NCBI RefSeq assembly: GCF_026240635.1
Contig: NZ_CP110848.1
Coordinates: 1,366,501-1,430,500 of the forward strand
DNA length: 64,000 nt
Source: Trichothermofontia sichuanensis B231
Lineage (GTDB): Bacteria > Cyanobacteriota > Cyanobacteriia > B231
Reading direction: 5' to 3'
Shown: positions 1 through 64,000 of the stretch, in pieces
Layout: the number at the start of each line of letters is the position of its first letter
Numbering within the stretch: position 1 is the first letter of the stretch
Position numbers and translations under genes: made by a program
Notes under the pieces: model-generated
Told to the model about the DNA's origin: nothing
The model's input: the letters and a program-made list of their open reading frames with translations, nothing else
Database searches by the model: none

Positions 1-74
1 GAAAAATTAAGACCCTGCCGAAATCATTAGACCGGGTTCAGGAGAAGAGGGTCTTGCCCCTGGTTGATTGCCCC

Positions 75-203
75 TCATCCCTAAATCCCTTCTCCCACTA
101 GGGGCGAAGGGACTTTAACCTCAAACCCTGGCTCATGAGCACCTTGCCTGCTCTGGGAGAGGGGTGGGAGTGAGGGCAGTCCGAGTTTTGTCAGTCAATC
201 AGG
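75..203. repeat. C-type dispersed repeat, partial
   Basis: This C/T-rich then G-rich segment resembles the cyanobacterial repeat built from CTCATCCC and GGGAGAGGGG half-units. Its right end, TGAGGGCAGT..TTGTCAGTCAATC, recurs at 9551-9585 and 33901-33930. The left terminal inverted repeat is not recognisable here. Confidence 0.6.
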
Positions 204-228
204 ACATTGCTCCCTTCTTACCTCTCTT

Positions 229-340
229 GGTTCTTCTGGGATTTTGGGGTAAGCAGTATCAGCAGCTACAAATAAACGATCGCAAATGCTGAGTTTATGG
301 TGGGGGCGCGTAGCGCCCCCACCATAAACTCAGAAGAGCC
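229..340 (+). mobile_element. MITE family A, copy 1 (112 bp)
   Basis: The element starts GGTTCTTCTGGG and ends CTCAGAAGAGCC, which are 12-bp imperfect terminal inverted repeats. It is flanked by the perfect 8-bp direct repeat cctctctt (221-228 and 341-348), the expected target-site duplication. The right half is a nearly perfect GC-rich palindrome with 21-nt arms and a 3-nt loop. The arms are identical to copy 2 (10950-11061), but the palindrome centre reads GCGCGTAGCGC here and GCGCTACGCGC there. There is no coding capacity. The GGYTCTTC ends and 8-bp duplication are reminiscent of the ISL3 family (from memory, not searched). Confidence 0.9.
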
Positions 341-457
341 CCTCTCTTCTCTCTTCTCAGGTGCAGGGAGAAGATTGCTCAGGTAGCCAGGAGTCTTCAG
401 TTTAATCTCGTTAGTTGAAGCAGAACAATTGCTCCGATCCCCATTCAGTGAGGCATC

Positions 458-1099
458 CTAATGGGCATGGGTATGCTGTCTACCCATGATCATAGCTTTC
501 AGATTAATCAGCAGGGTAGCAACCTCATGCAGACGATTGCGGTGGGAGAGGAGGGAAAATGGTTCTGAGAAATCATAAATCGTTTCAACTAATTTGCAAA
601 AAACAAAATCGCTGCCATTGGTCACCAGACCAAAACTGGGACTAATCGCTGCCGCCGTCATATAGGCCAAACACTGGGGCAAGGCAATGTCTACGGCAAA
701 CCGCGATCGCTTGGCTTCTACTGTTAATATCCAAAGCTGTTCCTGGACTACCAGAATATCAATGCGCCCACAATAAATTTCATCGCGATCGGGCAAAGCA
801 AGGCTAATCGGGGACTCAGACCGCACACAACACGGCGGTTCATGGAATCCAAAATGGTTCAATAGTGGAGCCACGATCGCTAGCAAAATTGTCCCTTCCG
901 TCAGGAGGCCCCCATTATAGTAGTAATGGTACCGTTGGCGAAGCTGATCCAGAAAAGCATAGTCTTGGTCACTAAGGTTAATCGCCAGATGTTGCCATTC
1001 CGGGAAAAAATCCGTGTCGGTGGCTCGTTGCAACCCTAGACGATCGTGAAGGGCTTGGAAGTTAGTAATCGTGTCGGCGATCGCGAGGGTGGAAACCAT
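458..1099 (-). CDS. Restriction-endonuclease-like protein (type I HsdR N-terminal-like fold)
   Basis: A protein of about 213 residues. The C-terminal half contains a PD-(D/E)XK-like signature, GRIDILVV followed by a strand and EAK (D..ExK), as in the nuclease domain at the start of type I restriction R subunits. There is no helicase part and no adjacent hsdM or hsdS, so it is not a complete restriction enzyme. Stand-alone proteins of this type are common and mostly uncharacterised in cyanobacteria. I chose the internal ATG at 1099 (MVSTLAIADT) because the 28 residues upstream look non-homologous; the frame is open to 1183. Cellular role is unknown; DNA binding or cleavage is only inferred. 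Confidence 0.6.
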   Translation of the reverse strand: MVSTLAIADTITNFQALHDRLGLQRATDTDFFPEWQHLAINLSDQDYAFLDQLRQRYHYYYNGGLLTEGTILLAIVAPLLNHFGFHEPPCCVRSESPISLALPDRDEIYCGRIDILVVQEQLWILTVEAKRSRFAVDIALPQCLAYMTAAAISPSFGLVTNGSDFVFCKLVETIYDFSEPFSLLSHRNRLHEVATLLINLKAMIMGRQHTHAH

Positions 1100-1326
1100 A
1101 CGTAGTCTAAAGTGGCAGTGCTCGGAACCAGAATCAGCATAGGCATCGGTATGATACCCATGACGCCATTCTACCGAACACATGCCAAGGCAACGGTTGT
1201 CTAAGTCTCGATATTGCTCCAGATCTTCCCAACTTTCCCTGGTCGTGTCGTTAGTGGCCGATTCAAGGCAAAATCGGAGAATAGCCCTCCTACCGCGATC
1301 AATTCGCCATCAATGGACACTCAGTC

Positions 1327-2100
1327 ATGCCCGTTACAACCCGACAATTACGCCAATGGAAACAACAAGGACGCACGATCGTCACCCTGACTGCGTGGGA
1401 TTATGCCCTGGCGGCAATTCTCGATCAAGCAGGCGTTGATATTATCCTGGTAGGGGACTCGCTGGCGATGGTGGCCCTCGGCTACGAAACCACCCTGCCG
1501 GTCACCCTGACGGAGATGCTGCACCATGCTAAAGCGGTTCGCCGGGGAGTTAAACAAGCATTACTCGTGTGTGACCTGCCCTTTTTGACTTACCAGGAAA
1601 GTCCCCAACAAGCCATCCATTCAGCAGGACGGTTACTCAAGGAGGCAGGGGTGCAAGCCGTCAAGTTAGAGGGCGGCTATCCGACGATCGCCGAAACCGT
1701 ATTACGGTTGACCCAGGCAGGGATTCCGGTCATGGGCCATGTAGGGCTAACCCCCCAGTCGGTCCATCAATTGGGCTACCAACAACAGGGGCAAACCGAT
1801 GCCGCCGGCCAACAAATTCTGGCTGAAGCAATTGCCCTAGAACAAGCGGGAGCCTTCGCGATCGTCCTGGAACACATTCCAGCCACCCTCGCGGCCCAAA
1901 TTACCCAAAAATTGACCATTCCCACGATCGGCATCGGCGCCGGTCCTCACTGCAACGGTCAGGTCTTAGTTACCGCTGACATGTTGGGATTATCGCAACG
2001 CCAGCCCCCTTTTGCTAAATCCTACATGAATCTACGGGATCAGATTACCCAAGCCGTGCAGCAGTACAGTACGGAAGTGCGCAGTCACCAATTCCCCTAG
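1327..2100 (+). CDS. panB: 3-methyl-2-oxobutanoate hydroxymethyltransferase
   Basis: A cytosolic enzyme of pantothenate/CoA synthesis. It transfers a hydroxymethyl group from methylene-tetrahydrofolate to 2-oxoisovalerate, giving ketopantoate. The 257-residue length is normal for the family. The family's metal-binding acidic residues are visible in VGDS (about residue 43) and VCDLPF (about 83), the substrate-side VKLEGG near 115, and the catalytic-glutamate segment IVLEHIP near 180, followed by TIGIGAG. It begins at ATG 1327. It is alone here: no panC or panD is adjacent. A longer open frame overlapping its 5' end (1182-1439) is a shadow. Confidence 0.95.
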
Positions 2101-2127
2101 CCGCGATCGGTTAAAGGCCAGATACGG

Positions 2128-2153
2128 AAAAAAACCGCTACCGGGCGTAGCGG
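2128..2153 (-). terminator. Hairpin plus T-run on the minus strand
   Basis: The stem CCGCTAC / GTAGCGG (2135-2153, 5-nt loop) is preceded on the plus strand by seven A (2128-2134). On the minus strand it therefore reads as a hairpin followed by TTTTTTT, a standard intrinsic terminator. The nearest minus-strand gene ends at 2564, more than 400 bp upstream, so it may instead end an unannotated small RNA. It would not work as a Rho-independent terminator for panB, because no T-run follows on the plus strand. Confidence 0.55.
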
Positions 2154-2276
2154 CGGAGATACTCACATATCGCATCTTTCACCCTAACAAGGGATGAAGG
2201 ACGCGCTTGTAGCCAAATTTACACATCCTCAAATTCTATGTTTATTCTTCCAACGATCTTGGATTCTTCTGAGATT

Positions 2277-2395
2277 TATAGTTATTTCAGATTAGCAAGA
2301 TTTCAGATTAGAAAGAGATGTCTAAGCCCCTCTCCCGCGCTGGCAGAGGGGTTGGGGGTGAGGGTGCTGTTTCAGCCTAAATGGCAATGACTATA
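2277..2395 (+). mobile_element. MITE family B, copy 1 (about 119 bp)
   Basis: The element starts TATAGTTATTTCAG and ends CAGCCTAAATGGCAATGACTATA, split here as CAGCCTAAATGG then CAATGACTATA. The interior holds the CCCCTCTCCCGC / GAGGGG inverted repeat. The right half matches copies at 3950-4036, 27457-27563 and 56657-56763. The TATAG...CTATA ends fit an element that duplicates a TA dinucleotide (IS630/Tc1-like), but that is inference. Confidence 0.65.
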
Positions 2396-2490
2396 GGTGT
2401 TAACCCGATAAGCAATGACCAATCAATGATTTGCAATGCCGAGTTGATGGTGGGGGTGCTACGCGTCCTCACCATCAATTCCGGAGAGCC
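2396..2490 (+). mobile_element. MITE family A, degenerate copy 5
   Basis: The palindromic core GAGTTGATGG..CCATCAATTC (2441-2482) and right end GGAGAGCC match family A, but the left arm has drifted and its terminal repeat is not clear. It abuts family B copy 1. Relative to copies 1-4 the stem has the paired change TTTATGG to TTGATGG with CCATAAA to CCATCAA, so base pairing is kept. Confidence 0.55.
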
Positions 2491-2563
2491 ATGATTTGGG
2501 CGTTGATCAGGGTTGGGCAAAGCAAAACCAGGGGTGTGCCCTGCTTCAGGGGGAGACTGCCCC

Positions 2564-3022
2564 TCAGGACAACCAACGGCGCTCGAAATACTTGGCCACC
2601 CGCAGGACAAAGAGGCCACTGAGTCCCCCTAGCAGGGTTACTTGCCATAGGCCGCAACCAGCGGTAATCCCTAGGGCTGCTGTCATCCAGATGGCAGCGG
2701 CTGAGGTTAACCCCCGGACTACTGGTTTGCCCTCTTGACTAGAGCGATGCAGAATCTCACCGGCACCGAGGAAGCCGACCCCCGTTGCTATCCCCTGAAC
2801 CACCCGACTAAGGGCATTGGCATCTAAAGATTCAGATTTACTCAATTGCAAGGGGAGCAGGACAAACAGAGCGGCTCCTAGGCTAACCAGCATATGGGTT
2901 CGCAATCCTGCCGCCTTGCCAGTTATTTCCCGTTCCCAGCCAATGACACCACCGATCGCTAGGGCCAGGGCCAGTCGCCCAGTCAGGGCTAACCAATCAT
3001 TGGGTTGAATTGCGATCGCCAC
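2564..3022 (-). CDS. MgtC/SapB-family membrane protein
   Basis: A 152-residue inner-membrane protein with about four hydrophobic segments. The MgtC signatures are clear: GGVIGWERE near residue 25, the AAGLRTHMLVSLGAALF block, the GVGFLGAGEI block, and VRGLTSAAAIW. It has the MgtC transmembrane domain only and lacks the C-terminal ACT-like domain of Salmonella MgtC. Many such proteins are annotated as magnesium-related transporters, but the role of the cyanobacterial ones is uncertain. It starts at GTG 3022 with an AGGAG Shine-Dalgarno sequence just upstream. It appears to be monocistronic. Confidence 0.85.
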   Translation of the reverse strand: MAIAIQPNDWLALTGRLALALAIGGVIGWEREITGKAAGLRTHMLVSLGAALFVLLPLQLSKSESLDANALSRVVQGIATGVGFLGAGEILHRSSQEGKPVVRGLTSAAAIWMTAALGITAGCGLWQVTLLGGLSGLFVLRVAKYFERRWLS

Positions 3023-3257
3023 ACGCTCCTTTTTCGTACTGGTTGGGGCTACCTCGATGCCAGGAGACAGCTGCTGCTAAACTGCCCGAAGTCACCCGAT
3101 GACATTGCTGATCCGCACAAGATCTGTATTCCAAGATGTGCATTGTTTGCAGCCCCCTTATGCTATCGCATTGGCGGGGCGATTTTGCTCAACACCCCAG
3201 CCTGCCCAAAGATTGGGTGCCTTACAATCAAGATACGGTTTCACCACCCTAGCGATT

Positions 3258-3944
3258 ATGGTCTTGCCACAACCGCCGCATTCGATCGTTGTTCCTCCCC
3301 TAGAAAGTGGCGATCGCCTGACTCGTGCCGAGTTTGAACGCCGCTACCAGGCAACTCCCGAAAAATTCAAGGCTGAACTGATTGAAGGAGTGGTTTACGT
3401 GGCATCTCCCGTCAAAGTCTTTCACGGTACACCCCATGCTGCCTTAGTCGGCTGGTTAACCGTCTACTGGGCTGCTACACCTGGTGTGAGCGTTGCTGAC
3501 AACAGCACCCTTCGCTTGGATATGGACAACGAACCCCAACCTGATGCCCTGTTGCGCTTTGAAACCGGCGGTACTTCACGAATTAGTGAGGATGGTTACA
3601 TTGAAGGGGCACCGGAACTGGTTGCAGAAATTGCCACTAGCAGTGCAGCCATTGACTTAGGGGCTAAGAAAACGGTCTATCGTCGCAATGGAGTGCAGGA
3701 GTATTTGGTGTGGCAGACTTTTGAAAATCGCTTCAGTTGGTTTCGGTTGCAGGCAGAGGCGTTTGTTTTGGTGGAACCTGATGCTGAGGGCATTATTCGT
3801 AGCACTGTGTTTCCAGGCTTGTGGTTGGCAGTGGATGCGTTGCTAGCGGGCAGGATGATGGCGGTGTTGAATGTGCTACAAGCTGGCATCGCTGACCCGG
3901 CCCATCAGGGGTTTGTGCAGGCGTTGGCGGGACGATCGGCCTGA
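3258..3944 (+). CDS. Uma2-family (DUF820) putative endonuclease
   Basis: A 228-residue member of the Uma2 family, which is massively expanded in cyanobacteria and has a PD-(D/E)XK nuclease fold. Visible blocks are LTRAEFERRYQ, ELIEGVVYVASPV, QPDALLRF (the D of the active site), the PELVAEIATSS segment with the catalytic glutamate, and KKTVYRRNGVQEYLVW. I chose ATG 3258 (MVLPQPP), where homology-like sequence starts; the open frame to 3099 upstream is composed of unrelated residues. Whether these proteins cleave DNA in vivo is not established. A family B repeat lies directly downstream. Confidence 0.8.
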   Translation: MVLPQPPHSIVVPPLESGDRLTRAEFERRYQATPEKFKAELIEGVVYVASPVKVFHGTPHAALVGWLTVYWAATPGVSVADNSTLRLDMDNEPQPDALLRFETGGTSRISEDGYIEGAPELVAEIATSSAAIDLGAKKTVYRRNGVQEYLVWQTFENRFSWFRLQAEAFVLVEPDAEGIIRSTVFPGLWLAVDALLAGRMMAVLNVLQAGIADPAHQGFVQALAGRSA

Positions 3945-3949
3945 CCGAA

Positions 3950-4036
3950 TGTAACCCTCACCCTAAGTCCCTCTCTCGCGCTGGGAGAGGGGTTGGGAGC
4001 AAGGGTGGTGTTTCAGCCTAAATGGCAATGACTATA
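3950..4036 (+). mobile_element. MITE family B, copy 2 (left end lost)
   Basis: This segment carries the CCCTCTCTCGCGC / GAGAGGGG inverted repeat and the family B right end CAGCCTAAATGG..GACTATA. No TATAGTC left end is visible; the element starts just after the stop codon of the Uma2-family gene. Confidence 0.55.
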
Positions 4037-4137
4037 AAAGCCGATTGAATAACCGGCAGAACTGTGCCCCCCTGCGCTGGGGCAACCTCCCTGTTGAGAT
4101 CATCGCCAGCAGCTTCGGTTCATGGACAGCAAAGCCA

Positions 4138-5088
4138 TTAATCTGCAAGGGCTAGGCGATCGCTCGCCTCGATCAAGGCACTCAGAATCCCTGGCTCGCT
4201 CATCGAATGGCCCGCATCGGGCACGATAATTAACTCGGATTCCGGCCACGCTTGATGCAACTCCCACGCACTAATCATTGGGCAAACCACATCATAGCGA
4301 CCCTGGACAATGACGGCGGGGAGATGGCGAATCCGATCGACCTGCTGCAATAACTGATCTTCCGGTTCAAAAAAACCCCCATTGACAAAATAATGACACT
4401 CGATCCGGGCAAAGGCATCCGCAAACTCTTCACGGGCAAACCGAGCGATTACTTCCGGATCGGGGATTAATCGACTGGTGCTGGCCTCCCAGACTGACCA
4501 GGCCCGTGCGGCCTGCGATCGCACGGCGGCATCTTCGCCCGTTAACCGGCGGTAATAGGCACTGATCAGGTCGTGGCGTTCAGCAGGGGGAATTGGTTCC
4601 AAATACGCCTGCCATGCATCGGGGAACAGGTAACTGGTCCCCTCCTGATAAAACCAGCGTAGCTCCTTACGCCGCAGCATAAAAATGCCCCGCAGGATTA
4701 ATCCCAAACAGCGATCAGGATGGGTTTCGCTATAAGCCAATGCCAACGCACTGCCCCAACTGCCACCGAAGACAACCCACTGGTCGATGCCCAGTAGCGA
4801 TCGCAGTTTTTCCATATCCGCCACCAAATCCCAAGTGGTATTCTCCCGCAATTCCGCATGGGGGGTACTCTGTCCACAGCCCCGCTGATCAAACATGACA
4901 ATCTGCCAGCGATCGGGGTCAAAATACTGGCGATAAACGGGCAAACTGCCCCCACCGGGTCCCCCATGTAACACCACCACTGGCTTACCCTGGGGATTAC
5001 CCGAAACCTCGTAGTAAAGCTCATGCAGCTTGGAAACTGCCAGTCGCCCGGTTTGATAAGGGGCGATCGGGGGATATAAATGGCGCAT
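4138..5088 (-). CDS. pip: Proline iminopeptidase
   Basis: An alpha/beta-hydrolase that removes N-terminal proline from peptides in the cytosol. The 316-residue length from the chosen start is typical. The family blocks are present: HGGPGGG (oxyanion hole, about residue 36), DQRGCGQSTPHA, the nucleophile elbow FGGSWGS with the catalytic Ser, and near the C-terminus GRYDVVCP (catalytic Asp) and DAGHSMSE (catalytic His). I chose ATG 5088 (MRHLYPPIAPY); the frame stays open to 5229 only because it runs through a dispersed repeat. Confidence 0.93.
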   Translation of the reverse strand: MRHLYPPIAPYQTGRLAVSKLHELYYEVSGNPQGKPVVVLHGGPGGGSLPVYRQYFDPDRWQIVMFDQRGCGQSTPHAELRENTTWDLVADMEKLRSLLGIDQWVVFGGSWGSALALAYSETHPDRCLGLILRGIFMLRRKELRWFYQEGTSYLFPDAWQAYLEPIPPAERHDLISAYYRRLTGEDAAVRSQAARAWSVWEASTSRLIPDPEVIARFAREEFADAFARIECHYFVNGGFFEPEDQLLQQVDRIRHLPAVIVQGRYDVVCPMISAWELHQAWPESELIIVPDAGHSMSEPGILSALIEASDRLALAD

Positions 5089-5179
5089 AGTTAAGAGATC
5101 AGTGGAAATCACTCCGGTGGAGATATAGCCTTTACCTAATTGACTCAGTACACAGTTAAGGCTTGGATCTCGCTCCGAC

Positions 5180-5306
5180 CGGCAGCCCTCATCCCCCAAC
5201 CCCTTCTCCCAAGTAGGGAGAAGGGGCAAGTAGGGAGAAGGGGAGCCAGATTTTCAAGTCCCTCTCCCGCTCTGGAAGAGGGATTTAGGGTGAGGGCTAC
5301 ACCTGT
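5180..5306. repeat. C/G-rich dispersed repeat with GGGAGAAGGGG units
   Basis: This segment runs from CCCTCATCCCCC to GGGTGAGGGCT and contains two tandem copies of the 14-bp unit AAGTAGGGAGAAGG. It is related to the repeats at 75-203 and 12363-12470. It lies between the divergently transcribed pip and clpR genes, so it also sits in their promoter region. Confidence 0.55.
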
Positions 5307-5497
5307 GGACTGCGCCCAGCCTACCCAGGTAAAGCTGGACTTTATGATTGAGGTAAAGGCTGTATAGCCTGTTAAAGTGTAGTGCAGTCTGTCGCAAAAT
5401 GCTGGTCATTGGGGAAGATTAGCGGTTGGGTAAAGCGTTCGGCGTTAGGGGGTTTACGTTACCATTGAGGAACTTCGCTTTTGTTGCTTAAGCACCC

Positions 5498-6193
5498 GTG
5501 ATGAAACAACCGATTCAGGCTGCTCAGTCTCCTTACTACGGCGATGCCTATTACCGGACACCGCCTCCCGATTTACCATCCCTTTTGCTCAAGGAACGGA
5601 TCGTTTACTTGGGTTTACCGCTGGTCTCATCGGACGACCTCAAACGGCAGTTGGGTGTCGATGTCACCAAGCTGATTATTGCGCAGTTGCTCTATTTGCA
5701 ATTTGATGATCCCGACAAGCCGATCTATTTCTACATCAACTCTACGGGAACATCCTGGTATACCGGCGACGCGATCGGTCAGGATACGGAAGCCTTTGCC
5801 ATTTGCGACACGATCAACTATGTCAAACCGCCCGTCCATACCATTTGCATTGGCCAAGCGATGGGGACAGCGGCGATGATCCTATCGGCAGGGACACGGG
5901 GATACCGCGCCAGCTTACCCCATGCCACGATCGTCCTCAACCAACCTCGAATGGGAATGGGTCGCAGCCAGGCCAGCGATATTCAGATTCGAGCGCGAGA
6001 AGTACTGGCCAATAAGCAGGCCATGCTTGATATCCTCTCGAAGAATACAGGCCAGCCCCCGGAAAAAATCGCTAAGGATACCGATCGCATGTTCTATCTA
6101 ACTCCGCAACAGGCTAAGGAATATGGCTTAATTGATCGCGTCCTGGAAAGCACAAAAGACCTGCCTAAGCCGATTCCTGCTGGTGTTTCCTGA
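5498..6193 (+). CDS. clpR: ClpR-type inactive Clp protease subunit
   Basis: A 231-residue ClpP-fold subunit of the cytosolic Clp protease core. In place of the canonical GxAASMGA nucleophile segment it reads GQAMGTAA (Ser to Gly). LPHATIVLNQP replaces the catalytic His of the usual MIHQP with Asn, and DRMFYLT lacks the catalytic Asp. It matches what I remember of cyanobacterial ClpR, which assembles with an active ClpP3. There is a GTG at 5498 directly followed by ATG 5501; either may start the protein. It is followed after 69 bp by a second Clp homologue. Confidence 0.88.
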   Translation: MMKQPIQAAQSPYYGDAYYRTPPPDLPSLLLKERIVYLGLPLVSSDDLKRQLGVDVTKLIIAQLLYLQFDDPDKPIYFYINSTGTSWYTGDAIGQDTEAFAICDTINYVKPPVHTICIGQAMGTAAMILSAGTRGYRASLPHATIVLNQPRMGMGRSQASDIQIRAREVLANKQAMLDILSKNTGQPPEKIAKDTDRMFYLTPQQAKEYGLIDRVLESTKDLPKPIPAGVS

Positions 6194-6262
6194 GCCGGTA
6201 CCGCCTGTGTGGCAGTTAACGTTTGCCTCGCTCCCGCCTGATGCCATTACCCCGGACACCCT

Positions 6263-6922
6263 ATGCCTGTCGATGAGATTCTGCGCGTTCCCTACAATAT
6301 CCCTGGCAGTCCTTACTGGCAGTGGATCAGTATCTATACCCGTCTGAGCCAGGAACGCATTCTTTTCCTCAACCAACCCCTAACCACTGGGCTAGCCAAT
6401 TCCCTCGTCTCGGCGATGCTCTATCTCGACTCCCAAGACAAAACTAAGCCGATCTACCTCTATATCAACTCCTTGGGGGATCCGGTTGCCGCAGGGATGG
6501 CGAACGAGTCGGTGGGCCTGATCTCGATAACAGCCGGTCTGGCGATCTACGACACTATGCAGTATGTCAAGTCGGAGGTGGTCACAGTCTGCCTGGGACA
6601 GGCGATCGGAATGGCAGCGGTCTTGCTGGCGGCGGGGGCCAAAGGGAAGCGGGCCTGTCTACCCCATGCCATGATTGCCCTTGCCCATCCCCAGGTGGGA
6701 ACCCAGGGACAGGCGACGGATATTCAGATTAATGCCGCCGAGGTGATGGCGAAACGGGCGACGGTTTTGGAAATTCTCTCCCAAACCACGGGACAACCAA
6801 CGGAAAAATTAATCAAAGATATGGATCGCTTTTTCTACCTGACGCCGACTCAAGCCCGGGAATATGGTTTGATCGATCGCGTCCTTGAACCTATGGCCAC
6901 CCCTGTGGCTCGCCCGACCTAA
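6263..6922 (+). CDS. Second ClpP-like subunit, also lacking the catalytic triad
   Basis: A 219-residue ClpP-fold protein downstream of clpR, probably co-transcribed. By position it would be the active partner, but the nucleophile segment reads GQAIGMAA (no Ser), the His segment LPHAMIALAHPQ has Ala where MIHQP has His, and DRFFYLT has Phe for the catalytic Asp. It also carries about 14 extra residues (MANESVGLISIT region, about residue 79-92) after LYINSLGDPVAAG, where canonical ClpP reads INSPGGSVTAG. It is probably structural. Relatives may be known under a general ClpP annotation. Confidence 0.82.
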   Translation: MPVDEILRVPYNIPGSPYWQWISIYTRLSQERILFLNQPLTTGLANSLVSAMLYLDSQDKTKPIYLYINSLGDPVAAGMANESVGLISITAGLAIYDTMQYVKSEVVTVCLGQAIGMAAVLLAAGAKGKRACLPHAMIALAHPQVGTQGQATDIQINAAEVMAKRATVLEILSQTTGQPTEKLIKDMDRFFYLTPTQAREYGLIDRVLEPMATPVARPT

Positions 6923-6930
6923 GCCGGCTG

Positions 6931-7467
6931 CTATGTCAGGCTCCTGTTGGAGGCAGGAGTCCTTGCAGCGAGGGCGGGATCTTGAAGCAGCCAAAAGCCG
7001 CTATAGGTCATGCCTGAGTCATCGGGTTGCACCAGCAAAAAATGAAGCCCGCGACTCTGGTATTTCCGCTCAACAAATAATTGGGCGGCTTGGGTCACCC
7101 CTGCATCATTAAACGTCGCTAAGACCCAGCGCGCCTGCTCCCCCGCCTCCAAAATTAACCCATTTAGGGGTCCCGGAATAAACTTCAGGGCGATAGGCTG
7201 GGCCGCTTGTAACCAAACCGCTAGAGACAACGATCGCCGTCCTCCCGTAATGATCACCCCTGGAATCGGTATCGTTGAGGCTAATCCCAGACGCAGGGGC
7301 GATCGCGATTCGGGTAGGACCAAGACCGGGAGCGGGCGATCGCAAAATGCCGCCATCAACTCGCCCGCTGGGAGGCTGGCAAAACGCCACTCATCCCCCC
7401 AGAGGTGGGCGGGTAAGGGTTGGGGGGGCAAATGCGGGGGCGAGGGGGTTGGAGAACCATCGGTCAT
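6931..7467 (-). CDS. Tab2/Atab2-like protein, C-terminal half only
   Basis: A 178-residue protein. HLWGDEWRFASLPAGEL, PVLVLPESRSPL, STIPIPGVIITGGRRS, LNGLILEAG and LHFLLVQPDDSGMTYSG are, as I remember it, the C-terminal domain of the Tab2/Atab2 (DUF1092) family. This family binds RNA and assists translation of photosystem I mRNAs. Full-length members have a further N-terminal domain of roughly 100 residues that is absent here: an in-frame TAA lies six codons upstream of ATG 7467 and surE ends at 7489. The N-terminus is instead a proline-rich stretch. It is either a truncated gene or a short variant. Confidence 0.75.
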   Translation of the reverse strand: MTDGSPTPSPPHLPPQPLPAHLWGDEWRFASLPAGELMAAFCDRPLPVLVLPESRSPLRLGLASTIPIPGVIITGGRRSLSLAVWLQAAQPIALKFIPGPLNGLILEAGEQARWVLATFNDAGVTQAAQLFVERKYQSRGLHFLLVQPDDSGMTYSGFWLLQDPALAARTPASNRSLT

Positions 7468-7488
7468 GGCTAGGGGTACTGATTAGAC

Positions 7489-8160
7489 TTAGATCGCAAT
7501 CTGACTAATCGTAATCTTGCCGCCAAAACAATAGGCGACATCAGTTCCTGCTACTACCGGGCGCTGCCCATACTCACCCACGTATTGATAGGTGGAGCCA
7601 GCGACGGTGTAGTGCATCGGTAACGGACAGACGCAGGGTGGGCAAAAGACGATGTCGGGGTCGGGATCCTCCGGCTCTAGATAGGGAAAATTCACATTCC
7701 AAAAGTGGCCCGGTGCGGGCGGACGGTTGAGCAGTTCCGCCAAGACCCGTTCCGTTAGCCGCTGGACGATTGCCCAATTTACCGGGCGTTTCCCCTTGCG
7801 GTATTGGGATAGGGCTATACTGGGAATCCCATGAAATGCCGCCTCCCGAACGGCTGCCACCGTTCCCGATGTGTAGATATCGACCCCCAAGTTGCCCCCT
7901 GCATTCACCCCCGCTAGAACCCAATGTACGGGAGAATGGACATGCAGGCCAATGCGCACACAGTCCGCCGGTGTGCCCGCGATCGCCCAGGCGGTTTCCG
8001 AACGCTGCTCCACCGTGATCGGGCGATGGGTCGTGACCTGATGGCCACACCCAGAGAACTCGGTATTGGGTGCGACCACGATCGTATTCCCCGCGATTGC
8101 CCGTTGCAGGGTTTGCAAGCCGGGAGCATCAATGCCATCGTCATTGGTTAGCAGCAACAT
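7489..8160 (-). CDS. surE: 5'/3'-nucleotidase SurE
   Basis: A metal-dependent phosphatase that acts on nucleoside monophosphates in the cytosol. The length of 223 residues is slightly below the common 250-270. The metal site is clear: TNDDG at residues 5-9 (Asp7, Asp8), the FSGCGH segment replacing the usual SG.S.., and the AGVNAGGNLG block with the metal-binding Asn. It starts at ATG 8160, right at the start of the hydrophobic first strand. The Tab2-like gene follows 21 bp downstream, probably in the same transcript. Confidence 0.92.
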   Translation of the reverse strand: MLLLTNDDGIDAPGLQTLQRAIAGNTIVVAPNTEFSGCGHQVTTHRPITVEQRSETAWAIAGTPADCVRIGLHVHSPVHWVLAGVNAGGNLGVDIYTSGTVAAVREAAFHGIPSIALSQYRKGKRPVNWAIVQRLTERVLAELLNRPPAPGHFWNVNFPYLEPEDPDPDIVFCPPCVCPLPMHYTVAGSTYQYVGEYGQRPVVAGTDVAYCFGGKITISQIAI

Positions 8161-8219
8161 GCATTAACCCTCACAGCGAATTAAGGGCCGATCATCCCCG
8201 CACAAACGGTCACCAGAGA

Positions 8220-8846
8220 TTATGAGGCCTTCCAAAAATCACTCACATCGTAGCCCAAGTCCTGGAGCATTTGCCGCAGGAGCGGCAGGCTCAGGCCAAT
8301 AACATTGGTATGACATCCCTCTAATTTTTCCACCCAAACGCCGCCTTTCCCTTCTAGGGCAAAGCACCCGGCACACTGGAGTGGCTCCCCGGTAGCGACA
8401 TAGGCGTGGATTTGGGCATCAGTCGGGTTGGCAAAAAAAACCTGCGTCACTTGGGAGCGTACCAGGGTGAGATCCTGTTGCAAATCAATCAGGGCATGGC
8501 CGGTGTAGAGTTTGCCGACCTGACCGCGCATTTGTTGCCAACGGGCGATCGCGGTTGCCGCATTCTCTGGCTTACCATGAATTTCCCCATTGATGACTAA
8601 TACCGAATCACACCCGATGACCAACCACGGTGGTAACGCTAGCAGTGGATATTCATCGCGAATACGATCAGCGACGGTAGTTGCCTTGCAGCGGGCGAGG
8701 GTTTCCACGACGGTTGAGGGAGCCGCGATCGCGACCTGGGACTCATCGAAATCACTGGGCCAGACGATCGGATCGATGCCGATCGCCTGCAAGAGCCGAC
8801 GCCGCGCCGGTGAGGCAGAGGCTAAGACGACCTGGGGCATAGCCAT
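8220..8846 (-). CDS. maf: Maf-family nucleoside triphosphate pyrophosphatase
   Basis: Maf proteins hydrolyse non-canonical or surplus nucleotides (such as dTTP or UTP) to the monophosphate. The 208-residue protein shows the SxSPxRR-type motif [11 protein letters not shown] at its N-terminus, then DFDES, GCDSV (Asp) and KPENA. The start is ATG 8846, which overlaps the TGA of the upstream psbP-like gene (TGATG), so the two are translationally coupled. Confidence 0.9.
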
Positions 8847-9412
8847 CAAGACACGGTAAACGAATTCACCACGGTTTCAAATAGTCCCTTGACCTGGGGC
8901 CACCGTCGTTCCGAGGTAGAAGCATTAAAGGTAAACAGGCGATCGCCACTGACGACCACACTAGCTAGGTTATGACGCTTCTGGCCATCCCGCTCAACGG
9001 CGTACTCCAAGACATAGTAGATCTTGGCATCGGTTTCATGGGCTTCGGCATTGACCAACTCGACGTGAGCGGGGCTATCGGGCGTACTCCGGGCCGTTAA
9101 TGCCGGTTGTAGTGCCCGTTTTACCAATGCCTGACCTACTTGGGTGGGAGTTCCCAAGGCACTTAGGGATTTTCCGGGTGCGATCGGACTGATTACCACA
9201 CTAACATTCTCTGTGGTCTCAATAATGTCATGGAAAACCACATCAGGGCCATCGGCCACCTGGACCTGAAGCCAGCCGGGGGGATAGAGAAATTCGTAAC
9301 CATCCGCCTGATCAATATAGTGATTCAGGGCACTGGCTGGGGAACCGCAGCTTTGTAGCACGACCGCCGCGATCGTCAACAGCAGCCCAACCCATTGTTT
9401 CCAACTGTCCAT
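8846..9412 (-). CDS. PsbP-family lipoprotein (CyanoP-like)
   Basis: A 188-residue protein with an N-terminal signal peptide ending in a lipobox, LQSC (Cys about residue 22), so it is expected to be lipid-anchored on the lumenal side. The mature part follows the PsbP pattern: [33 protein letters not shown] and [21 protein letters not shown]. CyanoP associates with photosystem II assembly intermediates. It is followed directly by maf with a one-base overlap. The leader upstream contains an array of TGTCCTA-like units (9419-9523). Confidence 0.88.
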
Positions 9413-9418
9413 TGATGA

Positions 9419-9523
9419 TGTCCTAAACTTAATGTCCTAAATTTAATGTCCTAGATAATTTAATGTCTTAGATACTGTCCTAATCAATGTTCTAAATCAA
9501 TGTTCTAATTTTTTGATGTGCTA
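9419..9523. repeat. Eight degenerate TGTCCTA units
   Basis: Copies of TGTYCTA (variants TGTCTTA, TGTGCTA) begin at 9419, 9433, 9447, 9464, 9476, 9488, 9501 and 9517, spaced 12-17 bp with A/T-rich filler. They occupy the 5' leader or promoter of the psbP-like gene, which starts at 9412 on the minus strand. They could be an array of regulator-binding sites or simply an unstable short repeat. The spacing is irregular, so it is not a CRISPR. Confidence 0.6.
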
Positions 9524-9550
9524 ATTTGACGTCCTGTGTGCGAGGGTTGG

Positions 9551-9585
9551 GTGAGGGCAGTGCGAGTTTTGTCAGGCAATCAGGG
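9551..9585. repeat. C-type repeat end
   Basis: GTGAGGGCAGTGCGAGTTTT followed by GTCAGGCAATC matches the right end of the repeats at 171-203 and 33901-33930. Only this end is present. Confidence 0.55.
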
Positions 9586-9645
9586 AATGGGTCGCAAACG
9601 TCGTTTCCATTGTCTCACAGGAGTTGGAACTTGTAGGCTGGTTGT

Positions 9646-10689
9646 TCAAGCACGGGCTTTACACAGTAAATCCAGCCCAACCTGGCTCCCACTCACGATC
9701 GCCAACATCCCCATCAAGACCAGGGGGGTTAATGTAGTGCCCGCGATCGCCAGGATCAGGAGGAAGGCGGCTGTGCCAAACCGAATCGCCGCGATCAGGG
9801 TGCGCTGGCGGGGATGACCCAAGGAAACAGTGATCAGGTGTAAGATCCCCAAGGCCAGAAAACACAGGGCCAGGGCACCACTCATCAACCAGCGTTCGGC
9901 GGTGTGGACAGGTAATGCCGGGTCACTGAAGATCAGGTGGTAGACCCCAACGCCCGTCGCTGCCAATCGCAGGATAAATAACAAATGGGTATACAGCCAG
10001 ATGACGCCAGAGAGAAAGCGCCCCTGGCGGTAGGACTCTAAAGGCGAGGCATCAACACTATCGAAATAAATCCACCACAGGCTAAAGGCAATCACCAAAC
10101 CCAATAACCCGGTTTCGCCGGCAAATAACCCCAATTCCTGCCCCGAAATCCCCCGGACCACAGCGACGACGGATTCCCCTAAGACAATGATCGTAAACAG
10201 CCCCAACCGTTCCGAGACATGGGCCATGTGCGGAGGAACGTGTTGAAACGATCGCCCCGCCACGATCGGGGTGGCGAAATCAATCCCCATCGCGATCGCC
10301 CATAGAGCAAAACGCCAGGGGGGAGGGATCAAAATAGAAAGTCCCCAGAGGGCAACCGCAATACCAAACCCAATCGCGAAGGTCATCGTCAAGGGACGGG
10401 CGATCGGGACGTGGTAACCCGCCCGGAGATATTGAAAAATATCGTTATACTCATGCACCAACCGATTTCGCATTCCGTTGATTTCTTGCCAGGAGATATT
10501 TGGTAACGCCTGCCGAGTTGTGTCTGAAACTTGTCGTGTAGCTTCAGCAATCACCAATAGCCGCCGAATGACTGAATCCTGAAGCTGTACGTTTGCAACA
10601 AACTCATCCTTTGAGCAATGAGCTGTGTAGGTCAGAATCAGCTCTGCGGATTGCAGCATATCAAGCAGGAATTGAAGATCCCGTTGCAT
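9646..10689 (-). CDS. HepT toxin fused to the C-terminal part of LtrA (chimera)
   Basis: A 347-residue reading frame with two unrelated parts. Residues 1 to about 84 are a HepT (DUF86) RNase-toxin domain: QDSVIRRLLVIAEA, ISWQEINGMRNRLVHEYNDI, with the RX4HXY motif (RNRLVHEY). HepT normally runs 25-30 residues further. From YLRAGYHVPIARPL on, it is the second half of an LtrA-type (low temperature requirement A) membrane protein with about seven hydrophobic segments, including HVSERLGLFTIIVLGES. LtrA's first four or so membrane segments are missing. The simplest reading is an in-frame deletion joining hepT to ltrA. Upstream is the broken mntA. Activity is doubtful. Confidence 0.8.
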   Translation of the reverse strand: MQRDLQFLLDMLQSAELILTYTAHCSKDEFVANVQLQDSVIRRLLVIAEATRQVSDTTRQALPNISWQEINGMRNRLVHEYNDIFQYLRAGYHVPIARPLTMTFAIGFGIAVALWGLSILIPPPWRFALWAIAMGIDFATPIVAGRSFQHVPPHMAHVSERLGLFTIIVLGESVVAVVRGISGQELGLFAGETGLLGLVIAFSLWWIYFDSVDASPLESYRQGRFLSGVIWLYTHLLFILRLAATGVGVYHLIFSDPALPVHTAERWLMSGALALCFLALGILHLITVSLGHPRQRTLIAAIRFGTAAFLLILAIAGTTLTPLVLMGMLAIVSGSQVGLDLLCKARA

Positions 10690-11112
10690 AAATTACCTGG
10701 GCTGAGGAAAGGATTTCGTGACGGCGTAAGTAGTTGCAACTGGTTTCAATGCCCTGACGGGTAATCAGGTCAACGTCTCGATCGAAAATAGTTTTAAGTT
10801 CTGCTTTCATTTGGTCTAGGGTACGAAAGGTGGGATGGGCGTCTGGATGAAATTGCACCATCACATCAACGTCGCTGTCGGGGCGGAAGTCATCGCGTAG
10901 GACAGAGCCAAATAGAGCGAATTCTGTCACTTGCCATTTATGACAAAACGGTTCTTCTGGGATTTTGGGGTAAGCAGTATCAGCAGCTACAAATAAACGA
11001 TCGCAAATGCTGAGTTTATGGTGGGGGCGCTACGCGCCCCCACCATAAACTCAGAAGAGCCGACAAAACTTAGCAATTTTTCCATTGATAGTTCGATCGC
11101 TGCAATCGTCAT
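10661..11112 (-). pseudogene. mntA-type nucleotidyltransferase antitoxin broken by a MITE and a frameshift
   Basis: The remaining reading frame (10661-10930, from a GTG) encodes a minimal nucleotidyltransferase with FGSVLRDDFRPDSDVDV, the GSx10DxD motif of MntA antitoxins that modify HepT. Removing MITE copy 2 (10950-11061) and one 8-bp duplication extends the frame upstream as KIAKFCHKWQVTEF, as expected for the family. Further upstream the frame shifts: ATG 11112 gives MTIAAIELSMEK in another frame, and one extra A in the AAAAA run near 11077 would join the two. The gene therefore carries two lesions. It overlaps the HepT-LtrA frame by 29 bp. Confidence 0.8.
10950..11061 (+). mobile_element. 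MITE family A, copy 2 (112 bp) inside mntA
   Basis: This element has the same length and almost the same sequence as copy 1, with ends GGTTCTTCTGGG and CTCAGAAGAGCC. The perfect 8-bp target duplication is gacaaaac (10942-10949 and 11062-11069). The palindrome centre is GCGCTACGCGC, inverted relative to copy 1. The insertion separates the first codons of the antitoxin gene from its catalytic motif. Confidence 0.92.
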
Positions 11113-11290
11113 GTCAGTTCTGCCCCAAGGCTTCTAGCTGCTTTTAATCCAAATCGTTGCTGTAGCTTAATCCGTTTCTATCTCCCGTTCTATTTCTGTT
11201 TTAGCAATTTCTAGCAGTTGTTTGGATTTTCTAGCTTTGCTCCACTGACAGCATCACAGCGACTTGATTTTGACTACTGACATATGATCT

Positions 11291-12334
11291 TCAGAAACTG
11301 CCTACCAACGTTATTTCTAGTAACTCTTTATGGAGCAAGGCCCGATCGCGCCACCCCTCAATTATCCCTATATCCAAGCCTGCCCCCTGGGCCAACACCG
11401 CCAAACACCGATCGCGGACTCCCTCACTCGACTCTGGCAACTGGTCCAACTCCCACCCCGGTAACGCAAGTTCCTGCATTAACTGGCTCACCTTCGGGTC
11501 ATAACTCAAGGCCACACAGGCACACCCCGCTGCTGCCGCCATCACTAAGCCGTGAAACCGCATCGAAATTGCTAAATCCACCGCCTGAAACAGCCCCACC
11601 AATTGACGCGGATCGTCCCAGGTGATCAGCCGACTCAGGCCCGGAAGTTGGGCTTGGATGTGTAGCGCGATCGCCTGATCCTGGATCGGTTGAAATGGCA
11701 CCAGGACGATCGCCCCCCCCGTTTCCTGTTGCACCTCAATCAGCGATTGGATTAATACTTGCAACCGTGCGGGTGTTAGCGATCGATGGGGCCGCAAACT
11801 CACTGCAATCCGAGGTCGGGGTAAATCTGACAGATCCATCGGCACCGCCTGTAATGCCCACACCGGGTCCGGGGCCAGCGTACAAGGGATCTGCCAATCC
11901 TGGAGCAACTTTGCCGACGCCGCATCCCGCACACTCACGGCAGTACAACTGGCAAAGGTGCGATGGGTCAACCAGCGGGTTAGCGATCGCTGCAACGGCC
12001 CAATCCCCTGCGCCCAGGCGATCGTCACCAGCCCCAACTGTTGCGCCAACCCCATCAACCCCGCATAGTACAGCGGACTCAGGGCACTCGTCGCATCCTG
12101 CATCAGACTGCCGCCGCCCCAGATAAACGCATCCGCCCGCCGCAAGGTTTGCCACACGGCTCCTGTGCTTTTGCGCGGACAGGCTTCGACCCCATAGCGA
12201 TCGCGGGTTTGCTGAGGATTCCCTGATAGCACCACGGGCGTCACCGTCGGCGGCAACATCTGCAACAATGTCGCCAACAGCGCCTCATCGCCGCCATTCC
12301 CCTGTCCGTAATAGCCACACAACACGGCCCGCAT
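11291..12334 (-). CDS. csaB: Polysaccharide pyruvyl transferase CsaB
   Basis: This enzyme transfers a pyruvyl ketal from phosphoenolpyruvate to a cell-surface polysaccharide, used in S-layer anchoring in many bacteria. The 347-residue protein shows YYGQGNGGDEALL at residues 9-21, WGGGSLMQD near 93, the WAQGIGPL block, and the C-terminal nucleotide-binding half with ISMRFHGLVMAAAAG and SYDPKVSQL. I chose ATG 12334 (MRAVLCGYYG); the frame extends to 12397 through a dispersed repeat. The CCB-like gene lies upstream on the same strand, separated by that repeat. Confidence 0.9.
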   Translation of the reverse strand: MRAVLCGYYGQGNGGDEALLATLLQMLPPTVTPVVLSGNPQQTRDRYGVEACPRKSTGAVWQTLRRADAFIWGGGSLMQDATSALSPLYYAGLMGLAQQLGLVTIAWAQGIGPLQRSLTRWLTHRTFASCTAVSVRDAASAKLLQDWQIPCTLAPDPVWALQAVPMDLSDLPRPRIAVSLRPHRSLTPARLQVLIQSLIEVQQETGGAIVLVPFQPIQDQAIALHIQAQLPGLSRLITWDDPRQLVGLFQAVDLAISMRFHGLVMAAAAGCACVALSYDPKVSQLMQELALPGWELDQLPESSEGVRDRCLAVLAQGAGLDIGIIEGWRDRALLHKELLEITLVGSF

Positions 12335-12362
12335 TCGCCCTGCCTCCCAGATGATCTCCCAC

Positions 12363-12470
12363 ATGATTCCCCCGCATCCCCCGGCCCCTTCTCCCACTAG
12401 GGACGAAGGGGAGAAAGCGGGCTTTCCAACTCCCTTGCCCCACTGGGAAGAAAGGTTTAGGGAGAGGGTT
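12363..12470. repeat. C/G-rich dispersed repeat
   Basis: The segment is composed of CCCCTTCTCCCACTAGGG / GACGAAGGGG and CTCCCTTGCCCC / GGGAAGAAAGG half-units ending GGGAGAGGGTTAC. It shares the CTTCTCCCACTAGGGRCGAAGG core with the repeat at 75-203. It lies between the CCB-like gene and csaB. Confidence 0.5.
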
Positions 12471-12485
12471 ACCCAGAGTCCAAAG

Positions 12486-13148
12486 TTAATCGCTCCCCTT
12501 GACAGGGGGATTGAGGGAGAGGGTCTGGTCTAGTTTAGCCGCGATCGCGCTAATCCATGCCTCCTCCTGCTTCGTATAGCTGCGCGGCGCGTTTGCCCCC
12601 AGGATCAACACCCCCGCCGTACCAATGGGCTGACAGATAATCCCCTGTGTGTTCGGTGGCAATACATTAAATTCCACCCGTCCCGGATACAACTTGGCGT
12701 CCACCAGATACACGGGACGCTGGGTTTGCAACACCCGCTGCCCGATTGCCCCCGGCACCCAATCCGCCTGCGGTCCCAAGATCCCCCGTCGCAGAATCAC
12801 CCGCTGGCCATACCATACCACCAGCGATCGCGTCGGCGTCTGGGTGAGCAATAAATCTGACGCCCAAGCCAACTCCTGTTTAGCCGTGTCTGATAGCTCC
12901 GGGTCCAACTCGAAGCCTGCCTCCCCCTCCAGCACCACGGCCTCCGGCGGTTTGGGTTGAAACTGCTGCCACAGCAGCCCCGTCAGAATTAGCAGCGCAC
13001 TTAGCAGCACCCCCACGACATCCGATCGCGACTGGGACGGCGTCAACTCCGGTGTCAACAGCCGATTCACCATCAATAAGCTACCGCCAATCATACCCAC
13101 CGCGATCGGTAGGAACCTCAAATCAGTCACAGGTCTACGGGCAGTCAT
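12486..13148 (-). CDS. Cofactor assembly of complex C (CCB2/CCB4-like) protein
   Basis: A 220-residue protein with two closely spaced N-terminal membrane segments (about residues 13-33 and 44-62), then a soluble domain beginning VVLEGEAGFELDPELS. The soluble half has SLVVWYGQRVILRRGILG and IICQPIGTAGVLILGANAPRSYTKQEEAWI. This arrangement matches the CCB2/CCB4 family, needed in chloroplasts for covalent attachment of heme c(n) to cytochrome b6. The cyanobacterial role is assumed to be the same. The start is ATG 13148. Confidence 0.8.
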   Translation of the reverse strand: MTARRPVTDLRFLPIAVGMIGGSLLMVNRLLTPELTPSQSRSDVVGVLLSALLILTGLLWQQFQPKPPEAVVLEGEAGFELDPELSDTAKQELAWASDLLLTQTPTRSLVVWYGQRVILRRGILGPQADWVPGAIGQRVLQTQRPVYLVDAKLYPGRVEFNVLPPNTQGIICQPIGTAGVLILGANAPRSYTKQEEAWISAIAAKLDQTLSLNPPVKGSD

Positions 13149-13305
13149 GCGTTTACTTTCGTCATCACGTCATAGCAAATGATCACGTTACTGGCAGCAA
13201 TACTGGCAGCAACAACTAGCAGCAGTTCACTCTCTAAAAAATAGTAAGATCAAATCAAATACTAATGTCACTTACAGAAATTTTAAAGTTTTTTCTCAGC
13301 TACAG

Positions 13306-14538
13306 CTATGTCGATAAACTAACCTCTGTACGCAGTTCTATTGACTTCCGGTAGCTAAGAACTAGGAGCCAGATTAATGCACCGACCAAGATAAACACAC
13401 GATAATGGAGTAAAAAATCAATCTTTAATGGTCTAAGAAAACGTTGTGGGAAGAACATAGATGCCATCACAATAATGCCCACTAGAGATTGTTTGTCATT
13501 GTGATGTAGATGTCGCCAGACAACAGCTACAAGGGGTGCTAGTACAACCAGATCATAATCATGAGAAAATCCCATTAACAAGGCTATCGCTGGAAGGATT
13601 CCAATAATGTCATCATGTAGAAATTGCTGCCGTTGCCACCATAATATGCCAACTAAAATAACTCCTACGGGCAGTAAATTAGGTAAATTGATCCCTAGTG
13701 AATGAAGTGCATTTTGGAGACCGAAAATATTTTGAAATCCCAAGGAGTTGTGAACTAAGGATGTATAGATCTTGAGAGATCCAAACCAGTATTTAAATAC
13801 TGCGATAGGACCGGTAATAAGCATTGGATATAAAGAAAAAACTAGAATTGAGAGTGCTGCAACTCCTAACAATCGCAATCTACGTTCGAGTAATAACCAT
13901 ATTAAGATCAAGAGCGTCACTTGCGGTTTGAAGGTAGAAAAGCCAATCAGGATGCCACTCAATAGCCATCGTTTACGCTCAGCAAAATACCACCCACCTA
14001 CCCAGGCAGCCGTTGCAATTATGGATGTTTGTCCCATCCACAAGATATGGGCTGTAAAAGGATTACCAATGATAATGGCTGGGATAAACCACTTAGGTGC
14101 TGAACTAGTATCATCGAGTTCTTTAATAGAGCCTCGTTGTACAAATCGGACGCAGAAAAATGCTACAGCAAGTATACTGAATAGATTCAGAAGAACCATC
14201 AAGGCACGGGCTTTAGCAAACGGAAAAAGGCCCAGTAGTAAGACGAAGGGTGCAATTTGAGGTGGGTAGGCAAAATCATAGCGTTGAGCGCTGACTAATC
14301 CTCCACTCACCTGGCTAGCGATCTGGGGATCATAGGCATTTAGTCCTTTTAACCAGGTTAAGCCACCTATGTACAGGATTTTCATATCAAATCCCATATC
14401 GTAGGGGCCTTGCCCAAAACCACCATCCCGACCAATACCAAATACCCCAAAGGCAAGCATGGAAGTTACCGCCATTCCCAGAATGATTATTCTCACTAGC
14501 GGTTTACTAGACAATGTACTTAACTTAGCTGTGCTCAT
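13306..14538 (-). CDS. GT87-like (DUF2029) membrane glycosyltransferase
   Basis: A 410-residue integral membrane protein with about ten hydrophobic segments. The first periplasmic-type loop contains GGFGQGPYDMGFDMKILYIGG, and later YPPQIAPFVLLLG and GFSTFKPQVTLLILIWLLLERR, the pattern of the DUF2029/GT87 family. These enzymes use polyprenyl-phosphate sugars (mannose in mycobacteria). The neighbouring GT2 gene would be a plausible source of such a lipid-linked sugar. Its base composition is AT-richer than the flanking genes. The exact sugar and acceptor are unknown. Confidence 0.72.
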   Translation of the reverse strand: MSTAKLSTLSSKPLVRIIILGMAVTSMLAFGVFGIGRDGGFGQGPYDMGFDMKILYIGGLTWLKGLNAYDPQIASQVSGGLVSAQRYDFAYPPQIAPFVLLLGLFPFAKARALMVLLNLFSILAVAFFCVRFVQRGSIKELDDTSSAPKWFIPAIIIGNPFTAHILWMGQTSIIATAAWVGGWYFAERKRWLLSGILIGFSTFKPQVTLLILIWLLLERRLRLLGVAALSILVFSLYPMLITGPIAVFKYWFGSLKIYTSLVHNSLGFQNIFGLQNALHSLGINLPNLLPVGVILVGILWWQRQQFLHDDIIGILPAIALLMGFSHDYDLVVLAPLVAVVWRHLHHNDKQSLVGIIVMASMFFPQRFLRPLKIDFLLHYRVFILVGALIWLLVLSYRKSIELRTEVSLST

Positions 14539-14688
14539 GGTTATCTCCAGTGGGCAGGGGGATAATAGGATTTTTACTAGAAACTTAGTTCAACAAAGTT
14601 AGGTAAAATGTCTGATATTTATATCGCTGTCGATATCTATGCGATCGAAAAATTAAACACGATCAAAAAATTAAACAATTACTTGATA

Positions 14689-15375
14689 TCATTCTTCTGA
14701 TTTCTGGCCGATTCGCAGTTTAAGACGAGGATCTTGACGATGGCGGCGATACCAGGTTGCCCCCAGGATCAAGATACCGATCATGCCTAGTGAACCTAAG
14801 AGCGGTAGAATGTCTCCTGTTTGAATGGCCTGTACCCCAAAACTGCCGAGCAATACAAAGGGTAAAAGTCCCGGTATTGTTCCTAGACAGGTGCCGAGTA
14901 CATAGTCTTTAGAACGGATGGAGGTCAGGCCGGCAGCAAAATTGACCAGACCATAGGGAATAATTGGCAGAAGACGAATGGCTGCAATATACCATAATCC
15001 CCCCTGTTTAAACTCCGCATCTAGGACTTGCCAATTACCCGTCAAATGACGTTTGGCCCATTGTTGCCCTAGGGTTCGTGTAAAGGCAAAGGTCACGATC
15101 GCAGCCATCAAGGCAGCAATACTTGTCCATAGGGTACCTAACCAAGGGCCGAAAATAGCCCCACCTGTGAGATTAAGTGCAGTTGAGGGGAGGATCAGAA
15201 CCGTTGCAATGACATAGATAACAATATACAGTAGAGGTGCCCAAATTCCTGCATACTTAAGCTGTGTTTGTAGCTGTTCGGGGGGAAGTTTAATCACGAG
15301 GTAGAACGCTAGGCTAGTCGCAACTAAACATATAACTGTTAAGGTAATGATAATGAGACGGTACTGCTTTGACAT
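14689..15375 (-). CDS. TVP38/TMEM64 (DedA-like) membrane protein
   Basis: A 228-residue membrane protein with four to six hydrophobic segments. The family core is seen in LNLTGGAIFGPWLGTLWTSIAALMAA (approximately residues 68-93), FAFTRTLGQQWAKRHL and RLLPIIPYGLVNFAAGLTSIRSKDYVLGTCLGTIPG. TVP38/DedA proteins are thought to move or scramble lipids, including undecaprenyl phosphate. That would fit the two flanking genes for lipid-linked sugar transfer, but it is inference. The start is ATG 15375. Confidence 0.85.
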   Translation of the reverse strand: MSKQYRLIIITLTVICLVATSLAFYLVIKLPPEQLQTQLKYAGIWAPLLYIVIYVIATVLILPSTALNLTGGAIFGPWLGTLWTSIAALMAAIVTFAFTRTLGQQWAKRHLTGNWQVLDAEFKQGGLWYIAAIRLLPIIPYGLVNFAAGLTSIRSKDYVLGTCLGTIPGLLPFVLLGSFGVQAIQTGDILPLLGSLGMIGILILGATWYRRHRQDPRLKLRIGQKSEE

Positions 15376-15462
15376 TAGGAATTTTCTTAGTTAATCAATT
15401 GAATGCATAATTTATAATTATAACTTGAGGGCTATCCATCAATAGCTATCTTCTGAGAATTA

Positions 15463-16509
15463 TTATTCAGAATTATTATAAAACGCGGTTTCACGAGATC
15501 GGGCATGATCGTTGTCACTGCTAGGTTGATCTGCCTTGATCCCATAAAGATCGCGAACAAGATATAGAGGTCTTCTTTTTACCTCTTCATAAACACGCCC
15601 TAGGTATTCGCCAATAATACCCAGCGTAATCAGTTGCATCCCACCTAAAAAGAGGAGTACGACCATCAATGAGGCATAGCCAGGAACATCAATGCCTAGA
15701 ATCAAAGTGCGTAGAACCAGGAAAAAAGCATAGCCAAACGCAACGAAGGACAGAGTTACCCCGATATAACTCCACATTTTTAGAGGAACGAGGCTAAAGG
15801 AGGTAATTCCATCGACGGCAAAATTCCATAACCGCCAATAGTTCCATTTTGTTTTGCCCTTGTATCGCTGATCGCGATCGTAATAGATAGCAGTTTGTCG
15901 AAAGCCAACCCAGGCAAACAAACCTTTCATAAAGCGTGTCCGTTCAGGTAGTTGCTTAAGGGCCGTCACAACTCGGCGATCGAGCAATCGGAAATCACCC
16001 GTATCACGGGGAATAGCGATTGCGCTCATCTGCCCCATCACACGATAGAAAGCATTAGCCGTTAAGCGCTTCAACCACGTTTCACCTTGTCGGGTTTTAC
16101 GGGTTGCGTAGACCACATCAAAACCCTCTCGCCATTTTTCAACTAAAGTCCCAATTAACTCAGGCGGATCTTGTAGATCTGCATCAATAGGAATAACGGC
16201 TGCACCTGTGGAAAAATCGATACCAGCCGTTAATGCAATTTCTTTACCAAAGTTTCTAGAGAAGTTGATAACTTTAATGCGGGAATTACGATAATGATGT
16301 TCTACTAACTTCTCAAGTGTACGATCGCAGCTTCCATCATTGATACAGACAAACTCATAAGACAATCCAATCTTGTCCAGTACCGACTCTAGCCGCTGGA
16401 ATAAATAGTCAATGTTTTGCTCTTCGTTATAACACGGTATAATAATAGATAATTGAGGGTCAGAAGAACCTGGTTCAGAGGTTAGAGATAACATTGACAT
16501 AATGACCAC
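15463..16509 (-). CDS. GT2 glycosyltransferase, DPM1/GtrB-like
   Basis: A 348-residue protein. Residues 20-240 form a GT2 (GT-A) catalytic domain: LSIIIPCYNEEQNI, NDGSCDRT, NFSRNFGKEIALTAGID, the nucleotide-sugar/metal motif PIDADLQDPPEL, and TGDFRLLDRRV. Two membrane helices follow (about residues 250-310), ending in GEYLGRVYEEVKRRP. This is the layout of polyprenyl-phosphate glucosyl- or mannosyl-transferases such as GtrB. It probably makes a polyprenyl-P-sugar at the cytoplasmic face for the GT87-like enzyme encoded downstream. A start at ATG 16500 (MSMLSL) is equally possible. Confidence 0.88.
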   Translation of the reverse strand: MVIMSMLSLTSEPGSSDPQLSIIIPCYNEEQNIDYLFQRLESVLDKIGLSYEFVCINDGSCDRTLEKLVEHHYRNSRIKVINFSRNFGKEIALTAGIDFSTGAAVIPIDADLQDPPELIGTLVEKWREGFDVVYATRKTRQGETWLKRLTANAFYRVMGQMSAIAIPRDTGDFRLLDRRVVTALKQLPERTRFMKGLFAWVGFRQTAIYYDRDQRYKGKTKWNYWRLWNFAVDGITSFSLVPLKMWSYIGVTLSFVAFGYAFFLVLRTLILGIDVPGYASLMVVLLFLGGMQLITLGIIGEYLGRVYEEVKRRPLYLVRDLYGIKADQPSSDNDHARSRETAFYNNSE

Positions 16510-16741
16510 TCATTTTGATAAATAGAAGGCAGTACCTGGAGCAATTTGAAATTGGTCATAGACACTGTTATAGGTATCGATAGTAGATATTGATAGAAAC
16601 TAGTTAAAGGCTAACCTACTGATCATCTATTTACTCAAGGTATACTAAGGTCAGCAGATAGATAAATGCTACTCTTGGCGAGGCTTAGTTCCCTAGGCAG
16701 ATTTTCACTGCACACAGGAGTTTTATACAATAATTGTGTAC

Positions 16742-16760
16742 ATAATTGTGACACAATTAT
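16742..16760. promoter_or_regulatory. Perfect 19-bp palindrome, candidate operator
   Basis: ATAATTGTGACACAATTAT is a perfect inverted repeat around a central A. It contains TGTGACACAAT, which also occurs twice next to chlI. It is partly duplicated just upstream as ATAATTGTGTA. The regulator is unknown. Confidence 0.55.
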
Positions 16761-16912
16761 CTTGTTTTCCTAATCAGATCAGATATCAACCTTAACTCGT
16801 TGCCTCTAGACCATAGTAATTCGGGAACTCGCTCAGGGCAAGATATTGGTTCAGACATTAGGCATCCTGCTGCAACGATTAGCGTAGGGACCTTGCAGCA
16901 AGACCTCCGGAG

Positions 16913-16935
16913 TGTGACACAATATGTGACACAAT
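16913..16935. promoter_or_regulatory. Tandem TGTGACACAAT sites upstream of chlI
   Basis: Two direct copies of TGTGACACAAT (16913-16923 and 16925-16935) begin 12 bp apart, about 60-80 bp before the chlI start. The spacing of roughly one helical turn would place two bound proteins on the same face of the DNA. They do not match TGTGA-N6-TCACA, so a CRP-type site is not claimed. Confidence 0.5.
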
Positions 16936-16995
16936 AAAAGACGCCAAGCGAAAAGCAAAGCTGTTGTGTTGTTTAGAGTGTAGACCTTAACCACT

Positions 16996-18096
16996 GTGAG
17001 CCTTACCGTCCAAGCGCCCCCTACCCGCCGTGCTGTGTTCCCCTTCACAGCTATTGTCGGCCAGGAAGAGATGAAGCTGGCCTTGTTGCTGAACGTGATT
17101 GACCCCAAAATTGGTGGGGTAATGATTATGGGCGATCGCGGTACGGGCAAGTCCACGACCATCCGCGCCCTCGCTGACCTGCTGCCGGAAATTGAAGTCG
17201 TTGCAGATGATCCCTTCAATAGCCATCCCACCGATCCTGATTTAATGAGTGATGAAGTTCGGGAGCGCTTGAGTCGAGGCGAACAACTGCCGATCGCCCA
17301 TAAACCGATTCAGATGGTGGACTTGCCCCTGGGGGCGACGGAGGATCGGGTATGCGGCACGATCGACATTGAAAAGGCCCTTTCGGAAGGGGTGAAAGCT
17401 TTTGAACCAGGCCTCCTGGCCAAGGCCAATCGGGGTATTCTCTATGTCGATGAGGTGAACCTGCTGGATGATCACCTCGTTGATGTCCTCCTGGACTCTG
17501 CTGCATCGGGATGGAATACAGTGGAACGGGAAGGGATTTCTGTGCGCCACCCCGCCCGCTTTGTCCTGGTTGGTTCCGGCAACCCGGAAGAAGGGGAACT
17601 GCGGCCCCAACTGCTCGATCGCTTTGGGATGCACGCTGAAATCCGTACTGTAAAAGATCCTGCCAAACGGGTGGAAATTGTCGAACAACGCTCCGAATTC
17701 GATCGCGACCCCATCGGCTTTTTGGCCCGGTACCAAGCACAACAGCAGGCCCTGCAACACCAACTCCTCCAAGCTCAAGCCCTGCTTCCCTCGGTGACGA
17801 TCGAGCACCAGCTACGCGTCCAAATCTCCCAGGTGTGCTCCGAGTTAGATGTGGATGGTCTGCGGGGGGATATTGTGACCAACCGGGCTGCCAAGGCACT
17901 AGCTGCTTTAGAAGGACGGGTTACCGTTACGGTCGATGATATCCGGCGAGTCATTACCCTCGCCCTGCGCCACCGCCTGCGTAAAGATCCCCTGGAGTCG
18001 ATCGACTCTGGCTACAAGGTGCAGAAGGTATTCTGCCGGGTCTTTGGCCTCGAAGAAGCCGTAGGCGAGAATGGGGCAGTTGCAGCTAGGGCCTAA
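16996..18096 (+). CDS. chlI: Magnesium chelatase ATPase subunit I
   Basis: The AAA+ motor subunit of magnesium chelatase, which inserts Mg2+ into protoporphyrin IX at the first committed step of chlorophyll synthesis, with ChlD and ChlH. The 366-residue protein has the N-terminal [19 protein letters not shown], Walker [11 protein letters not shown] (about residues 45-54), the [16 protein letters not shown] insert, Walker [17 protein letters not shown], and [19 protein letters not shown] with the sensor region. It starts at GTG 16996. It ends head-to-head with lysC, overlapping by 4 bp. Possible operators lie upstream. Confidence 0.97.
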
Positions 18097-19922
18097 CCGG
18101 GCGAGGCGCCGATCGCCGCCTCGCGAGCTACGCGGGTTCCCGCCGCCTCCAGCTTAAAGGCCCGGTGAATAGCTTGTAGCGCTCTAACTCCTTCCGCTTG
18201 GGCGACCACACAACTCACCTTAATCTCCGAGGTGGTGATCATCTGGATGTTGATCTGCTCAGCCGCCAGGGCACGGAACATACAGGCAGCCACCCCAGGC
18301 CGTCCCACCATGCCAGCCCCCACCGCACTCACTTTGGCGATCGCCGTATTCACGACCACCTCCCGGAATCCTAACTCCCCAGCCGCCGCTTGCAGACAGG
18401 CTTGGGCCTGACGCGCATCCCCCTCGGCAACGGTAAAGGCAATATCACGGGTAGTCACCCCATCAATCACCCGACACCGCTGGGACTGGATAATCATATC
18501 GACACTGATCTGATGCGCCGCCAGCAGCTGGAACACCTTGGCGGCCATCCCCGGTCGATCTGGGATAGAGCGAATCGCCAGTTGGGCCTGGTTCAGATCC
18601 AGGGCGACGCCCCGCACGGGGGGAACGTCGGATACTGGACCAATCGCCTTCGCTGCGGGCTGGCTGCCCACCTCAAATGCTTGGCAGAGGGCCTCAACCG
18701 CTCGATCGCAATCGTCCGCCGCCACCACACAACTCACCTTCACCTCTGAGGTGGAGATCATCTGGATATTGATCCCCGCAGCAGCCAGTGTCGAGAACAT
18801 CTGAGCCGCAATCCCCGGACGCCCGATCATCCCCGCGCCAGCAATACTCACCTTGGCGATCGCCCGATCGATCATCACCTCACAGGCCCCTTCCCGCGCT
18901 CCTTCTCCTGCCAGGGTCGGGATGAGGGCTTCAGCTACCGCTTCGGCTCGCAGTAGGGATGCCTGAACAACGGTAAAAGCAATATCGTTGGTATTCCCCT
19001 CATGGATTGACTGGATGATCAGATCCACATCCAGGTCTTGGCTGGCAATCTCGCCAAACAGGCGGGCTGCAACGCCCGGTTGATCCGGGACGCGGAGCAG
19101 GGCAATCCGGGCCTGATCGCGATCGTATTCCACACAATCGACGGGATGGACGATTTCCAGCCCCTCAATCCGACGCGGCTGATAAGCCGGGGCCAACACC
19201 CGTGTGCCGGGATCATCGGTCCAGCTCGATCGCACCACCAGCATCACCCCGTAATTGCGGGCAATTTCCACCGCACGGGGATGCAACACCTTCGCCCCCA
19301 GACTGGCCAGCTCCAGCATCTCATCGCAGGTGATTTCCGCCATCAATTGCGCCTCGGGCACCAGGCGCGGATCGGTGGTGAGGATACCCGGCACATCGGT
19401 ATAGATCTCGCAACAATCGGCCTGGAGCGCAGCCGCTAAGGCCACAGCAGATGTATCGGACCCGCCCCGGCCCAGGGTGGTAATTTCTAGATCTTCTATA
19501 CTACTAATCCCCTGGAAGCCGGCAATCACCACCACTTTGCCATCCTTAAGGTGACGCTCAATGCGATCGGTGGCAATTTGCAGAATCCGGGCGCGGCTGT
19601 GGATAGCCTCGGTGATAATCCCCACCTGGGCACCGGTCATGGAGATTGCTGGTTGGCCCAATTCCTGGAGGGCCATACTGACCAGGGCGATCGACACCTG
19701 TTCCCCGGTGGCAAGGAGCATATCCATCTCGCGGCGGCTGGGGTTGGCCGTAATCTCATGGGCCAACTGCACCAGGCCATCGGTGGTCTTGCCCATTGCC
19801 GATACGACGACCACAACCCCATGTCCCTGGTTGACGGTCGCCTGAACCCGTTGGGCAACGGCCTGGATGCGTTCGACCGTCCCGACGGAAGTGCCCCCAT
19901 ATTTTTGAACGATTAGCCCCAC
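18093..19922 (-). CDS. lysC: Aspartate kinase with four ACT domains
   Basis: Phosphorylates aspartate at the entry to lysine, threonine and methionine synthesis. The 609-residue length is larger than the approximately 400-450 of most bacterial enzymes. The kinase domain is residues 1-250 ([54 protein letters not shown]). The C-terminal half is two consecutive pairs of ACT domains: [14 protein letters not shown] and [18 protein letters not shown], then [14 protein letters not shown] and [18 protein letters not shown]. The duplicated ACT pair is, as I recall, usual in cyanobacteria and presumably binds lysine and/or threonine as feedback inhibitors. It starts at ATG 19922. Confidence 0.95.
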
Positions 19923-20012
19923 GGTCTCTTCAGGTTAGTTGATGGTTAATAGAATCTGCCCCAGTGTAGCACCGACCTTCTTCCCCATCCAGTTACTGGC
20001 TGATCAGGCTGA

Positions 20013-20876
20013 TCAAGCTGATGCCGATGGATGACGTTGGGCCACAAACTGGTGAATTTGGGCTGCCACCCGATCGGGGGCATCTTCCAGACAATGGCGA
20101 TCGGGACCAGCGGGTAATTGTTTGACTATGACCTGGGGCAGGGTGCGGGCATAGACCTGAATTCTAGCTTCCTCCGCTGGCATAGCGGGCATCTCCTGAA
20201 GTAATAAAACCGGCAATTTCAACCAGGGTAAACGGTCCTGTAATTGCTCTGCCTGGATTTCAGCCCGTCGTCGCTGGAACAGGAGTTGACAGGCGGTTGG
20301 GAATTGCTGGTAGCGATCGCGCAGGGACCAGAGGCGATCGAGGATCGCCGCCTGTCCCCATAAACGCAACAGGGGCCTCAACACCCGCAGGAGCCACACC
20401 AGGAGCGGCGGCTGCCGCAACAACCATCTGGCCCCACGCCACGGGTCCTGTCCTTTCACCTCAACGCCCTCTGGTGAGATCAGAACCAGACCCTGGACCT
20501 GTTCCAGATGCGCTAGGGCATAGCTGGCCGCCACCCACCCACCGAGGGAATAACCGACTAGATAGACTTCTCGCAAGCGCAGGGCTTCCAGGTAGGCCGC
20601 TAAGCATTCAACTTGTAACGCGATCGAGTAATGAACATTGGGTCGATCCGATTCGCCAAAGCCTAGGAGATCCGGCGCAAAGCAGTGGTAATCCTGACTG
20701 AGCAGTTCCATCACAGGGACCCACTGCTGACTGGTATGCCAAGCCCCGTGCAAGAGCACGATCGCGGGACCCCGAATGCCCTGTTCGTGCCAGAACAATT
20801 GACCTTGAGCTAGTTTGAGCCGTGCGTGCCGCAGGGGGGGAGCCATGCCAAATCTATCCATGCTTATCAATACCAA
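20013..20876 (-). CDS. Alpha/beta-fold hydrolase
   Basis: A 287-residue cytosolic hydrolase. The oxyanion-hole segment is LLHGAWHTSQQW, followed by APDLLGFGESDRP. The nucleophile elbow is VGYSLGG (Ser about residue 113), and a C-terminal GPDRHCLEDAPDRVAAQI carries the likely catalytic His. Substrate cannot be told. It is the last gene of a tight four-gene run (gaps of 3-5 bp plus this one) with AI-2E, OppC-like and Nudix genes. A shorter start at ATG 20861 (MDRFGMAPPL) is possible. Confidence 0.85.
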   Translation of the reverse strand: MVLISMDRFGMAPPLRHARLKLAQGQLFWHEQGIRGPAIVLLHGAWHTSQQWVPVMELLSQDYHCFAPDLLGFGESDRPNVHYSIALQVECLAAYLEALRLREVYLVGYSLGGWVAASYALAHLEQVQGLVLISPEGVEVKGQDPWRGARWLLRQPPLLVWLLRVLRPLLRLWGQAAILDRLWSLRDRYQQFPTACQLLFQRRRAEIQAEQLQDRLPWLKLPVLLLQEMPAMPAEEARIQVYARTLPQVIVKQLPAGPDRHCLEDAPDRVAAQIHQFVAQRHPSASA

Positions 20877-20880
20877 GGTT

Positions 20881-21381
20881 CTATGCTAGCGTTGTTAGCC
20901 CCTCTAAATAGTCCTGGAGCTGACGATCGTGATCATGGGACAACTCCCCGATCGGCAAGGCTTCCCGGCTAAAAGCTTGTACAGCCATCACCTCCAGTGC
21001 ATCCCGAACCTGCATTTGGCCACTGGCGTATACCTCAATCACAATGCAAATGGAATGGACCCGTGGATCGCGGTCAGGTGCCGAATACACCCCCACCAAC
21101 CGCCCTAGCCGCTGGAGTTGCAGGCCCGTTTCCTCCGCCAGTTCCCGCTCAACCGTCGTGGCTAAGGTTTCCCCCCAGTTTACAAAGCCCCCCGGTAGGC
21201 CCCAGCGCTGGGTATCCCGACGTTGAATGAGCACGATCGTGCCATCGGGTAACACAGGAATAATGCTCGTACCCGTCACTGGATGCCGGAACAGCAGCCC
21301 CAGCACCGTTTGCACAAAGTAGGTCCACCGTTGCCACAGAGACGGCGATCGGGTTGGTCGTGGGGGCAGCGAAGGGCACAT
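20881..21381 (-). CDS. Nudix hydrolase
   Basis: A hydrolase of nucleoside diphosphate derivatives, about 166 residues. The Nudix box is complete: GGFVNWGETLATTVERELAEETGL fits Gx5Ex7REUxEExGU; it is preceded by GTIVLIQRRDTQRWGLPG. I chose the ATG at 21381 (MCPSLPPRP); a TTG at 21393 would add four residues. Substrate is unknown. It sits between the OppC-like permease and the hydrolase in the same transcript. Confidence 0.88.
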   Translation of the reverse strand: MCPSLPPRPTRSPSLWQRWTYFVQTVLGLLFRHPVTGTSIIPVLPDGTIVLIQRRDTQRWGLPGGFVNWGETLATTVERELAEETGLQLQRLGRLVGVYSAPDRDPRVHSICIVIEVYASGQMQVRDALEVMAVQAFSREALPIGELSHDHDRQLQDYLEGLTTLA

Positions 21382-21396
21382 CGTCAGGGGCAACCC

Positions 21397-22461
21397 TCAA
21401 GGATTCAGACTACGCGGATCAAGCGCATCCCGGAGGCCATCCCCCAACAGGTTAAACGCCAATACTGTTGAGACAATCATCAGCGCCGGTGGCCAGATCA
21501 ACCAGGGTTGTAAGACCAGGATGGAGGCATTGGTGGCCAACGACAGCATATTGCCCCAGGACGGGTCCGGTTGCTGGATGCCCAGACCAATCAGGCTCAA
21601 TACCGATTCCGCCACAATAAAACTGGGGACCGAGAGGGTCGCGGCAATAATCACATAGGTGGCCGTTTGGGGCAGCACATGGGTTGTGATGATATAGAGG
21701 GGCGATCCCCCCATCACCTGGGCCGCCTGGACAAACTCCCGCGACTTGATAGACAGCACCTGGCCACGAATCACCCGCGCCAGACTGGCCCACCCCACAA
21801 ACGAGGTGATGACCACGATCAACAGAAACCGTTGGGCACTGCTTAGCCCAGGCGGCAGCACGGTGGCAAGGGCAATGAGCAGGTAAATACTGGGAATCGT
21901 CATCAAGACCTCCACCAGCCGCATCAAGATGCCATCGATCCAGCCGCCAAAGTAACCGGAAATTCCCCCCACCAGCAGCCCTAAGGGGAAGGAAATAGCG
22001 ACACCCACGACACCCACAAAGAGGCTAATCCGCCCCCCATGCACCAATCGACTGAAGGCATCTCGCGCCTGATCATCTGTCCCCAACAGGTTGAAGGGAG
22101 CCGGCCCGATCGTGCCAAACAAATGGATATTCATTTCCCAGCCCAGAATCCGATAGGGATGACCGGGGACAAACAACCGGATGGGGGAAGGCTGTGTGCG
22201 ATCGACGATTAACTGTTGCTCGCCCGTGGCATGATCGATCGGTCCCTGTTGGGTCGGATAAACATGGGGGCCAATCCATTGCCCCGCTGCGTCCCGCCAA
22301 TAAATCTGGGTGGGGGGCAAAAGCGCCCCATGCGGTTGGGAGGCATAGGGATCATAGGGGGCAACAAAATCTGCCGCAATCACCGCCAGGTAAAAGACCA
22401 ACAACAGGGTTGCCCCCCACCGGGCCAAACGATTATTCCGCAGTTTTTGCCACCAGTTCAT
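21397..22461 (-). CDS. Peptide/nickel-type ABC transporter permease (OppC/DppC-like)
   Basis: A 354-residue inner-membrane permease. One N-terminal membrane helix (about residues 16-32) is followed by a long periplasmic segment with VDRTQPSPIRLFVPGHPYRILG, then about five helices. The ABC-contact EAA-type loop EFVQAAQVMGGSPLYIITTHVLPQT (about residues 236-260) is well preserved, as is GLGIQQPDPSWGNML. OppC proteins work with an OppB partner, OppDF ATPases and a binding protein; none is adjacent. Gaps to its neighbours are 5 bp and about 15 bp. Confidence 0.88.
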   Translation of the reverse strand: MNWWQKLRNNRLARWGATLLLVFYLAVIAADFVAPYDPYASQPHGALLPPTQIYWRDAAGQWIGPHVYPTQQGPIDHATGEQQLIVDRTQPSPIRLFVPGHPYRILGWEMNIHLFGTIGPAPFNLLGTDDQARDAFSRLVHGGRISLFVGVVGVAISFPLGLLVGGISGYFGGWIDGILMRLVEVLMTIPSIYLLIALATVLPPGLSSAQRFLLIVVITSFVGWASLARVIRGQVLSIKSREFVQAAQVMGGSPLYIITTHVLPQTATYVIIAATLSVPSFIVAESVLSLIGLGIQQPDPSWGNMLSLATNASILVLQPWLIWPPALMIVSTVLAFNLLGDGLRDALDPRSLNP

Positions 22462-22466
22462 CGCAC

Positions 22467-23648
22467 TTATTCAGCCATTAGCTCTGGAGCAGATGGGGGC
22501 CTCGGCTGCGCCGAGTCAAGAGACATCTCCATCTCAGCTGCTGTGGCCACCACAGGATTACAGAAAAACGAACCCGTTTGGGGCGGTAGAGCCGGATCAA
22601 GGGCAATCTCGACAATACTTTTTAGCACCCCCGTGAGCGGAATCGCCAAAATCACGCCCAGGAGTTCCCCAACCCGTGCTCCTAACAGCAACGAAGCCAG
22701 AATAATGACCGGGCTGAGGCCAGTGAGGTTACCCAGAATCCGGGGGGCGATCAGATTATCCTTCACCTGCTGGACGACGACCGCAACCGTGAGGACCTGA
22801 AGCGCTAACCAGCCGTCGATAAAAACGACCACCAGGCAAACGGTAGCAATCCCCAGCGTTGCGCCAATAAAGGGGATGACCTCCATTAAACCAATAAACA
22901 CTGAGAAGAGGAGGAAAAAGGGGACTTTGAGGAGCCAAAAGGCGATCGTCAGCACGATCGCCATAAACAGACCCAGCAGCAATTGACCAGAGACAAACTT
23001 TTGCAGATTGCGTTCCAGGGAAATGGTTAATACATCCCGCACCTGCGGCGATAAAAACTGGGTGAATCCCTTCCAGATGCGTTCGCCATCGAGCAACATA
23101 TAGAAGGAAATCACTAGAATCAGCACTAGGTCAATCACCCAACCAAAGGTGCCTAAAACTAATCCTAGGCTTTTCCCCGCGATCGCTTGCGATTGCACTT
23201 GTAATTGGCTCAGGAATTGCGACCCCAGAAATTGAAAATCAAAGGGTAAGTTATGGAGCTGACTCCAGTCCTGAAAGGCCAAGAATTGCTCCCGGCCAGA
23301 GTCGAGGAGAGTGGGGACATTGCTGATAAACTGTTTCGCCTGATGCACGACCGGCGGAACGATCGTCAAGCCAATCAAAACAACCCCCATACCAGCCAAG
23401 AGGTAGACCAGGACCGCCGCGATCGGGCGGGGCAACAGCACTTGTAAACGGGCAACAGCGTAGTTGAGCAGAAAGGCAATCAGACCTGCCGTCACCAGAA
23501 TACTGACCAGTTCGCCAATATAGCGAATGGCCCCGATCGTGGCCCAGCCGACTGCCAGGATCAGCAACCAAGTGATCAAGAATTGTTGGAGGGGAGTGAA
23601 TACCCGATTCATACTGGAGGTTGGCTGGAGGTTGGCGCGATCGCTCAA
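22467..23648 (-). CDS. AI-2E family transporter (PerM-like)
   Basis: A 393-residue membrane protein with about eight hydrophobic segments. Family blocks seen are AVARLQVLLPRPIAAVLVYLLAG, GLVLGTFGWVIDLVLILVISFYMLLDGERIW, GQLLLGLFMAIVLTIAFWLLKVPFFLLFSVFIGLMEVIPFIG and VKDNLIAPRILGNLTGLSPVIILASLLLGARVGELLGVILAIPLTG (quoted in parts below 20 only as landmarks: KDNLIAPRILG, LSPVIILASLL). The family is named after quorum-signal export, but many members are ion/proton antiporters or unknown. It is the first gene of the tight operon reading down to 20013. Confidence 0.87.
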   Translation of the reverse strand: MSDRANLQPTSSMNRVFTPLQQFLITWLLILAVGWATIGAIRYIGELVSILVTAGLIAFLLNYAVARLQVLLPRPIAAVLVYLLAGMGVVLIGLTIVPPVVHQAKQFISNVPTLLDSGREQFLAFQDWSQLHNLPFDFQFLGSQFLSQLQVQSQAIAGKSLGLVLGTFGWVIDLVLILVISFYMLLDGERIWKGFTQFLSPQVRDVLTISLERNLQKFVSGQLLLGLFMAIVLTIAFWLLKVPFFLLFSVFIGLMEVIPFIGATLGIATVCLVVVFIDGWLALQVLTVAVVVQQVKDNLIAPRILGNLTGLSPVIILASLLLGARVGELLGVILAIPLTGVLKSIVEIALDPALPPQTGSFFCNPVVATAAEMEMSLDSAQPRPPSAPELMAE

Positions 23649-23846
23649 TTTAGCTTACAGCGTTTTCCCAACTGAAGAACACTAACCGATGAACCAGGGA
23701 TTTAACCCCCTGAGCAGCCCTTAAAGGCTGGTGAGTGCTTGCGTGCGGGGAAAAAGCTGTAATTGCGAATCCCTAGCCCATCCCTAACCCATCCGTGTTG
23801 TGGGGTAGGACATCCCTCAAAGGAATTTAGGAGTGAAGAGAGAACC

Positions 23847-24011
23847 TTAACCCATTAGCTTACGGGTGGCGGTGGCCTTCACCAGGGATGGCTTGCGTTG
23901 TTTCTTGATTGCCTGTCCCTTAATCAACTCAGGATTGGCATCGAGAAGCTGGATCAACTCACCTAGGGGCAGAACCACGGCGGTACCATCCTTGAGCATT
24001 GAGACTGCCAT
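23847..24011 (-). CDS. Small basic protein of 54 residues, unrecognised
   Basis: An open frame of 54 residues that begins MAVSMLKDGTAVVLPLGELI and ends with the basic tail KATATRKLMG. The start at 24011 is preceded by a strong Shine-Dalgarno sequence (GGAGGTGAGGT directly before ATG). The first half (GTAVVLPLGELIQLLDANPELI) is compact with alternating hydrophobic residues; the second half is Lys/Arg-rich (KGQAIKKQRKPSLVK), suggesting nucleic-acid or membrane-surface binding. I do not recognise the family. It sits 198 bp upstream of the AI-2E gene on the same strand. Confidence 0.65.
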   Translation of the reverse strand: MAVSMLKDGTAVVLPLGELIQLLDANPELIKGQAIKKQRKPSLVKATATRKLMG

Positions 24012-24172
24012 ACCTCACCTCCAAAACATACAAGAGCTTGTGGTTGTTTCGTGTTATCAGCAGCCCCCCGTGCTCTCCCAGAGATGACCAAGGGCTACTC
24101 AGTTGTCAATATTGTCAATTTCCTAGGTCAATTTCCTAGCGTGATGCGGGCGTGGTCTGCAACCAAGGCAAC

Positions 24173-24212
24173 CGATCACCCTCATTTATCTTCGATCACC
24201 CTCATTTATCTT
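24173..24212. repeat. Two perfect tandem 20-bp units
   Basis: The unit CGATCACCCTCATTTATCTT is present twice in direct tandem (24173-24192, 24193-24212). Some 50 bp to the left, GTCAATTTCCTAG is also tandemly doubled. Both lie in the 276-bp spacer downstream of the EamA gene and upstream of the small gene at 23847-24011. Confidence 0.7.
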
Positions 24213-24287
24213 AAGGGATATTCTCGGGTATTCCCGATATCAATTTGAACCGATTGCTTACCGGACCCATCCAGTGGCAACGGTGGT

Positions 24288-25424
24288 TCAGGGTTGATGT
24301 TCAGAGGCGGGCAGGGAAACAGCGTAGCTTTCGGAGGGGGAGGGGGTAACTGGCTCCGTCGTCGGTACCGCTTCACCCGGCACAGCGGGAACTCGCGCCG
24401 CCCCGCCGCTGGCGAAGTGCGCCGACCACTGGCGCTGGAGCCAGGTGTGCAGAACCTCACGCTGGTTAATCAAATAAATGCTGATCAAGGTTAGGCCCAC
24501 TCCCACCCATTGCAGCGGCATCAGCACTTCCTGGAGCACCAGGTTACCAAACAGGAGCGCGAAGACCGGGGTTAAAAAGGTCAAGGCGCTCAGACTCGTG
24601 AGATTGCCACTGGCAGCCAGGTAGAAAAATAGGCCGTAGGCGATCGCGCTGCCGAAGAGAGTAGCGTAGGCCAGCGCCGACCAATCGGCCAGGGTCAGCG
24701 CCGTCCACTGCTGGGTTTCGGTCCAACCCGACAGGACAAAGAGGGGAATCCCGCCCAGGATCATGTGCCAACCAGTAGCTACGATCGGATCAGCATGGCG
24801 ACTGACAAAGCGAATCAAAATCGTCCCCACTGCCATCGACAGCGCTGCCATCAGCATTAACCATTGGCCATGCTGAAAGAGATTGCCCAGAAGTGTTCCT
24901 AGATGGAGTGCCTCGGTGGTCAGCGTTGTCTGCCCTAACAGCCAATCCCGGGCGGCGGCCAACCCGGAGGCGGGAATGCCTAACAGGCTAATGCCAACGA
25001 CCCCAAACCCTAGCCCCAGCCAGCCAAAGCCACCTATGTGTTCTCCAAACAGCCAACTGGCCATCAAAGCCACCGCCAGGGGTTGCGAATCAATCATCAC
25101 GGACCCTAACCCGGCCCCCGTCCGCACCAGGCCCTGACCTAGAAACCCCTGGAACAGGGCCGCATCCACCAGGGCAAACAGGGCAATCCAGCTCCAGGCT
25201 CGCCACCCCCTGGGTTGGGGCCGACCCATTAGGGCCGCCGCCAGGAGCACCAGAACCCCAGCGGGCACGAGCCGAATGCCGGTCATAAAAAACGGAGTCG
25301 TGTGGGCGATCGCGCCCTTCATCGCCACCATCGCCGTTCCCCAGAGGAAAAAGGGGGCGATTAACAGCAGCCGGGCAAAGGGTAAACGGGCTTCCGTGAG
25401 CTTGATATACATGGGCAGTAGCAC
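24288..25424 (-). CDS. EamA/DMT-family transporter
   Basis: A 378-residue membrane protein with about ten helices arranged as two EamA repeats. The first spans about residues 18-150 (PFFLWGTAMVAMKGAI, GLVRTGAGLGSVMIDSQPLAVALMASWLFGE in parts), the second about 190-320 (SMAVGTILIRFVSRHADP, ALAYATLFGSAIAYGLFFYLAASG, LTFLTPVFALLFG). A proline-rich cytosolic tail follows. The family exports metabolites or amino acids; the substrate is unknown. A GTG at 25424 gives this start; an ATG at 25412 (MYIKLTEARL) is equally plausible. Confidence 0.88.
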   Translation of the reverse strand: MLLPMYIKLTEARLPFARLLLIAPFFLWGTAMVAMKGAIAHTTPFFMTGIRLVPAGVLVLLAAALMGRPQPRGWRAWSWIALFALVDAALFQGFLGQGLVRTGAGLGSVMIDSQPLAVALMASWLFGEHIGGFGWLGLGFGVVGISLLGIPASGLAAARDWLLGQTTLTTEALHLGTLLGNLFQHGQWLMLMAALSMAVGTILIRFVSRHADPIVATGWHMILGGIPLFVLSGWTETQQWTALTLADWSALAYATLFGSAIAYGLFFYLAASGNLTSLSALTFLTPVFALLFGNLVLQEVLMPLQWVGVGLTLISIYLINQREVLHTWLQRQWSAHFASGGAARVPAVPGEAVPTTEPVTPSPSESYAVSLPASEHQP

Positions 25425-25784
25425 GTAGGGACAACCAGAAAAATTGAAAAAATTTACCGAATGGATGGAATTGATCGAAAGAGAGGTGAGCCAGCAGTGT
25501 AAGTCCCGCCCATTCTGGCGATCGCTGGGGTTAACACACAGCCGCGATCGCCGTGAGGTAATGACGGGGTAATGATTAGGTTTATTGTAGCGAAATATTG
25601 AGTTTTGTTAAGACCCCTGCCGCTGGTTGCTGCTCAGGGGGAGGGGATGGGGCTAGGGGCTGTGCAGGGTCGGTGATTATCCTGGCAGTCTGGGTAAATA
25701 ACTGGCTATAGTCATTACTGATCGGTACTGGTTGGTACTGATCGGTTGATTGTCTTCATTCTCCTGACGCATCCTGAAGAGTCT
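25425..25784. other. Divergent intergenic region, no gene seen
   Basis: This 360-bp region separates the divergently transcribed EamA transporter and sppA genes. It holds HIP1 octamers and a short AT-rich run (around 25440-25460) but no recognisable repeat element, RNA gene or terminator. Confidence 0.5.
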
Positions 25785-26606
25785 ATGGTTTGGCCCTTTA
25801 CGCCTCGTTTTTGTAAGCAAGTGGCCCGTGTGGAAATCACGGGGATTATCAATGGTGCCACCCGCACACGGGTCTTGAAGGCGCTGAAAACAGTGGAAGA
25901 GCGGAAATTCCCGGCACTGTTGCTGCGGATTGACAGCCCTGGTGGGACCGTGGGTGACTCCCAGGAAATCTACGAAGCGTTGAAGCGGTTACGGCAGAAG
26001 ATCAAAGTGATCGCTAGTTTTGGCAATATTTCTGCCTCTGGAGGGGTGTATGTCGGCATGGGGGCCAGCCAGATTATGGCGAATCCTGGGACCATTACGG
26101 GCAGTATTGGGGTGATTCTGCGCGGGAATAACCTGGAGCGTCTCCTGGACAAGATCGGTATCTCCTTTAAGGTCATCAAGTCGGGTCCCTATAAGGATAT
26201 CCTGGCCTTCGATCGCGAACTGACAGAGCCGGAGCAGTCGATTTTGCAGGAAATGATCGACGTGAGCTATCAGCAGTTTGTGCAGACGGTGGCTGAAGCC
26301 CGCAACTTGACGATCGAGGCGGTGCGCAGTTTTGCCGATGGACGCATTTTTACTGGTCAACAAGCCTTGGCTCTGGGGGTGATCGATCGCCTCGGCACAG
26401 AAGAGGATGCCCGCCGCTGGGCCGCTGAATTGGCAGGTCTGGACCCCGAAAAGACGCCTGTCTTCACGATCGAAGACCGCAAGCCTCCCCTCAGCCGGTT
26501 GGTCTTCAACCGTAGTCGTACCCTGGCAGGGATGGAAGCGGGAATGCAATGGTTGGAGTTTGAACTGGCATCCAGTGGACTACCCCTGTGGTTGTACCGT
26601 CCCTAA
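25785..26606 (+). CDS. sppA: Signal peptide peptidase SppA, short form
   Basis: An S49-family serine protease that degrades cleaved signal peptides at the membrane. The 273-residue protein is the short form with one protease domain. VARVEITGII starts the core, LLRIDSPGGTVGDSQEIYEAL follows, the nucleophile is in FGNISASGGVYVGMGAS (about residues 84-100), GSIGVILRGNN follows, and the general-base Lys is in KSGPYKDIL. A long N-terminal membrane anchor is not obvious. I chose ATG 25785 (MVWPFTPRF); the frame opens slightly upstream at 25746. Confidence 0.92.
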   Translation: MVWPFTPRFCKQVARVEITGIINGATRTRVLKALKTVEERKFPALLLRIDSPGGTVGDSQEIYEALKRLRQKIKVIASFGNISASGGVYVGMGASQIMANPGTITGSIGVILRGNNLERLLDKIGISFKVIKSGPYKDILAFDRELTEPEQSILQEMIDVSYQQFVQTVAEARNLTIEAVRSFADGRIFTGQQALALGVIDRLGTEEDARRWAAELAGLDPEKTPVFTIEDRKPPLSRLVFNRSRTLAGMEAGMQWLEFELASSGLPLWLYRP

Positions 26607-26987
26607 GGGAACTCAGAAGCGGGATAAAGGGAAGTGAGGAGGGAGAAAGTATACTAGCAGGCAAAATAGTTACTCTCTTCCCGGTGGCTTTCGGCGTCCG
26701 GCTTTCTCCACTGGCCAGGAATTTAATGCCAATTTATGGGAATCAGTCTCTGAATCGTCTGTGAAGCGATTAAGATATGGCAGGTGTGGTCGGTCAGGTG
26801 CAATTGTTGCGATCTCGTTACAAACAGGTGAGCTTTTATTAAAGATGGGACCGTAACAGCAGGGTGGTTAAGAGACCCCAACTCGTCAATAAAAGCTAAT
26901 AAATAAGTTCAGTTGAGTGTCGCGCTTAGTTTACAAATTCGCTTAGATGAGTGCAGTTTAGTCATGATAGGCAGGGAGGATCTGAGT
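26607..26987. other. Intergenic region, no gene seen
   Basis: A 381-bp stretch between sppA and aroH. AATAAAAGC-type sequence recurs (26830 and 26890 regions: GCTTTTATTAAA and AATAAAAGCTAATAAA), which may form a loose inverted repeat, but no terminator with a T-run or small gene was found. Confidence 0.45.
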
Positions 26988-27407
26988 GTGCAGTGGAGCG
27001 TGCGTGCGATTCGGGGGGCAACGACGGTATCTGAAAACACGGTTGCTGCAATCCGAGAAGCGGTAACCGAATTACTGGATGAGGTGGAGGCTCGAAACCA
27101 GATTAGCCCGACCCAATATATTAGTGTTACCTTTTCGGTCACGCGGGATCTGACCGCGATCTTCCCGGCGGCGATCGCCCGTGAGCGTTCCCCCCTCTGG
27201 GAGGATATTGCACTCCTGGATGTCCAACAAATGCATGTTGAGGGCAGCCTGAGCCGGTGTATTCGGGTTCTGATCCACGCCACGCTCCCCGACCCCGATC
27301 GCCCGGTCTATCATCCCTACCTGCGTCAGGCCCAACATCTGCGTCCTGATCGCACCCATCTGGCTCCCGAACGGCTATCCTCCTCGTCTGTTATGCCCAG
27401 ACACTGA
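26988..27407 (+). CDS. aroH: Monofunctional chorismate mutase, AroH class
   Basis: Converts chorismate to prephenate for phenylalanine and tyrosine synthesis. The 139-residue protein follows the AroH fold: VRAIRGATTVSENTVAAI, ELLDEVEARNQI, SVTFSVTRDLTAIFPA, and HVEGSLSRCIRVLIHA with active-site Arg and catalytic residues. I chose GTG 26988 because GGGAGGA lies seven bases upstream and the protein then begins VQWSVRAIRGA as expected; the frame is open up to 26913. Confidence 0.9.
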   Translation: MQWSVRAIRGATTVSENTVAAIREAVTELLDEVEARNQISPTQYISVTFSVTRDLTAIFPAAIARERSPLWEDIALLDVQQMHVEGSLSRCIRVLIHATLPDPDRPVYHPYLRQAQHLRPDRTHLAPERLSSSSVMPRH

Positions 27408-27456
27408 ACCTCGACTCAAAAAGTCACGCCGTAGGGAATACCGTTGGCGATGACGT

Positions 27457-27563
27457 TATAGTCAATCCAAATAAGAACGATACAGTTTTTCAGTCCCCTC
27501 TCCCGCTCTGGGAGAGGGGCTGGGGGTGAGGGGGCTATTTCAGCCTAAATTGCCATGACTATA
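27457..27563 (+). mobile_element. MITE family B, copy 3 (107 bp, complete)
   Basis: The ends are TATAGTCAATCC and GCCATGACTATA. The interior contains ATAAGAACGATACAGTTTTT and the inverted repeat CCCCTCTCCCGC / GGGAGAGGGG. The same order of blocks, in reverse, is found at 56657-56763, also 107 bp. It lies between aroH and the following gene, which ends at 27597. Confidence 0.75.
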
Positions 27564-27596
27564 ATTGCCTGAATAACCGTTACGGTGCTGCTGGTG

Positions 27597-28496
27597 TCAG
27601 TCTTTTCGCGGTGTAGGTTTCTTGCCTGGAGACGGTGGGGTCACCCTGGCCGATGGCTGCTGGGTGGGTGGGCTGGGGCGACGGGTGGCGGGGCGACGGG
27701 GTGGGGACGGGGCGCTGGGCGGCGCAGTCGCAACCGCTTCCCTGGCCGTGCTACTGGGTGAACGGGCAGGGGTAGGATTCAGGCCCTCTTGGAAATGACT
27801 TACCGTGACAATTACAGCAATCATGAAATAGAACAACCGTAATCCCCAGCTACAGAGGGTCATCAGGGTAGTAACGATTGCCGTCCCCAGGCCCGTTACT
27901 TTGGCAAACTGATCCTCTACCCGCGCATCAATCCGCGTCGCTCGTTGCATTTCCGGCTGACTGGTGGGCAGCGTCGTATAACGGGCTGTATAGAGATAGA
28001 AACCCCACAATCCCTGGCTTTGGATGCGATCGTCGAGGTAGGCATTCGTCAGGGCGATCGCCTCTGATCGATTTAACTGTGCTTGATCGGCCACGGCCTC
28101 GAGCCAGCGATCGTAACGGACCTGGGGACTGATCATCAAAATAAGCGGTACGAGAACAATTAACAGGGCCGCACTCAGCCGCTGTCCCCACTGGCTAGAT
28201 AACCAACGGGTCAGCATCCCAAACCCCAAGCCCAAAATTGCAAAGACCAGGAGGTTGCTGAGTTCTGCCAACTCCAGGCTTTGCAGCAAGCCGCCCAAGA
28301 AGGGAATCGGGTAGATCACAGACTCGGCAAGTTGGCTCAGGAGGTACTTGACAAGGGCTGCCGTTGCTGTCACCGCGATCGCGCCACCGCCATAGAGGGC
28401 GAGACGAACAGGGAAGCGGGTGAGGGGAGAAGGCACGTGCATGGGGGCTGTGACGATCGCCGTTGATGGAGCTAGGGGGGACTTAGAGACCTGCAT
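27597..28496 (-). CDS. Membrane protein of unknown function with proline-rich tail
   Basis: A protein of about 299 residues that I do not recognise. It has four or five hydrophobic segments: LALYGGGAIAVTATAALV, LLQSLELAELSNLLVFAILGLGFGML (in parts), LSAALLIVLVPLILMI and, near the end, TALMTLCSWGLRLFYFMIAVIVTV-like. A loop between them (about residues 130-190) is polar with DDRIQSQGLWGFYLYTARYT. The last 70 residues are Ser/Pro/Arg-rich. I chose ATG 28496 (MQVSKSPL), where the frame continues open to 28589. It is directly downstream of the kinase gene and may be in its transcript. Confidence 0.65.
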   Translation of the reverse strand: MQVSKSPLAPSTAIVTAPMHVPSPLTRFPVRLALYGGGAIAVTATAALVKYLLSQLAESVIYPIPFLGGLLQSLELAELSNLLVFAILGLGFGMLTRWLSSQWGQRLSAALLIVLVPLILMISPQVRYDRWLEAVADQAQLNRSEAIALTNAYLDDRIQSQGLWGFYLYTARYTTLPTSQPEMQRATRIDARVEDQFAKVTGLGTAIVTTLMTLCSWGLRLFYFMIAVIVTVSHFQEGLNPTPARSPSSTAREAVATAPPSAPSPPRRPATRRPSPPTQQPSARVTPPSPGKKPTPRKD

Positions 28497-28589
28497 AGTC
28501 GGTGGTATCCCAAGACAGAAAAAGAGCGAGGACCGCCGCTCAGCGATGGTCCAAAAAAGTTGCGCTGATGATAGCACTCTTGTCGGCAA

Positions 28590-31500
28590 CTAGACGGACC
28601 AGGGTAAATGCAGGCTGAAGGTTGTCCAGTTTTGCTGACTGTCCAGGGTGAGGGTACCGCCCAGGGACTCTACCAGCTTTTTCACCAGAGCAAGGCCCAA
28701 ACCCGTGCCGCTATGTTTCCAGGGGTTGGCGTTGGGAATCCGGTAGAAAGTGTTAAAAATCCGATCGTGTTCAATGATGGGAATTTCCACACCAGAATTT
28801 TTGACTTGGAGGATAACCGTGGTGGCCGTGGTTTGCACGCCTAGCTGGATCGTTTCCCCCGCCGGTGTGTGCTTAAACGCATTGTCGAGCAACTCGGTCA
28901 GGCTCCGTTCTAGGTAGGCCAAATCTGTTATTAGGAGGGGGATGGCTTCCGGTATCTCCAGATGAAACTGCTGCTGCTGTTGTTGGGCACGATCTTGGAA
29001 ACGTTGGGCAATCTGGGGCAAAAAATAGCGCAGATCAATTGCAGTTGGCATCAGTGGCTCCGTCTCAGCCTCCAGCCGCGTCAGCCAGAGTAGATCGTTG
29101 ATCAAGCGAATTTCCCGTTCCGTTTCGCTTTTAAGGATGCTGAGGTAGCGATCGTAATCGTCACGCATCCCAGCTTGTTGCAGCAACAAGTCCAGCATTT
29201 GGGTCGATAGTTTGATATTCGACATCGGCGTGCGCAACTCGTGAGACACCGTACTGAGGAAGTCATCCTTAAGCCGGTTCAACCGTTCGAGTTCCTCCAC
29301 CTGGGCCTGGGCAGCCTGATACAGCCGGGATTGACGCAGGGCGATCGCGCACTGGTTAGCCACCTGTTGCACCAGACGCACCTCCTGCTCATTAAAGACA
29401 CTGGTATGGGGCTTAAATAACCAGATGTCTCCCAGCACCCCCTGATCATCCACAATCGGACAGGCCAGAATGGTTAGGCGCTGCTGCCAGGCACCAGTGG
29501 CGGCACTGGGCGAAGCCAGGGGATTGGGGCCAACACCACAAAATTGGCAGGACTCACCCCTAAATAAGTAGGGATAAATTTCAGGGCAGGGAGCATTAGC
29601 AATGTTGAAAGTTTTGCCGACGGCTGGGGCTAGATGGGTATTAACTTCGTGGGCGATCGTGGATTGGGTATGGTCAGCATTGTAAATGCCGGTATCACAG
29701 GCTTCTACCTGAAGTCCCTGGGCTAACTCTTCAACCGCTGTTTGCAAAATCTGGTGTTCATCGAGGCTATCGCGGACCTTATCAGTAATGCGTTTAAGCC
29801 GTGCTTCAAAATCTAGGGCCTGCTGGAGTTGAGCCGTGCGTTCTTGCACTTGCCGATCCAGCGTGGCATTTAATACATTCACTTGCTGATGCAATTCAGC
29901 CTGCTGAATGGCGATCGCTAATTGACCCGCCAATTGTTGCAACAGCCGCCCCTCGATCGCCTCCCACCACCGGGGTCCCTGGCAGTGGTGGGCAATCAAC
30001 AATCCCCAAAGTCGACCACTGTGAATGATCGGCACCACCAACTTCGCCCGCACCTGCAGGCGCTCCAGCATTTCGATATGGCACTCTGAAAAACCCACAC
30101 TGTAAATATCATTCACCGCATTGACATGGTTATCGTGGTAGGTGCTGCCCTGGGTTTCAACAAAGCAGGAATCCGTAATTTCCAGAGAGAGAATCGGTAA
30201 CCAACCTGCTGCTACAGACTCGGCCAGAACCACCCCGTGCCAATCAGCAGTAAAGCGGTAGATAATCACGCGATCGGTGTCCAGGAATTGCCGCACTTCT
30301 TCGACAGTCGTCTGCAGGATCTGAGTCAGATCAAGGGAGGCGCGGATGTGATAATCGATAAAATGGATCATGCGCTCCCGCTGGAATTCGTACTGCACCT
30401 GCGCTTCCGTCTGTTTGCGGGCCGTGATATCGCAAATGTAGCCATGCCAGAGGACACTCCCATCGGCCAATTTTTCCGGCATGGCATGGCCTTCGCGCCA
30501 TTGCACACCCTTTTCCGGCAGGATCACCCGGTATTCGTCATGCCAGAGGGTCAGGTTGTGAAAGGATTGCCAAATGCCATCAACCACCCACTTCACGTCA
30601 TCGGGATGTAACCGTGTCAATATAACGCTGGCATCCTCCCGCACCTGCTCAGGCGTCACCTCATAGATCTCACGAATACCTTCGCTGGCATAGGGAAAAC
30701 AACAACGGCCATCGGGGTAGAGCCGGTATTGATAAACCACCCCCGGCACCTGTTGTAACAGTTTGCGCAACATCTCATCGCGATCGCGCAGGTGTTGATC
30801 CATACGCTTGCGATCGGTAACATCCACATAGGTGATGGCCACTCCATATTGTTCTAGGGGAATCGGCGCGGCACTCACATTGAGCCAGCGGACCTGGCCA
30901 CTGGGTTGCACAACCCCCATCTCAACATTCTCAACCGGCACATTTTCCCGCAAAGCCCGAACACTCGCATATTCCTCAGGGGGCATAGGTGACCCGTCCG
31001 GACGAATAATCTGCCAGTTGGGGGCATCGAAATCCCGGCGCAGGTGCTCAGCCGCATCTATCCCCAAAATCCGCTCAGAAGCAGGGTTAACCTCGATCAA
31101 CTGCCCCTGGGCATCTGTAATGGAAACCCCAATGGGCAACGTCTGGAACAAGATCTGGTATTTCTGCTGGCTTTCGTAAAGGGCTGCCTCAATCCGGACC
31201 CGATCGCTGATGTCGATACTGGTGCCAATCAAGCGGTAAATCCGCCCGGTAGCATCGCGCAGCGGGGTGAGTTTGGTTAACCACCAGGTATCCTGTCCTT
31301 GAAACGGAAGGCATTCTTCGTAAACGATCGGTTGCCCTGCCAAAACACAACTACGATAGTGGGAGCGGACCGCAGCCGCCACGCTAGGGGGGAAGAAGGC
31401 TTCTGGGGTTTGCCCCTGGATATCCTGGTTCCGAATCCCCGTCAGGCGCTCATGGGCAGGGTTGAGACCCGCATAGCGGAAGTGGCCATCGGACAACACA

Positions 31501-33128
31501 TCAACCACAAAAATTGAGACATCACACCCATCGTAAATACTGCGCAAAAAAGCTTCTTGCTCCCGCAGGGTCTGCTCAGCAGCCACGCGATCGCTCACAT
31601 CCCGACAAATGCCAAAAAGGGCAGGGCGATTCTCCCAACTTCCCAACGCTACTCTCGTTTCTACCGCGATCTCGGTGCCATCCTTGGTCAGCACTGGGAT
31701 TCTACAGAGGGTACGCTGGCCAGCGAGCATTTCGGCAACGATCGCGACGACCTCTGATCGTTGCTCAGGGGGATGGAGATCCAGGATCGTGAGGGTTTTC
31801 AGTTCAGCCTCGGTATAACCCAGCCAGGTTTGCGCAATCCGATTCGCTCGGAGAATATGCCCCGCTGCATCCGCCACAAACACAAAATCTTCTAGCGAGT
31901 TAAATAAAATTTCTAACTGAGTCTGGCTCTCCTGCAGGGCGATCTCAGTCTGTTTCTGGGCAGTAATGTCGGTATTGGTTCCGATCATGCGCAGGGGTTC
32001 TCCCGCGACTGTCCGGTCCACCACCTCCCCCTGCACCTGAACCCAGCAGTAACTCCCTGCCTCAACCTCGAAACGATACTCACTGCGGAACGGGTGAGTG
32101 CCTTCGTGCCAATCGTGCAAATACTGATCGACCGCAGCGATCACCCTGCCCCGGTCATCCGGATGAATGCGCTGCGCCCATTCCCCATAAGTAAACCGAA
32201 TCTCCGTATCCGTGTGACCCTCTGGAGACGACTGGCGACGATACATCACCATCGTATTGCTAGCCAGATCCCAATCCCAGACAGCATCGCCACTAATAGC
32301 CGGTGGATCGTTAGGGGACATCGCAGTGGGACAGGCATGGTCGCCTTCCCAACCCCTATCCCCTGCCCCTGCCGTGACCTTCTCAGGTAGCCGCAAGTCG
32401 GCCTGATTAGACTGACGAAGATGGGGGTAATGAGACTGATCAATGGGATCAATGGGATCAATGGGATTGCCAGCGTTGCCAGCGTCAGCCAAGGCTGTCG
32501 GCGCAAGCGGTACGATCGTCGGCGACAACCTTGGAAGCAAAGCACGCTGGCGGCCAGACTCGACCTGCGCAGCGTCTCCATCAGCACAATCAGATAGAGC
32601 CATCCCCAAGTGCATGGCTACCTGTTGCAAATACTGAATCTCCAAGGACTGCCATTGACGCGGCCCCCTACACTGATGCACAATGAGTGCCCCCCACAAG
32701 GTAAGATCATTCGTTAACACCGGCACCACGACCTTAGCCCACACCTGATGCCGCTTGAGCAGGGCACGCTGACAAGCAGGCATGGCTGCGACATAAGCAT
32801 CTGCAATACTCCTGACCTGACCTTGCTGGAGGCATTCGAGCCAGCTTTGCGCTAGGTCAAGGTCTGGCATCAACGGCTCCACGATCGGGCGCCAGGGACT
32901 ATTGACCACTTCTGCCTGCACGACCCCTTCCCCCTCCGGCAAAAGGTGATACAGGATGACACGATCGACGTGCAGCGTATCTCGCACCCTTTCCAGCATT
33001 TCGTTGAGATGGGCAGCCAAATCGGTACTTTGCGCCAGGGCATGGGCGATCGCTGCGACAGATTCTAGAACGCTTTCTAGGGAGGGGAATGCCCCGGTCA
33101 TGGGTACTACTACGGATAAATGCGACAT
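28590..33128 (-). CDS. Multi-PAS/GAF sensor histidine kinase with a cyanobacteriochrome-like GAF
   Basis: A 1512-residue orphan kinase without membrane helices. In order: GAF-1 (about 30-185), a low-complexity linker with an NPIDPIDPID repeat, five PAS/PAC units (about 270-920), GAF-2 (930-1085), coiled coil, GAF-3 (1100-1260), HisKA with FLSTVSHELRTPMSN (His1296) and HATPase ending GTGLGLALVKKLV. GAF-2 carries both cyanobacteriochrome cysteine signatures: DSCF (Cys988) and ECHIEML (Cys1016-His1017), followed by QVRAKLVVPI and LWGLLIAHHC. This is the pattern of DXCF-type bilin photosensors. GAF-1 has a Cys at the second position without His. No response regulator is adjacent. The start is ATG 33128; a TTG lies at 33149. 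Confidence 0.9.
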   Translation of the reverse strand: MSHLSVVVPMTGAFPSLESVLESVAAIAHALAQSTDLAAHLNEMLERVRDTLHVDRVILYHLLPEGEGVVQAEVVNSPWRPIVEPLMPDLDLAQSWLECLQQGQVRSIADAYVAAMPACQRALLKRHQVWAKVVVPVLTNDLTLWGALIVHQCRGPRQWQSLEIQYLQQVAMHLGMALSDCADGDAAQVESGRQRALLPRLSPTIVPLAPTALADAGNAGNPIDPIDPIDQSHYPHLRQSNQADLRLPEKVTAGAGDRGWEGDHACPTAMSPNDPPAISGDAVWDWDLASNTMVMYRRQSSPEGHTDTEIRFTYGEWAQRIHPDDRGRVIAAVDQYLHDWHEGTHPFRSEYRFEVEAGSYCWVQVQGEVVDRTVAGEPLRMIGTNTDITAQKQTEIALQESQTQLEILFNSLEDFVFVADAAGHILRANRIAQTWLGYTEAELKTLTILDLHPPEQRSEVVAIVAEMLAGQRTLCRIPVLTKDGTEIAVETRVALGSWENRPALFGICRDVSDRVAAEQTLREQEAFLRSIYDGCDVSIFVVDVLSDGHFRYAGLNPAHERLTGIRNQDIQGQTPEAFFPPSVAAAVRSHYRSCVLAGQPIVYEECLPFQGQDTWWLTKLTPLRDATGRIYRLIGTSIDISDRVRIEAALYESQQKYQILFQTLPIGVSITDAQGQLIEVNPASERILGIDAAEHLRRDFDAPNWQIIRPDGSPMPPEEYASVRALRENVPVENVEMGVVQPSGQVRWLNVSAAPIPLEQYGVAITYVDVTDRKRMDQHLRDRDEMLRKLLQQVPGVVYQYRLYPDGRCCFPYASEGIREIYEVTPEQVREDASVILTRLHPDDVKWVVDGIWQSFHNLTLWHDEYRVILPEKGVQWREGHAMPEKLADGSVLWHGYICDITARKQTEAQVQYEFQRERMIHFIDYHIRASLDLTQILQTTVEEVRQFLDTDRVIIYRFTADWHGVVLAESVAAGWLPILSLEITDSCFVETQGSTYHDNHVNAVNDIYSVGFSECHIEMLERLQVRAKLVVPIIHSGRLWGLLIAHHCQGPRWWEAIEGRLLQQLAGQLAIAIQQAELHQQVNVLNATLDRQVQERTAQLQQALDFEARLKRITDKVRDSLDEHQILQTAVEELAQGLQVEACDTGIYNADHTQSTIAHEVNTHLAPAVGKTFNIANAPCPEIYPYLFRGESCQFCGVGPNPLASPSAATGAWQQRLTILACPIVDDQGVLGDIWLFKPHTSVFNEQEVRLVQQVANQCAIALRQSRLYQAAQAQVEELERLNRLKDDFLSTVSHELRTPMSNIKLSTQMLDLLLQQAGMRDDYDRYLSILKSETEREIRLINDLLWLTRLEAETEPLMPTAIDLRYFLPQIAQRFQDRAQQQQQQFHLEIPEAIPLLITDLAYLERSLTELLDNAFKHTPAGETIQLGVQTTATTVILQVKNSGVEIPIIEHDRIFNTFYRIPNANPWKHSGTGLGLALVKKLVESLGGTLTLDSQQNWTTFSLHLPWSV
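32439..32465. repeat. Three perfect 9-bp units within the kinase gene
   Basis: ATCAATGGG is repeated three times in tandem. Because the unit is 9 bp it adds Ile-Asp-Pro triplets in frame (PIDPIDPID on the minus strand) in the linker between GAF-1 and the first PAS domain. It is a candidate length-variable coding repeat. Confidence 0.75.
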
Positions 33129-33661
33129 TAAGCTTAGAGGATGTGGCAACGATCACGCTAGCAACAATTACATGGGCCATCAGGGGAACGCGATTAGTCC
33201 TTGCTTCTGCCAACATGAGAGAAGGAGAGGGAGGACTTTATTCTAATGATACCCACCTACTTAGCCCTTCCATCAGGGGAATCTACCCATTCTTTTGGAA
33301 ATCATTTTTAAAGCATTTTTTAGAAAACAATTTAAAAACTCCTCCCCTATCATACGGAACTTGATGATCCCAACCCTCTGAGATCCAATTGATCGAAGAA
33401 TTTAAACATAGGTTTGCAATCAAGCTGCCTGCGATTGCGGTAACACCATCCATAGTCAAAGACAATGCCAACATAGGTCGTATTTATACGGATATTTTCC
33501 GCTTGCCTTAATTAGGTGTTCGAGGCAAGGCAACCGAGCGAACCTTGACATTAACAAGACTCACGCCAGTCTGCTAAGCCAGGCAAGCATCACTGTCTAG
33601 GAATTGGTGGTGTCGATAAGATTAAGAGACGTAAAGGAGTCATGGTAAACTCAGAAGGCGT

Positions 33662-33742
33662 GTGAATCTTAAGAAAGATTTAAATTGGACGATTGTCCTG
33701 GAAATTGTATGGGTGTTGATCAGTATTCTCTATCTTAGTTGA
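33662..33742 (+). CDS. Possible 26-residue single-pass membrane peptide
   Basis: A GTG-started frame reads VNLKKDLNWTIVLEIVWVLI then SILYLS and a TGA. It has a basic start, one hydrophobic stretch and AGAAGG 4-5 bp upstream as a possible Shine-Dalgarno sequence. It resembles the general build of small photosynthetic-complex subunits, but I do not recognise a known one. Chance is quite possible. Confidence 0.25.
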   Translation: MNLKKDLNWTIVLEIVWVLISILYLS

Positions 33743-33929
33743 CTGACCAATCTCTTCCCCTTGCGTGAGGAGAGAGAAAAGAGAACGGAGATAGTCACTC
33801 AGTTTCCCTCACTTCTCTATCCTCACTCCTCAATCCCTTCCCCCAGAGCGGGCGAGGTGTGGTTCAAGTCTCTTCACCCCTGGTGGGAGCAGGGTGAGGG
33901 TGAGGGCAGTGCAAGTGTTGTCAGTCAAT
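33739..33929. repeat. C-type dispersed repeat, nearly complete
   Basis: The left end TTGACTGACCAA (33739-33750) and right end TTGTCAGTCAA (33918-33928) are inverted copies of each other. Between them lie the CCCTTCCCCCAGAGCGGG and GGTGAGGGTGAGGGCAGT blocks found in the other copies. This defines the outer boundaries of the family whose partial copies are at 75-203 and 9551-9585. Confidence 0.65.
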
Positions 33930-34345
33930 CAGACTCTCTAGCTCATCCTAGGCATATTAGTGCTCACAAACCACTGCCGGGGGGTAGCCGCTTCTCCTTG
34001 TGGATTGGGAGCTTTATCCAGGATAACTTTGAGGCGATTTTGGCATTGCAGATTTGGCCGAGTGGTCATTAGATTTGGGCGTCGCTGAGTGGGTTGATGA
34101 ATTTAATTTTAGGGATTTTTTAATTTTAGGGATTTTGATCTGGTCGCAGTGGCTAGGTGGGGTGATCTGGATATTGGGTATCCTCGTCGAGATTAGCTTG
34201 CTGACGACGGGGATTTCGGTCATGATGTTTGCGATTGCAGCGCAACATAGCGCAACATGTTGTCTGTGGAGGTCTATGGAGCCACCCTCGATCAGTGCGG
34301 CTGCAAGCCATCCGGCTACAACCTGCCCTACCCCTTTCCTCAACC

Positions 34346-35062
34346 ATGAACGACACTGCTATCAAGCACCTCTGGGATTTGATTGGGGCCGCGATCGCCC
34401 TCGACCCTGCGGCTTATGAACTTGCGCAAACCCTCCCCGGCGGCACCCAGGCTGCCCTCGTGATCGTCTTGCTGGCTGGGTTATCCCAAACCTTGGGACA
34501 GGGAATTATTCTGTTTGCGAATCGGGTTAAACCGTTGCGGTTTGTCTTGAGTATGCTGCTCTCCGCCGGGCTATTTGGCTGTAGTTACTTCTTCTGGAGT
34601 TTGAGTACCTGGCTAGTCTGTGACTGGCTGCTACCAGCAGCGGTTCCGTTTCAGGCGATCTACCGTACCCTAGCCCTCGCCTTTGCCCCCCAACTGTTTG
34701 GCTTCCTAGTGGCCTTACCCTATGCGGGGGTAACGATCGGGATAGTGATCTCCATCTGGACCCTGCTGTCCTCCGTGCGGGGGTTAGGGGTGGCCCTGGG
34801 GTTAGCCATGTGGCCGGCTTTTTGGTGTACCGCCCTAGGCTGGGTTGTTTTCCAAATCCTGCAACGCACGATCGGACGACCCGTCACTGCGATCGCCCGC
34901 TGGCTGACGAATCAAACAGCGGGGGTGGTACTGGTGACCAATCGCAAAGCTTGGGAATTCTGGCTAGAAACGGAACATTCCCCGGCAATCTTGGCAGCCA
35001 CCGGTGGCGCTCGCGAAGCATCTCCCCAGTCGAATCGTCCCCCTAACCGCGATAATCAGTAG
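34346..35062 (+). CDS. Yip1-like integral membrane protein
   Basis: A 238-residue protein with about five hydrophobic segments: AALVIVLLAGLSQTLGQGII, LRFVLSMLLSAGLFGCSYFF, LALAFAPQLFGFLVALPYAG, GIVISIWTLLSSVRGLGVALGL and AFWCTALGWVVFQILQ. This pattern is like Yip1-domain proteins of cyanobacteria. The C-terminus is short and polar. I chose ATG 34346 (MNDTAIKHLWDL); the open frame continues to 34229. A DUF3611 gene follows 28 bp later, and a third membrane gene after that, so they probably form an operon. Confidence 0.7.
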   Translation: MNDTAIKHLWDLIGAAIALDPAAYELAQTLPGGTQAALVIVLLAGLSQTLGQGIILFANRVKPLRFVLSMLLSAGLFGCSYFFWSLSTWLVCDWLLPAAVPFQAIYRTLALAFAPQLFGFLVALPYAGVTIGIVISIWTLLSSVRGLGVALGLAMWPAFWCTALGWVVFQILQRTIGRPVTAIARWLTNQTAGVVLVTNRKAWEFWLETEHSPAILAATGGAREASPQSNRPPNRDNQ

Positions 35063-35090
35063 CAGGTTACCAACCCTATCACTTGCAACC

Positions 35091-35672
35091 ATGTTTTTGG
35101 AACACCCTGCCCCTGGTCCCCGTCGCCTTGCCGTCGAATTTCGCTGGATGGGTTGGCTGGGCTTTTGGCTTCAGTCCTTGTTGGGGTTTGTCCCCATTTT
35201 GTTATTGATCTTTGCCCTATTCCTCTACCAGCGTCCAAACCGGGGCACGGTCGGGATTGGCGATGTCTTAGCGTTTGCCTGTCTCATTGCCCTCCTGTTC
35301 ACGATTTACTGGTGCTTTCGGTATACGCGGGTGGCGATCGACCTCGAAGATCTTAACTTTCGGCCTCGCCGCATGGATGTCATTCGTACCCTCTGGGTAG
35401 GGTTGCTCAGTAATGCCGCGGGAATGCTGTGTGCCGTGCTGATTGGGATGGGCAAAGCGGGTACGTTGTTAACCACCATGCTATCCCTGCCCCCAGGGGC
35501 GATCACGCTGACCACGCCAGTGGAAGGGGGAACCTTGCTCAATCGCGGACCCGTCATTACGGTTCTGGATATGGTGGCAATGCAGGCGGTGATTAATACG
35601 ATCGCTGCCGAGTTGGTAGGGATTCTGGTCGCCCTGTGGTTGTTGTATCGCCTGGGCTATCAACAGTCGTGA
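35091..35672 (+). CDS. DUF3611-family membrane protein
   Basis: A 193-residue protein with about four membrane segments. Typical blocks are EFRWMGWLGFWLQSLLGFVP, GDVLAFACLIALLFTIYWCF, FRPRRMDVIRTLWVGLLSN (the conserved basic loop), VEGGTLLNRGPVITVLDMVA and NTIAAELVGILVALWLLYRL. I recall DUF3611 as a family of cyanobacteria and chloroplasts without defined function. I chose ATG 35091 (MFLEHPAPG). The gene begins 28 bp after the Yip1-like gene and is followed by a small membrane gene 19 bp downstream. Confidence 0.82.
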   Translation: MFLEHPAPGPRRLAVEFRWMGWLGFWLQSLLGFVPILLLIFALFLYQRPNRGTVGIGDVLAFACLIALLFTIYWCFRYTRVAIDLEDLNFRPRRMDVIRTLWVGLLSNAAGMLCAVLIGMGKAGTLLTTMLSLPPGAITLTTPVEGGTLLNRGPVITVLDMVAMQAVINTIAAELVGILVALWLLYRLGYQQS

Positions 35673-35691
35673 GGGGGCGGGCAAAGGGGCC

Positions 35692-36045
35692 ATGACTAAC
35701 GCTAACAAACGGTTTTTTGTTATTCGTATCCCGGAACATGCTTTTTTCTCGACGCTGTTAGGGTTAATTGTCAGTCTCATCGTAGCAATGGGGATGGGGG
35801 GAACCATTGTCTTAACCTATCTGTTCCTCGATCGCTGGTTGTATAACCACACCTATCGGCCCACCGCAGCGGAAAGCTTTCAGGGCTGTTCTAAGTTTGA
35901 CCCACCACCCGGTCAGGTCGTGGTTGCCATGCGTTGGGATACGCGATCGCAGGTCTGTCGCTACCGCACCCGTTCGCGGAACGTCTCCCCCGAAGAATCG
36001 CGGCGTGTCTCTGCGGGGGAGGCGGGTCTTCAGCCATCGCCTTAA
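35692..36045 (+). CDS. Small membrane protein, unrecognised
   Basis: A 117-residue protein with one strong hydrophobic segment near the N-terminus (about residues 18-46, LLGLIVSLIVAMGMGGTIVL) and a polar second half with two Cys (GCSKF and VCRYR). The C-terminal 30 residues are Arg/Ser-rich and overlap several HIP1-like sites, so the true end may be less conserved. It starts at ATG 35692, 19 bp after the DUF3611 gene, and probably belongs to the same transcript. No function can be assigned. Confidence 0.6.
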   Translation: MTNANKRFFVIRIPEHAFFSTLLGLIVSLIVAMGMGGTIVLTYLFLDRWLYNHTYRPTAAESFQGCSKFDPPPGQVVVAMRWDTRSQVCRYRTRSRNVSPEESRRVSAGEAGLQPSP

Positions 36046-36269
36046 CCCCAGGCAGCGGCCCTTGAGGAATATCAGAGGATGTGAAAAATGATGTCAGTCC
36101 TGTTCCGTTCCGGGTGGGAAAGGAGAGACTAGGACTAGGAGATAAGCAGCATCGATCTTAAAAACGACAAAACGACGGGAAATGTTAAGGGTGAGCTGGC
36201 TATTGACTCGCGGAAATAGAGCGTAGCGAACTCATCTGCGGTATAAGCACCTGCAAGGGATCGTAACCT

Positions 36270-39200
36270 ATGCCTCCTCGTCCATCACAGGCCCCCCAAT
36301 CAGGTGAGGCAGTCGATCGTGCCGCCCCCTCCGGACCGGGTTGGTTAAGTCCCCCCATTCAAGCCATGTTTGCCGGTGCCTTTGATGCTCTGCTGGTGGT
36401 CGATAATGGGGGCCGCTGTGTGGCCGTCAACCGGGCAGCCTGTGAGCTGTGGGAACTACCCCCCTCTGCCTTGTGCGATCGCGCCATTACCGACTTTACC
36501 GACCCCAACGATGCCCTCGGTCGCCTGTGGCCCTTAAGTGTGCACTCAGCAACCCTAGTACGGGGGGAAGGCTGTTTGTACTGTTCCCCCACCCACACCC
36601 GGCAGGTGGCCTTTACGCTGGCGATGAACACCTGGCCCGATTACCACCTGTTAACCCTTTGCGATCGCTCACAAGCGTGGCAACCTCATAGGCCAAAGGC
36701 ATCCCAATACGAACACCGTGAGTACCAGCCCTCCCATTGGCTGGAAATAGCTTTGGACGCGATTCCCGATCCGATTTTTTTGAAGGATGCCCAGGGGCGC
36801 TGGCAACTGGTCAATCAGGCAGCCCTCGATCTCTTGCAGTTGACCCGTAGCGATTACCAGGGGCATACCGATGCCGAACTGGCTGAGCAGATGCCGTTCT
36901 ACCGAGAGGCGCTCCTGGCTTGCATTGGGAGTGATGAAGCTGCCTGGGCGCAACAGGGTTTATGCCGAACTGAAGTAGCCATCCCCCAGCCCACGGGGGA
37001 GATGCGCACCTTTGATATTTATAAAGTCCCCCTGTTTCACGTTGATGGCACGCGTCGGGGCATCGTGGTAGTCGGGCACGATATTAGCGATCGCAAACAG
37101 GCAGAGACCAACCTGCGGCGCTATGAGCGGATCGTGGCTGCGATCCCTGACGGGATGGCGTTAGTCGATCGCACCTATCACTATCAAGCCATTAACCAGA
37201 CTTATCTGGATTGGCATCAGAAAACGGCTGAGCAAGTGGTTGGCCATCCGGTTACCGAGATTTTGGGTGAGGAATGTTTTAATCGGGTGATCAAAGCCTA
37301 TTTAGACAATGCTCTTGCTGGTCAAGTCGTGCATTATCAAGAATGGTTTACCTACCCCAGCCTTGGCCCCCAGTTCATGGGAGTGACCTATGCACCGTGT
37401 ACAGAGGAAAGCGGGGCGATTGCCGGCGTAGTGATCTACCAACGAATTTTAACCGAACTCAAACGCACAGAAATGACCCTCCAACAACTGGCCAAACGCG
37501 AATCACTGCTGGCGACCATTAATAACCGGATGCGCCAAAGCCTGGATCTCAAAAGTATCCTCCAGACGGTGGTGACGGAAGTCCGGACGTTCCTGCAAAC
37601 CGATCGGGTCCTCGTCTATCGCTTTAACGCCAGTGGCAATGGCACCGTCATCGCCGAATCCGTCGCCGATGGTTGGCTCTCCCTGGCCGGTTTTATGATT
37701 GGTGACCCCTGCCTCCAGGAGGATCGCTTACTGGCAACCCTGGCCCAGGGCGAGCCTCGGAATATTCCTGATGTGGGTTGTTCTCGGCTCAACGCTTGCT
37801 ACCTGGAGATGCTGAGCCAGTTCCAAGTCCGAGCCAATTTAGCTCTGCCCCTGTTGCAAGGCCAGCGCGTGTGGGGGTTGCTGATTGCCCATCACTGTCG
37901 ATCGCCGCGCCACTGGCAGTCCGAAGAAATTGATTTGCTCAAACAACTCTCTGGCCAATTGGCGATCGCCATTCAACAGTCGGAACTCTACCGTCAGGTC
38001 CAGGATCTCAATCAGGATCTGGAACATCAGGTTAGGGTTCGCACCGCAGAACTGCAACAAGCAATCCAGTTTGAAGGGTTGGTTAAGCGGATTACCGATA
38101 AGGTGCGCGATAGTCTCGATGAGCAGCAAATTCTCCAAACGGTTGTACAAGAATTAGCTCAGGGGATGGCCATAGAAGGATGTAATACGGGTATCTATAA
38201 CAAAACCTATACAACTTCAACGATTACGAATGAGTTTATCAAGAATCTCAAAAATATCCAGGGAACCACGATCGCGCTTACCACGGCAGCCTACGCAGAC
38301 ATTTATGCCCATCTGCTACAAGGCAAGACCTGTATCTTTGGGGAGCTATCCCCTAATTCTCTGCGATCGCAGACACGTTTGTTCGCAATCCTAGCCTGCC
38401 CGATCGCTGACGATCAAAATATTTTAGGTGACCTCTGGATTTTCAAAGATCGCAGCGCTAGCTTTAATGACCAAGAAATTCGCCTGGTACAACAGGTTGC
38501 CAGCCAATGCGCGATCGCCTTGCGTCAAGCACGGCTGTACCAAGCCGCGCAAGCCCAAGTCGCCGAACTGGAACGGCTGAACCAACTAAAAGATGACTTC
38601 CTCAGTACCGTCTCCCATGAACTGCGGACCCCTATGTCCAATATCAAAATGGCAACCCAGATGCTAGAGATCCAACTTACCCGTTTGGGTATGTTGGGGA
38701 AAGATGCTACTCAGGAAGCCCACACTGCCCAAGTCAATCGTTACTTCACAATTTTGCAGGAAGAATGTCAACGGGAGATAACCCTCATCAACGATTTGCT
38801 CGATTTAACCCGTCTGGATGCTAGTCTAGAGCCATTGCATATAATTCCCATTGAATTAAGGGCCTGGATATATCTGATCACAGAACCCTTTAACTACCTG
38901 CTGCGATCGCACCAACAAACGCTCGAAATTGCCATTCCACCCACCCTCACCCTAGAAACGGATATTACCTATCTAGAGCGCATTCTACGGGAATTGTTGA
39001 ATAATGCCTGCAAATACACCCCCCCTGGGGAGATAATTCGCATTACTGCCCAAGAAATGGAGACTGTCAGCGGAACCACGGTGGAACTGCGGATTAGTAA
39101 TCGGGGGATTGAAATTCCTGCGGCTGAATATGAGCGCATCTTCGAGCGCTTCTATCGTATCCCCAGCCAGGATCGATGGCAACATGGTGGGACAGGTTTA

Positions 39201-39329
39201 GGGTTAGCCCTCGTGAAGCGATTGGTAGAACGCCTTGGCAGCATAATTTGGGTTGAATCGGCATCAAACCATACCCATTTTGTCATCTGCTTACCGGCCC
39301 ACCCCTCAGCTTCCCAGCCGGTTGCTTAG
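36270..39329 (+). CDS. PAS/GAF sensor histidine kinase, paralogue of the 1512-residue kinase
   Basis: A 1019-residue orphan kinase. Three PAS units (about 30-140, 155-285, 290-410), GAF-1 (425-585), coiled coil with DLNQDLEHQVRVRTAEL, GAF-2 (620-770), HisKA with FLSTVSHELRTPMSN (His783) and HATPase (NNACKYTPPGE, GTGLGLALVKRLVERLG). From GAF-1 to the end it is clearly homologous to the other kinase. In GAF-1 the two cyanobacteriochrome positions are degenerate: DPCL instead of DXCF (Cys481) and ACYLEML instead of CH (Cys510-Tyr511). Both cysteines are kept, so chromophore binding is possible but less certain. Start ATG 36270 has no strong ribosome-binding site. Confidence 0.88.
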   Translation: MPPRPSQAPQSGEAVDRAAPSGPGWLSPPIQAMFAGAFDALLVVDNGGRCVAVNRAACELWELPPSALCDRAITDFTDPNDALGRLWPLSVHSATLVRGEGCLYCSPTHTRQVAFTLAMNTWPDYHLLTLCDRSQAWQPHRPKASQYEHREYQPSHWLEIALDAIPDPIFLKDAQGRWQLVNQAALDLLQLTRSDYQGHTDAELAEQMPFYREALLACIGSDEAAWAQQGLCRTEVAIPQPTGEMRTFDIYKVPLFHVDGTRRGIVVVGHDISDRKQAETNLRRYERIVAAIPDGMALVDRTYHYQAINQTYLDWHQKTAEQVVGHPVTEILGEECFNRVIKAYLDNALAGQVVHYQEWFTYPSLGPQFMGVTYAPCTEESGAIAGVVIYQRILTELKRTEMTLQQLAKRESLLATINNRMRQSLDLKSILQTVVTEVRTFLQTDRVLVYRFNASGNGTVIAESVADGWLSLAGFMIGDPCLQEDRLLATLAQGEPRNIPDVGCSRLNACYLEMLSQFQVRANLALPLLQGQRVWGLLIAHHCRSPRHWQSEEIDLLKQLSGQLAIAIQQSELYRQVQDLNQDLEHQVRVRTAELQQAIQFEGLVKRITDKVRDSLDEQQILQTVVQELAQGMAIEGCNTGIYNKTYTTSTITNEFIKNLKNIQGTTIALTTAAYADIYAHLLQGKTCIFGELSPNSLRSQTRLFAILACPIADDQNILGDLWIFKDRSASFNDQEIRLVQQVASQCAIALRQARLYQAAQAQVAELERLNQLKDDFLSTVSHELRTPMSNIKMATQMLEIQLTRLGMLGKDATQEAHTAQVNRYFTILQEECQREITLINDLLDLTRLDASLEPLHIIPIELRAWIYLITEPFNYLLRSHQQTLEIAIPPTLTLETDITYLERILRELLNNACKYTPPGEIIRITAQEMETVSGTTVELRISNRGIEIPAAEYERIFERFYRIPSQDRWQHGGTGLGLALVKRLVERLGSIIWVESASNHTHFVICLPAHPSASQPVA

Positions 39330-39487
39330 CCTGTCAATAACTTGACAATGATAACTTGATAAAAATGAGTCAAAATCCAAACGACCTCAAAGCTCAGCAC
39401 TGACAGAGTTGACGTCCCCTTTCCCCCAGTCTTCTTCTCGGCTGAGAACAAAACAAGAGGTCGAGAGCGCCCACCCGAATCAGACCT

Positions 39488-39664
39488 TTACAGAGGAACC
39501 CTGCGCATCAGATCACGAATGACATTGTCCTTGACCATCAGCAGGCGCGAGGCTTGTAGTAACAGATCGAGGGCCTGCTCGTGGCTCATCTTATTCAGGG
39601 ATTCCTCGACTAGTCGCATTTGGAATTGCTGCTCCAGGGAAAGCTCAAAGGTTGCGGGGTCCAT
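39488..39664 (-). CDS. nblA: NblA-like phycobilisome degradation protein (58 residues)
   Basis: A 58-residue protein with FELSLEQQFQMRLVEESLNK followed by MSHEQALDLLLQASRLLMV and KDNVIRDLMRR. This is the NblA/Ycf18 pattern (LSLEQEF, MS.EQA, L.....RLLMVKDN). NblA proteins act as adaptors bringing phycobilisomes to a Clp protease during nutrient starvation. AAGGAGG lies 7 bp before ATG 39664. It is convergent with the PAS/GAF kinase, whose stop is 159 bp away. A palindrome TACTATAGTA (39757-39766) lies in its upstream region and overlaps a possible -10 box. Tree-based confirmation of the NblA subfamily is needed before assuming a starvation role. Confidence 0.8.
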   Translation of the reverse strand: MDPATFELSLEQQFQMRLVEESLNKMSHEQALDLLLQASRLLMVKDNVIRDLMRRVPL

Positions 39665-40100
39665 GATGCTGTCCTCCTTATCAGTAGGTTGTGTCGATCT
39701 AGAGATTCAGGTTATGTCACTGCTGGGGTATGCCCGCCTGCGCACTATACCTGCGTACTATAGTAGACACACTCTCCTACAACCAAACGTGCATTTTTGT
39801 GCGTCTTTTTACAAATTTTAACTCAAAAAATCAAGAAACGTCGACATTACCGCTATAGGTGGAACTGACCCGCTACCCATAGGACTTGCTAATGGTTAAG
39901 AACACTAAATATAGTGTTTCATCTTGTTACGGTTGCTTTACCTCTCTTGATGGCGATAATCCTGGTTGGGTGAAAGTGGCCGGATCAGGGGCGATCGCGC
40001 ATGAAGTCATCCCGACAACCTGACGCCGGGGAGGGAATCCCGGATAATAGGAGTACCGTCGCAACGGGATCTCAGTTCACTTACTCAGGACGATATTGTT
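39665..40100. other. Divergent intergenic region, no gene seen
   Basis: This 436-bp region separates the nblA-like gene and the PspA-like gene and must contain both promoters. It holds the TACTATAGTA palindrome near nblA and the hairpin AACACTA-AATA-TAGTGTT at 39901-39918 nearer the PspA-like gene. Confidence 0.5.
39901..39918. promoter_or_regulatory. 7-bp inverted repeat, candidate operator
   Basis: AACACTA and TAGTGTT are perfect inverted copies around AATA. The motif lies 183 bp before the PspA-like start. There is no T-run on either strand, so a protein-binding site is more likely than a terminator. Confidence 0.35.
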
Positions 40101-40832
40101 ATGAAGAAGTTTATTTACTGGTTGATGGGGGAGAAGGCTGGTCGCACGATCGTGGGGACCTGGAACTGGCTCTGGGGACTACCGGTTGAATCAGGGGGAG
40201 CCGTGGCGGTCTCGGTAGCTGAGGAGTCATTGCAGTCCATGCAGGAGTCGGTACAAAAGCTGGCGCAAGCAGTTGCTACGCAGGTGGCGGCCTATGAGCG
40301 AGCCAAGCAAAAGTATGAACAAAAGGCTAAGGAAATGGCCAACCTGGAGCAGCAGGCGATGATAGCCCAACAGGGAGGCAACGAAGAAGCTGCTCGTCTG
40401 GCGATGGCAAAGGTGATTCAGATCGAGCAACTGCTACCCCAGTTAGAGGCCCAAGTCCAACAGGCAGATCAGTTTGTCAAAGCCTCTAAGGACAAGCTCA
40501 ACCGCGAACGCATGAAGCTAGAGCAATACAAGGCTGATATGCAGAATATGAAGGACTTGGCGGAAATTAATGAGGCCCTGGCCGCGATCGCCAAGGTCAA
40601 TAACGAATTTGATATCGGCTCAGCCCGCTCCCAATTTGAGTCGGCGAAAAATGCTGTTCAGCGGCGCAACTTGCAACAGAAGGCCCTTGCAGAAATCTCG
40701 GAAAATCCTGCCGAACAGCTCCAGGCCGATCTCGAACAAATGAGCCTCGATCAGGAGGTCGCCCGTCGTCTACAACAGATGAGTGGTCATTCTGAAGCTG
40801 CTAAGCTCCCCCAAGATCAGGGGAAGAATTGA
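40101..40832 (+). CDS. PspA/IM30-like coiled-coil protein
   Basis: A 243-residue protein. The N-terminus has a short hydrophobic stretch (KKFIYWLMGEKAGRTIVGTW) and then a long, almost continuous coiled coil from residue 40 to about 225 (AQAVATQVAAYERAKQKYEQ, EMANLEQQAMIAQQGGNEEA, VQQADQFVKASKDKLNRERM). The spacing of EEAARLAMAKVIQIEQLLPQLEAQVQ resembles PspA/IM30 (Vipp1) proteins that coat membranes under stress. It is not typical Vipp1; the N-terminal helix differs. It starts at ATG 40101, preceded by a long leader. Confidence 0.6.
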   Translation: MKKFIYWLMGEKAGRTIVGTWNWLWGLPVESGGAVAVSVAEESLQSMQESVQKLAQAVATQVAAYERAKQKYEQKAKEMANLEQQAMIAQQGGNEEAARLAMAKVIQIEQLLPQLEAQVQQADQFVKASKDKLNRERMKLEQYKADMQNMKDLAEINEALAAIAKVNNEFDIGSARSQFESAKNAVQRRNLQQKALAEISENPAEQLQADLEQMSLDQEVARRLQQMSGHSEAAKLPQDQGKN

Positions 40833-40856
40833 TGTCAATAGCGCAGTAAATAATGA

Positions 40857-41051
40857 GGAGAAAAGCGGGGTAGACGAGAGGAGGGCCGATCGCTGATCCT
40901 GAGACAACTCCATCGTCGGGTGGGGACACTGCCACCGGAGTTGACGGAACGAGTGCAGGCGTTGGCGTTGCCGCAGCTTGAGGCGTTGGGGGAGGCGTTG
41001 TTGGATTTTACCCAGGTGGACGATTTGGTCCCCTGGCTCGATCGCCTCTAA
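40857..41051 (+). pseudogene. Remnant of a DUF4351 C-terminal domain
   Basis: The frame reads SLILRQLHRRVGTLPPELTE and then QALALPQLEALGEALLDFTQ and LVPWLDRL before a TAA. This is the DUF4351 domain that ends many cyanobacterial Rpn/PD-(D/E)XK (recombination-promoting nuclease-like) proteins. An in-frame TGA lies just upstream of 40857 and there is no start codon, so only the tail of a former gene is left. Confidence 0.7.
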
Positions 41052-41181
41052 CGTAAAAGCACCATGGTCAAGAAAGCGGATATTGGTGGCAAACGCCTAA
41101 TTGGGTTAGCGCCAACCGCGTGGGCGCAATGGGTAACATAACGAGCGGAGCTGGTAGGGAACGGTGCAGCAAGGCCACATT

Positions 41182-42594
41182 CTAGATTGCTAACGGAGGT
41201 GGACTGGAGTTGGATGGGGGATGGGCTGCCTGTGGAGTAGGGGGTATTTGGGTATCCGGGGAAGCAGCAATAGGGGGAAGATTGGGTGATATGCCATGGG
41301 ACTGCGCCGCTTCGAGGGTTTTGCCCAACTTGGCCACCAAAGGGATTTCTGTTGACGTCTGTGCGACCCTGCAAGCCAATTGGGTGAGAGCTTGCTCAGC
41401 CTTATCAATACGGTGTTTGAGATTTTGAGTCAGGAACCCAATCGCCACATCTTGTTGCAGTAGACGCGGGAGCTGATGGGAAGGGGGTTGGTTCGTGTTG
41501 TATTCCTGGATAATGCTGTCTAGATGATGCCAAGTTTCATCGGTCGTTTCAACCGTGCTCACTAGGGCACGGGCAGCATTCGTTCCCCGTTGGGCGACCT
41601 GAGTCAGATCCTGAATTCGGGTCTTGAAGCGATAAACAAATTGCTCTAACCGTTGGCCCACATCTAACAATTGGATGGCAAACTTGCTAATATCCGTCGT
41701 AATCCGGCCAAAACTGCCCATCTGCTCTGTGGGTTGATTAGCTGCAACCGTTGCTTGGACGGCGAGATGCTGAACCTGCTGACTAATTTTTTCAATCGTT
41801 CGTGAGTTTTCTTGGAAGTTATCCAATTCTAAGTTCAGAGCTTGACCTGTCTCCGTCACCGCCTGGATATTGTTACAGATGGCCTGTACTCCCTCCAGCG
41901 CCATTTCCAGGCCATGTACATTTTCCTGGGCTAGCGTTTGGCTGATGGCCTGCAAACAACGGTGTGCCTGTACTAGCTGTCGGACGTGATTCAGGCTTTC
42001 CAGTTTTTGGATTTCTAAGTTTTTTTTATTTTGAGCTATTTCGACCTTTTGTTGAGCCATCATTTCTGATTGTGTGGCCACTCTTTGCTTCTCTATTTCT
42101 AGCTTGGTATGGTACTCGCGGATAATCAATTTCTGTTGTTGAATAACCTGGTTGAGGGTCATCACAATTTGGGATTGGGCTAGAAACAGGACTTTTGTGT
42201 CAATTAAGGCGATCGAAAAATCCCGGCGTTCTACCACAATCGGTTCGCCTATTTCCTCTGGGGGCCGCTTGAGGACCATGCGGACAGCCACATCGATCTT
42301 GCAGGTATCCGGCAGTTGTAAAGGCTTCAGGTTGTGCAGGGTCAAGAGGTCAGCAATGGAGGGGACGGCAGCCGTTTGCAGCGTGTTCCAACCACCTTCC
42401 AATTGGAAGGTAGACCGAGAAATGACCCCTATTAACCGGGTACCCTGAGTCACCAAAACACCCGGTAGGTTCGGATCTTGATCAAACTGACTAGCGATCG
42501 CGGACAGGGGTTGTTGACTGTCGAAAGTGACCGTGTAGGCTGGGAGGGCACCCAGGGTTGAATCCGGGTTCAACTGACCAAGGGAAAGATTCAT
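41182..42594 (-). CDS. CBS-domain protein with a coiled coil and degenerate MCP-like domain
   Basis: A 470-residue soluble protein. Residues 15-150 are a CBS-pair-like domain (PGVLVTQGTRLIGVISRSTF, DVAVRMVLKRPPEEIGEPIV). A coiled coil runs about 150-220 (IQQQKLIIREYHTKLEIEKQ). Residues 230-400 resemble the methyl-accepting chemotaxis signalling hairpin: HLAVQATVAANQPTEQMGSF then GRITTDISKFA stands where LALNAAIEAARAGE...GFAVVADEVRKLA would be, but key glutamates are changed. The last 60 residues are proline-rich. No CheW-binding tip can be confidently identified. It is alone, without che genes, and starts at ATG 42594. Confidence 0.7.
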   Translation of the reverse strand: MNLSLGQLNPDSTLGALPAYTVTFDSQQPLSAIASQFDQDPNLPGVLVTQGTRLIGVISRSTFQLEGGWNTLQTAAVPSIADLLTLHNLKPLQLPDTCKIDVAVRMVLKRPPEEIGEPIVVERRDFSIALIDTKVLFLAQSQIVMTLNQVIQQQKLIIREYHTKLEIEKQRVATQSEMMAQQKVEIAQNKKNLEIQKLESLNHVRQLVQAHRCLQAISQTLAQENVHGLEMALEGVQAICNNIQAVTETGQALNLELDNFQENSRTIEKISQQVQHLAVQATVAANQPTEQMGSFGRITTDISKFAIQLLDVGQRLEQFVYRFKTRIQDLTQVAQRGTNAARALVSTVETTDETWHHLDSIIQEYNTNQPPSHQLPRLLQQDVAIGFLTQNLKHRIDKAEQALTQLACRVAQTSTEIPLVAKLGKTLEAAQSHGISPNLPPIAASPDTQIPPTPQAAHPPSNSSPPPLAI

Positions 42595-42710
42595 GAGGAG
42601 GGCGAATTGGGATGATCTGCAAAGTAAGGGTTGATTGGGTAGTTAACCAACTAAGGTTAACAAACCAACAAAGTCCACGACACCAAGAGGCTAGCAGGAT
42701 ACTCCTTGCC

Positions 42711-44618
42711 CTATTCTACAGTGACCGATTTTGCCAGGTTACGGGGTTGATCGACATCTAGACCACGCCGAGCGGCGATATGATAGGCCAACAGTTGTAA
42801 CGGCACAACGGTCAAGAGTGGAGACAGGAGTTCATCCACTACCGGGATGGGTAATAGGCGATCGAACACCTCACTGGCGTGCTCATCTTGACTGACCGTC
42901 ACCCCAATGAGCAGGGCATCCCGTGCCTTGGCTTCCTGGGCATTGGAGATCACTTTCTCATAGACTGCACCCGGCATGGCAATCGCCACTACAGGTACTT
43001 TGGCATCTAACAGGGCGATCGGACCATGTTTCATTTCCCCTGCAGGATAACCTTCGGCATGGATGTAGCTAATTTCCTTAAGTTTGAGGGCACCTTCGAG
43101 GGCGATCGGGAAGTTGATGCCGCGGCCTAGAAAGATAAAGTCCTGGGTATCCACAAACTCATGGGATAACTCTTCGATATAGCGCTCCTGGCTTTCTAGA
43201 ATCAGTTCCATTTGGGCGGGCAGTTGCCGCAAGCCGTCGAGAATGGGGGCGATCGCGGTTGGCGATAGGGTTCGCCGACGGTAGGCCAATTCCAGCGCCA
43301 GGCAATAAAAGGCGACCAACTGGGCGGTAAAGGTTTTGGTGGCCGCGACGCCAATTTCAATCCCGGCGTGGGTATTGATCAGGTGTTCGACGATCGTCGC
43401 CAGGGTGCTATCAGTGCGGTTGGTAATCCCTAGCAGGTGGGGTTGGTAGTCGGGGGGTTGACCCTGACGCCGTTGGCGCTCCATATCAAGGGCTGAGAGC
43501 GTATCTGCTGTTTCCCCCGACTGGGTAACGCCGATCGTTAGGGTGTGGGGCGTCAGGGGCGGCGGCGCATAGCGAAATTCCGAGGCATAGTGCACCTGGG
43601 TGGGCACCCCTGCCAATTGCTCCAGGAGATATTTCCCGACTAGGCCGGCGTGCCAACTGGTACCACAGGCGACAATCTGGATATGGGCCAGTTGATCGGC
43701 CCAGACCGCAGGCAGGTTGAGATTGAGGGGAGAAACCTGCGACTGCTCCGGTGCCCAATCGTTCCGTAAGTAGGCTTCCAAACAGGCCCGCACGACCCCC
43801 GGCTGCTCATAGATTTCCTTGAGCATGAAATGCTTAAAGCCCTGTTTCTCCACCAGGATCGGGTTCCAGTTGAGGGTGCGGGGAAATTTCTTCAGACGCT
43901 CGCCGCCAAAGGTATACACCTCAACCCCTAGGGGCGTTAATCGGGCCAGTTCACCATTTTCCAGGGGCAAGACGGCACGGGTATGGGCCACCAAGGCCGG
44001 GGTATCAGAGGCACAGAAAAATTCCCCTTGACCAAAGCCGATCGCCAGGGGAGCCTGTTGGCGCACCGTAATTAACTCATCAGGATAGTCCGCACAGATG
44101 ACTGCTAGGGCAAACGCACCCTCCAACTGGTTCACCGCCTGCCGCACCGCTTCCAGGAAGGGAGATTGATAGCTTAAGGATTGGCCTTGGTCAGCGACGG
44201 GATGGGCCATGCACTCGGCGATCAGGTGGGGGATGACTTCCGTATCCGTTTCCGATCGAAACTCGTGGCCTTTGGCCTTCAGGTCCTCCCGCAGTTCGCG
44301 GTAGTTTTCGATAATGCCATTCTGGACCACCGCGATCCGGTAGGCCGTATCCATGTGGGGATGGGCGTTATATTCCTCTGGTTTGCCGTGGGTAGCCCAG
44401 CGGGTATGGCCAATGCCCAACCGGGCCGGGTTCTCTAGCCCTGCCAGCTTATCCTCCAGATTTTGCAGCTTACCCTTAGCGCGAACGCACTGGATTTGCC
44501 CCTCATGCACAGTAGCAATCCCTGCCGAGTCGTAGCCGCGATACTCTAGCTTGCGCAGCCCTTCTAGCAAAATGCTACTGGCGGCCTGGGTACCGATATA
44601 GCCAACAATGCCACACAT
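42711..44618 (-). CDS. glmS: Glutamine-fructose-6-phosphate aminotransferase
   Basis: Makes glucosamine-6-phosphate from fructose-6-phosphate and glutamine for the cell wall. It has 635 residues from ATG 44618, chosen because the catalytic N-terminal Cys (MCGIVGYIG) must be residue 2. The glutaminase domain (1-230) shows GIGHTRWATHG and RSETDTEVIPHLI. Two SIS domains follow, with ACGTSWHAGLVGK and GVTQSGETADTLSAL, then FLGRGINFPIALEGALKLKEISYIHAEGYPAGEMKHGP (in parts) and the C-terminal DQPRNLAKSVTVE. The frame extends artificially to 44675. The gene is divergent from the nitrilase gene. Confidence 0.97.
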   Translation of the reverse strand: MCGIVGYIGTQAASSILLEGLRKLEYRGYDSAGIATVHEGQIQCVRAKGKLQNLEDKLAGLENPARLGIGHTRWATHGKPEEYNAHPHMDTAYRIAVVQNGIIENYRELREDLKAKGHEFRSETDTEVIPHLIAECMAHPVADQGQSLSYQSPFLEAVRQAVNQLEGAFALAVICADYPDELITVRQQAPLAIGFGQGEFFCASDTPALVAHTRAVLPLENGELARLTPLGVEVYTFGGERLKKFPRTLNWNPILVEKQGFKHFMLKEIYEQPGVVRACLEAYLRNDWAPEQSQVSPLNLNLPAVWADQLAHIQIVACGTSWHAGLVGKYLLEQLAGVPTQVHYASEFRYAPPPLTPHTLTIGVTQSGETADTLSALDMERQRRQGQPPDYQPHLLGITNRTDSTLATIVEHLINTHAGIEIGVAATKTFTAQLVAFYCLALELAYRRRTLSPTAIAPILDGLRQLPAQMELILESQERYIEELSHEFVDTQDFIFLGRGINFPIALEGALKLKEISYIHAEGYPAGEMKHGPIALLDAKVPVVAIAMPGAVYEKVISNAQEAKARDALLIGVTVSQDEHASEVFDRLLPIPVVDELLSPLLTVVPLQLLAYHIAARRGLDVDQPRNLAKSVTVE

Positions 44619-44923
44619 ACGCGCCAACCTCCTGCCCAATCGCGTTGCGACGCCAATGGTGTATCCGAATGACATCTGATTTAATCAGCCCATTCTGCCC
44701 CGATTTTCTTGATTTGGAAACTGATAGGGCCAAGATCAGCGCCAAAATCTGGGCGACCAACACTGGGTCTAGCGATCGCGCCCGCTGTTGCACCATCTTG
44801 CCTAGCTTGCGTAAATTCGGGAGAAACCCAAGGGTTGGAAGTACCAACAACATGGGAAAATTCTTCAGCAGCCTTGCTTGGCCCTATTGTTCCCCTTTCT
44901 CGTTTTACCCCGCTGAAATTGCT
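44619..44923. other. Divergent intergenic region, no gene seen
   Basis: This 305-bp spacer lies between glmS and the nitrilase gene. It must hold both promoters. Open frames exist on both strands but lack homology-like sequence. No glmS ribozyme core was recognised. Confidence 0.5.
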
Positions 44924-45736
44924 ATGCAGTCCTATCTGGCCGCCGCTATCCAAATGACCAGTTCGCCGGATCTGGAAAAGAATCTGGCCCATGCTGAAGA
45001 TTTGATTGACTTGGCTGTGCGCCAAGGGGCCGAACTGGTTGGCCTACCGGAAAATTTCCCCTTCCTGGGTACGGATGATGAAAAGGCTGCCCAGGCCGAG
45101 CGCATTGGGCAGGCGAGTGAGAAGTTTCTGCAAACGATGGCCCAACGCTATCAGATTACGCTGCTGGGGGGCGGCTTCCCGGTACCTACCCCAGAGGGTA
45201 AGGTGTATAACACGGCGCAACTGGTGGGACCGGATGGGCGGGTGTTGACCCAATACCGCAAGGTGCATCTGTTTGATGTAAATGTGCCGGATGGCAATAC
45301 CTACTGTGAGTCGAAGACGGTGTTAGCGGGTACCCAATTGCCGACGGTGTACGATTCCCCCCAGTTTGGCAAGTTAGGGTTATCGGTTTGTTACGATGTG
45401 CGGTTTCCGGAACTCTATCGCCATCTGTCCCAGGCGGGTGCGGAAGTGCTGTTTGTTCCGGCGGCGTTTACGGCGTTTACGGGGAAAGATCACTGGCAAG
45501 TCTTGCTACAAGCGCGGGCGATCGAAAATACCTGCTATGTCATCGCCCCGGCCCAGACGGGGAAACACTATGCCCTGCGTCATACCCACGGCCATGCCAT
45601 GATTGTTGATCCCTGGGGGGTGGTGCTGGCGGACGCTGGGGATCAACCGGGGGTGGCGATCGCCCAGATTGATCCGTCCCGGCTTGCCCAGGTGCGGCGG
45701 CAGATGCCCTCGCTCCAGCATCGGGTGTTTGCCTGA
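44924..45736 (+). CDS. Nitrilase-family amidohydrolase (Nit1/Nit2 type)
   Basis: A 270-residue carbon-nitrogen hydrolase. The catalytic Glu-Lys-Cys triad is visible: VGLPENFPF (Glu about residue 44), YRKVHLFDV (Lys about 114) and LGLSVCYDVRFPELYR (Cys about 156). The Nit family removes damaged glutathione or omega-amides such as 2-oxoglutaramate; the subfamily cannot be decided by eye. I chose ATG 44924 (MQSYLAAAIQM); the frame is open to 44645. mutY follows 3 bp after its stop and is probably co-transcribed. Confidence 0.92.
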   Translation: MQSYLAAAIQMTSSPDLEKNLAHAEDLIDLAVRQGAELVGLPENFPFLGTDDEKAAQAERIGQASEKFLQTMAQRYQITLLGGGFPVPTPEGKVYNTAQLVGPDGRVLTQYRKVHLFDVNVPDGNTYCESKTVLAGTQLPTVYDSPQFGKLGLSVCYDVRFPELYRHLSQAGAEVLFVPAAFTAFTGKDHWQVLLQARAIENTCYVIAPAQTGKHYALRHTHGHAMIVDPWGVVLADAGDQPGVAIAQIDPSRLAQVRRQMPSLQHRVFA

Positions 45737-45739
45737 GAG

Positions 45740-46807
45740 ATGTTACCGATCGCGGCATTACGGCGATCGCTGCTGAGTTGGTATGCCCAATCAGGCCGGG
45801 ATCTGCCCTGGCGGCACACCCATGATCCCTATGCCATCTGGGTATCTGAGATCATGTTGCAACAAACCCAGGTGCAAACGGTCATCCCCTACTATCACCG
45901 CTGGTTAGAACACTTCCCAACAATCCCGGATCTGGCTCAGGCCGATCAACAAGCCGTCCTCAAATGCTGGCAAGGCTTGGGCTACTATGCCCGTGCCCGC
46001 AATCTCCATCGGGCGGCCCAACAGATCGTGCAGCGACACAATGGGATCTTTCCCACCGAGATGGAGGTGGTGCTAACCCTGCCGGGGATTGGCCGGACTA
46101 CAGCCGGTGGTATTCTCAGTGCGGCGTTTAACCAGCCGACGCCGATCCTGGATGGCAATGTGAAGCGGGTTCTGGCACGGCTTTTAGCCTTAGAAGTTCC
46201 CCCGAAGCAGGCCTTGGCCCAACTGTGGCAGGTGTCTGAACAGGTGCTCGATCGCCAGCAGCCCCGTCAGTTTAACCAAGCCCTGATGGATCTGGGGGCG
46301 ACCCTGTGCACGCGGCACCAGCCGGACTGTCACCACTGTCCCTGGCAGATCCACTGTGGCGCATACAATCAAGGAAAACAAGCTGAAATTCCGATGACTG
46401 AACCGCGATCGCCCTTACCCCATAAGCACATTGGCGTGGCTGTGATCTGGAATGATCAGGGCCAAATCCTCATCGATCGTCGGCCCCAGGATGGCCTGTT
46501 GGGCGGGCTGTGGGAGTTTCCAGGGGGTAAACAGGAACCGGAGGAGATGATTACAGCCTGCATTGAACGGGAAATTCAGGAGGAATTGGGTATCACGATC
46601 CGGGTAGGAGAACCGTTGATCGTCCTGGAACACGCCTATACCCACTATCGGGTGACGTTGCACGTTTACCAGTGTCAACATCTGAGCGGCGAACCCCAGG
46701 CGATCGGCTGTGACGAGGTGCGCTGGGTCACGTTAGCGGAGTTGGATGATTATGCCTTCCCCAAGGCGAATGAAAAAATTATTGCCGCCTTGCGTCAGAC
46801 GCAGTAA
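45740..46807 (+). CDS. mutY: A/G-specific adenine DNA glycosylase
   Basis: Removes adenine mispaired with 8-oxoguanine. It has 355 residues. The catalytic Glu is in VSEIMLQQTQVQTVIPYY (about residue 36). The helix-hairpin-helix is LPGIGRTTAGGILSAAF, and the catalytic Asp is in ILDGNVKRVLARL. The [4Fe-4S] cysteines follow the usual C-x6-C-x2-C-x5-C spacing in CTRHQPDCHHCPWQIHCGAY. The C-terminal 130 residues are the Nudix-like domain (GGLWEFPGGKQEPEE) that reads 8-oxoG. The stop TAA at 46805 falls within the 8-bp duplication made by MITE copy 3. Confidence 0.96.
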   Translation: MLPIAALRRSLLSWYAQSGRDLPWRHTHDPYAIWVSEIMLQQTQVQTVIPYYHRWLEHFPTIPDLAQADQQAVLKCWQGLGYYARARNLHRAAQQIVQRHNGIFPTEMEVVLTLPGIGRTTAGGILSAAFNQPTPILDGNVKRVLARLLALEVPPKQALAQLWQVSEQVLDRQQPRQFNQALMDLGATLCTRHQPDCHHCPWQIHCGAYNQGKQAEIPMTEPRSPLPHKHIGVAVIWNDQGQILIDRRPQDGLLGGLWEFPGGKQEPEEMITACIEREIQEELGITIRVGEPLIVLEHAYTHYRVTLHVYQCQHLSGEPQAIGCDEVRWVTLAELDDYAFPKANEKIIAALRQTQ

Positions 46808-46808
46808 T

Positions 46809-46906
46809 GGTTCTTCTGGGTTTATGGTGGGGGCGCGTAGCGCCCCCACCATAAACCCAGTATTTTGTAGCTTTTTGCACTGTTACACCAAAATCTCAGA
46901 AGAGCC
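46809..46906 (-). mobile_element. MITE family A, copy 3 (98 bp) at the mutY stop
   Basis: The element begins GGTTCTTCTGGG, with the GC-rich palindrome at the left end, and ends CTCAGAAGAGCC. Its orientation is reversed relative to copy 4, with which it shares the arm GATTTTGGTGTAACAGTGCA. It is 13 bp shorter than copy 4. The 8-bp duplication gcagtaat (46801-46808 and 46907-46914) includes the mutY stop codon, so the coding sequence is not altered. Confidence 0.92.
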
Positions 46907-47111
46907 GCAGTAATTGACAATGCACTTGAGAGGCTTGGCAAGCAAAAAGTAGACCATTTTCTGAGCCTACCCCCCAACAAGTTGATTCTATGGCGGCGCT
47001 CTCAGTTATCCAATCCCGATCCTATGCATATAGTGCCGACTTGCATCTCCCCATCTCTCGACTGATAGACTATAGGCAATTCCAGGTTAGCATCAAAGGT
47101 AGTAATCCATC

Positions 47112-47312
47112 ATGACTAAAATAGAGCACATAAAAGCTGAAATTGAGGCACTCACGCAGGATGAATTTATCCAATTACGAGCGTGGTTTGCTGAGAAAGA
47201 TTGGTTACGTTGGGATAGACAGATTGAGGCTGATGTGGCTGCTGGCAAGCTAGACTTCTTGCTCGAAGAAGCCATGATAGCTAAGGCTCAAGGTGAATTA
47301 CAGGATCTCTAA
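47112..47312 (+). CDS. Antitoxin-like protein of a RelE-type module
   Basis: A 66-residue protein with IEHIKAEIEALTQDEFIQLR, WFAEKDWLRWDRQIEADVAA and GKLDFLLEEAMIAKAQGEL. This matches a small cyanobacterial family typically encoded just upstream of a RelE/ParE-like toxin (remembered pattern FRAWF...WD.QIEAD...GKLD). The next gene begins with GTG directly after its TAA stop. The toxin downstream is broken (see the next entry), so the antitoxin may be an orphan. The start is ATG 47112. Confidence 0.75.
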   Translation: MTKIEHIKAEIEALTQDEFIQLRAWFAEKDWLRWDRQIEADVAAGKLDFLLEEAMIAKAQGELQDL

Positions 47313-47432
47313 GTGCATCGAACCACACCACGGTTTTGGAAGTGCTTTAGAGCATTAGCAATTGAGGATGGCCCTGACTTTATCTGGGTATGGATAGGTG
47401 ACCACAGCGAGTACGATCGCTTGCTCCGCTAG
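47313..47432 (+). pseudogene. RelE/ParE-like toxin with an internal in-frame deletion
   Basis: The GTG frame reads HRTTPRFWKCFRALAIEDGP then DFIWVWIGDHSEYDRLLR. The first 11 residues match the N-terminus and the remainder matches the C-terminus of a family of about 85-90-residue toxins (remembered form TTPRFW..F..LP...HPSLHFKK...WSVR.GLNYRALA.E...FIWVWIGTH..YD.LL). The middle, roughly 45-50 codons including the RNA-cleaving Arg/Lys segment, is missing without loss of frame. The gene is probably inactive. It follows the antitoxin directly. Confidence 0.72.
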
Positions 47433-47634
47433 CTTTAATGAACTGAGCTGTGTTTCCCTCCTGACAAGTCTTCCTGAACCGCTCCGTCTCAAAAGGTCTC
47501 CCAGATTGATGCGTTCTCTAGAGACGCTACCTGTCTGAGGGGGCAGGGAGACGATACTATTGAGAAGTATTCGCAAAAATAGGACCGATTTCTGAGATAC
47601 CGATCGCGCCCATGACCTTGCCGCCCCCCTTCCT

Positions 47635-48735
47635 ATGAATCAGCCACGATTTTGGAAAAATCTACCGGCTCCGGTGCGAGTGCTGATTCGCCCGATGTTA
47701 TTCCTTTCCCTGGGACTCCACGCCTTACTGCTCTTGCTACCCTTGCCGGGTGAACGCGAGCCAGAACCTGAACCCGAACCCGAACTTTTGCCAGCGGAAC
47801 AGGCAATTAAAGTCGTGCCTGCGCCCAATCTGGCAGCGGGTAAGCCACTCACCCCGAAACCTACCTCGCCTTCGCCCGTCGCTAAGCCTACCCGACCAGC
47901 CGCGCCGCCGCGTTCGTCACCGACAACACCCCCGATCGTGGCTTCGCAACCCCCGCCGCCGGTGAGCAATCAGCCGACGCCATCGGCAAGTCCTCGTCCA
48001 TCGGAGCCAGAAGCACCATCCAGCCCACCCGCGATCGACCTGAACGCCCCTTCCCCTGAACCAATACCACCAGCGGCAGCCCCGACGGGAGCCTTTGATG
48101 ACTTTCCTAAGCCAGAGGGAACGGTCGCGGGCTGTTTGGGCCTAAATCAGTGTCAACAGGCGGAGGGTGTTCGGCTGACCCGCTTAGTGCAGGATTTACA
48201 GACAATGTTGGAACGTCAAGGTTATGCCGTCACCGCCGTCGATCTGGACAATGATCAGGGGCGACGGGTCTTTGAAGTCACCAAGGGAGAGGAAAAGCGC
48301 TATCTCAATCTATTTTCAACACCAGAGGGAACGGTTTACCTATTGGCAGAGCAAATCCTCACGCTGGCCGAGGTGGAGGCGATGGCGGCATCCCGACAAG
48401 CCCTAGTAACCCTGGTACAGGGTTTATCTAACCAGCAGGCAAGGGGGCAGGACTTTACCCAGCCCAATGCTTTCTTTACCGAGATGGGTTTACGGGAAGG
48501 GCTAGAGCCGTTTTTTCCCCTAGTGGCCGCTCAAACGCCCGATCGTCTCTGGGCTACCCAGCTAGCCCCCCAACTCCAGCAACAAGGCTTTACGGTAGCT
48601 CCCTTGCCGGACTATGCCGGTGGTCCCCTCTACCAAGTGCAGCAGGGCGCGTTGGTATACTATTTGAGTCTAGTGCCTGCGGCTGGGGGGCAAGGAGCGA
48701 TCGTCACCCTCTGGTCGCAAATGCCTAGGCCGTAG
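47635..48735 (+). CDS. Proline-rich, TonB-like periplasmic protein of unknown function
   Basis: A 366-residue protein. A positively charged start precedes one membrane anchor (VRVLIRPMLFLSLGLHALLL, about residues 14-36), then EPEPEPEPELL and a 130-residue Pro/Ala/Ser-rich spacer, the build of TonB-type energy transducers. The C-terminal half (about 165-366) is folded and contains two repeated-looking units beginning VAGCLGLNQCQQAEGVRLTR and FFPLVAAQTPDRLWATQLAP. It does not show the usual TonB C-terminal motif, and no ExbB/ExbD is adjacent. I do not recognise the domain. The start is ATG 47635. Confidence 0.6.
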   Translation: MNQPRFWKNLPAPVRVLIRPMLFLSLGLHALLLLLPLPGEREPEPEPEPELLPAEQAIKVVPAPNLAAGKPLTPKPTSPSPVAKPTRPAAPPRSSPTTPPIVASQPPPPVSNQPTPSASPRPSEPEAPSSPPAIDLNAPSPEPIPPAAAPTGAFDDFPKPEGTVAGCLGLNQCQQAEGVRLTRLVQDLQTMLERQGYAVTAVDLDNDQGRRVFEVTKGEEKRYLNLFSTPEGTVYLLAEQILTLAEVEAMAASRQALVTLVQGLSNQQARGQDFTQPNAFFTEMGLREGLEPFFPLVAAQTPDRLWATQLAPQLQQQGFTVAPLPDYAGGPLYQVQQGALVYYLSLVPAAGGQGAIVTLWSQMPRP

Positions 48736-48765
48736 TTCTAATAATTTGACTGGAGCGGGAAGCCC

Positions 48766-51168
48766 ATGCATCAATTACATTCCTTGAGAACTGTAATCAT
48801 CACTGCTTCTGATGCTCAATATTTTGATCTAGCCCAAGGTACGATCCTTTCGGTTCTAGAAGCCCAAAAGACAAATCAAATCTCAATTGGTTTCTTAGAT
48901 CTTGGCTGTACTCTAGAACAGCTTGCTTGGCTCAAACAGAGAGTTGATTCCATCCAAAAGCCAACCTGGCATTTTAACTTTCCCAATCAAGACAAAACCC
49001 CTGGCTATGTTAAGGGTTTGTTAGTACGTCCTTACCTGCGGCAGTATTTTCCGGACTTCGATATTTATTTGTGGATTGATGCTGATGCTTGGGTTCAAGA
49101 CTGGTTAGCGCCGGAGCTATATATTCACGGTGCAGCGCGAAGAAAAGGATTGGCAATTACTCCAGAATATCACCGCGCTAGCCAACAGCTTTATGGGGGA
49201 TTACCGAACTTCTGGCGCTGGATTTACGATCGCTACTTAGAAAACTTTAACGAAGCAATCGCTCAGAAACTACAAAGTTATCCTCTCTGCAATGCAGGTA
49301 TTTTCTCACTGCATAAGGATGCTAAACATTGGCAACTATGGGAAAAACACCTTAAAGAAGCCTTGCAAAAGCCTCAAGAAAAAATGGTAAAGATGTCAGA
49401 TCAGTTTGTGCTAAATTTTGTAATTTATGAGTGTGGTCTGTTTAATTATACTGAAATTCTACCAGCATGGTGCAACTGGATTTTCAATGCTTTTCCAGCC
49501 TGGGATAAAATTCAAGGAAGGTTAGTTGAACCCTACCTCCCTCATCACCCGATTGGGATTCTACACTTGGCAGGTAGACAAAATATTGGAAGTGTTAAAC
49601 TTCAGGCAACTGATGGCAGTATAGTTGAGCTAAATGTAAGATATAAATCAAAACAAAACCCTGTTTTCAGAGATGCATCTAAGGTTGAGTTAATGAATAG
49701 TACAAGTCATTCACAAAATCGCTGGGACTATATTTCTCCAGGATTTCACGTGGTTAGGCCAGATAGCGCTTTTCCAAATATGCAAGTAGGTCAGGCAGAT
49801 CCAAGCAAGTGGAAGTATCTTCGCTGGCAAATTCCTCATAATTGGTATGTTGATCAACGCTATCCTCATATTGGTTTTTTAAGTCGTGATGAGGTACATA
49901 TTCTTTATAACAATGCTTTACGATTTCGCGGTAAGAAAGCGTTAGAGATTGGCTGTTGGATGGGATGGTCAGCCTGTCATTTAATGCTCGCTGGCGTTGA
50001 TCTAGATATTATTGATCCGATTCTAGCAAATCCGGAAGTTCGCACCAGTGTTGTCAGTTCTCTGCAAACCGCTTGTCAATCTGCTGGGATAGCTGGGCAA
50101 TTTGTGTTAGTGCCTGGTTACAGTCCACAAAAGGTTGAGGAATTAGCTCTGCAACATGGCAGGAAGTGGTCTCTTATCTTCATTGATGGTGAACATGGGG
50201 CACCCGGTCCTCTCAACGACGCGATCGCCTGTGAAAAATATGCCGAAGCTGATGCAATGGTCCTATTTCATGATCTTGCTGCACCTGATGTGGCCCAGGG
50301 CTTAGACTATTTCCGCGATCGAGGCTGGCACACAATGATTTATCAAACAATGCAAATCATGGGTGTGGCATGGCGTGGCAATGTTCAACCAGTACAACAT
50401 CAACCTGATCCAAAAGTTAGTTGGACTTTACCGGATTTCTTGAAAGGCTATCGAACTAGCAGTTTATCAGTGCCAGAATACCCTAGTAATCATAACGGTG
50501 ATCTAGACAGTCGACAAGAATTTCATGAGATTGTCGAAAAAATACGCCCCTTCTCATTACTGAGTGAAGCTCGCCTCCATAACCTGTACACAAAAGCCAA
50601 GGAAATTTGTATTAACGATTTGCCAGGGAACTTTGTTGAATGTGGTACCTATCGGGGAGGAGTCGCTGCGATGTTAGGTGTTATTATCCAACGCTATAGT
50701 TCCCGCCCCCGTAAAGTTTATGCCTTTGATACATTTGAAGGGATGCCTGAGCCAACAGAAATTGATAAGCATCAAAATACACCTGCTAATCAAACGGGTT
50801 TTGGAGCAGGAGCGTTGAAAGCACCGATTGCCGAAAACATTGCAAAAATCTGCCAGATTCTAAATGTCCAGGATATCGTTGTTCCAGTACAAGGACTATT
50901 TGCGCAAACATTACCTACTTACAAATTTTTAATTGATAAAATATCACTTTTGCATGCTGATGGCGATTGGTATGAATCAACGATGGATATTTTTAGGAAC
51001 TTATACAATCAAGTCATTGAAAATGGGATTATTCAAGTGGATGATTATGGCCATTGGCAAGGATGTCGTCAGGCTATTCATGACTTTGAGAAAACTCAAG
51101 GGATTAGCTTTCATCTGTACCCAATTGACTATACAGGGGTCTGGTTTACCAAACAATCAATAAGGTAG
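48766..51168 (+). CDS. Three-domain glycosyltransferase / methyltransferase / TylF-type O-methyltransferase
   Basis: An 800-residue multidomain protein. Residues 1-300 resemble a GT-A glycosyltransferase (metal motif WIDADAW with Asp105 and Asp107, NAGIFSLHKDAKHWQLW, a late HPIGILHLAG). Residues 365-560 are a class I SAM methyltransferase: ALEIGCWMGWSACHLMLAG (SAM site) and SLIFIDGEHGAPGPLNDAIA. Residues 590-800 are TylF/MycF-like: GNFVECGTYRGGVAAMLGV, VYAFDTFEGMPEP, LHADGDWYESTMDIFRNLYN and QVDDYGHWQGCRQAIHDFE. This suggests a sugar-transfer enzyme that also methylates its product. Base composition is AT-richer than its neighbours. It starts at ATG 48766. Confidence 0.8.
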   Translation: MHQLHSLRTVIITASDAQYFDLAQGTILSVLEAQKTNQISIGFLDLGCTLEQLAWLKQRVDSIQKPTWHFNFPNQDKTPGYVKGLLVRPYLRQYFPDFDIYLWIDADAWVQDWLAPELYIHGAARRKGLAITPEYHRASQQLYGGLPNFWRWIYDRYLENFNEAIAQKLQSYPLCNAGIFSLHKDAKHWQLWEKHLKEALQKPQEKMVKMSDQFVLNFVIYECGLFNYTEILPAWCNWIFNAFPAWDKIQGRLVEPYLPHHPIGILHLAGRQNIGSVKLQATDGSIVELNVRYKSKQNPVFRDASKVELMNSTSHSQNRWDYISPGFHVVRPDSAFPNMQVGQADPSKWKYLRWQIPHNWYVDQRYPHIGFLSRDEVHILYNNALRFRGKKALEIGCWMGWSACHLMLAGVDLDIIDPILANPEVRTSVVSSLQTACQSAGIAGQFVLVPGYSPQKVEELALQHGRKWSLIFIDGEHGAPGPLNDAIACEKYAEADAMVLFHDLAAPDVAQGLDYFRDRGWHTMIYQTMQIMGVAWRGNVQPVQHQPDPKVSWTLPDFLKGYRTSSLSVPEYPSNHNGDLDSRQEFHEIVEKIRPFSLLSEARLHNLYTKAKEICINDLPGNFVECGTYRGGVAAMLGVIIQRYSSRPRKVYAFDTFEGMPEPTEIDKHQNTPANQTGFGAGALKAPIAENIAKICQILNVQDIVVPVQGLFAQTLPTYKFLIDKISLLHADGDWYESTMDIFRNLYNQVIENGIIQVDDYGHWQGCRQAIHDFEKTQGISFHLYPIDYTGVWFTKQSIR

Positions 51169-51238
51169 TTTGTTATCCCAATCGAGTAAAATGGCGTCAA
51201 TACCTCAACTGCAAACTTAGACAGGTTTTACGAGTTGC

Positions 51239-53017
51239 CTATTGCTTGCGGTTGAAATAGGCTTCCAAGACTTGGCGCACCATTGGAGCGGCTACTTTCC
51301 CACCTCCACCGCCCGAGTTTTCGGCAAAGGCAACGACCACAATTTCTGGTTTATCCACCGGTGCATAGCCCCCATACCACGCATGAGAAGGTCGCGGGGG
51401 ATCTTCAGCCGTTCCTGTTTTCCCTGCATTAGAGGGGATGCTGGCCGAATTCATCGCTGTTCCTGTCCCACTGCTGACTACTTGGGCCAAACCTTCCCGC
51501 AGAATTGCAACGGTACTGGGCTTGAGGTTCAATGACTCGCGCCAACTTCGAGCCGCCTCATTATCTTTGAGTAAATGCGGTTGGACGCGATACCCCCCAT
51601 TGGCCGGCACCGCAAACATGACTGCTACCTGGAGCGGCGTGGCTAGCAGAAAACCCTGCCCGATCGACATATTAATCGTGTCACCGACAAACCAGCCTTC
51701 ACCAATATTTTCCCGCTTCCAGGCATCATCCGGCACTAACCCCGGCGACTCCTGACCCGCCAACTCGATCCCCGTCTTTTGACCAAAGCCATAGCGACGG
51801 GTCCACGGAATCAGATGTTCGCTACCAATGCGCATGGCAACCTGGTAAAAAAAGGTGTCACTACTCCAGGCCATTGCCCCCGTAAACCCCAGGGGACCAA
51901 AACCCGCTCGGTTCCAATCCCAGAACTGAATCCCCCCCACCTGCACATAGGGATAGGTCGGTAACACATCGTAGGGGCTATACTTACCTGACTCCAATGC
52001 CGCTGTTGTCGTGACGATTTTAAACGTGCTGGCTGGGGGAAACGCCTGTAGGGCGCGGTTGACGAAGGGATGGTCAGCGCTCTGGAGTTGCTCCCACGTG
52101 GCCGGAGAAATGCGTGTCGAGAAAATATTGGGGTCAAAGGCAGGACGGCTCACCATTGCCAAAACTCCCCCATTGTTCGGATCGATCGCCACGATCGCCC
52201 CTTGTGTATTCCCCAGCGCTGCCTCTGCTGCCTTCTGTAGCTCCAGGTCTAGCGTCAGTTGCACTGTTTGACCGGCTTTAGTAGGCTTTTCGCCCAGGAT
52301 ACGGACGATCTGGCCCGTCCCATCCACCTCCACCTGCTGGCCACCCCACTCCCCCCGGAGTTGCTGCTCAAACGCCGCCTCCACGCCCATCTGCCCAATC
52401 ACATCCCCCAGGCGATACCCCAGGTGCCGACGGGCTTCCAGTTCTTCGGCGTTGAGTTCGCCAGTGTAACCCAAGACATGGGCACCTAAACTCCCGTTGG
52501 GGTAGTAGCGCACCGTCTCTGCATCTACCTCTACCCCAGGCAGTTCGGACCGCAACTCCTCGATCGCCGTCACTTGCGCCGGTGTAATGCCCCTCGCAAT
52601 CCGCACTAGATAGGGCGAACTGTATCCCGCCTGCTCCATGCGATTTTGAATATCAGCCGCTGGGATATTGAGAATCTTAGACAAGCGAGCCACCGTATTG
52701 GGCCATTCCGCTTGTTTTTGGGCGATCGGCCAGACGAAGACCGAGTGGGAGACCCGGTTCCCCGCCAGGAGTTTACCAGTGCGATCGAGGATTTGCCCGC
52801 GTTCGGGTTGTTTGGGAATTAGGCGAATGCGATTTTCATCTGCCAGTTGCTGATTCCGCTTACCCTGCACCAGTTGCAAATAGACCAGCCGACTGCCAAT
52901 TGCCCCCACCAACAGCAATGATACTAGCACCATCAACCACAGAGCGCGAAAGGTTTGACCTACCGTGCGCGTTGTTGGAGCAGAGGCCGTAGAAGGCGAC
53001 GGGAGAATCAAAACCAT
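51239..53017 (-). CDS. mrdA: Class B penicillin-binding protein 2
   Basis: An elongation-type transpeptidase of the cell wall, about 592 residues, with one N-terminal membrane anchor (LWLMVLVSLLLVGAIGSRLV). The dimerisation domain follows (RIRLIPKQPERGQILDRTGK, VEVDAETVRYYPNGSLGAHVLGYTG in parts). The transpeptidase has SxxK in PPASTFKIVTT, SxN replaced by SSD (MAWSSDTFFYQVA), and KTGTAE. It fits PBP2/MrdA, partner of RodA. ATG 53017 (MVLILPSPS) is likely the start; the frame opens at 53071. It does not neighbour the mreCD genes seen at 62.5 kb. Confidence 0.93.
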   Translation of the reverse strand: MVLILPSPSTASAPTTRTVGQTFRALWLMVLVSLLLVGAIGSRLVYLQLVQGKRNQQLADENRIRLIPKQPERGQILDRTGKLLAGNRVSHSVFVWPIAQKQAEWPNTVARLSKILNIPAADIQNRMEQAGYSSPYLVRIARGITPAQVTAIEELRSELPGVEVDAETVRYYPNGSLGAHVLGYTGELNAEELEARRHLGYRLGDVIGQMGVEAAFEQQLRGEWGGQQVEVDGTGQIVRILGEKPTKAGQTVQLTLDLELQKAAEAALGNTQGAIVAIDPNNGGVLAMVSRPAFDPNIFSTRISPATWEQLQSADHPFVNRALQAFPPASTFKIVTTTAALESGKYSPYDVLPTYPYVQVGGIQFWDWNRAGFGPLGFTGAMAWSSDTFFYQVAMRIGSEHLIPWTRRYGFGQKTGIELAGQESPGLVPDDAWKRENIGEGWFVGDTINMSIGQGFLLATPLQVAVMFAVPANGGYRVQPHLLKDNEAARSWRESLNLKPSTVAILREGLAQVVSSGTGTAMNSASIPSNAGKTGTAEDPPRPSHAWYGGYAPVDKPEIVVVAFAENSGGGGGKVAAPMVRQVLEAYFNRKQ

Positions 53018-53292
53018 AGGAATCACTGGCAAGAGGTAAACAAACTTGTTCCCCAGTTTACAAAAAGTCATAACCAGAAGGCTAGCTAAGGCAACTCCAG
53101 GCTGCGATCGAGTTGCCGAAATTTGGGTAGGAATGAGATGACTCCCAGAGAATTCCCCAGATACAATGAGTTCCAGCCAGGGTTAGGGACGGGAGAACGC
53201 ATGGGTAACCCGGGTTGGCTACTGGCCTCTGAACCCGATACTTTGTTGCTTATGCCCTATCATGTCACCAACAAGACTAGGGGTTGCTCATC

Positions 53293-54420
53293 ATGTCTCA
53301 ATCTGCTGCCAAACATCAGCGCCAACGAACCGAGACGAGCGCACCTGCAGTGGAACTGCGGGATGTATTCAAGCTGTTCGAGGGAGAGCCAGCGGTTCGC
53401 AACCTGAACCTGACCGTTCAGCCGGGCGAGTTTTTCAGTATTTTGGGGCCTTCTGGGTGTGGTAAAACCACGACCTTGCGGTTGATTGCTGGATTTGAAG
53501 AGCCATCAGCGGGTGAAGTGCGGATTCAGGGAAGTTCCATGTTGCACGTGCCCCCCTACCGCCGTCCCGTCAACACCGTTTTCCAAAGTTACGCCCTGTT
53601 TAACCACATGACGGTTTGGGAGAACGTCGCCTTTGGGTTGCAAATTAAGGGTATTAAGCGATCGCAACTCCAGCAACGGGTTCAGGAAAGTCTGAAACTG
53701 GTCAAGATGGAAGCATTTAGTCAGCGTTACCCTGCCCAACTGTCTGGGGGCCAACAACAGCGCGTCGCCCTAGCGCGTGCCCTGGTGAACGAGCCAACGG
53801 TGGTCTTACTCGATGAACCCCTCGGAGCACTGGATCTGAAGCTGCGTAAAGAAATGCAGGTGGAACTGGCAAATTTACATCAACAGTTGGGCGTTACCTT
53901 CGTTATGGTCACCCACGATCAGGAGGAGGCCCTGTCCCTATCCGATCGCATTGCCGTTATGAATGGGGGCCAGATAGAACAAATTGGAACCCCCCATGAA
54001 ATTTACCAGCAGCCCGCTACGCCCTTTGTGGCCGATTTTATTGGTGACACCAATCTCTTGCAAGGGCGAGTAGACTTTGTGGACAAACGCAGACTACGAG
54101 TAGTTACCGAGAGCGGCCTCAAAGTCCTGGTCCAGCGTTCTGAGACCAGCCAGAGTATCCGACCCAATCGCGTAGTCCTAAGTATCCGTCCAGAAAATAT
54201 TCACCTGAGCCTGACACCACCAGAGGGACAAGCCAACTGCTTCCAGGGCCAGTTAAGTCATACCATGTACCTGGGGACCCACATTCACTACGTAGTGGAA
54301 CTGATCTCCGGCGATCGGCTCACGGTTCTGCAACCCAATACTCTAGACACAGTACCACAGCGGGGTACGGCCCTCTATGTCTACTGGTCAGAACAGGATG
54401 GCTTAGCCCTACCGGCCTGA
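53293..54420 (+). CDS. potA: Spermidine/putrescine ABC transporter ATP-binding protein
   Basis: The ATPase of a polyamine importer, 375 residues from ATG 53293. The nucleotide-binding domain covers residues 15-245: Walker [11 protein letters not shown]-loop [12 protein letters not shown], signature LSGGQQQR, Walker [13 protein letters not shown], switch THDQEEAL. The C-terminal TOBE domain follows ([14 protein letters not shown]). It is the first gene of the potA-potD-potB cluster. Gap to the next gene is 25 bp. An alternative ATG lies at 53284. Confidence 0.95.
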
Positions 54421-54445
54421 TTTCTAATCATTTGAGACGTTTCCC

Positions 54446-55558
54446 ATGCCTCACCCTCTCCGTGTCCGTCCTCTCTCTCGCCGCCGGTTTCTGCGACGGG
54501 CCGCTGTCCTTTCGGGTTTAACCCTGGCCGGTTGCGGCTGGACGCTGGGCAATGTCGGCAATCCATCTCCCCAGACAACCTCAACGGATGATCTCTTAAT
54601 CTATACCTGGAGTGACTACATTGATGAGGAAGCCGTAGAAGCATTTACCGCCCAAACTGGCATTACGGTACAGGTCTCGATTTATGAGTCGAATGAAACC
54701 ATGCTGGCCCGCATGTTAGCAGGTGGGGGGAATAAGTACAGCATTATTTATCCCTCAGACTATATGGTCCAGCAGATGATAGAACTCAATCTCCTGCGTG
54801 AACTGGATCACAAGCGTCTCGACGGCTTAGACAACCTGATGGAGGAGTTCCAAAATCCCAGCTATGATCCAGGTAATCGCCACAGTGTACCCATTAGCTG
54901 GGGGACAACAGGGCTGATCTATAATGCCAAAAAACTGCCTGATCCGGTCGAAGATTGGCAGTACTTATGGGACCACCAAAACTATTTACGGCAACGCATA
55001 ACCCTACTTTCTGATGTGCGGGAAGTGATGGGCGCCGCACTCAAGTCCCTCGGTTACTCCTACAACGCCACCGATCCCCGACAGATTAATGCGGCCTTTG
55101 AAGCCTTACAAACCCTCAAACCCGCGATCGCCAGTTTCACGACCGATGCCTGGCGCGAACAAATCTTAGCAGGAGACTTACTGATATCAATGGCCTACTC
55201 TGTGGACGGCATCACGACCATGCGGGAAGATAACACCCTGCAATATATCATTCCCAAAAGTGGGGCCTCCCTCTGGACCGATGCGATCGTCATCCCCCGG
55301 ACAGCCCCCAACGTCGAAGGTGCCTATGCCTGGATCAACTATACGCTGCAACCCTCAGCCGCAGCGCGGATTAGTGAACGCTTAAATTTTGCGACTCCTA
55401 ATCGCATCGCCTATGAAAACTTGCCCGACGAACTACGGGAAAACACCGCCCTTTTTCCCCCCTCAGAAGTCTTAGCCCGCTGTGAGCGTATTGCTCCCCT
55501 TGATACTGCTACCAGTGAATTATTTGACAATTACTGGACCCGATTAACCAGTGGCTAG
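54446..55558 (+). CDS. potD: Polyamine ABC transporter substrate-binding protein
   Basis: Binds spermidine or putrescine in the periplasm. The 370-residue protein begins with a twin-arginine-like signal SRRRFLRRAAVLSGLTLAGC, whose last part is also a lipobox (LAGC), suggesting Tat export and lipid anchoring. The mature fold contains NLLIYTWSDYIDEEAVEAF-type sequence (LLIYTWSDYIDEEAVEAFTA), YDLIYPSDYMVQQMI-like SIIYPSDYMVQQMIELNLL, and VPISWGTTGLIYNAKKLPDP with the expected aromatic ligand positions. It lies between potA and potB in the same direction. Confidence 0.93.
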   Translation: MPHPLRVRPLSRRRFLRRAAVLSGLTLAGCGWTLGNVGNPSPQTTSTDDLLIYTWSDYIDEEAVEAFTAQTGITVQVSIYESNETMLARMLAGGGNKYSIIYPSDYMVQQMIELNLLRELDHKRLDGLDNLMEEFQNPSYDPGNRHSVPISWGTTGLIYNAKKLPDPVEDWQYLWDHQNYLRQRITLLSDVREVMGAALKSLGYSYNATDPRQINAAFEALQTLKPAIASFTTDAWREQILAGDLLISMAYSVDGITTMREDNTLQYIIPKSGASLWTDAIVIPRTAPNVEGAYAWINYTLQPSAAARISERLNFATPNRIAYENLPDELRENTALFPPSEVLARCERIAPLDTATSELFDNYWTRLTSG

Positions 55559-55629
55559 GAAAGTTTATCTGTCTTCAAAATCTAAAATCTAAAATCTAAA
55601 CAACTAACTAACCAGGTAAACTCCTGACT

Positions 55630-56547
55630 ATGGCTGCTTCTCCTTCTCCTAATCGGTATCAAGCATCAGCCTACCCAAAATGGTTAGGCCCCCTATTAAT
55701 GCTAGCGCCGGCGGGGATATGGCTAGGGTTATTGTTAGTATTACCCACGCTGGTAATTTTCCAATTAAGTTTAGTACCGGGGATTCGACCGGGGGACGTG
55801 GTCAACCCCGTTCTCTGGCCTCTGACCAATTATGTACGAATTTTTCAACCCGTTTATTTACAAGTCATTGCCCGATCGCTGCTTTTAGCACTAGGCACCA
55901 CGGTATTGTGCTTACTGCTGGGCTTTCCGGTTGCCTATTGGCTTGCCCAAACTGCCCCAAAACGCTGGCGAAATCTGTTGCTACTGGGGTTCATTTTACC
56001 CCTGTGGACATCATCTTTGTTACGCTCCTATGCCTGGATTACGATTTTGCGCCGGACGGGTGTCCTCAACTCTTTCCTGACAGCACTGGGATTGCCAACC
56101 GTGTATCTCCTTAATCAAAGTACAGCCGTCTTGATTGGGATGACCTATAGTTTTTTGCCCTATATGGTGTTGATCCTCTACGCTTCCTTGGAGAAGCTCG
56201 ATCGCCGTTTGCTCGAAGCCGCCTATGATTTGGGAGCCAATCGCCAGCAAACCTTCTGGCGTATTACCATTCCCCAAACCATGCCAGGAATTTTAGCCGG
56301 ATCATTGTTGGTATTTATTGCCAGTCTGGGGGATTTTATTAACCCAGAATTATTGGGCGGTGCATCCAGTATGACGATCGCTCGCCTCATCTATAACCAG
56401 TTTTTGGGACCAACCCGAAATTGGGGCTTTGGTTCAGCCCTCAGTATGGTAGTGATTATTGCTATCACATTGGCAATGGTGCTGCTGATCAAGTACGGTG
56501 ACTCATCCGCCAGTGCTCTAAAAGCAGGCAACCAAGATAAAGCCTAA
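55630..56547 (+). CDS. potB: Polyamine ABC transporter permease PotB
   Basis: A 305-residue inner-membrane permease with about six helices. The ABC-contact EAA loop is LLEAAYDLGANRQQTFWRIT. Also typical are PLWTSSLLRSYAWITILRRT and GASSMTIARLIYNQFLGPTR. PotB normally forms a heterodimer with PotC, but no potC follows: after a degenerate family A element and a family B element the next gene is asnS on the opposite strand. It starts at ATG 55630. Confidence 0.94.
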   Translation: MAASPSPNRYQASAYPKWLGPLLMLAPAGIWLGLLLVLPTLVIFQLSLVPGIRPGDVVNPVLWPLTNYVRIFQPVYLQVIARSLLLALGTTVLCLLLGFPVAYWLAQTAPKRWRNLLLLGFILPLWTSSLLRSYAWITILRRTGVLNSFLTALGLPTVYLLNQSTAVLIGMTYSFLPYMVLILYASLEKLDRRLLEAAYDLGANRQQTFWRITIPQTMPGILAGSLLVFIASLGDFINPELLGGASSMTIARLIYNQFLGPTRNWGFGSALSMVVIIAITLAMVLLIKYGDSSASALKAGNQDKA

Positions 56548-56576
56548 TCCCTAAACTGCGAACTGAATTCTAGCTC

Positions 56577-56640
56577 TCCTGGGTGGTGGGAGTGCGTAGC
56601 GCTCCCACCATAAACCTAACATTTCAAACCTTGTGTTTTT
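56577..56640. mobile_element. MITE family A, degenerate copy 6
   Basis: GCTCTCCTGGG at the left, followed by GGTGGGAGTGCGTAGCGCTCCCACC and TAAACC, is the palindromic core of family A with paired changes (GGGGGCGC to GGGAGTGC; GCGCCCCC to GCGCTCCC). The right terminal repeat is not visible. It lies between potB and the family B element. Confidence 0.6.
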
Positions 56641-56656
56641 AGTTGCTGATACGGTT

Positions 56657-56763
56657 TATAGTCATTGCCATTTAGGCTGAAACAGCGCCCTCACCCCCAG
56701 CCCCTTTCCCAGAGCGGGAAAGGGGCGTTAAAAACTGTATCGTTCTTATTGGGATTGACCATA
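56657..56763 (-). mobile_element. MITE family B, copy 4 (107 bp)
   Basis: The ends are TATAGTCATTGCCA and GATTGACCATA, in reverse orientation relative to copy 3. It contains the same blocks in the same order (CAGCCTAAAT/ATTTAGGCTG, the CCCCTTTCCC / GGGAAAGGGG palindrome, AACTGTATCGTTCTTAT). Its length equals copy 3 (107 bp). The right end has one change (GACCATA for GACTATA). Confidence 0.75.
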
Positions 56764-56791
56764 CACTCCAATATCGGCAGAGCCTGAATTC

Positions 56792-58183
56792 TTAAAATTC
56801 GATATTCTGGGGTACCCTAGGGAAGGGAATGACATCCCGAATATTGGTCATCCCGGTCATAAACTGCACCAGCCGCTCAAACCCCAAGCCAAAACCGGCA
56901 TGGGGCACGGTGCCATAACGACGCAAATCTAAATACCACCAGTAATCCGCGATCGGTAATCCCTGCGCCTTAATCCGTTGCTCCAAAACATCCAACCGCT
57001 CCTCCCGCTGAGACCCACCAATGATTTCCCCCACTTTCGGTGCTAAGACATCCATAGCCCGTACAGTTTTTCCATCGTCATTGAGGCGCATATAAAAGGC
57101 TTTAATTTCCGTCGGATAGTCGGTCACGATCAAGGGTTGTTTGAACAGTTCCTCCGCCAAGTAGCGTTCGTGTTCTGACTGTAGATCCAGCCCCCAACTC
57201 ACCGGATAGTCGAAGGTACGATCAGCCTTTTCCAACAGCGCGATCGCCTCAGTATAGGTAATGTGCTTAAACTCACTGGTAACAATATGCTCAGCCGTTT
57301 TTAGCACGGTATTATCAATCCGATCATTGAAAAACTCGAGATCTTCCTGACAGGTTTCTAAAACCCGTTGGAAAACAAATTTTAAAAATGCCTCCGCCAG
57401 AGCCATATTACCCTCCAGATCACAGAAGGCCATTTCCGGCTCGATCATCCAGAACTCCGCTAGGTGGCGGGAGGTATTGGAATTTTCGGCACGAAAGGTA
57501 GGACCAAAGGTGTAGACATTACTCAAAGCTAGGGCCATAATTTCGGCCTCCAGTTGCCCGCTAACTGTTAAATAGGCCGGTTTACCAAAAAAATCCTGGC
57601 TGTAGTCGATCGCGCCCTGCTCTGTACGCGGCAAATTTTCCAAATCCAAGCTCGTCACAGCGAACATTTCCCCAGCTCCCTCACAATCACTGGCCGTGAG
57701 AATGGGAGTATGAATCCAGAGGAAGCCTCGTTCCTGGAAGAATTGATGGATCGCCATCGCACAGGCATTACGCACCCGTAAAACCGCCCCTAGAGTATTC
57801 GTGCGAGGCCGTAGATGGGCGATCGTGCGGAGAAACTCAAAGGAGTGGCGTTTCTTTTGCAGTGGATAAGTAGCAGGGTCGGCTTCCCCAAAAACTTCCA
57901 GGGTACTCGCCTTGAGTTCAATCCGTTGCCCCTTCCCCAATGAGGGTACCAGCATCCCCGTCACCCGCAGGGAAGCCCCCGTATTAAGTTGCTTGAGGGC
58001 AGCCTCATAATTCGGCAGACTGGGTTCCAGAACCACCTGGAGGTTGGTCAGCCCAGAACCATCATTGACCTCTAAAAAGCTAAAGTCCTTCAACTCCCGC
58101 TTTGTCCGTACCCAACCCTGGATCGTAATAACCTCGTTGGGTTGACCCTGCTTGAGGAGTTCAGCAATACGGCGAATCGTCAT
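56792..58183 (-). CDS. asnS: Asparaginyl-tRNA synthetase
   Basis: Charges tRNA-Asn. The 463-residue class II enzyme has an N-terminal OB-fold ([20 protein letters not shown], residues 15-110) and a catalytic domain with [24 protein letters not shown] in the motif 2 neighbourhood (quoted as landmark in parts), [20 protein letters not shown] and, near the C-terminus, [18 protein letters not shown] (motif 3). GFGLGFERL and [15 protein letters not shown] are typical. It starts at ATG 58183. Confidence 0.96.
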
Positions 58184-58588
58184 GGAACTTCGGGAATTGA
58201 TAGCAATAGCATGTGTCTTGCTTTAGGATACCGTCTCCTGCGCAGTCTGAGGGGATACCTGCATTGACCTAACGGATTCAATTCGGCATTGACCTGCCTG
58301 ATCTGAATCTAATACTGCAATCTAATACCGAATCTACCGCCTGTGTCGCCTCAGTGAGGGGTGGGCCATTGGCTCAAGCCCCTTGTTCATCAGGTGCTTC
58401 TGTCCTTCAGAGACTTGGGAAATGCTGTGATTCGGCTCTGATTCGGATTGACTGGACCAGGCACTGTGACTAAAGTCACACGGCTCTTGGGTATAGATCA
58501 CTTATGAGATCTTCATTAAAATTACAAAATAAAAGCCTAAAACAACGAATATTATGAACACTGCAACCTACTCTTCTCCGTAGAAACC
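58184..58588. other. Divergent intergenic region with a CRP-like site
   Basis: This 405-bp region lies between asnS and the DUF2949 gene. The only clear signal is the palindrome TGTGACTAAAGTCACA at 58475-58490. The last 90 bp before the DUF2949 gene are AT-rich with a possible -10 region. No small gene was found. Confidence 0.5.
58475..58490. promoter_or_regulatory. Perfect TGTGA-N6-TCACA site (CRP type)
   Basis: TGTGACTAAAGTCACA matches the consensus of CRP-family proteins exactly, and the Synechocystis cAMP receptor SyCRP1 is known to use this consensus. It lies 99 bp before the start of the DUF2949 gene, a typical activator distance. cAMP dependence in this strain is inference. Confidence 0.6.
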
Positions 58589-58774
58589 ATGAATGGCCTC
58601 TACCCAGAACTCTTACCGATCCTCCAAGAGGAGTTAGCGTTACCCGAACTGGCAATTAATGCCGCAGCTGATTATGCCTACTGCTATGGGAAGTTTCTAC
58701 CCCTGGTTCTGTGGGAACGTGGGTTGTTAACCTTACCCCAGTTAGAAGCAATTTTACTGCATATTTTTACCTAG
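58589..58774 (+). CDS. DUF2949-family small protein (61 residues)
   Basis: A 61-residue protein: MNGLYPELLPILQEELALPE followed by LAINAAADYAYCYGKFLPLV and LWERGLLTLPQLEAILLHIF. The order LQEELALPE..AI..A.....LP..LW..GL.TL.QLE is the DUF2949 pattern seen in cyanobacteria. Function is unknown. A CRP-like site lies 99 bp upstream. Confidence 0.78.
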   Translation: MNGLYPELLPILQEELALPELAINAAADYAYCYGKFLPLVLWERGLLTLPQLEAILLHIFT

Positions 58775-58972
58775 ACTATATTTTTATAAGTTTTTCTAAA
58801 TTAGAATATATCTTTTTATGAATTTCAAATAAATATTATATTACATTTTGCCAAGACACTGGCATCGGGTACTGTTGACCGGTACAAATGCAAACTCACA
58901 GTGTCCAGGGATTGCCATCCCCTCAAAGCCCCATTAATCCAATATTTCTCTAAAGATTTCTCTAAAGACAAA

Positions 58973-59083
58973 GGCTCTTCTGAGATTTTGGTGTAACAGT
59001 GCAAAAAGTTACCAATTAAAGAACTAAAATACTGGGTTTATGGTGGGGGCGCTACGCGCCCCCACCATAAACCCAGAAGAACC
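58973..59083 (+). mobile_element. MITE family A, copy 4 (111 bp) next to the apcE terminator
   Basis: The ends are GGCTCTTCTGAG and CCCAGAAGAACC, with the palindrome at the right end. The perfect 8-bp duplication is aagacaaa (58965-58972 and 59084-59091). It belongs to the same subfamily as copy 3 (same arm GATTTTGGTGTAACAGTGCA) but is 13 bp longer, so copy 3 has an internal deletion. It lies a few bases downstream of the apcE terminator hairpin. Confidence 0.92.
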
Positions 59084-59086
59084 AAG

Positions 59087-59118
59087 ACAAAAAACAGCCC
59101 CTGGAATAGGAGGCTGTT
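59087..59118 (-). terminator. Rho-independent terminator of apcE
   Basis: On the minus strand AACAGCC and GGCTGTT (7-bp stem, about 12-nt loop) are followed by TTTT and GTCTT. It lies 66 bp after the apcE stop codon (59184), with the MITE copy 4 target duplication directly beyond it. Confidence 0.75.
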
Positions 59119-59183
59119 AAAATTTGATTCACTGAGTTTAGGCAAAGGAGATCTGTCTCATCTCTGGGCTGCCATCGCCGGTG

Positions 59184-62493
<3,310 letters not shown>

Positions 62494-63159
62494 CTAGGCA
62501 TCGGGTTTGGTGGCTTCCAGGTGCCGCTCCCACAGCCGATTGAGAGGATAGTAAACGACGGGTGCCCACAGGCTACTCAGGATAGCTGAACTCAAGGCCA
62601 CTCGTTGGTGATGGGTCCAAATTTCGCTCAGGGTATAGTAGCTGTGTTCGAGTTCCTGGTTCGTGGCTGCCGGGGGGAGCGAGCGGGGAGGTAAGAGTCC
62701 TTCGCTAATCCAATCGGGCTGGGTAGGCAAAAGGTGATGTAGGCAGAATTGCAAGGCAACAACGGTTTCAGCAACCACCGCCATGCCAAAGACAATTAGG
62801 GCGACGGAAATAAAGTCTTCCTGGATGTATTTGGGCTTCTGCAAGCGAGCTGTGAGGACACCTACCACCACTAAACTCAATACATGGGTGGGGTTGGGAC
62901 TACTTAAGCCATCCTGGATCAGCCCCAGAACAAGGCCCGCGAAGGCACCCTGCCAAATTGATCGCTTCACACTCCAGGCCACTACCCAAATCAGGGGCCA
63001 GTTAGGTCCCACCCCCGCCAAGCTCATGCCGGGAAGGCGGACAAACAGGAGAAGACAGCACAAGAGGGCCGATCCCCCGGTCAGTAGCCCACTCAGGATC
63101 AACTGGGTGCGGGGATGCCAATACCAGGAAGGGAACTGCACAGGGCTGGACTTGAGCAT
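62494..63159 (-). CDS. mreD: Rod shape-determining protein MreD
   Basis: A 221-residue membrane protein with about five helices: LILSGLLTGGSALLCCLLLF, LPGMSLAGVGPNWPLIWVVA, GAFAGLVLGLIQDGLSSPNP, LSLVVVGVLTARL and VALIVFGMAVVAETVVALQF. G.QDGLS and NWPLIWVVAW are typical of MreD, which links MreB/MreC to wall synthesis. It lies 121 bp downstream of mreC on the same strand; mreB is presumably beyond the window. It starts at ATG 63159. Confidence 0.85.
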   Translation of the reverse strand: MLKSSPVQFPSWYWHPRTQLILSGLLTGGSALLCCLLLFVRLPGMSLAGVGPNWPLIWVVAWSVKRSIWQGAFAGLVLGLIQDGLSSPNPTHVLSLVVVGVLTARLQKPKYIQEDFISVALIVFGMAVVAETVVALQFCLHHLLPTQPDWISEGLLPPRSLPPAATNQELEHSYYTLSEIWTHHQRVALSSAILSSLWAPVVYYPLNRLWERHLEATKPDA

Positions 63160-63280
63160 TCAGAACCAGGAGAAAAGGCGGAAGGGAGAGGCGCAGTTGC
63201 CAGTTTAGCAGTCAAGCTTGGCGCCAGGAGCCGGGAGCAGGTGTTTGCTCCTAGCAGGTAAAGCCAGGAGGGAGACTCGT

Positions 63281-64000
63281 CTAAGGGATCATCGGGTTAG
63301 GGAGGGGAGGGGGATTGCCCGTCATGTTCGGATCGGAACGATGGGCCGGTTCGGTAGAGGCGGGAAGTTCTAAGGCTGGGTCAGGTTTGTCGTTCGGGTA
63401 TAGGATCGCCCATTCCAAATTTTGGATCGGAGCCGAAAGTTTGACGATCGCAATCGGCACTGGACTGCGACTGAGATCAACCGACTCAATTTGCCCAATC
63501 GGTAAGCCCGCTGGATACAACTGGCTAAAGGCCGAGGTCGCCACCATATCCCCCGGTTTCACATCGGGCACTTTATCAAAGAATTCAATCACGGCGCGAT
63601 CGCTATCTTGTCCCCGCATAAATCCCATCGCTCGACTGCGGCTAATAGTGACACCGACACGGCTGGTCGGATCGCTGATCAGCAGCACCCGACTCGTATT
63701 GGGGGTAATGCCGACCACTCGACCAACTAATCCCCCAATCCCCAGAACAACATCCCCTTCCCGCACCTGGTGGTTACTTCCCCGCCCCAGGGTGATATGG
63801 TGCCACCAATCGTCGGCACTACGGCCAATCACAGGCGCAGTCATACCTGGTTGGGGTTGCTTGGCTGCATAGTCAATGAGGGTGCGCAGTTTTTGGTTTT
63901 GCTGCTCCAGTTCCACCAGTCGCCCTTGCAACTCCAGAATGCGAGCATTGACAAGGGTTTCTGGCGAAACCGGTGGCATGTGGAAGGGACGGCTAATCCA
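63281..64000 (-). CDS. mreC: Rod shape-determining protein MreC, partial (5' end beyond the window)
   Basis: The C-terminal part, about 239 residues, is visible. A coiled-coil region (VNARILELQGRLVELEQQNQ) leads into the MreC beta-barrel: APVIGRSADDWWHHITLGRG, GVGGLVGRVVGITPNTSRVL-type GIGGLVGRVVGITPNTSRVL, ISDPTSRVGVTISRSRAMGF and GDMVATSAFSQLYPAGLPIG. The C-terminus has a proline-rich tail. The frame stays open through the window edge (WISRPF precedes Met63979), so the membrane anchor and true start lie outside. Confidence 0.9.
   Translation of the reverse strand, partial: WISRPFHMPPVSPETLVNARILELQGRLVELEQQNQKLRTLIDYAAKQPQPGMTAPVIGRSADDWWHHITLGRGSNHQVREGDVVLGIGGLVGRVVGITPNTSRVLLISDPTSRVGVTISRSRAMGFMRGQDSDRAVIEFFDKVPDVKPGDMVATSAFSQLYPAGLPIGQIESVDLSRSPVPIAIVKLSAPIQNLEWAILYPNDKPDPALELPASTEPAHRSDPNMTGNPPPLPNPMIP

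Follow-up and report, generated by a model that had tools for sequence, protein, structure and literature searches.

The 1512-residue histidine kinase encoded on the minus strand of the window, by which we mean the whole stretch of 64,000 nucleotides analyzed here, carries a cyanobacteriochrome (CBCR) GAF domain, GAF2, whose second cysteine seems to be a regain within a lineage of one-cysteine sensors. With this one-cysteine ancestry and the regained Cys988, GAF2 probably performs two-cysteine bilin photochemistry within an orphan kinase, as far as can be judged from its sequence.

A multi-sensor kinase and its cyanobacteriochrome domain

The open reading frame extends across 1519 codons (28590-33149), and an ATG at 33128 gives the 1512-residue product. 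Pfam recovers three GAF stretches, a tandem of PAS domains (five units by position), HisKA (residues 1287-1355) and HATPase_c (residues 1404-1509), matching the five PAS and three GAF units that the first-pass annotation had described. The HisKA histidine and the N and G2 boxes of the ATPase domain are intact, as in sensor histidine kinases. The kinase had also been called an orphan and, in this regard, the larger open reading frames scanned between 20013 and 63979 include no response regulator. Directly behind the kinase stop and on the same strand lies a 330-residue open reading frame (27597-28589, minus strand) that contains hydrophobic stretches, matches no Pfam family and is a possible operon partner. 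Additionally, a second CBCR-like sensor kinase, of 1019 residues, is encoded 3 kb from the first (36270-39329, plus strand); its GAF domain, at about residues 410-577, reads DPCL...CY and is placed by the tree in a small two-cysteine DPCL/DACL...CY clade.

Table 1. Features of the kinase gene and its sensor domains (positions within the window).
Feature	Position	Strand	Remarks
Multi-sensor histidine kinase, 1512 residues	28590..33128	-	GAF1-PAS x5-GAF2-GAF3-HisKA-HATPase
GAF1, residues 31-180	32589..33038	-	Counterpart of N-terminal DXCF CBCR GAFs, from tree clade and motif table
DLDL of GAF1, residues 89-92	32853..32864	-	At the DPCF place of relatives
Five PAS units, residues 284-905	30414..32279	-	Pfam PAS_3, PAS_4, PAS, PAS_9; borders by inspection
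GAF2, residues 927-1082	29883..30350	-	CBCR photosensory domain with both cysteines; Pfam, alignment, tree, fold match
DSCF with second cysteine Cys988	30162..30173	-	Encoded by TGC; 33 of the 37 clade relatives have Tyr
Canonical Cys1016-His1017	30078..30083	-	TGCCAT; predicted bilin attachment
Lys1029	30042..30044	-	One-cysteine clade signature; column of N99, a chromophore-contact position changed in miRFP670nano (PMC6336887)
Ile1045	29994..29996	-	DXCF-like residue; D-ring position tied to PCB-to-PVB isomerization (PMC11284453)
GAF3, residues 1122-1264	29337..29765	-	Ordinary GAF without CBCR motifs; very weak CBCR-profile match
HisKA and HATPase	28602..29270	-	SHELRTP, His1296; N box LLDNAFKHT; G2 box GTGLGLA

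By sequence, GAF2 is a cyanobacteriochrome GAF domain. Among solved CBCR domains its best match is PPHK (6OAP, E 1e-52), followed by NpR6012g4 (6BHN), AnPixJ and miRFP670nano, and TePixJ matches at about 3e-31. A canonical cysteine followed by histidine is present, and the motif D986-S-C988-F places the second cysteine 28 residues before Cys1016. The codons concerned (for Cys988, TGC at 30165-30167) are exactly where the first-pass annotation had put them. The alignment to TePixJ-type GAFs that it had proposed as a check brings both cysteines into register: against TePixJ (3VV4), GAF2 aligns ungapped across 88 residues from the DXCF motif onward, with Cys988 over the cysteine of DPCF and Cys1016 over that of CHL, and the placement of the two residues in the pocket rests on this ungapped alignment. 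An AlphaFold2 model of GAF2, of modest quality (pLDDT 71, and below 60 around the DXCF segment, model residues 81-110), gave the 6OAP series, AnPixJ, miRFP670nano and TePixJ as top matches in a fold search.

The host had been expected to make bilins, with apcE present. The open reading frame at 59184-62045 indeed combines a phycobilisome domain with three linker domains, as in ApcE-type core-membrane linkers, and the genome encodes phycocyanobilin (PCB) synthesis, with two heme oxygenases and one ferredoxin-dependent bilin reductase that scores 352 bits against the PcyA equivalog model (cut-off 206). This supply, together with the retention of Asp986, Tyr997, Cys1016, His1017 and His1047 in GAF2, makes it very improbable that GAF1 and GAF2 have both ceased to bind bilin and that the kinase senses otherwise, through its PAS units or GAF3. 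Such a loss would accord with the divergence of GAF1 (DLDL...CQ) and with two GAF2 relatives (L128 in G507 and L129 in G486) in which even the canonical cysteine is replaced by serine (DNYF...SH). In these two domains the bilin is possibly bound non-covalently, or binding has been lost.

Ancestry of the second cysteine

Relatives of GAF2 were sought in several hundred cyanobacterial genomes, none closer to the host than class level and with the host as sole member of its family (f1). The sequence D-[STNQA]-Y-F-V-E-T-Q-G prevails among the closest of them, about 30 domains with 58-65% identity, and the second cysteine is present in none. Trees were built with the column of Cys988 removed. In the first of them (104 rows) GAF2 falls in a clade of 23 rows and none of the others has the second cysteine; the one-cysteine clade was named only once this tree had been built. 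In the larger tree (154 rows) GAF2 belongs to a 38-row clade (support 100/88) and is nested within it (95/92 and 96/94); it is the only row with a second cysteine.

The position within the clade was examined further. When GAF2 was regrafted onto 232 branches outside the clade, all placements were rejected, the best alternative being 17.4 lnL units worse (p-AU at most 0.026). Constraining the 36 other clade rows to group with one another yielded a borderline p-AU of 0.056, a less clean result than that of the regrafting. Under a two-state Mk model, a clade ancestor without the cysteine is favored by 11.6 lnL units, and retention of the cysteine down to GAF2 would require eight separate losses. 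At the place of Cys988 the clade uses TAT (23 rows), TAC (10) and TTT (2), plus CAC and GAC, and GAF2 has TGC. Because every placement outside the clade was rejected, a one-base regain from tyrosine to cysteine (TAC to TGC) seems the best and simplest reading of these sequences.

In the first-pass annotation GAF2 was taken for a candidate DXCF cyanobacteriochrome of the kind that attaches PCB and often senses blue versus green light. Read as an ordinary TePixJ-type domain, it would have kept the ancestral second cysteine, and a phycoviolobilin (PVB) chromophore would switch between blue and green. Part of this description stands: GAF2 is a CBCR domain, the alignment to TePixJ puts both cysteines in the structurally right places, and the host encodes PCB synthesis. 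Like TePixJ and other DXCF lineages (3VV4, 4FOF, 4GLQ, 6P58), GAF2 has the Cys-His pair and the DXCF cysteine at identical 28-residue spacing with no gap, and its Ile984 and Ile1045 are those of TePixJ. Membership in a TePixJ-like lineage, however, is not supported. GAF2 groups with one-cysteine lineages rather than with two-cysteine DXCF domains, with the regraft test and the eight independent losses against retention, and it bears traits of the one-cysteine clade: Lys1029 where the DXCF lineages have the asparagine of RANLVVP, VETQG after the motif, and no Gly-Arg after Tyr997. As read from these sequences, the tree refutes an ordinary DXCF ancestry, and we consider the annotation's view as a whole improbable. 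Its prediction of a blue/green photocycle from the motif is likewise unsupported, given some 30 closest relatives without the second cysteine and the position of GAF2 inside the one-cysteine clade. Because GAF2 nests in that clade and keeps its Lys1029, the color pair is not readable from the DXCF motif; a blue/green pair arising after the regain of Cys988 is possible.

Two further CBCR lineages were compared. The PPHK (6OAP, Leptolyngbya sp. JSC-1)/NpR3784 lineage gives the best sequence and structure match to GAF2 (42-46% identity in the model alignment), and its members carry a single canonical cysteine and D-X-Y-F-[VM]-E-T-[QR]-G, as in the clade of GAF2. They have tyrosine where GAF2 has cysteine, however, and the two clades are separate in the 154-row tree, while being neighbors in the smaller trees. 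GAF2 also lies outside the XRG clade, which includes AnPixJ and was anchored in our trees by NpR6012g4 (6BHN), and it has Ile984 instead of the tryptophan of the WXDXXL motif.

Regain of a second cysteine is already known in other CBCR lineages. It is described for XRG-lineage domains (Rockwell 2017, as cited in PMC11284453) and for AM1_1186g2, where the cysteine sits on helix alpha-3 and the domain switches from red to blue (PMC6628166); in both a second cysteine returned after loss, as proposed for GAF2, but in other lineages and, in AM1_1186g2, at another place. In RB2 CBCRs (CXDXXL, NpR3784 lineage), an extra cysteine regained within a one-cysteine lineage ligates C10 (as cited in PMC11284453); it stands two residues before the aspartate, not at the DXCF place. 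What appears to be new here is a regain inside the DXYF-Lys clade, which the larger tree sets apart from both the NpR3784 and the XRG anchors, combined with the reversal of the sensors described below. We found no characterized member of the DXYF-Lys clade in the literature accessible to us, which was mostly papers available without subscription.

The full-length kinase had no true orthologue among the contigs of the searched genomes (its own genome left out); one match (L022) has no CBCR GAF at the corresponding place. A DNA pattern for [YC]FVETxG matched in few genomes, among them G038, whose DRCFVETHG match the profile search did not recover as a CBCR GAF, and a plasmid search aimed at a named relative reached 47% identity at best. 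Adjoining the one-cysteine clade is a DTCF...CH group (L057, L064, L067, L082, L119) whose joint ancestor with it lacked the cysteine under the Mk model (0.975); this group may be another regain.

Chromophore pocket and proposed photocycle

Lys1029 is shared by 97% of the one-cysteine clade, whereas 91% of DXCF rows have asparagine there. Ile1045, on the other hand, differs from most clade members and is the residue of DXCF domains. Three positions have been linked to PCB-to-PVB isomerization (PMC11284453), which in our alignment correspond to 984, 987 and 1045: Ile/Ser/Ile in GAF2, Ile/Pro/Ile in TePixJ and Trp/Thr/Ala in the red/green AnPixJ. Two of the three residues of GAF2 are thus identical to those of TePixJ, and formation of PVB in GAF2 is plausible. 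The clade-type pocket, with Lys1029 and the missing Gly-Arg, may hinder C10 ligation.

We propose that the ancestor of GAF2 was a one-cysteine (DXYF) CBCR in which a Tyr-to-Cys change (TAY to TGC) restored the cysteine at the DXCF place. Following the general chemistry of DXCF domains (PMC11284453, PMC6628166), Cys1016 would carry PCB, or PVB derived from it, at C3-1, and in the dark 15Z state Cys988 would add to C10, so that the domain would absorb in the blue or violet. Light would isomerize the C15=C16 bond to E and the C10 bond would break, yielding a photoproduct whose absorption would lie in the green with PVB and in the orange to red with PCB; because GAF2 keeps the clade pocket (Lys1029, VETQG), either color may apply. 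The helix leaving GAF2 would then relay the change, via GAF3, to the HisKA-HATPase module.

Cys988 could instead be idle, a product of neutral drift, with GAF2 working as a one-cysteine red/green-type switch like PPHK and NpR3784. The nearest solved domain, PPHK, is such a sensor, and GAF2 has a clade-type pocket and a fairly long terminal branch (0.35 in the 154-row tree). We nevertheless regard an idle cysteine as unlikely: it occupies the only position from which C10 is known to be reached in DXCF domains, the aspartate and phenylalanine of DXCF and the canonical Cys-His pair are intact, and nearly all bilin-capable GAFs of the host genome have two cysteines. Of the 11 CBCR-like GAFs of the host (L001-L008 and the window) with a canonical cysteine followed by histidine or tyrosine, 10 carry a second cysteine in DXC[FL], which fits a leaning of the host sensors toward two-cysteine chemistry. 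Because two-cysteine sensors dominate this genome, a DXCF motif in GAF2 is as such less surprising. A further host GAF (L010) reads DACF...CQ, with glutamine after the canonical cysteine, like GAF1.

The regain of Cys988 in GAF2, as proposed here, bears on how CBCR colors are assigned, which is often done from the DXCF motif alone. Such a motif can be a recent regain; therefore, ancestry and pocket must also be read. Moreover, a single codon separates GAF2 from about 37 one-cysteine relatives, so that it can be tested cleanly if one residue suffices to install or remove a two-cysteine photocycle.

Mirror-image arrangement of GAF1 and GAF2

Whole-gene comparison with 18 relatives that have both sensors revealed the second cysteine in the N-terminal GAF (DPC[FLI]) of 15, its loss from that domain in three, and its absence from the C-terminal clade GAF in all 18. 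Dual-CBCR relatives with an N-terminal DPCF GAF, PAS, a DXYF GAF and GGDEF or HisKA (L173-L176, L181, L184-L189, L195, L196, L198, L199) share the sensor order of the 1512-residue kinase. They have the second cysteine in the N-terminal and none in the C-terminal sensor, whereas in this kinase the arrangement is reversed; among the proteins seen, it alone combines a C-terminal sensor that has the second cysteine with an N-terminal sensor that lacks it. Among four relatives whose outputs were checked, three end in GGDEF and one in GAF-HisKA-HATPase.

GAF1 groups with the N-terminal GAFs of these relatives (clade support 99/98) and is 42-44% identical to the G072 protein. Its branch is long (1.7 to 2.2), and it has lost the second cysteine and exchanged histidine for glutamine. 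Because GAF1 belongs to the N-terminal two-cysteine group and yet reads DLDL...CQ, the second cysteine has in effect moved from GAF1 to GAF2, and the two-cysteine role appears, from these motifs, to have been transferred from the first to the second sensor of the kinase. Tentatively, and with more doubt than confidence, we suggest that the two-cysteine (blue) role switched domains in this way: the N-terminal CBCR lost its cysteine and the C-terminal one-cysteine CBCR regained one by a single base, so that the protein still has one two-cysteine sensor, now sitting beside the kinase, and the DXCF cysteine combined with the Lys1029 pocket could give a color pair unseen in classical DXCF domains. 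With the mirror image formed by GAF1 and GAF2, one can also ask if it is important where the blue sensor lies with respect to the output domain.

Compensation between the loss in GAF1 and the gain in GAF2 is a hypothesis only, because losses of the GAF1 type are neither unique nor always paired with a gain. As a general rule it does not hold, since three relatives (L192, L194, L197) lost the N-terminal cysteine with no C-terminal regain. Two proteins that have lost the N-terminal DXCF cysteine (L192 in G141 and L197 in G281) contain an extra XRG-type GAF (DTHL...CH) after the DXYF GAF. At another locus (L171, on contig C41 of G006), two closely spaced paralogous kinases have DTFF GAFs, and a 489-residue GAF protein (DPCY...CD) is encoded nearby on the same strand.

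What the first reader, a model, noticed from the sequence alone, without database searches (positions are those of the whole stretch)
48766..51168. One protein joins a glycosyltransferase, a SAM methyltransferase and a TylF-type O-methyltransferase
The order GT-A (WIDADAW), class I MTase (EIGCWMGWSACH) and TylF/MycF (VECGTYRGGVAAMLG) in one chain suggests a processive sugar addition and methylation machine, maybe for a cell-surface glycan. It is isolated from other glycan genes and is AT-richer than neighbours, hinting at transfer.
Basis: partly seen in the sequence, partly recalled or inferred. Interest (0 to 1): 0.55.

Follow-up and report, generated by a model that had tools for sequence, protein, structure and literature searches.

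The report
Sugar-adding and double-methylating cyanobacterial protein
One cyanobacterial protein carries a sugar-attaching part and two methyl-adding parts; it belongs to a widespread but unnamed family of mix-and-match glycan-building proteins, some of whose genes sit beside the gene for the cell's surface pili, which suggests that methylated sugars are put on such surface proteins.

Summary
Window 48766-51168 (+) is one open frame of 800 aa with a GT8-like GT-A glycosyltransferase (aa 1-300), a COMT-like class I methyltransferase (321-567, Methyltransf_24) and a TylF/MycF-type sugar O-methyltransferase (590-797). Each domain is predicted with good confidence and keeps its active-site motifs. 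It is not a frame error: intact homologues exist in other cyanobacteria. The middle domain marks a modular family: the 80 best named loci, all cyanobacterial, put it behind a GT8-like (28), a GT4 (24) or no (28) glycosyltransferase, and before TylF, Methyltransf_23+GT2, CmcI-type, GT4 or GT41 modules. A major-pilin gene lies in 13 of 80 loci (about 0.6 expected), usually with the GT41 'Ogt' gene that published work ties to pilin glycosylation; GT41 is fused to the family in 5. Best reading: an enzyme that adds a sugar and methylates it at two positions, most likely on O-glycans of exported proteins such as pilin. In this genome pilA-GT41 lies 1.7 Mb away, so the acceptor is inferred. GC (0.417 against 0.531) is far lower than the family's usual offset, so acquisition is plausible. 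'Processive' has no support. Known parts, undescribed combination: a new variant of a known kind.

The parts
48766..51168 (+). gene for the 800-aa GT8-like / methyltransferase / TylF protein
48766..49665 (+). GT8-like GT-A glycosyltransferase domain, aa 1-300
   Evidence: PF01501 23.3 bits, cut-off 24.3; model pLDDT 86; LgtC/UGGT fold
49078..49086 (+). DXD motif (DAD, aa 105-107), invariant in 29 of 29 aligned rows
49726..50466 (+). middle class I methyltransferase, Methyltransf_24 / COMT-like, aa 321-567
   Evidence: profile against PDB; model matches COMT-type O-methyltransferases, Z about 17.5
49945..49959 (+). SAM-binding motif EIGCW (aa 394-398)
50182..50196 (+). IDGEH (aa 473-477), putative metal/catalytic loop of the middle methyltransferase
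   Evidence: role inferred
50266..50277 (+). FHDL (aa 501-504), putative metal site of the middle methyltransferase
   Evidence: role inferred
50533..51156 (+). TylF/MycF/NovP-type O-methyltransferase, aa 590-797
   Evidence: PF05711 150 bits; SpnH/MycF/NovP by sequence and structure, Z 24-26
50959..50967 (+). DGD (aa 732-734), part of the TylF metal site
   Evidence: aligned with the DGD of MycF and SpnH; metal role recalled
51040..51048 (+). DDY (aa 759-761), part of the TylF metal site
   Evidence: aligned with the DDY of MycF and SpnH; metal role recalled

Best explanation
The protein is a cytosolic trifunctional glycan-building enzyme. The N-terminal GT8-like domain transfers a sugar from a nucleotide sugar in a metal-dependent, probably retaining reaction. 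The two C-terminal methyltransferase domains then O-methylate that sugar, or the growing end of the glycan, at two different hydroxyls, giving a di-O-methylated residue, possibly a deoxyhexose. It belongs to a cyanobacterial family in which the middle methyltransferase is the constant part while GT and second-methyltransferase modules are exchanged. Its product is most likely part of an O-glycan on exported proteins, with the major type IV pilin PilA the leading candidate, and the methyl groups may cap or mask the glycan. Shown: the frame, the domains, predicted folds and motifs, the family's modularity, and its repeated linkage to pilA and GT41. Inferred: the activities, the sugar, the order of steps, the cytosolic location and the acceptor.
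For: Domains. The nearest solved relatives of the TylF domain methylate sugars: SpnH (rhamnosyl 4'-O), MycF, NovP (NovP's substrate recalled). Some relatives insert a third, Rhamnosyl O-methyltransferase/CmcI-type domain (5 of 16 tails tested), which points to methylated deoxyhexoses. Modularity: 80 loci; the middle-domain tree needs at least 12 changes among the labels GT8-like / other GT / none. Pilin link: a PilA gene in 13 of 80 loci (11 of 24 GT4 type, 2 of 28 GT8-like type, 0 of 28 without a GT), a GT41 gene in 15 of 80 and GT41 fused in 5. Base rate: about 117 pilin hits at E<=1e-12 (hand count) in 59 genomes of about 265 Mb, so about 0.6 expected in 1.36 Mb. L094, with the window's domain order plus a C-terminal domain, has pilA, Sll1693-like, GT61, GT9 and GT41-type genes around it. 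PMC12288463 (passages): ogt lies beside pilA in many cyanobacteria and is involved in PilA glycosylation. PMC8546353 (passages): the pilA2-sll1696 locus promotes PilA1 glycosylation.
Against: In the window's own genome pilA-GT41-GT41-GT61 lies about 1.7 Mb from this gene. The Microcoleus-type relatives that share the GT8-like-MT-TylF order adjoin a TPR/GT9 giant, not pilin. The 80 loci are related, so the 13 are not independent. No activity, sugar or acceptor was measured. The GT domain is under Pfam's GT8 cut-off. Two of the three G004/G028 copies in alignment A1 carry N in place of the D of FHDL.
Confidence: 0.5

Rival explanations
1. It builds an O-methylated part of a polysaccharide (EPS, capsule or O-antigen) and not of a protein glycan.
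For: Surface polysaccharide enzymes also join GT and methyltransferase domains; WsaE makes the 2-O-methyl cap of an S-layer glycan assembled on a lipid carrier (PMC2943079, passages). The relatives in G004 and G028 sit near an lpxD-like gene and GT/FkbM-like genes (read by eye).
Against: No Wzx/Wzy, Wzm/Wzt or priming transferase was recognised in the neighbourhoods listed (names mostly by eye). The strongest conserved neighbours of glycan type are pilA and GT41.
Confidence: 0.3
2. It is a tailoring enzyme that glycosylates and methylates a small secondary metabolite, as TylF, MycF, SpnH and NovP do.
For: The closest solved relatives of the TylF domain act on antibiotics (pathways partly recalled).
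Against: No PKS, NRPS or aglycone gene was recognised in this window (names by eye). In relatives the neighbours are pilin and protein- or surface-type glycosyltransferases.
Confidence: 0.07
3. It is a recently acquired gene that is little used or not expressed here, with function only in the donor lineage.
For: GC 0.417 against 0.531; long end branches in the GT, MT and TylF trees (0.71, 0.48, 0.51); no promoter-like site in front of the gene in the simple scan; no partner genes adjacent.
Against: The frame is intact, all motifs are kept, and there is a plausible ribosome-binding site 30 bp after the upstream gene.
Confidence: 0.12

Closest known systems
WsaE of Geobacillus stearothermophilus (S-layer glycan)
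   Same: One soluble chain with GT and SAM sugar O-methyltransferase domains; the methyl group caps a protein-bound glycan (PMC2943079, passages).
   Different: WsaE is methyltransferase first and then two rhamnosyltransferases; here it is one GT8-like domain first and then two methyltransferases.
PBCV-1 A064R (chlorovirus)
   Same: GT-A domain at the N-terminus and a class I methyltransferase at the C-terminus build and O-methylate the end of a capsid glycan (PMC9614988, passages).
   Different: A064R has two GTs and one methyltransferase; the second methyl comes from a separate protein, A061L. Here two methyltransferases are fused. No sequence relation was tested.
TylF/MycF/NovP/SpnH sugar O-methyltransferases (PF05711)
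   Same: The C-terminal domain is a clear homologue with DGD and DDY kept.
   Different: Those solved are separate enzymes of antibiotic pathways; here the domain is fused to a GT and a second methyltransferase.
GT8 glycosyltransferases (LgtC, glycogenin, UGGT)
   Same: GT-A fold, DXD, and NAG-, DQ..LN- and H-type motifs in similar order (motif names recalled; UGGT is classed elsewhere in CAZy as I recall).
   Different: Sequence score just under Pfam's GT8 cut-off.
Cyanobacterial pilin Ogt (GT41) next to pilA
   Same: Repeatedly adjacent to, and in 5 of 80 loci fused with, the family studied here.
   Different: The window protein has no GT41 or TPR part and is not beside pilA.

Membership tests
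TylF / PF05711 O-methyltransferases | score over the curated cut-off | tested here: met
   150.1 bits against 23
TylF / PF05711 O-methyltransferases | DGD and DDY acidic residues | tested here: met
   aligned with MycF/SpnH; metal role recalled
TylF / PF05711 O-methyltransferases | fold of MycF/NovP/SpnH | tested here: met
   Z 24.2-25.8, rmsd 2.0-2.7, 187-212 residues aligned
TylF / PF05711 O-methyltransferases | methylates a sugar hydroxyl | not testable with these tools
   needs an assay
Methyltransf_24 / PF13578 | score over the curated cut-off for the middle domain | tested here: met
   39.9 bits against 26.3
GT8 / PF01501 | score over the curated cut-off | tested here: not met
   23.3 bits against 24.3; 7 of 29 rows match at E<=0.01. 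So called GT8-like only
GT8 / PF01501 | GT-A fold with DXD | tested here: met
GT8 / PF01501 | retaining transfer from a nucleotide sugar | not testable with these tools
   needs an assay
WsaE-type trifunctional enzymes | order methyltransferase-GT-GT | tested here: not met
   order here is GT-methyltransferase-methyltransferase
PBCV-1 A064R | GT-A fold like A064R domain 1 | tested here: inconclusive
   not compared directly; not among the rows shown
Cyanobacterial pilin-glycosylation locus | gene next to pilA | tested here: not met
   pilA at 3.114 Mb, this gene at 1.415 Mb; met for 13 of 80 relatives
GT41 / Ogt | PF13844 domain | tested here: not met
   no GT41 match in the window protein

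The most novel reading that the evidence does not exclude
Cyanobacteria carry a combinatorial set of modular glycan synthases, built around one conserved methyltransferase module, that write strain-specific, multiply O-methylated glycans on type IV pilin and other exported proteins. Swapping of GT and methyltransferase modules varies the surface, for example to escape phages or to tune adhesion, and the window gene is a horizontally acquired member.
Probability: 0.3. Interest if true: 0.65.

Novelty: new variant of a known kind. Interest (0 to 1): 0.45.

Why it matters
Pilin glycosylation is reported as needed for working pili in cyanobacteria, yet beyond Ogt the enzymes are largely unassigned. 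A widespread, unnamed family linked to pilA-ogt, carrying two or three sugar O-methyltransferases per chain, gives testable candidates for O-methylated pilin glycans and a natural collection of GT/methyltransferase fusions for glycan engineering. If the window copy is an acquired one, it also shows such modules moving between cyanobacteria.

Tried and rejected
Frame error or chance fusion: rejected, since intact full-length relatives exist. Plasmid carrier: 26 plasmid records matched, none over 80% of the query; the best were a 30-33% GT-domain match in Azospirillum and single TylF proteins. Processivity: no feature found. Mobile-element marks: no tRNA in the window, no convincing flanking repeats.

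Module swap inside the window chain: suggestive only. The GT tree groups it with Tychonema-type copies that lack TylF (89/91, not starred), and the middle-domain tree rejects that grouping (p-AU 0.005). But the GT tree does not reject the alternative (p-AU 0.085), and the TylF tree does not reject grouping it with the Microcoleus GT8-like-MT-TylF set (p-AU 0.314). These groups were chosen after seeing the trees.

A064R and WsaE were considered as families and kept as analogues only. The A064R domain 1 structure did not appear among the rows shown. Not done: empty-site test, codon-usage statistics beyond GC and GC3, listing of the 52 lower-scoring loci. Paper searches: no paper of the held library holds all of TylF + glycosyltransferase + methyltransferase + cyanobacteria + fusion, or all of TylF + pilin + glycosyltransferase + cyanobacteri (the best listed hold three). 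This says nothing about subscription papers.

Full report
What is there. One open frame at 48766-51168 (+), 800 aa, single copy in a 4.44-Mb one-contig genome. Pfam finds TylF at 596-796 (146 bits) and Methyltransf_24 twice; Glyco_transf_8 falls just under its cut-off. NCBIfam has no model for it. AlphaFold2 gives confident domains (GT alone pLDDT 86; full length pLDDT 83 but pTM 0.43, so the mutual placement is unknown). The GT is a GT-A fold nearest LgtC and UGGT. The middle domain resembles COMT-type O-methyltransferases. The last resembles NovP, SpnH and MycF (Z 24-26). Motifs kept: DAD 105-107, EIGCW 394, IDGEH 473, FHDL 501, VECGTYRGG 624, DGD 732, DDY 759; in the 29-row GT alignment D105, A106 and D107 are invariant.

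The family. Searching for the middle domain in named genomes gave 132 confirmed loci, of which the best 80 were kept; the record titles of all 80 are cyanobacterial. In an even sample of the class, 43 of 388 genomes match at E<=0.001, about ten of them only weakly; the GT8-like domain is found in 14 of 376. Architectures of the 80: GT8-like first in 28, GT4 first in 24, no GT in 28. The GT8-like set has TylF in 14: three of these also carry a C-terminal domain without a Pfam match, five carry a third, RMNT_CmcI-type methyltransferase, and six have only the three domains of the window (L052, L059, L066, L067, L073, and L086, which is cut by its contig end). Eleven of the 28 have a GT2 module instead, nine of these with a Methyltransf_23 domain. 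Among GT4-type proteins a second GT4 and GT41 modules are common. On the middle-domain tree the three labels need at least 12 changes (there one unnamed GT2-type row was labelled with the GT4 group): modules have been exchanged repeatedly, though label counts follow relatedness and cannot tell gain from loss.

Context. In 13 of the 80 loci a major-pilin gene lies within the fetched DNA (E<=1e-12): 11 of 24 GT4-type, 2 of 28 GT8-like-type (L048, L094), 0 of 28 without a GT. From 59 genomes of about 265 Mb with about 117 pilin hits at the same E-value (hand count, a different program) I expect about 0.6 in the 1.36 Mb examined. The loci share ancestry, so this is an enrichment and not an independent count. 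A GT41 gene is present in 15 of 80, and GT41 is fused in L041, L053, L058, L070 and L113; Pfam confirms GT41 in the separate 740-aa protein of L041 and in a fused relative, the unnamed L030. A Sll1693-like methyltransferase gene occurs in 8 of 80 (named after the passage in PMC12313861, where Sll1693 is a methyltransferase of the pilA1 operon; the homology to Sll1693 itself is my inference). Literature, passages only: PMC12288463 says that ogt lies beside pilA in many cyanobacteria and is involved in PilA glycosylation; PMC8546353 says that the pilA2-sll1696 locus promotes PilA1 glycosylation. The two primary Ogt papers cited there are not held.

The window's own genome has pilA followed by two GT41-type genes (Pfam run on the first) and a TPR/GT61 gene at 3.114 Mb, 1.7 Mb from this gene. 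So the pilin assignment is by family analogy only. Its nearest GT8-like relatives, in Microcoleus and Tychonema, adjoin a giant TPR protein with GT9 matches rather than pilin.

Origin. Gene GC is 0.417 and GC3 0.338, uniform over the three domains, against 0.531 for the window. Relatives are on average 0.030 below their flanks (sd 0.018, minimum -0.059, 71 loci with at least 4 kb of flank out of 80), and the family's mean gene GC is 0.419, so the window copy has a normal family composition in a GC-richer genome. This fits acquisition from an AT-richer cyanobacterium. The trees give it long branches and no firm donor. No phage, plasmid or mobile-element carrier was found.

Mechanism. The GT8-like domain transfers a sugar, and two distinct O-methyltransferases then act on different hydroxyls. 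That TylF's solved relatives methylate rhamnose or other sugars, and that relatives add a CmcI/rhamnosyl-type methyltransferase, makes a multiply O-methylated deoxyhexose the likeliest product; this is inference. The closest working analogues are WsaE and A064R, both of which O-methylate the end of a protein-bound glycan.

Verdict. The parts are known; the combination and its link to the pilin locus were not found described in the searches listed.

Noticed in passing
window 13306-16509: A second AT-rich island (GC 0.418, 0.472, 0.432) of three minus-strand genes that read by eye as a membrane sugar transferase, a DedA/TVP38-type protein and a GT2, beside a csaB-like gene. Glycan genes in this genome may be acquired repeatedly.
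   Followed up: no
L158:8176-15061: Own-genome pilin locus: pilA, two GT41-type genes, then an AT-rich (0.402) TPR/GT61 gene.
   Followed up: partly
L044, L049, L056, L061, L065: Relatives with three methyltransferase domains in one chain (Methyltransf_24, RMNT_CmcI, TylF) behind a GT8-like domain.
   Followed up: partly
G305:C93:566-3280: Three consecutive GT8-like domains in one frame, with a middle-methyltransferase match just downstream that has a stop inside.
   Followed up: no
L032:7864-8205: About 110-aa C-terminal domain without a Pfam match that recurs at the end of many of these GT/methyltransferase proteins; a possible shared docking module.
   Followed up: no
window 46816-46860: Perfect 21-bp inverted repeat with a 3-nt loop just after the mutY-like gene.
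   Followed up: no
L213:5980-6906: Stand-alone relative of the GT domain (about 33% identical) on an Azospirillum plasmid, annotated only as glycosyltransferase.
   Followed up: partly
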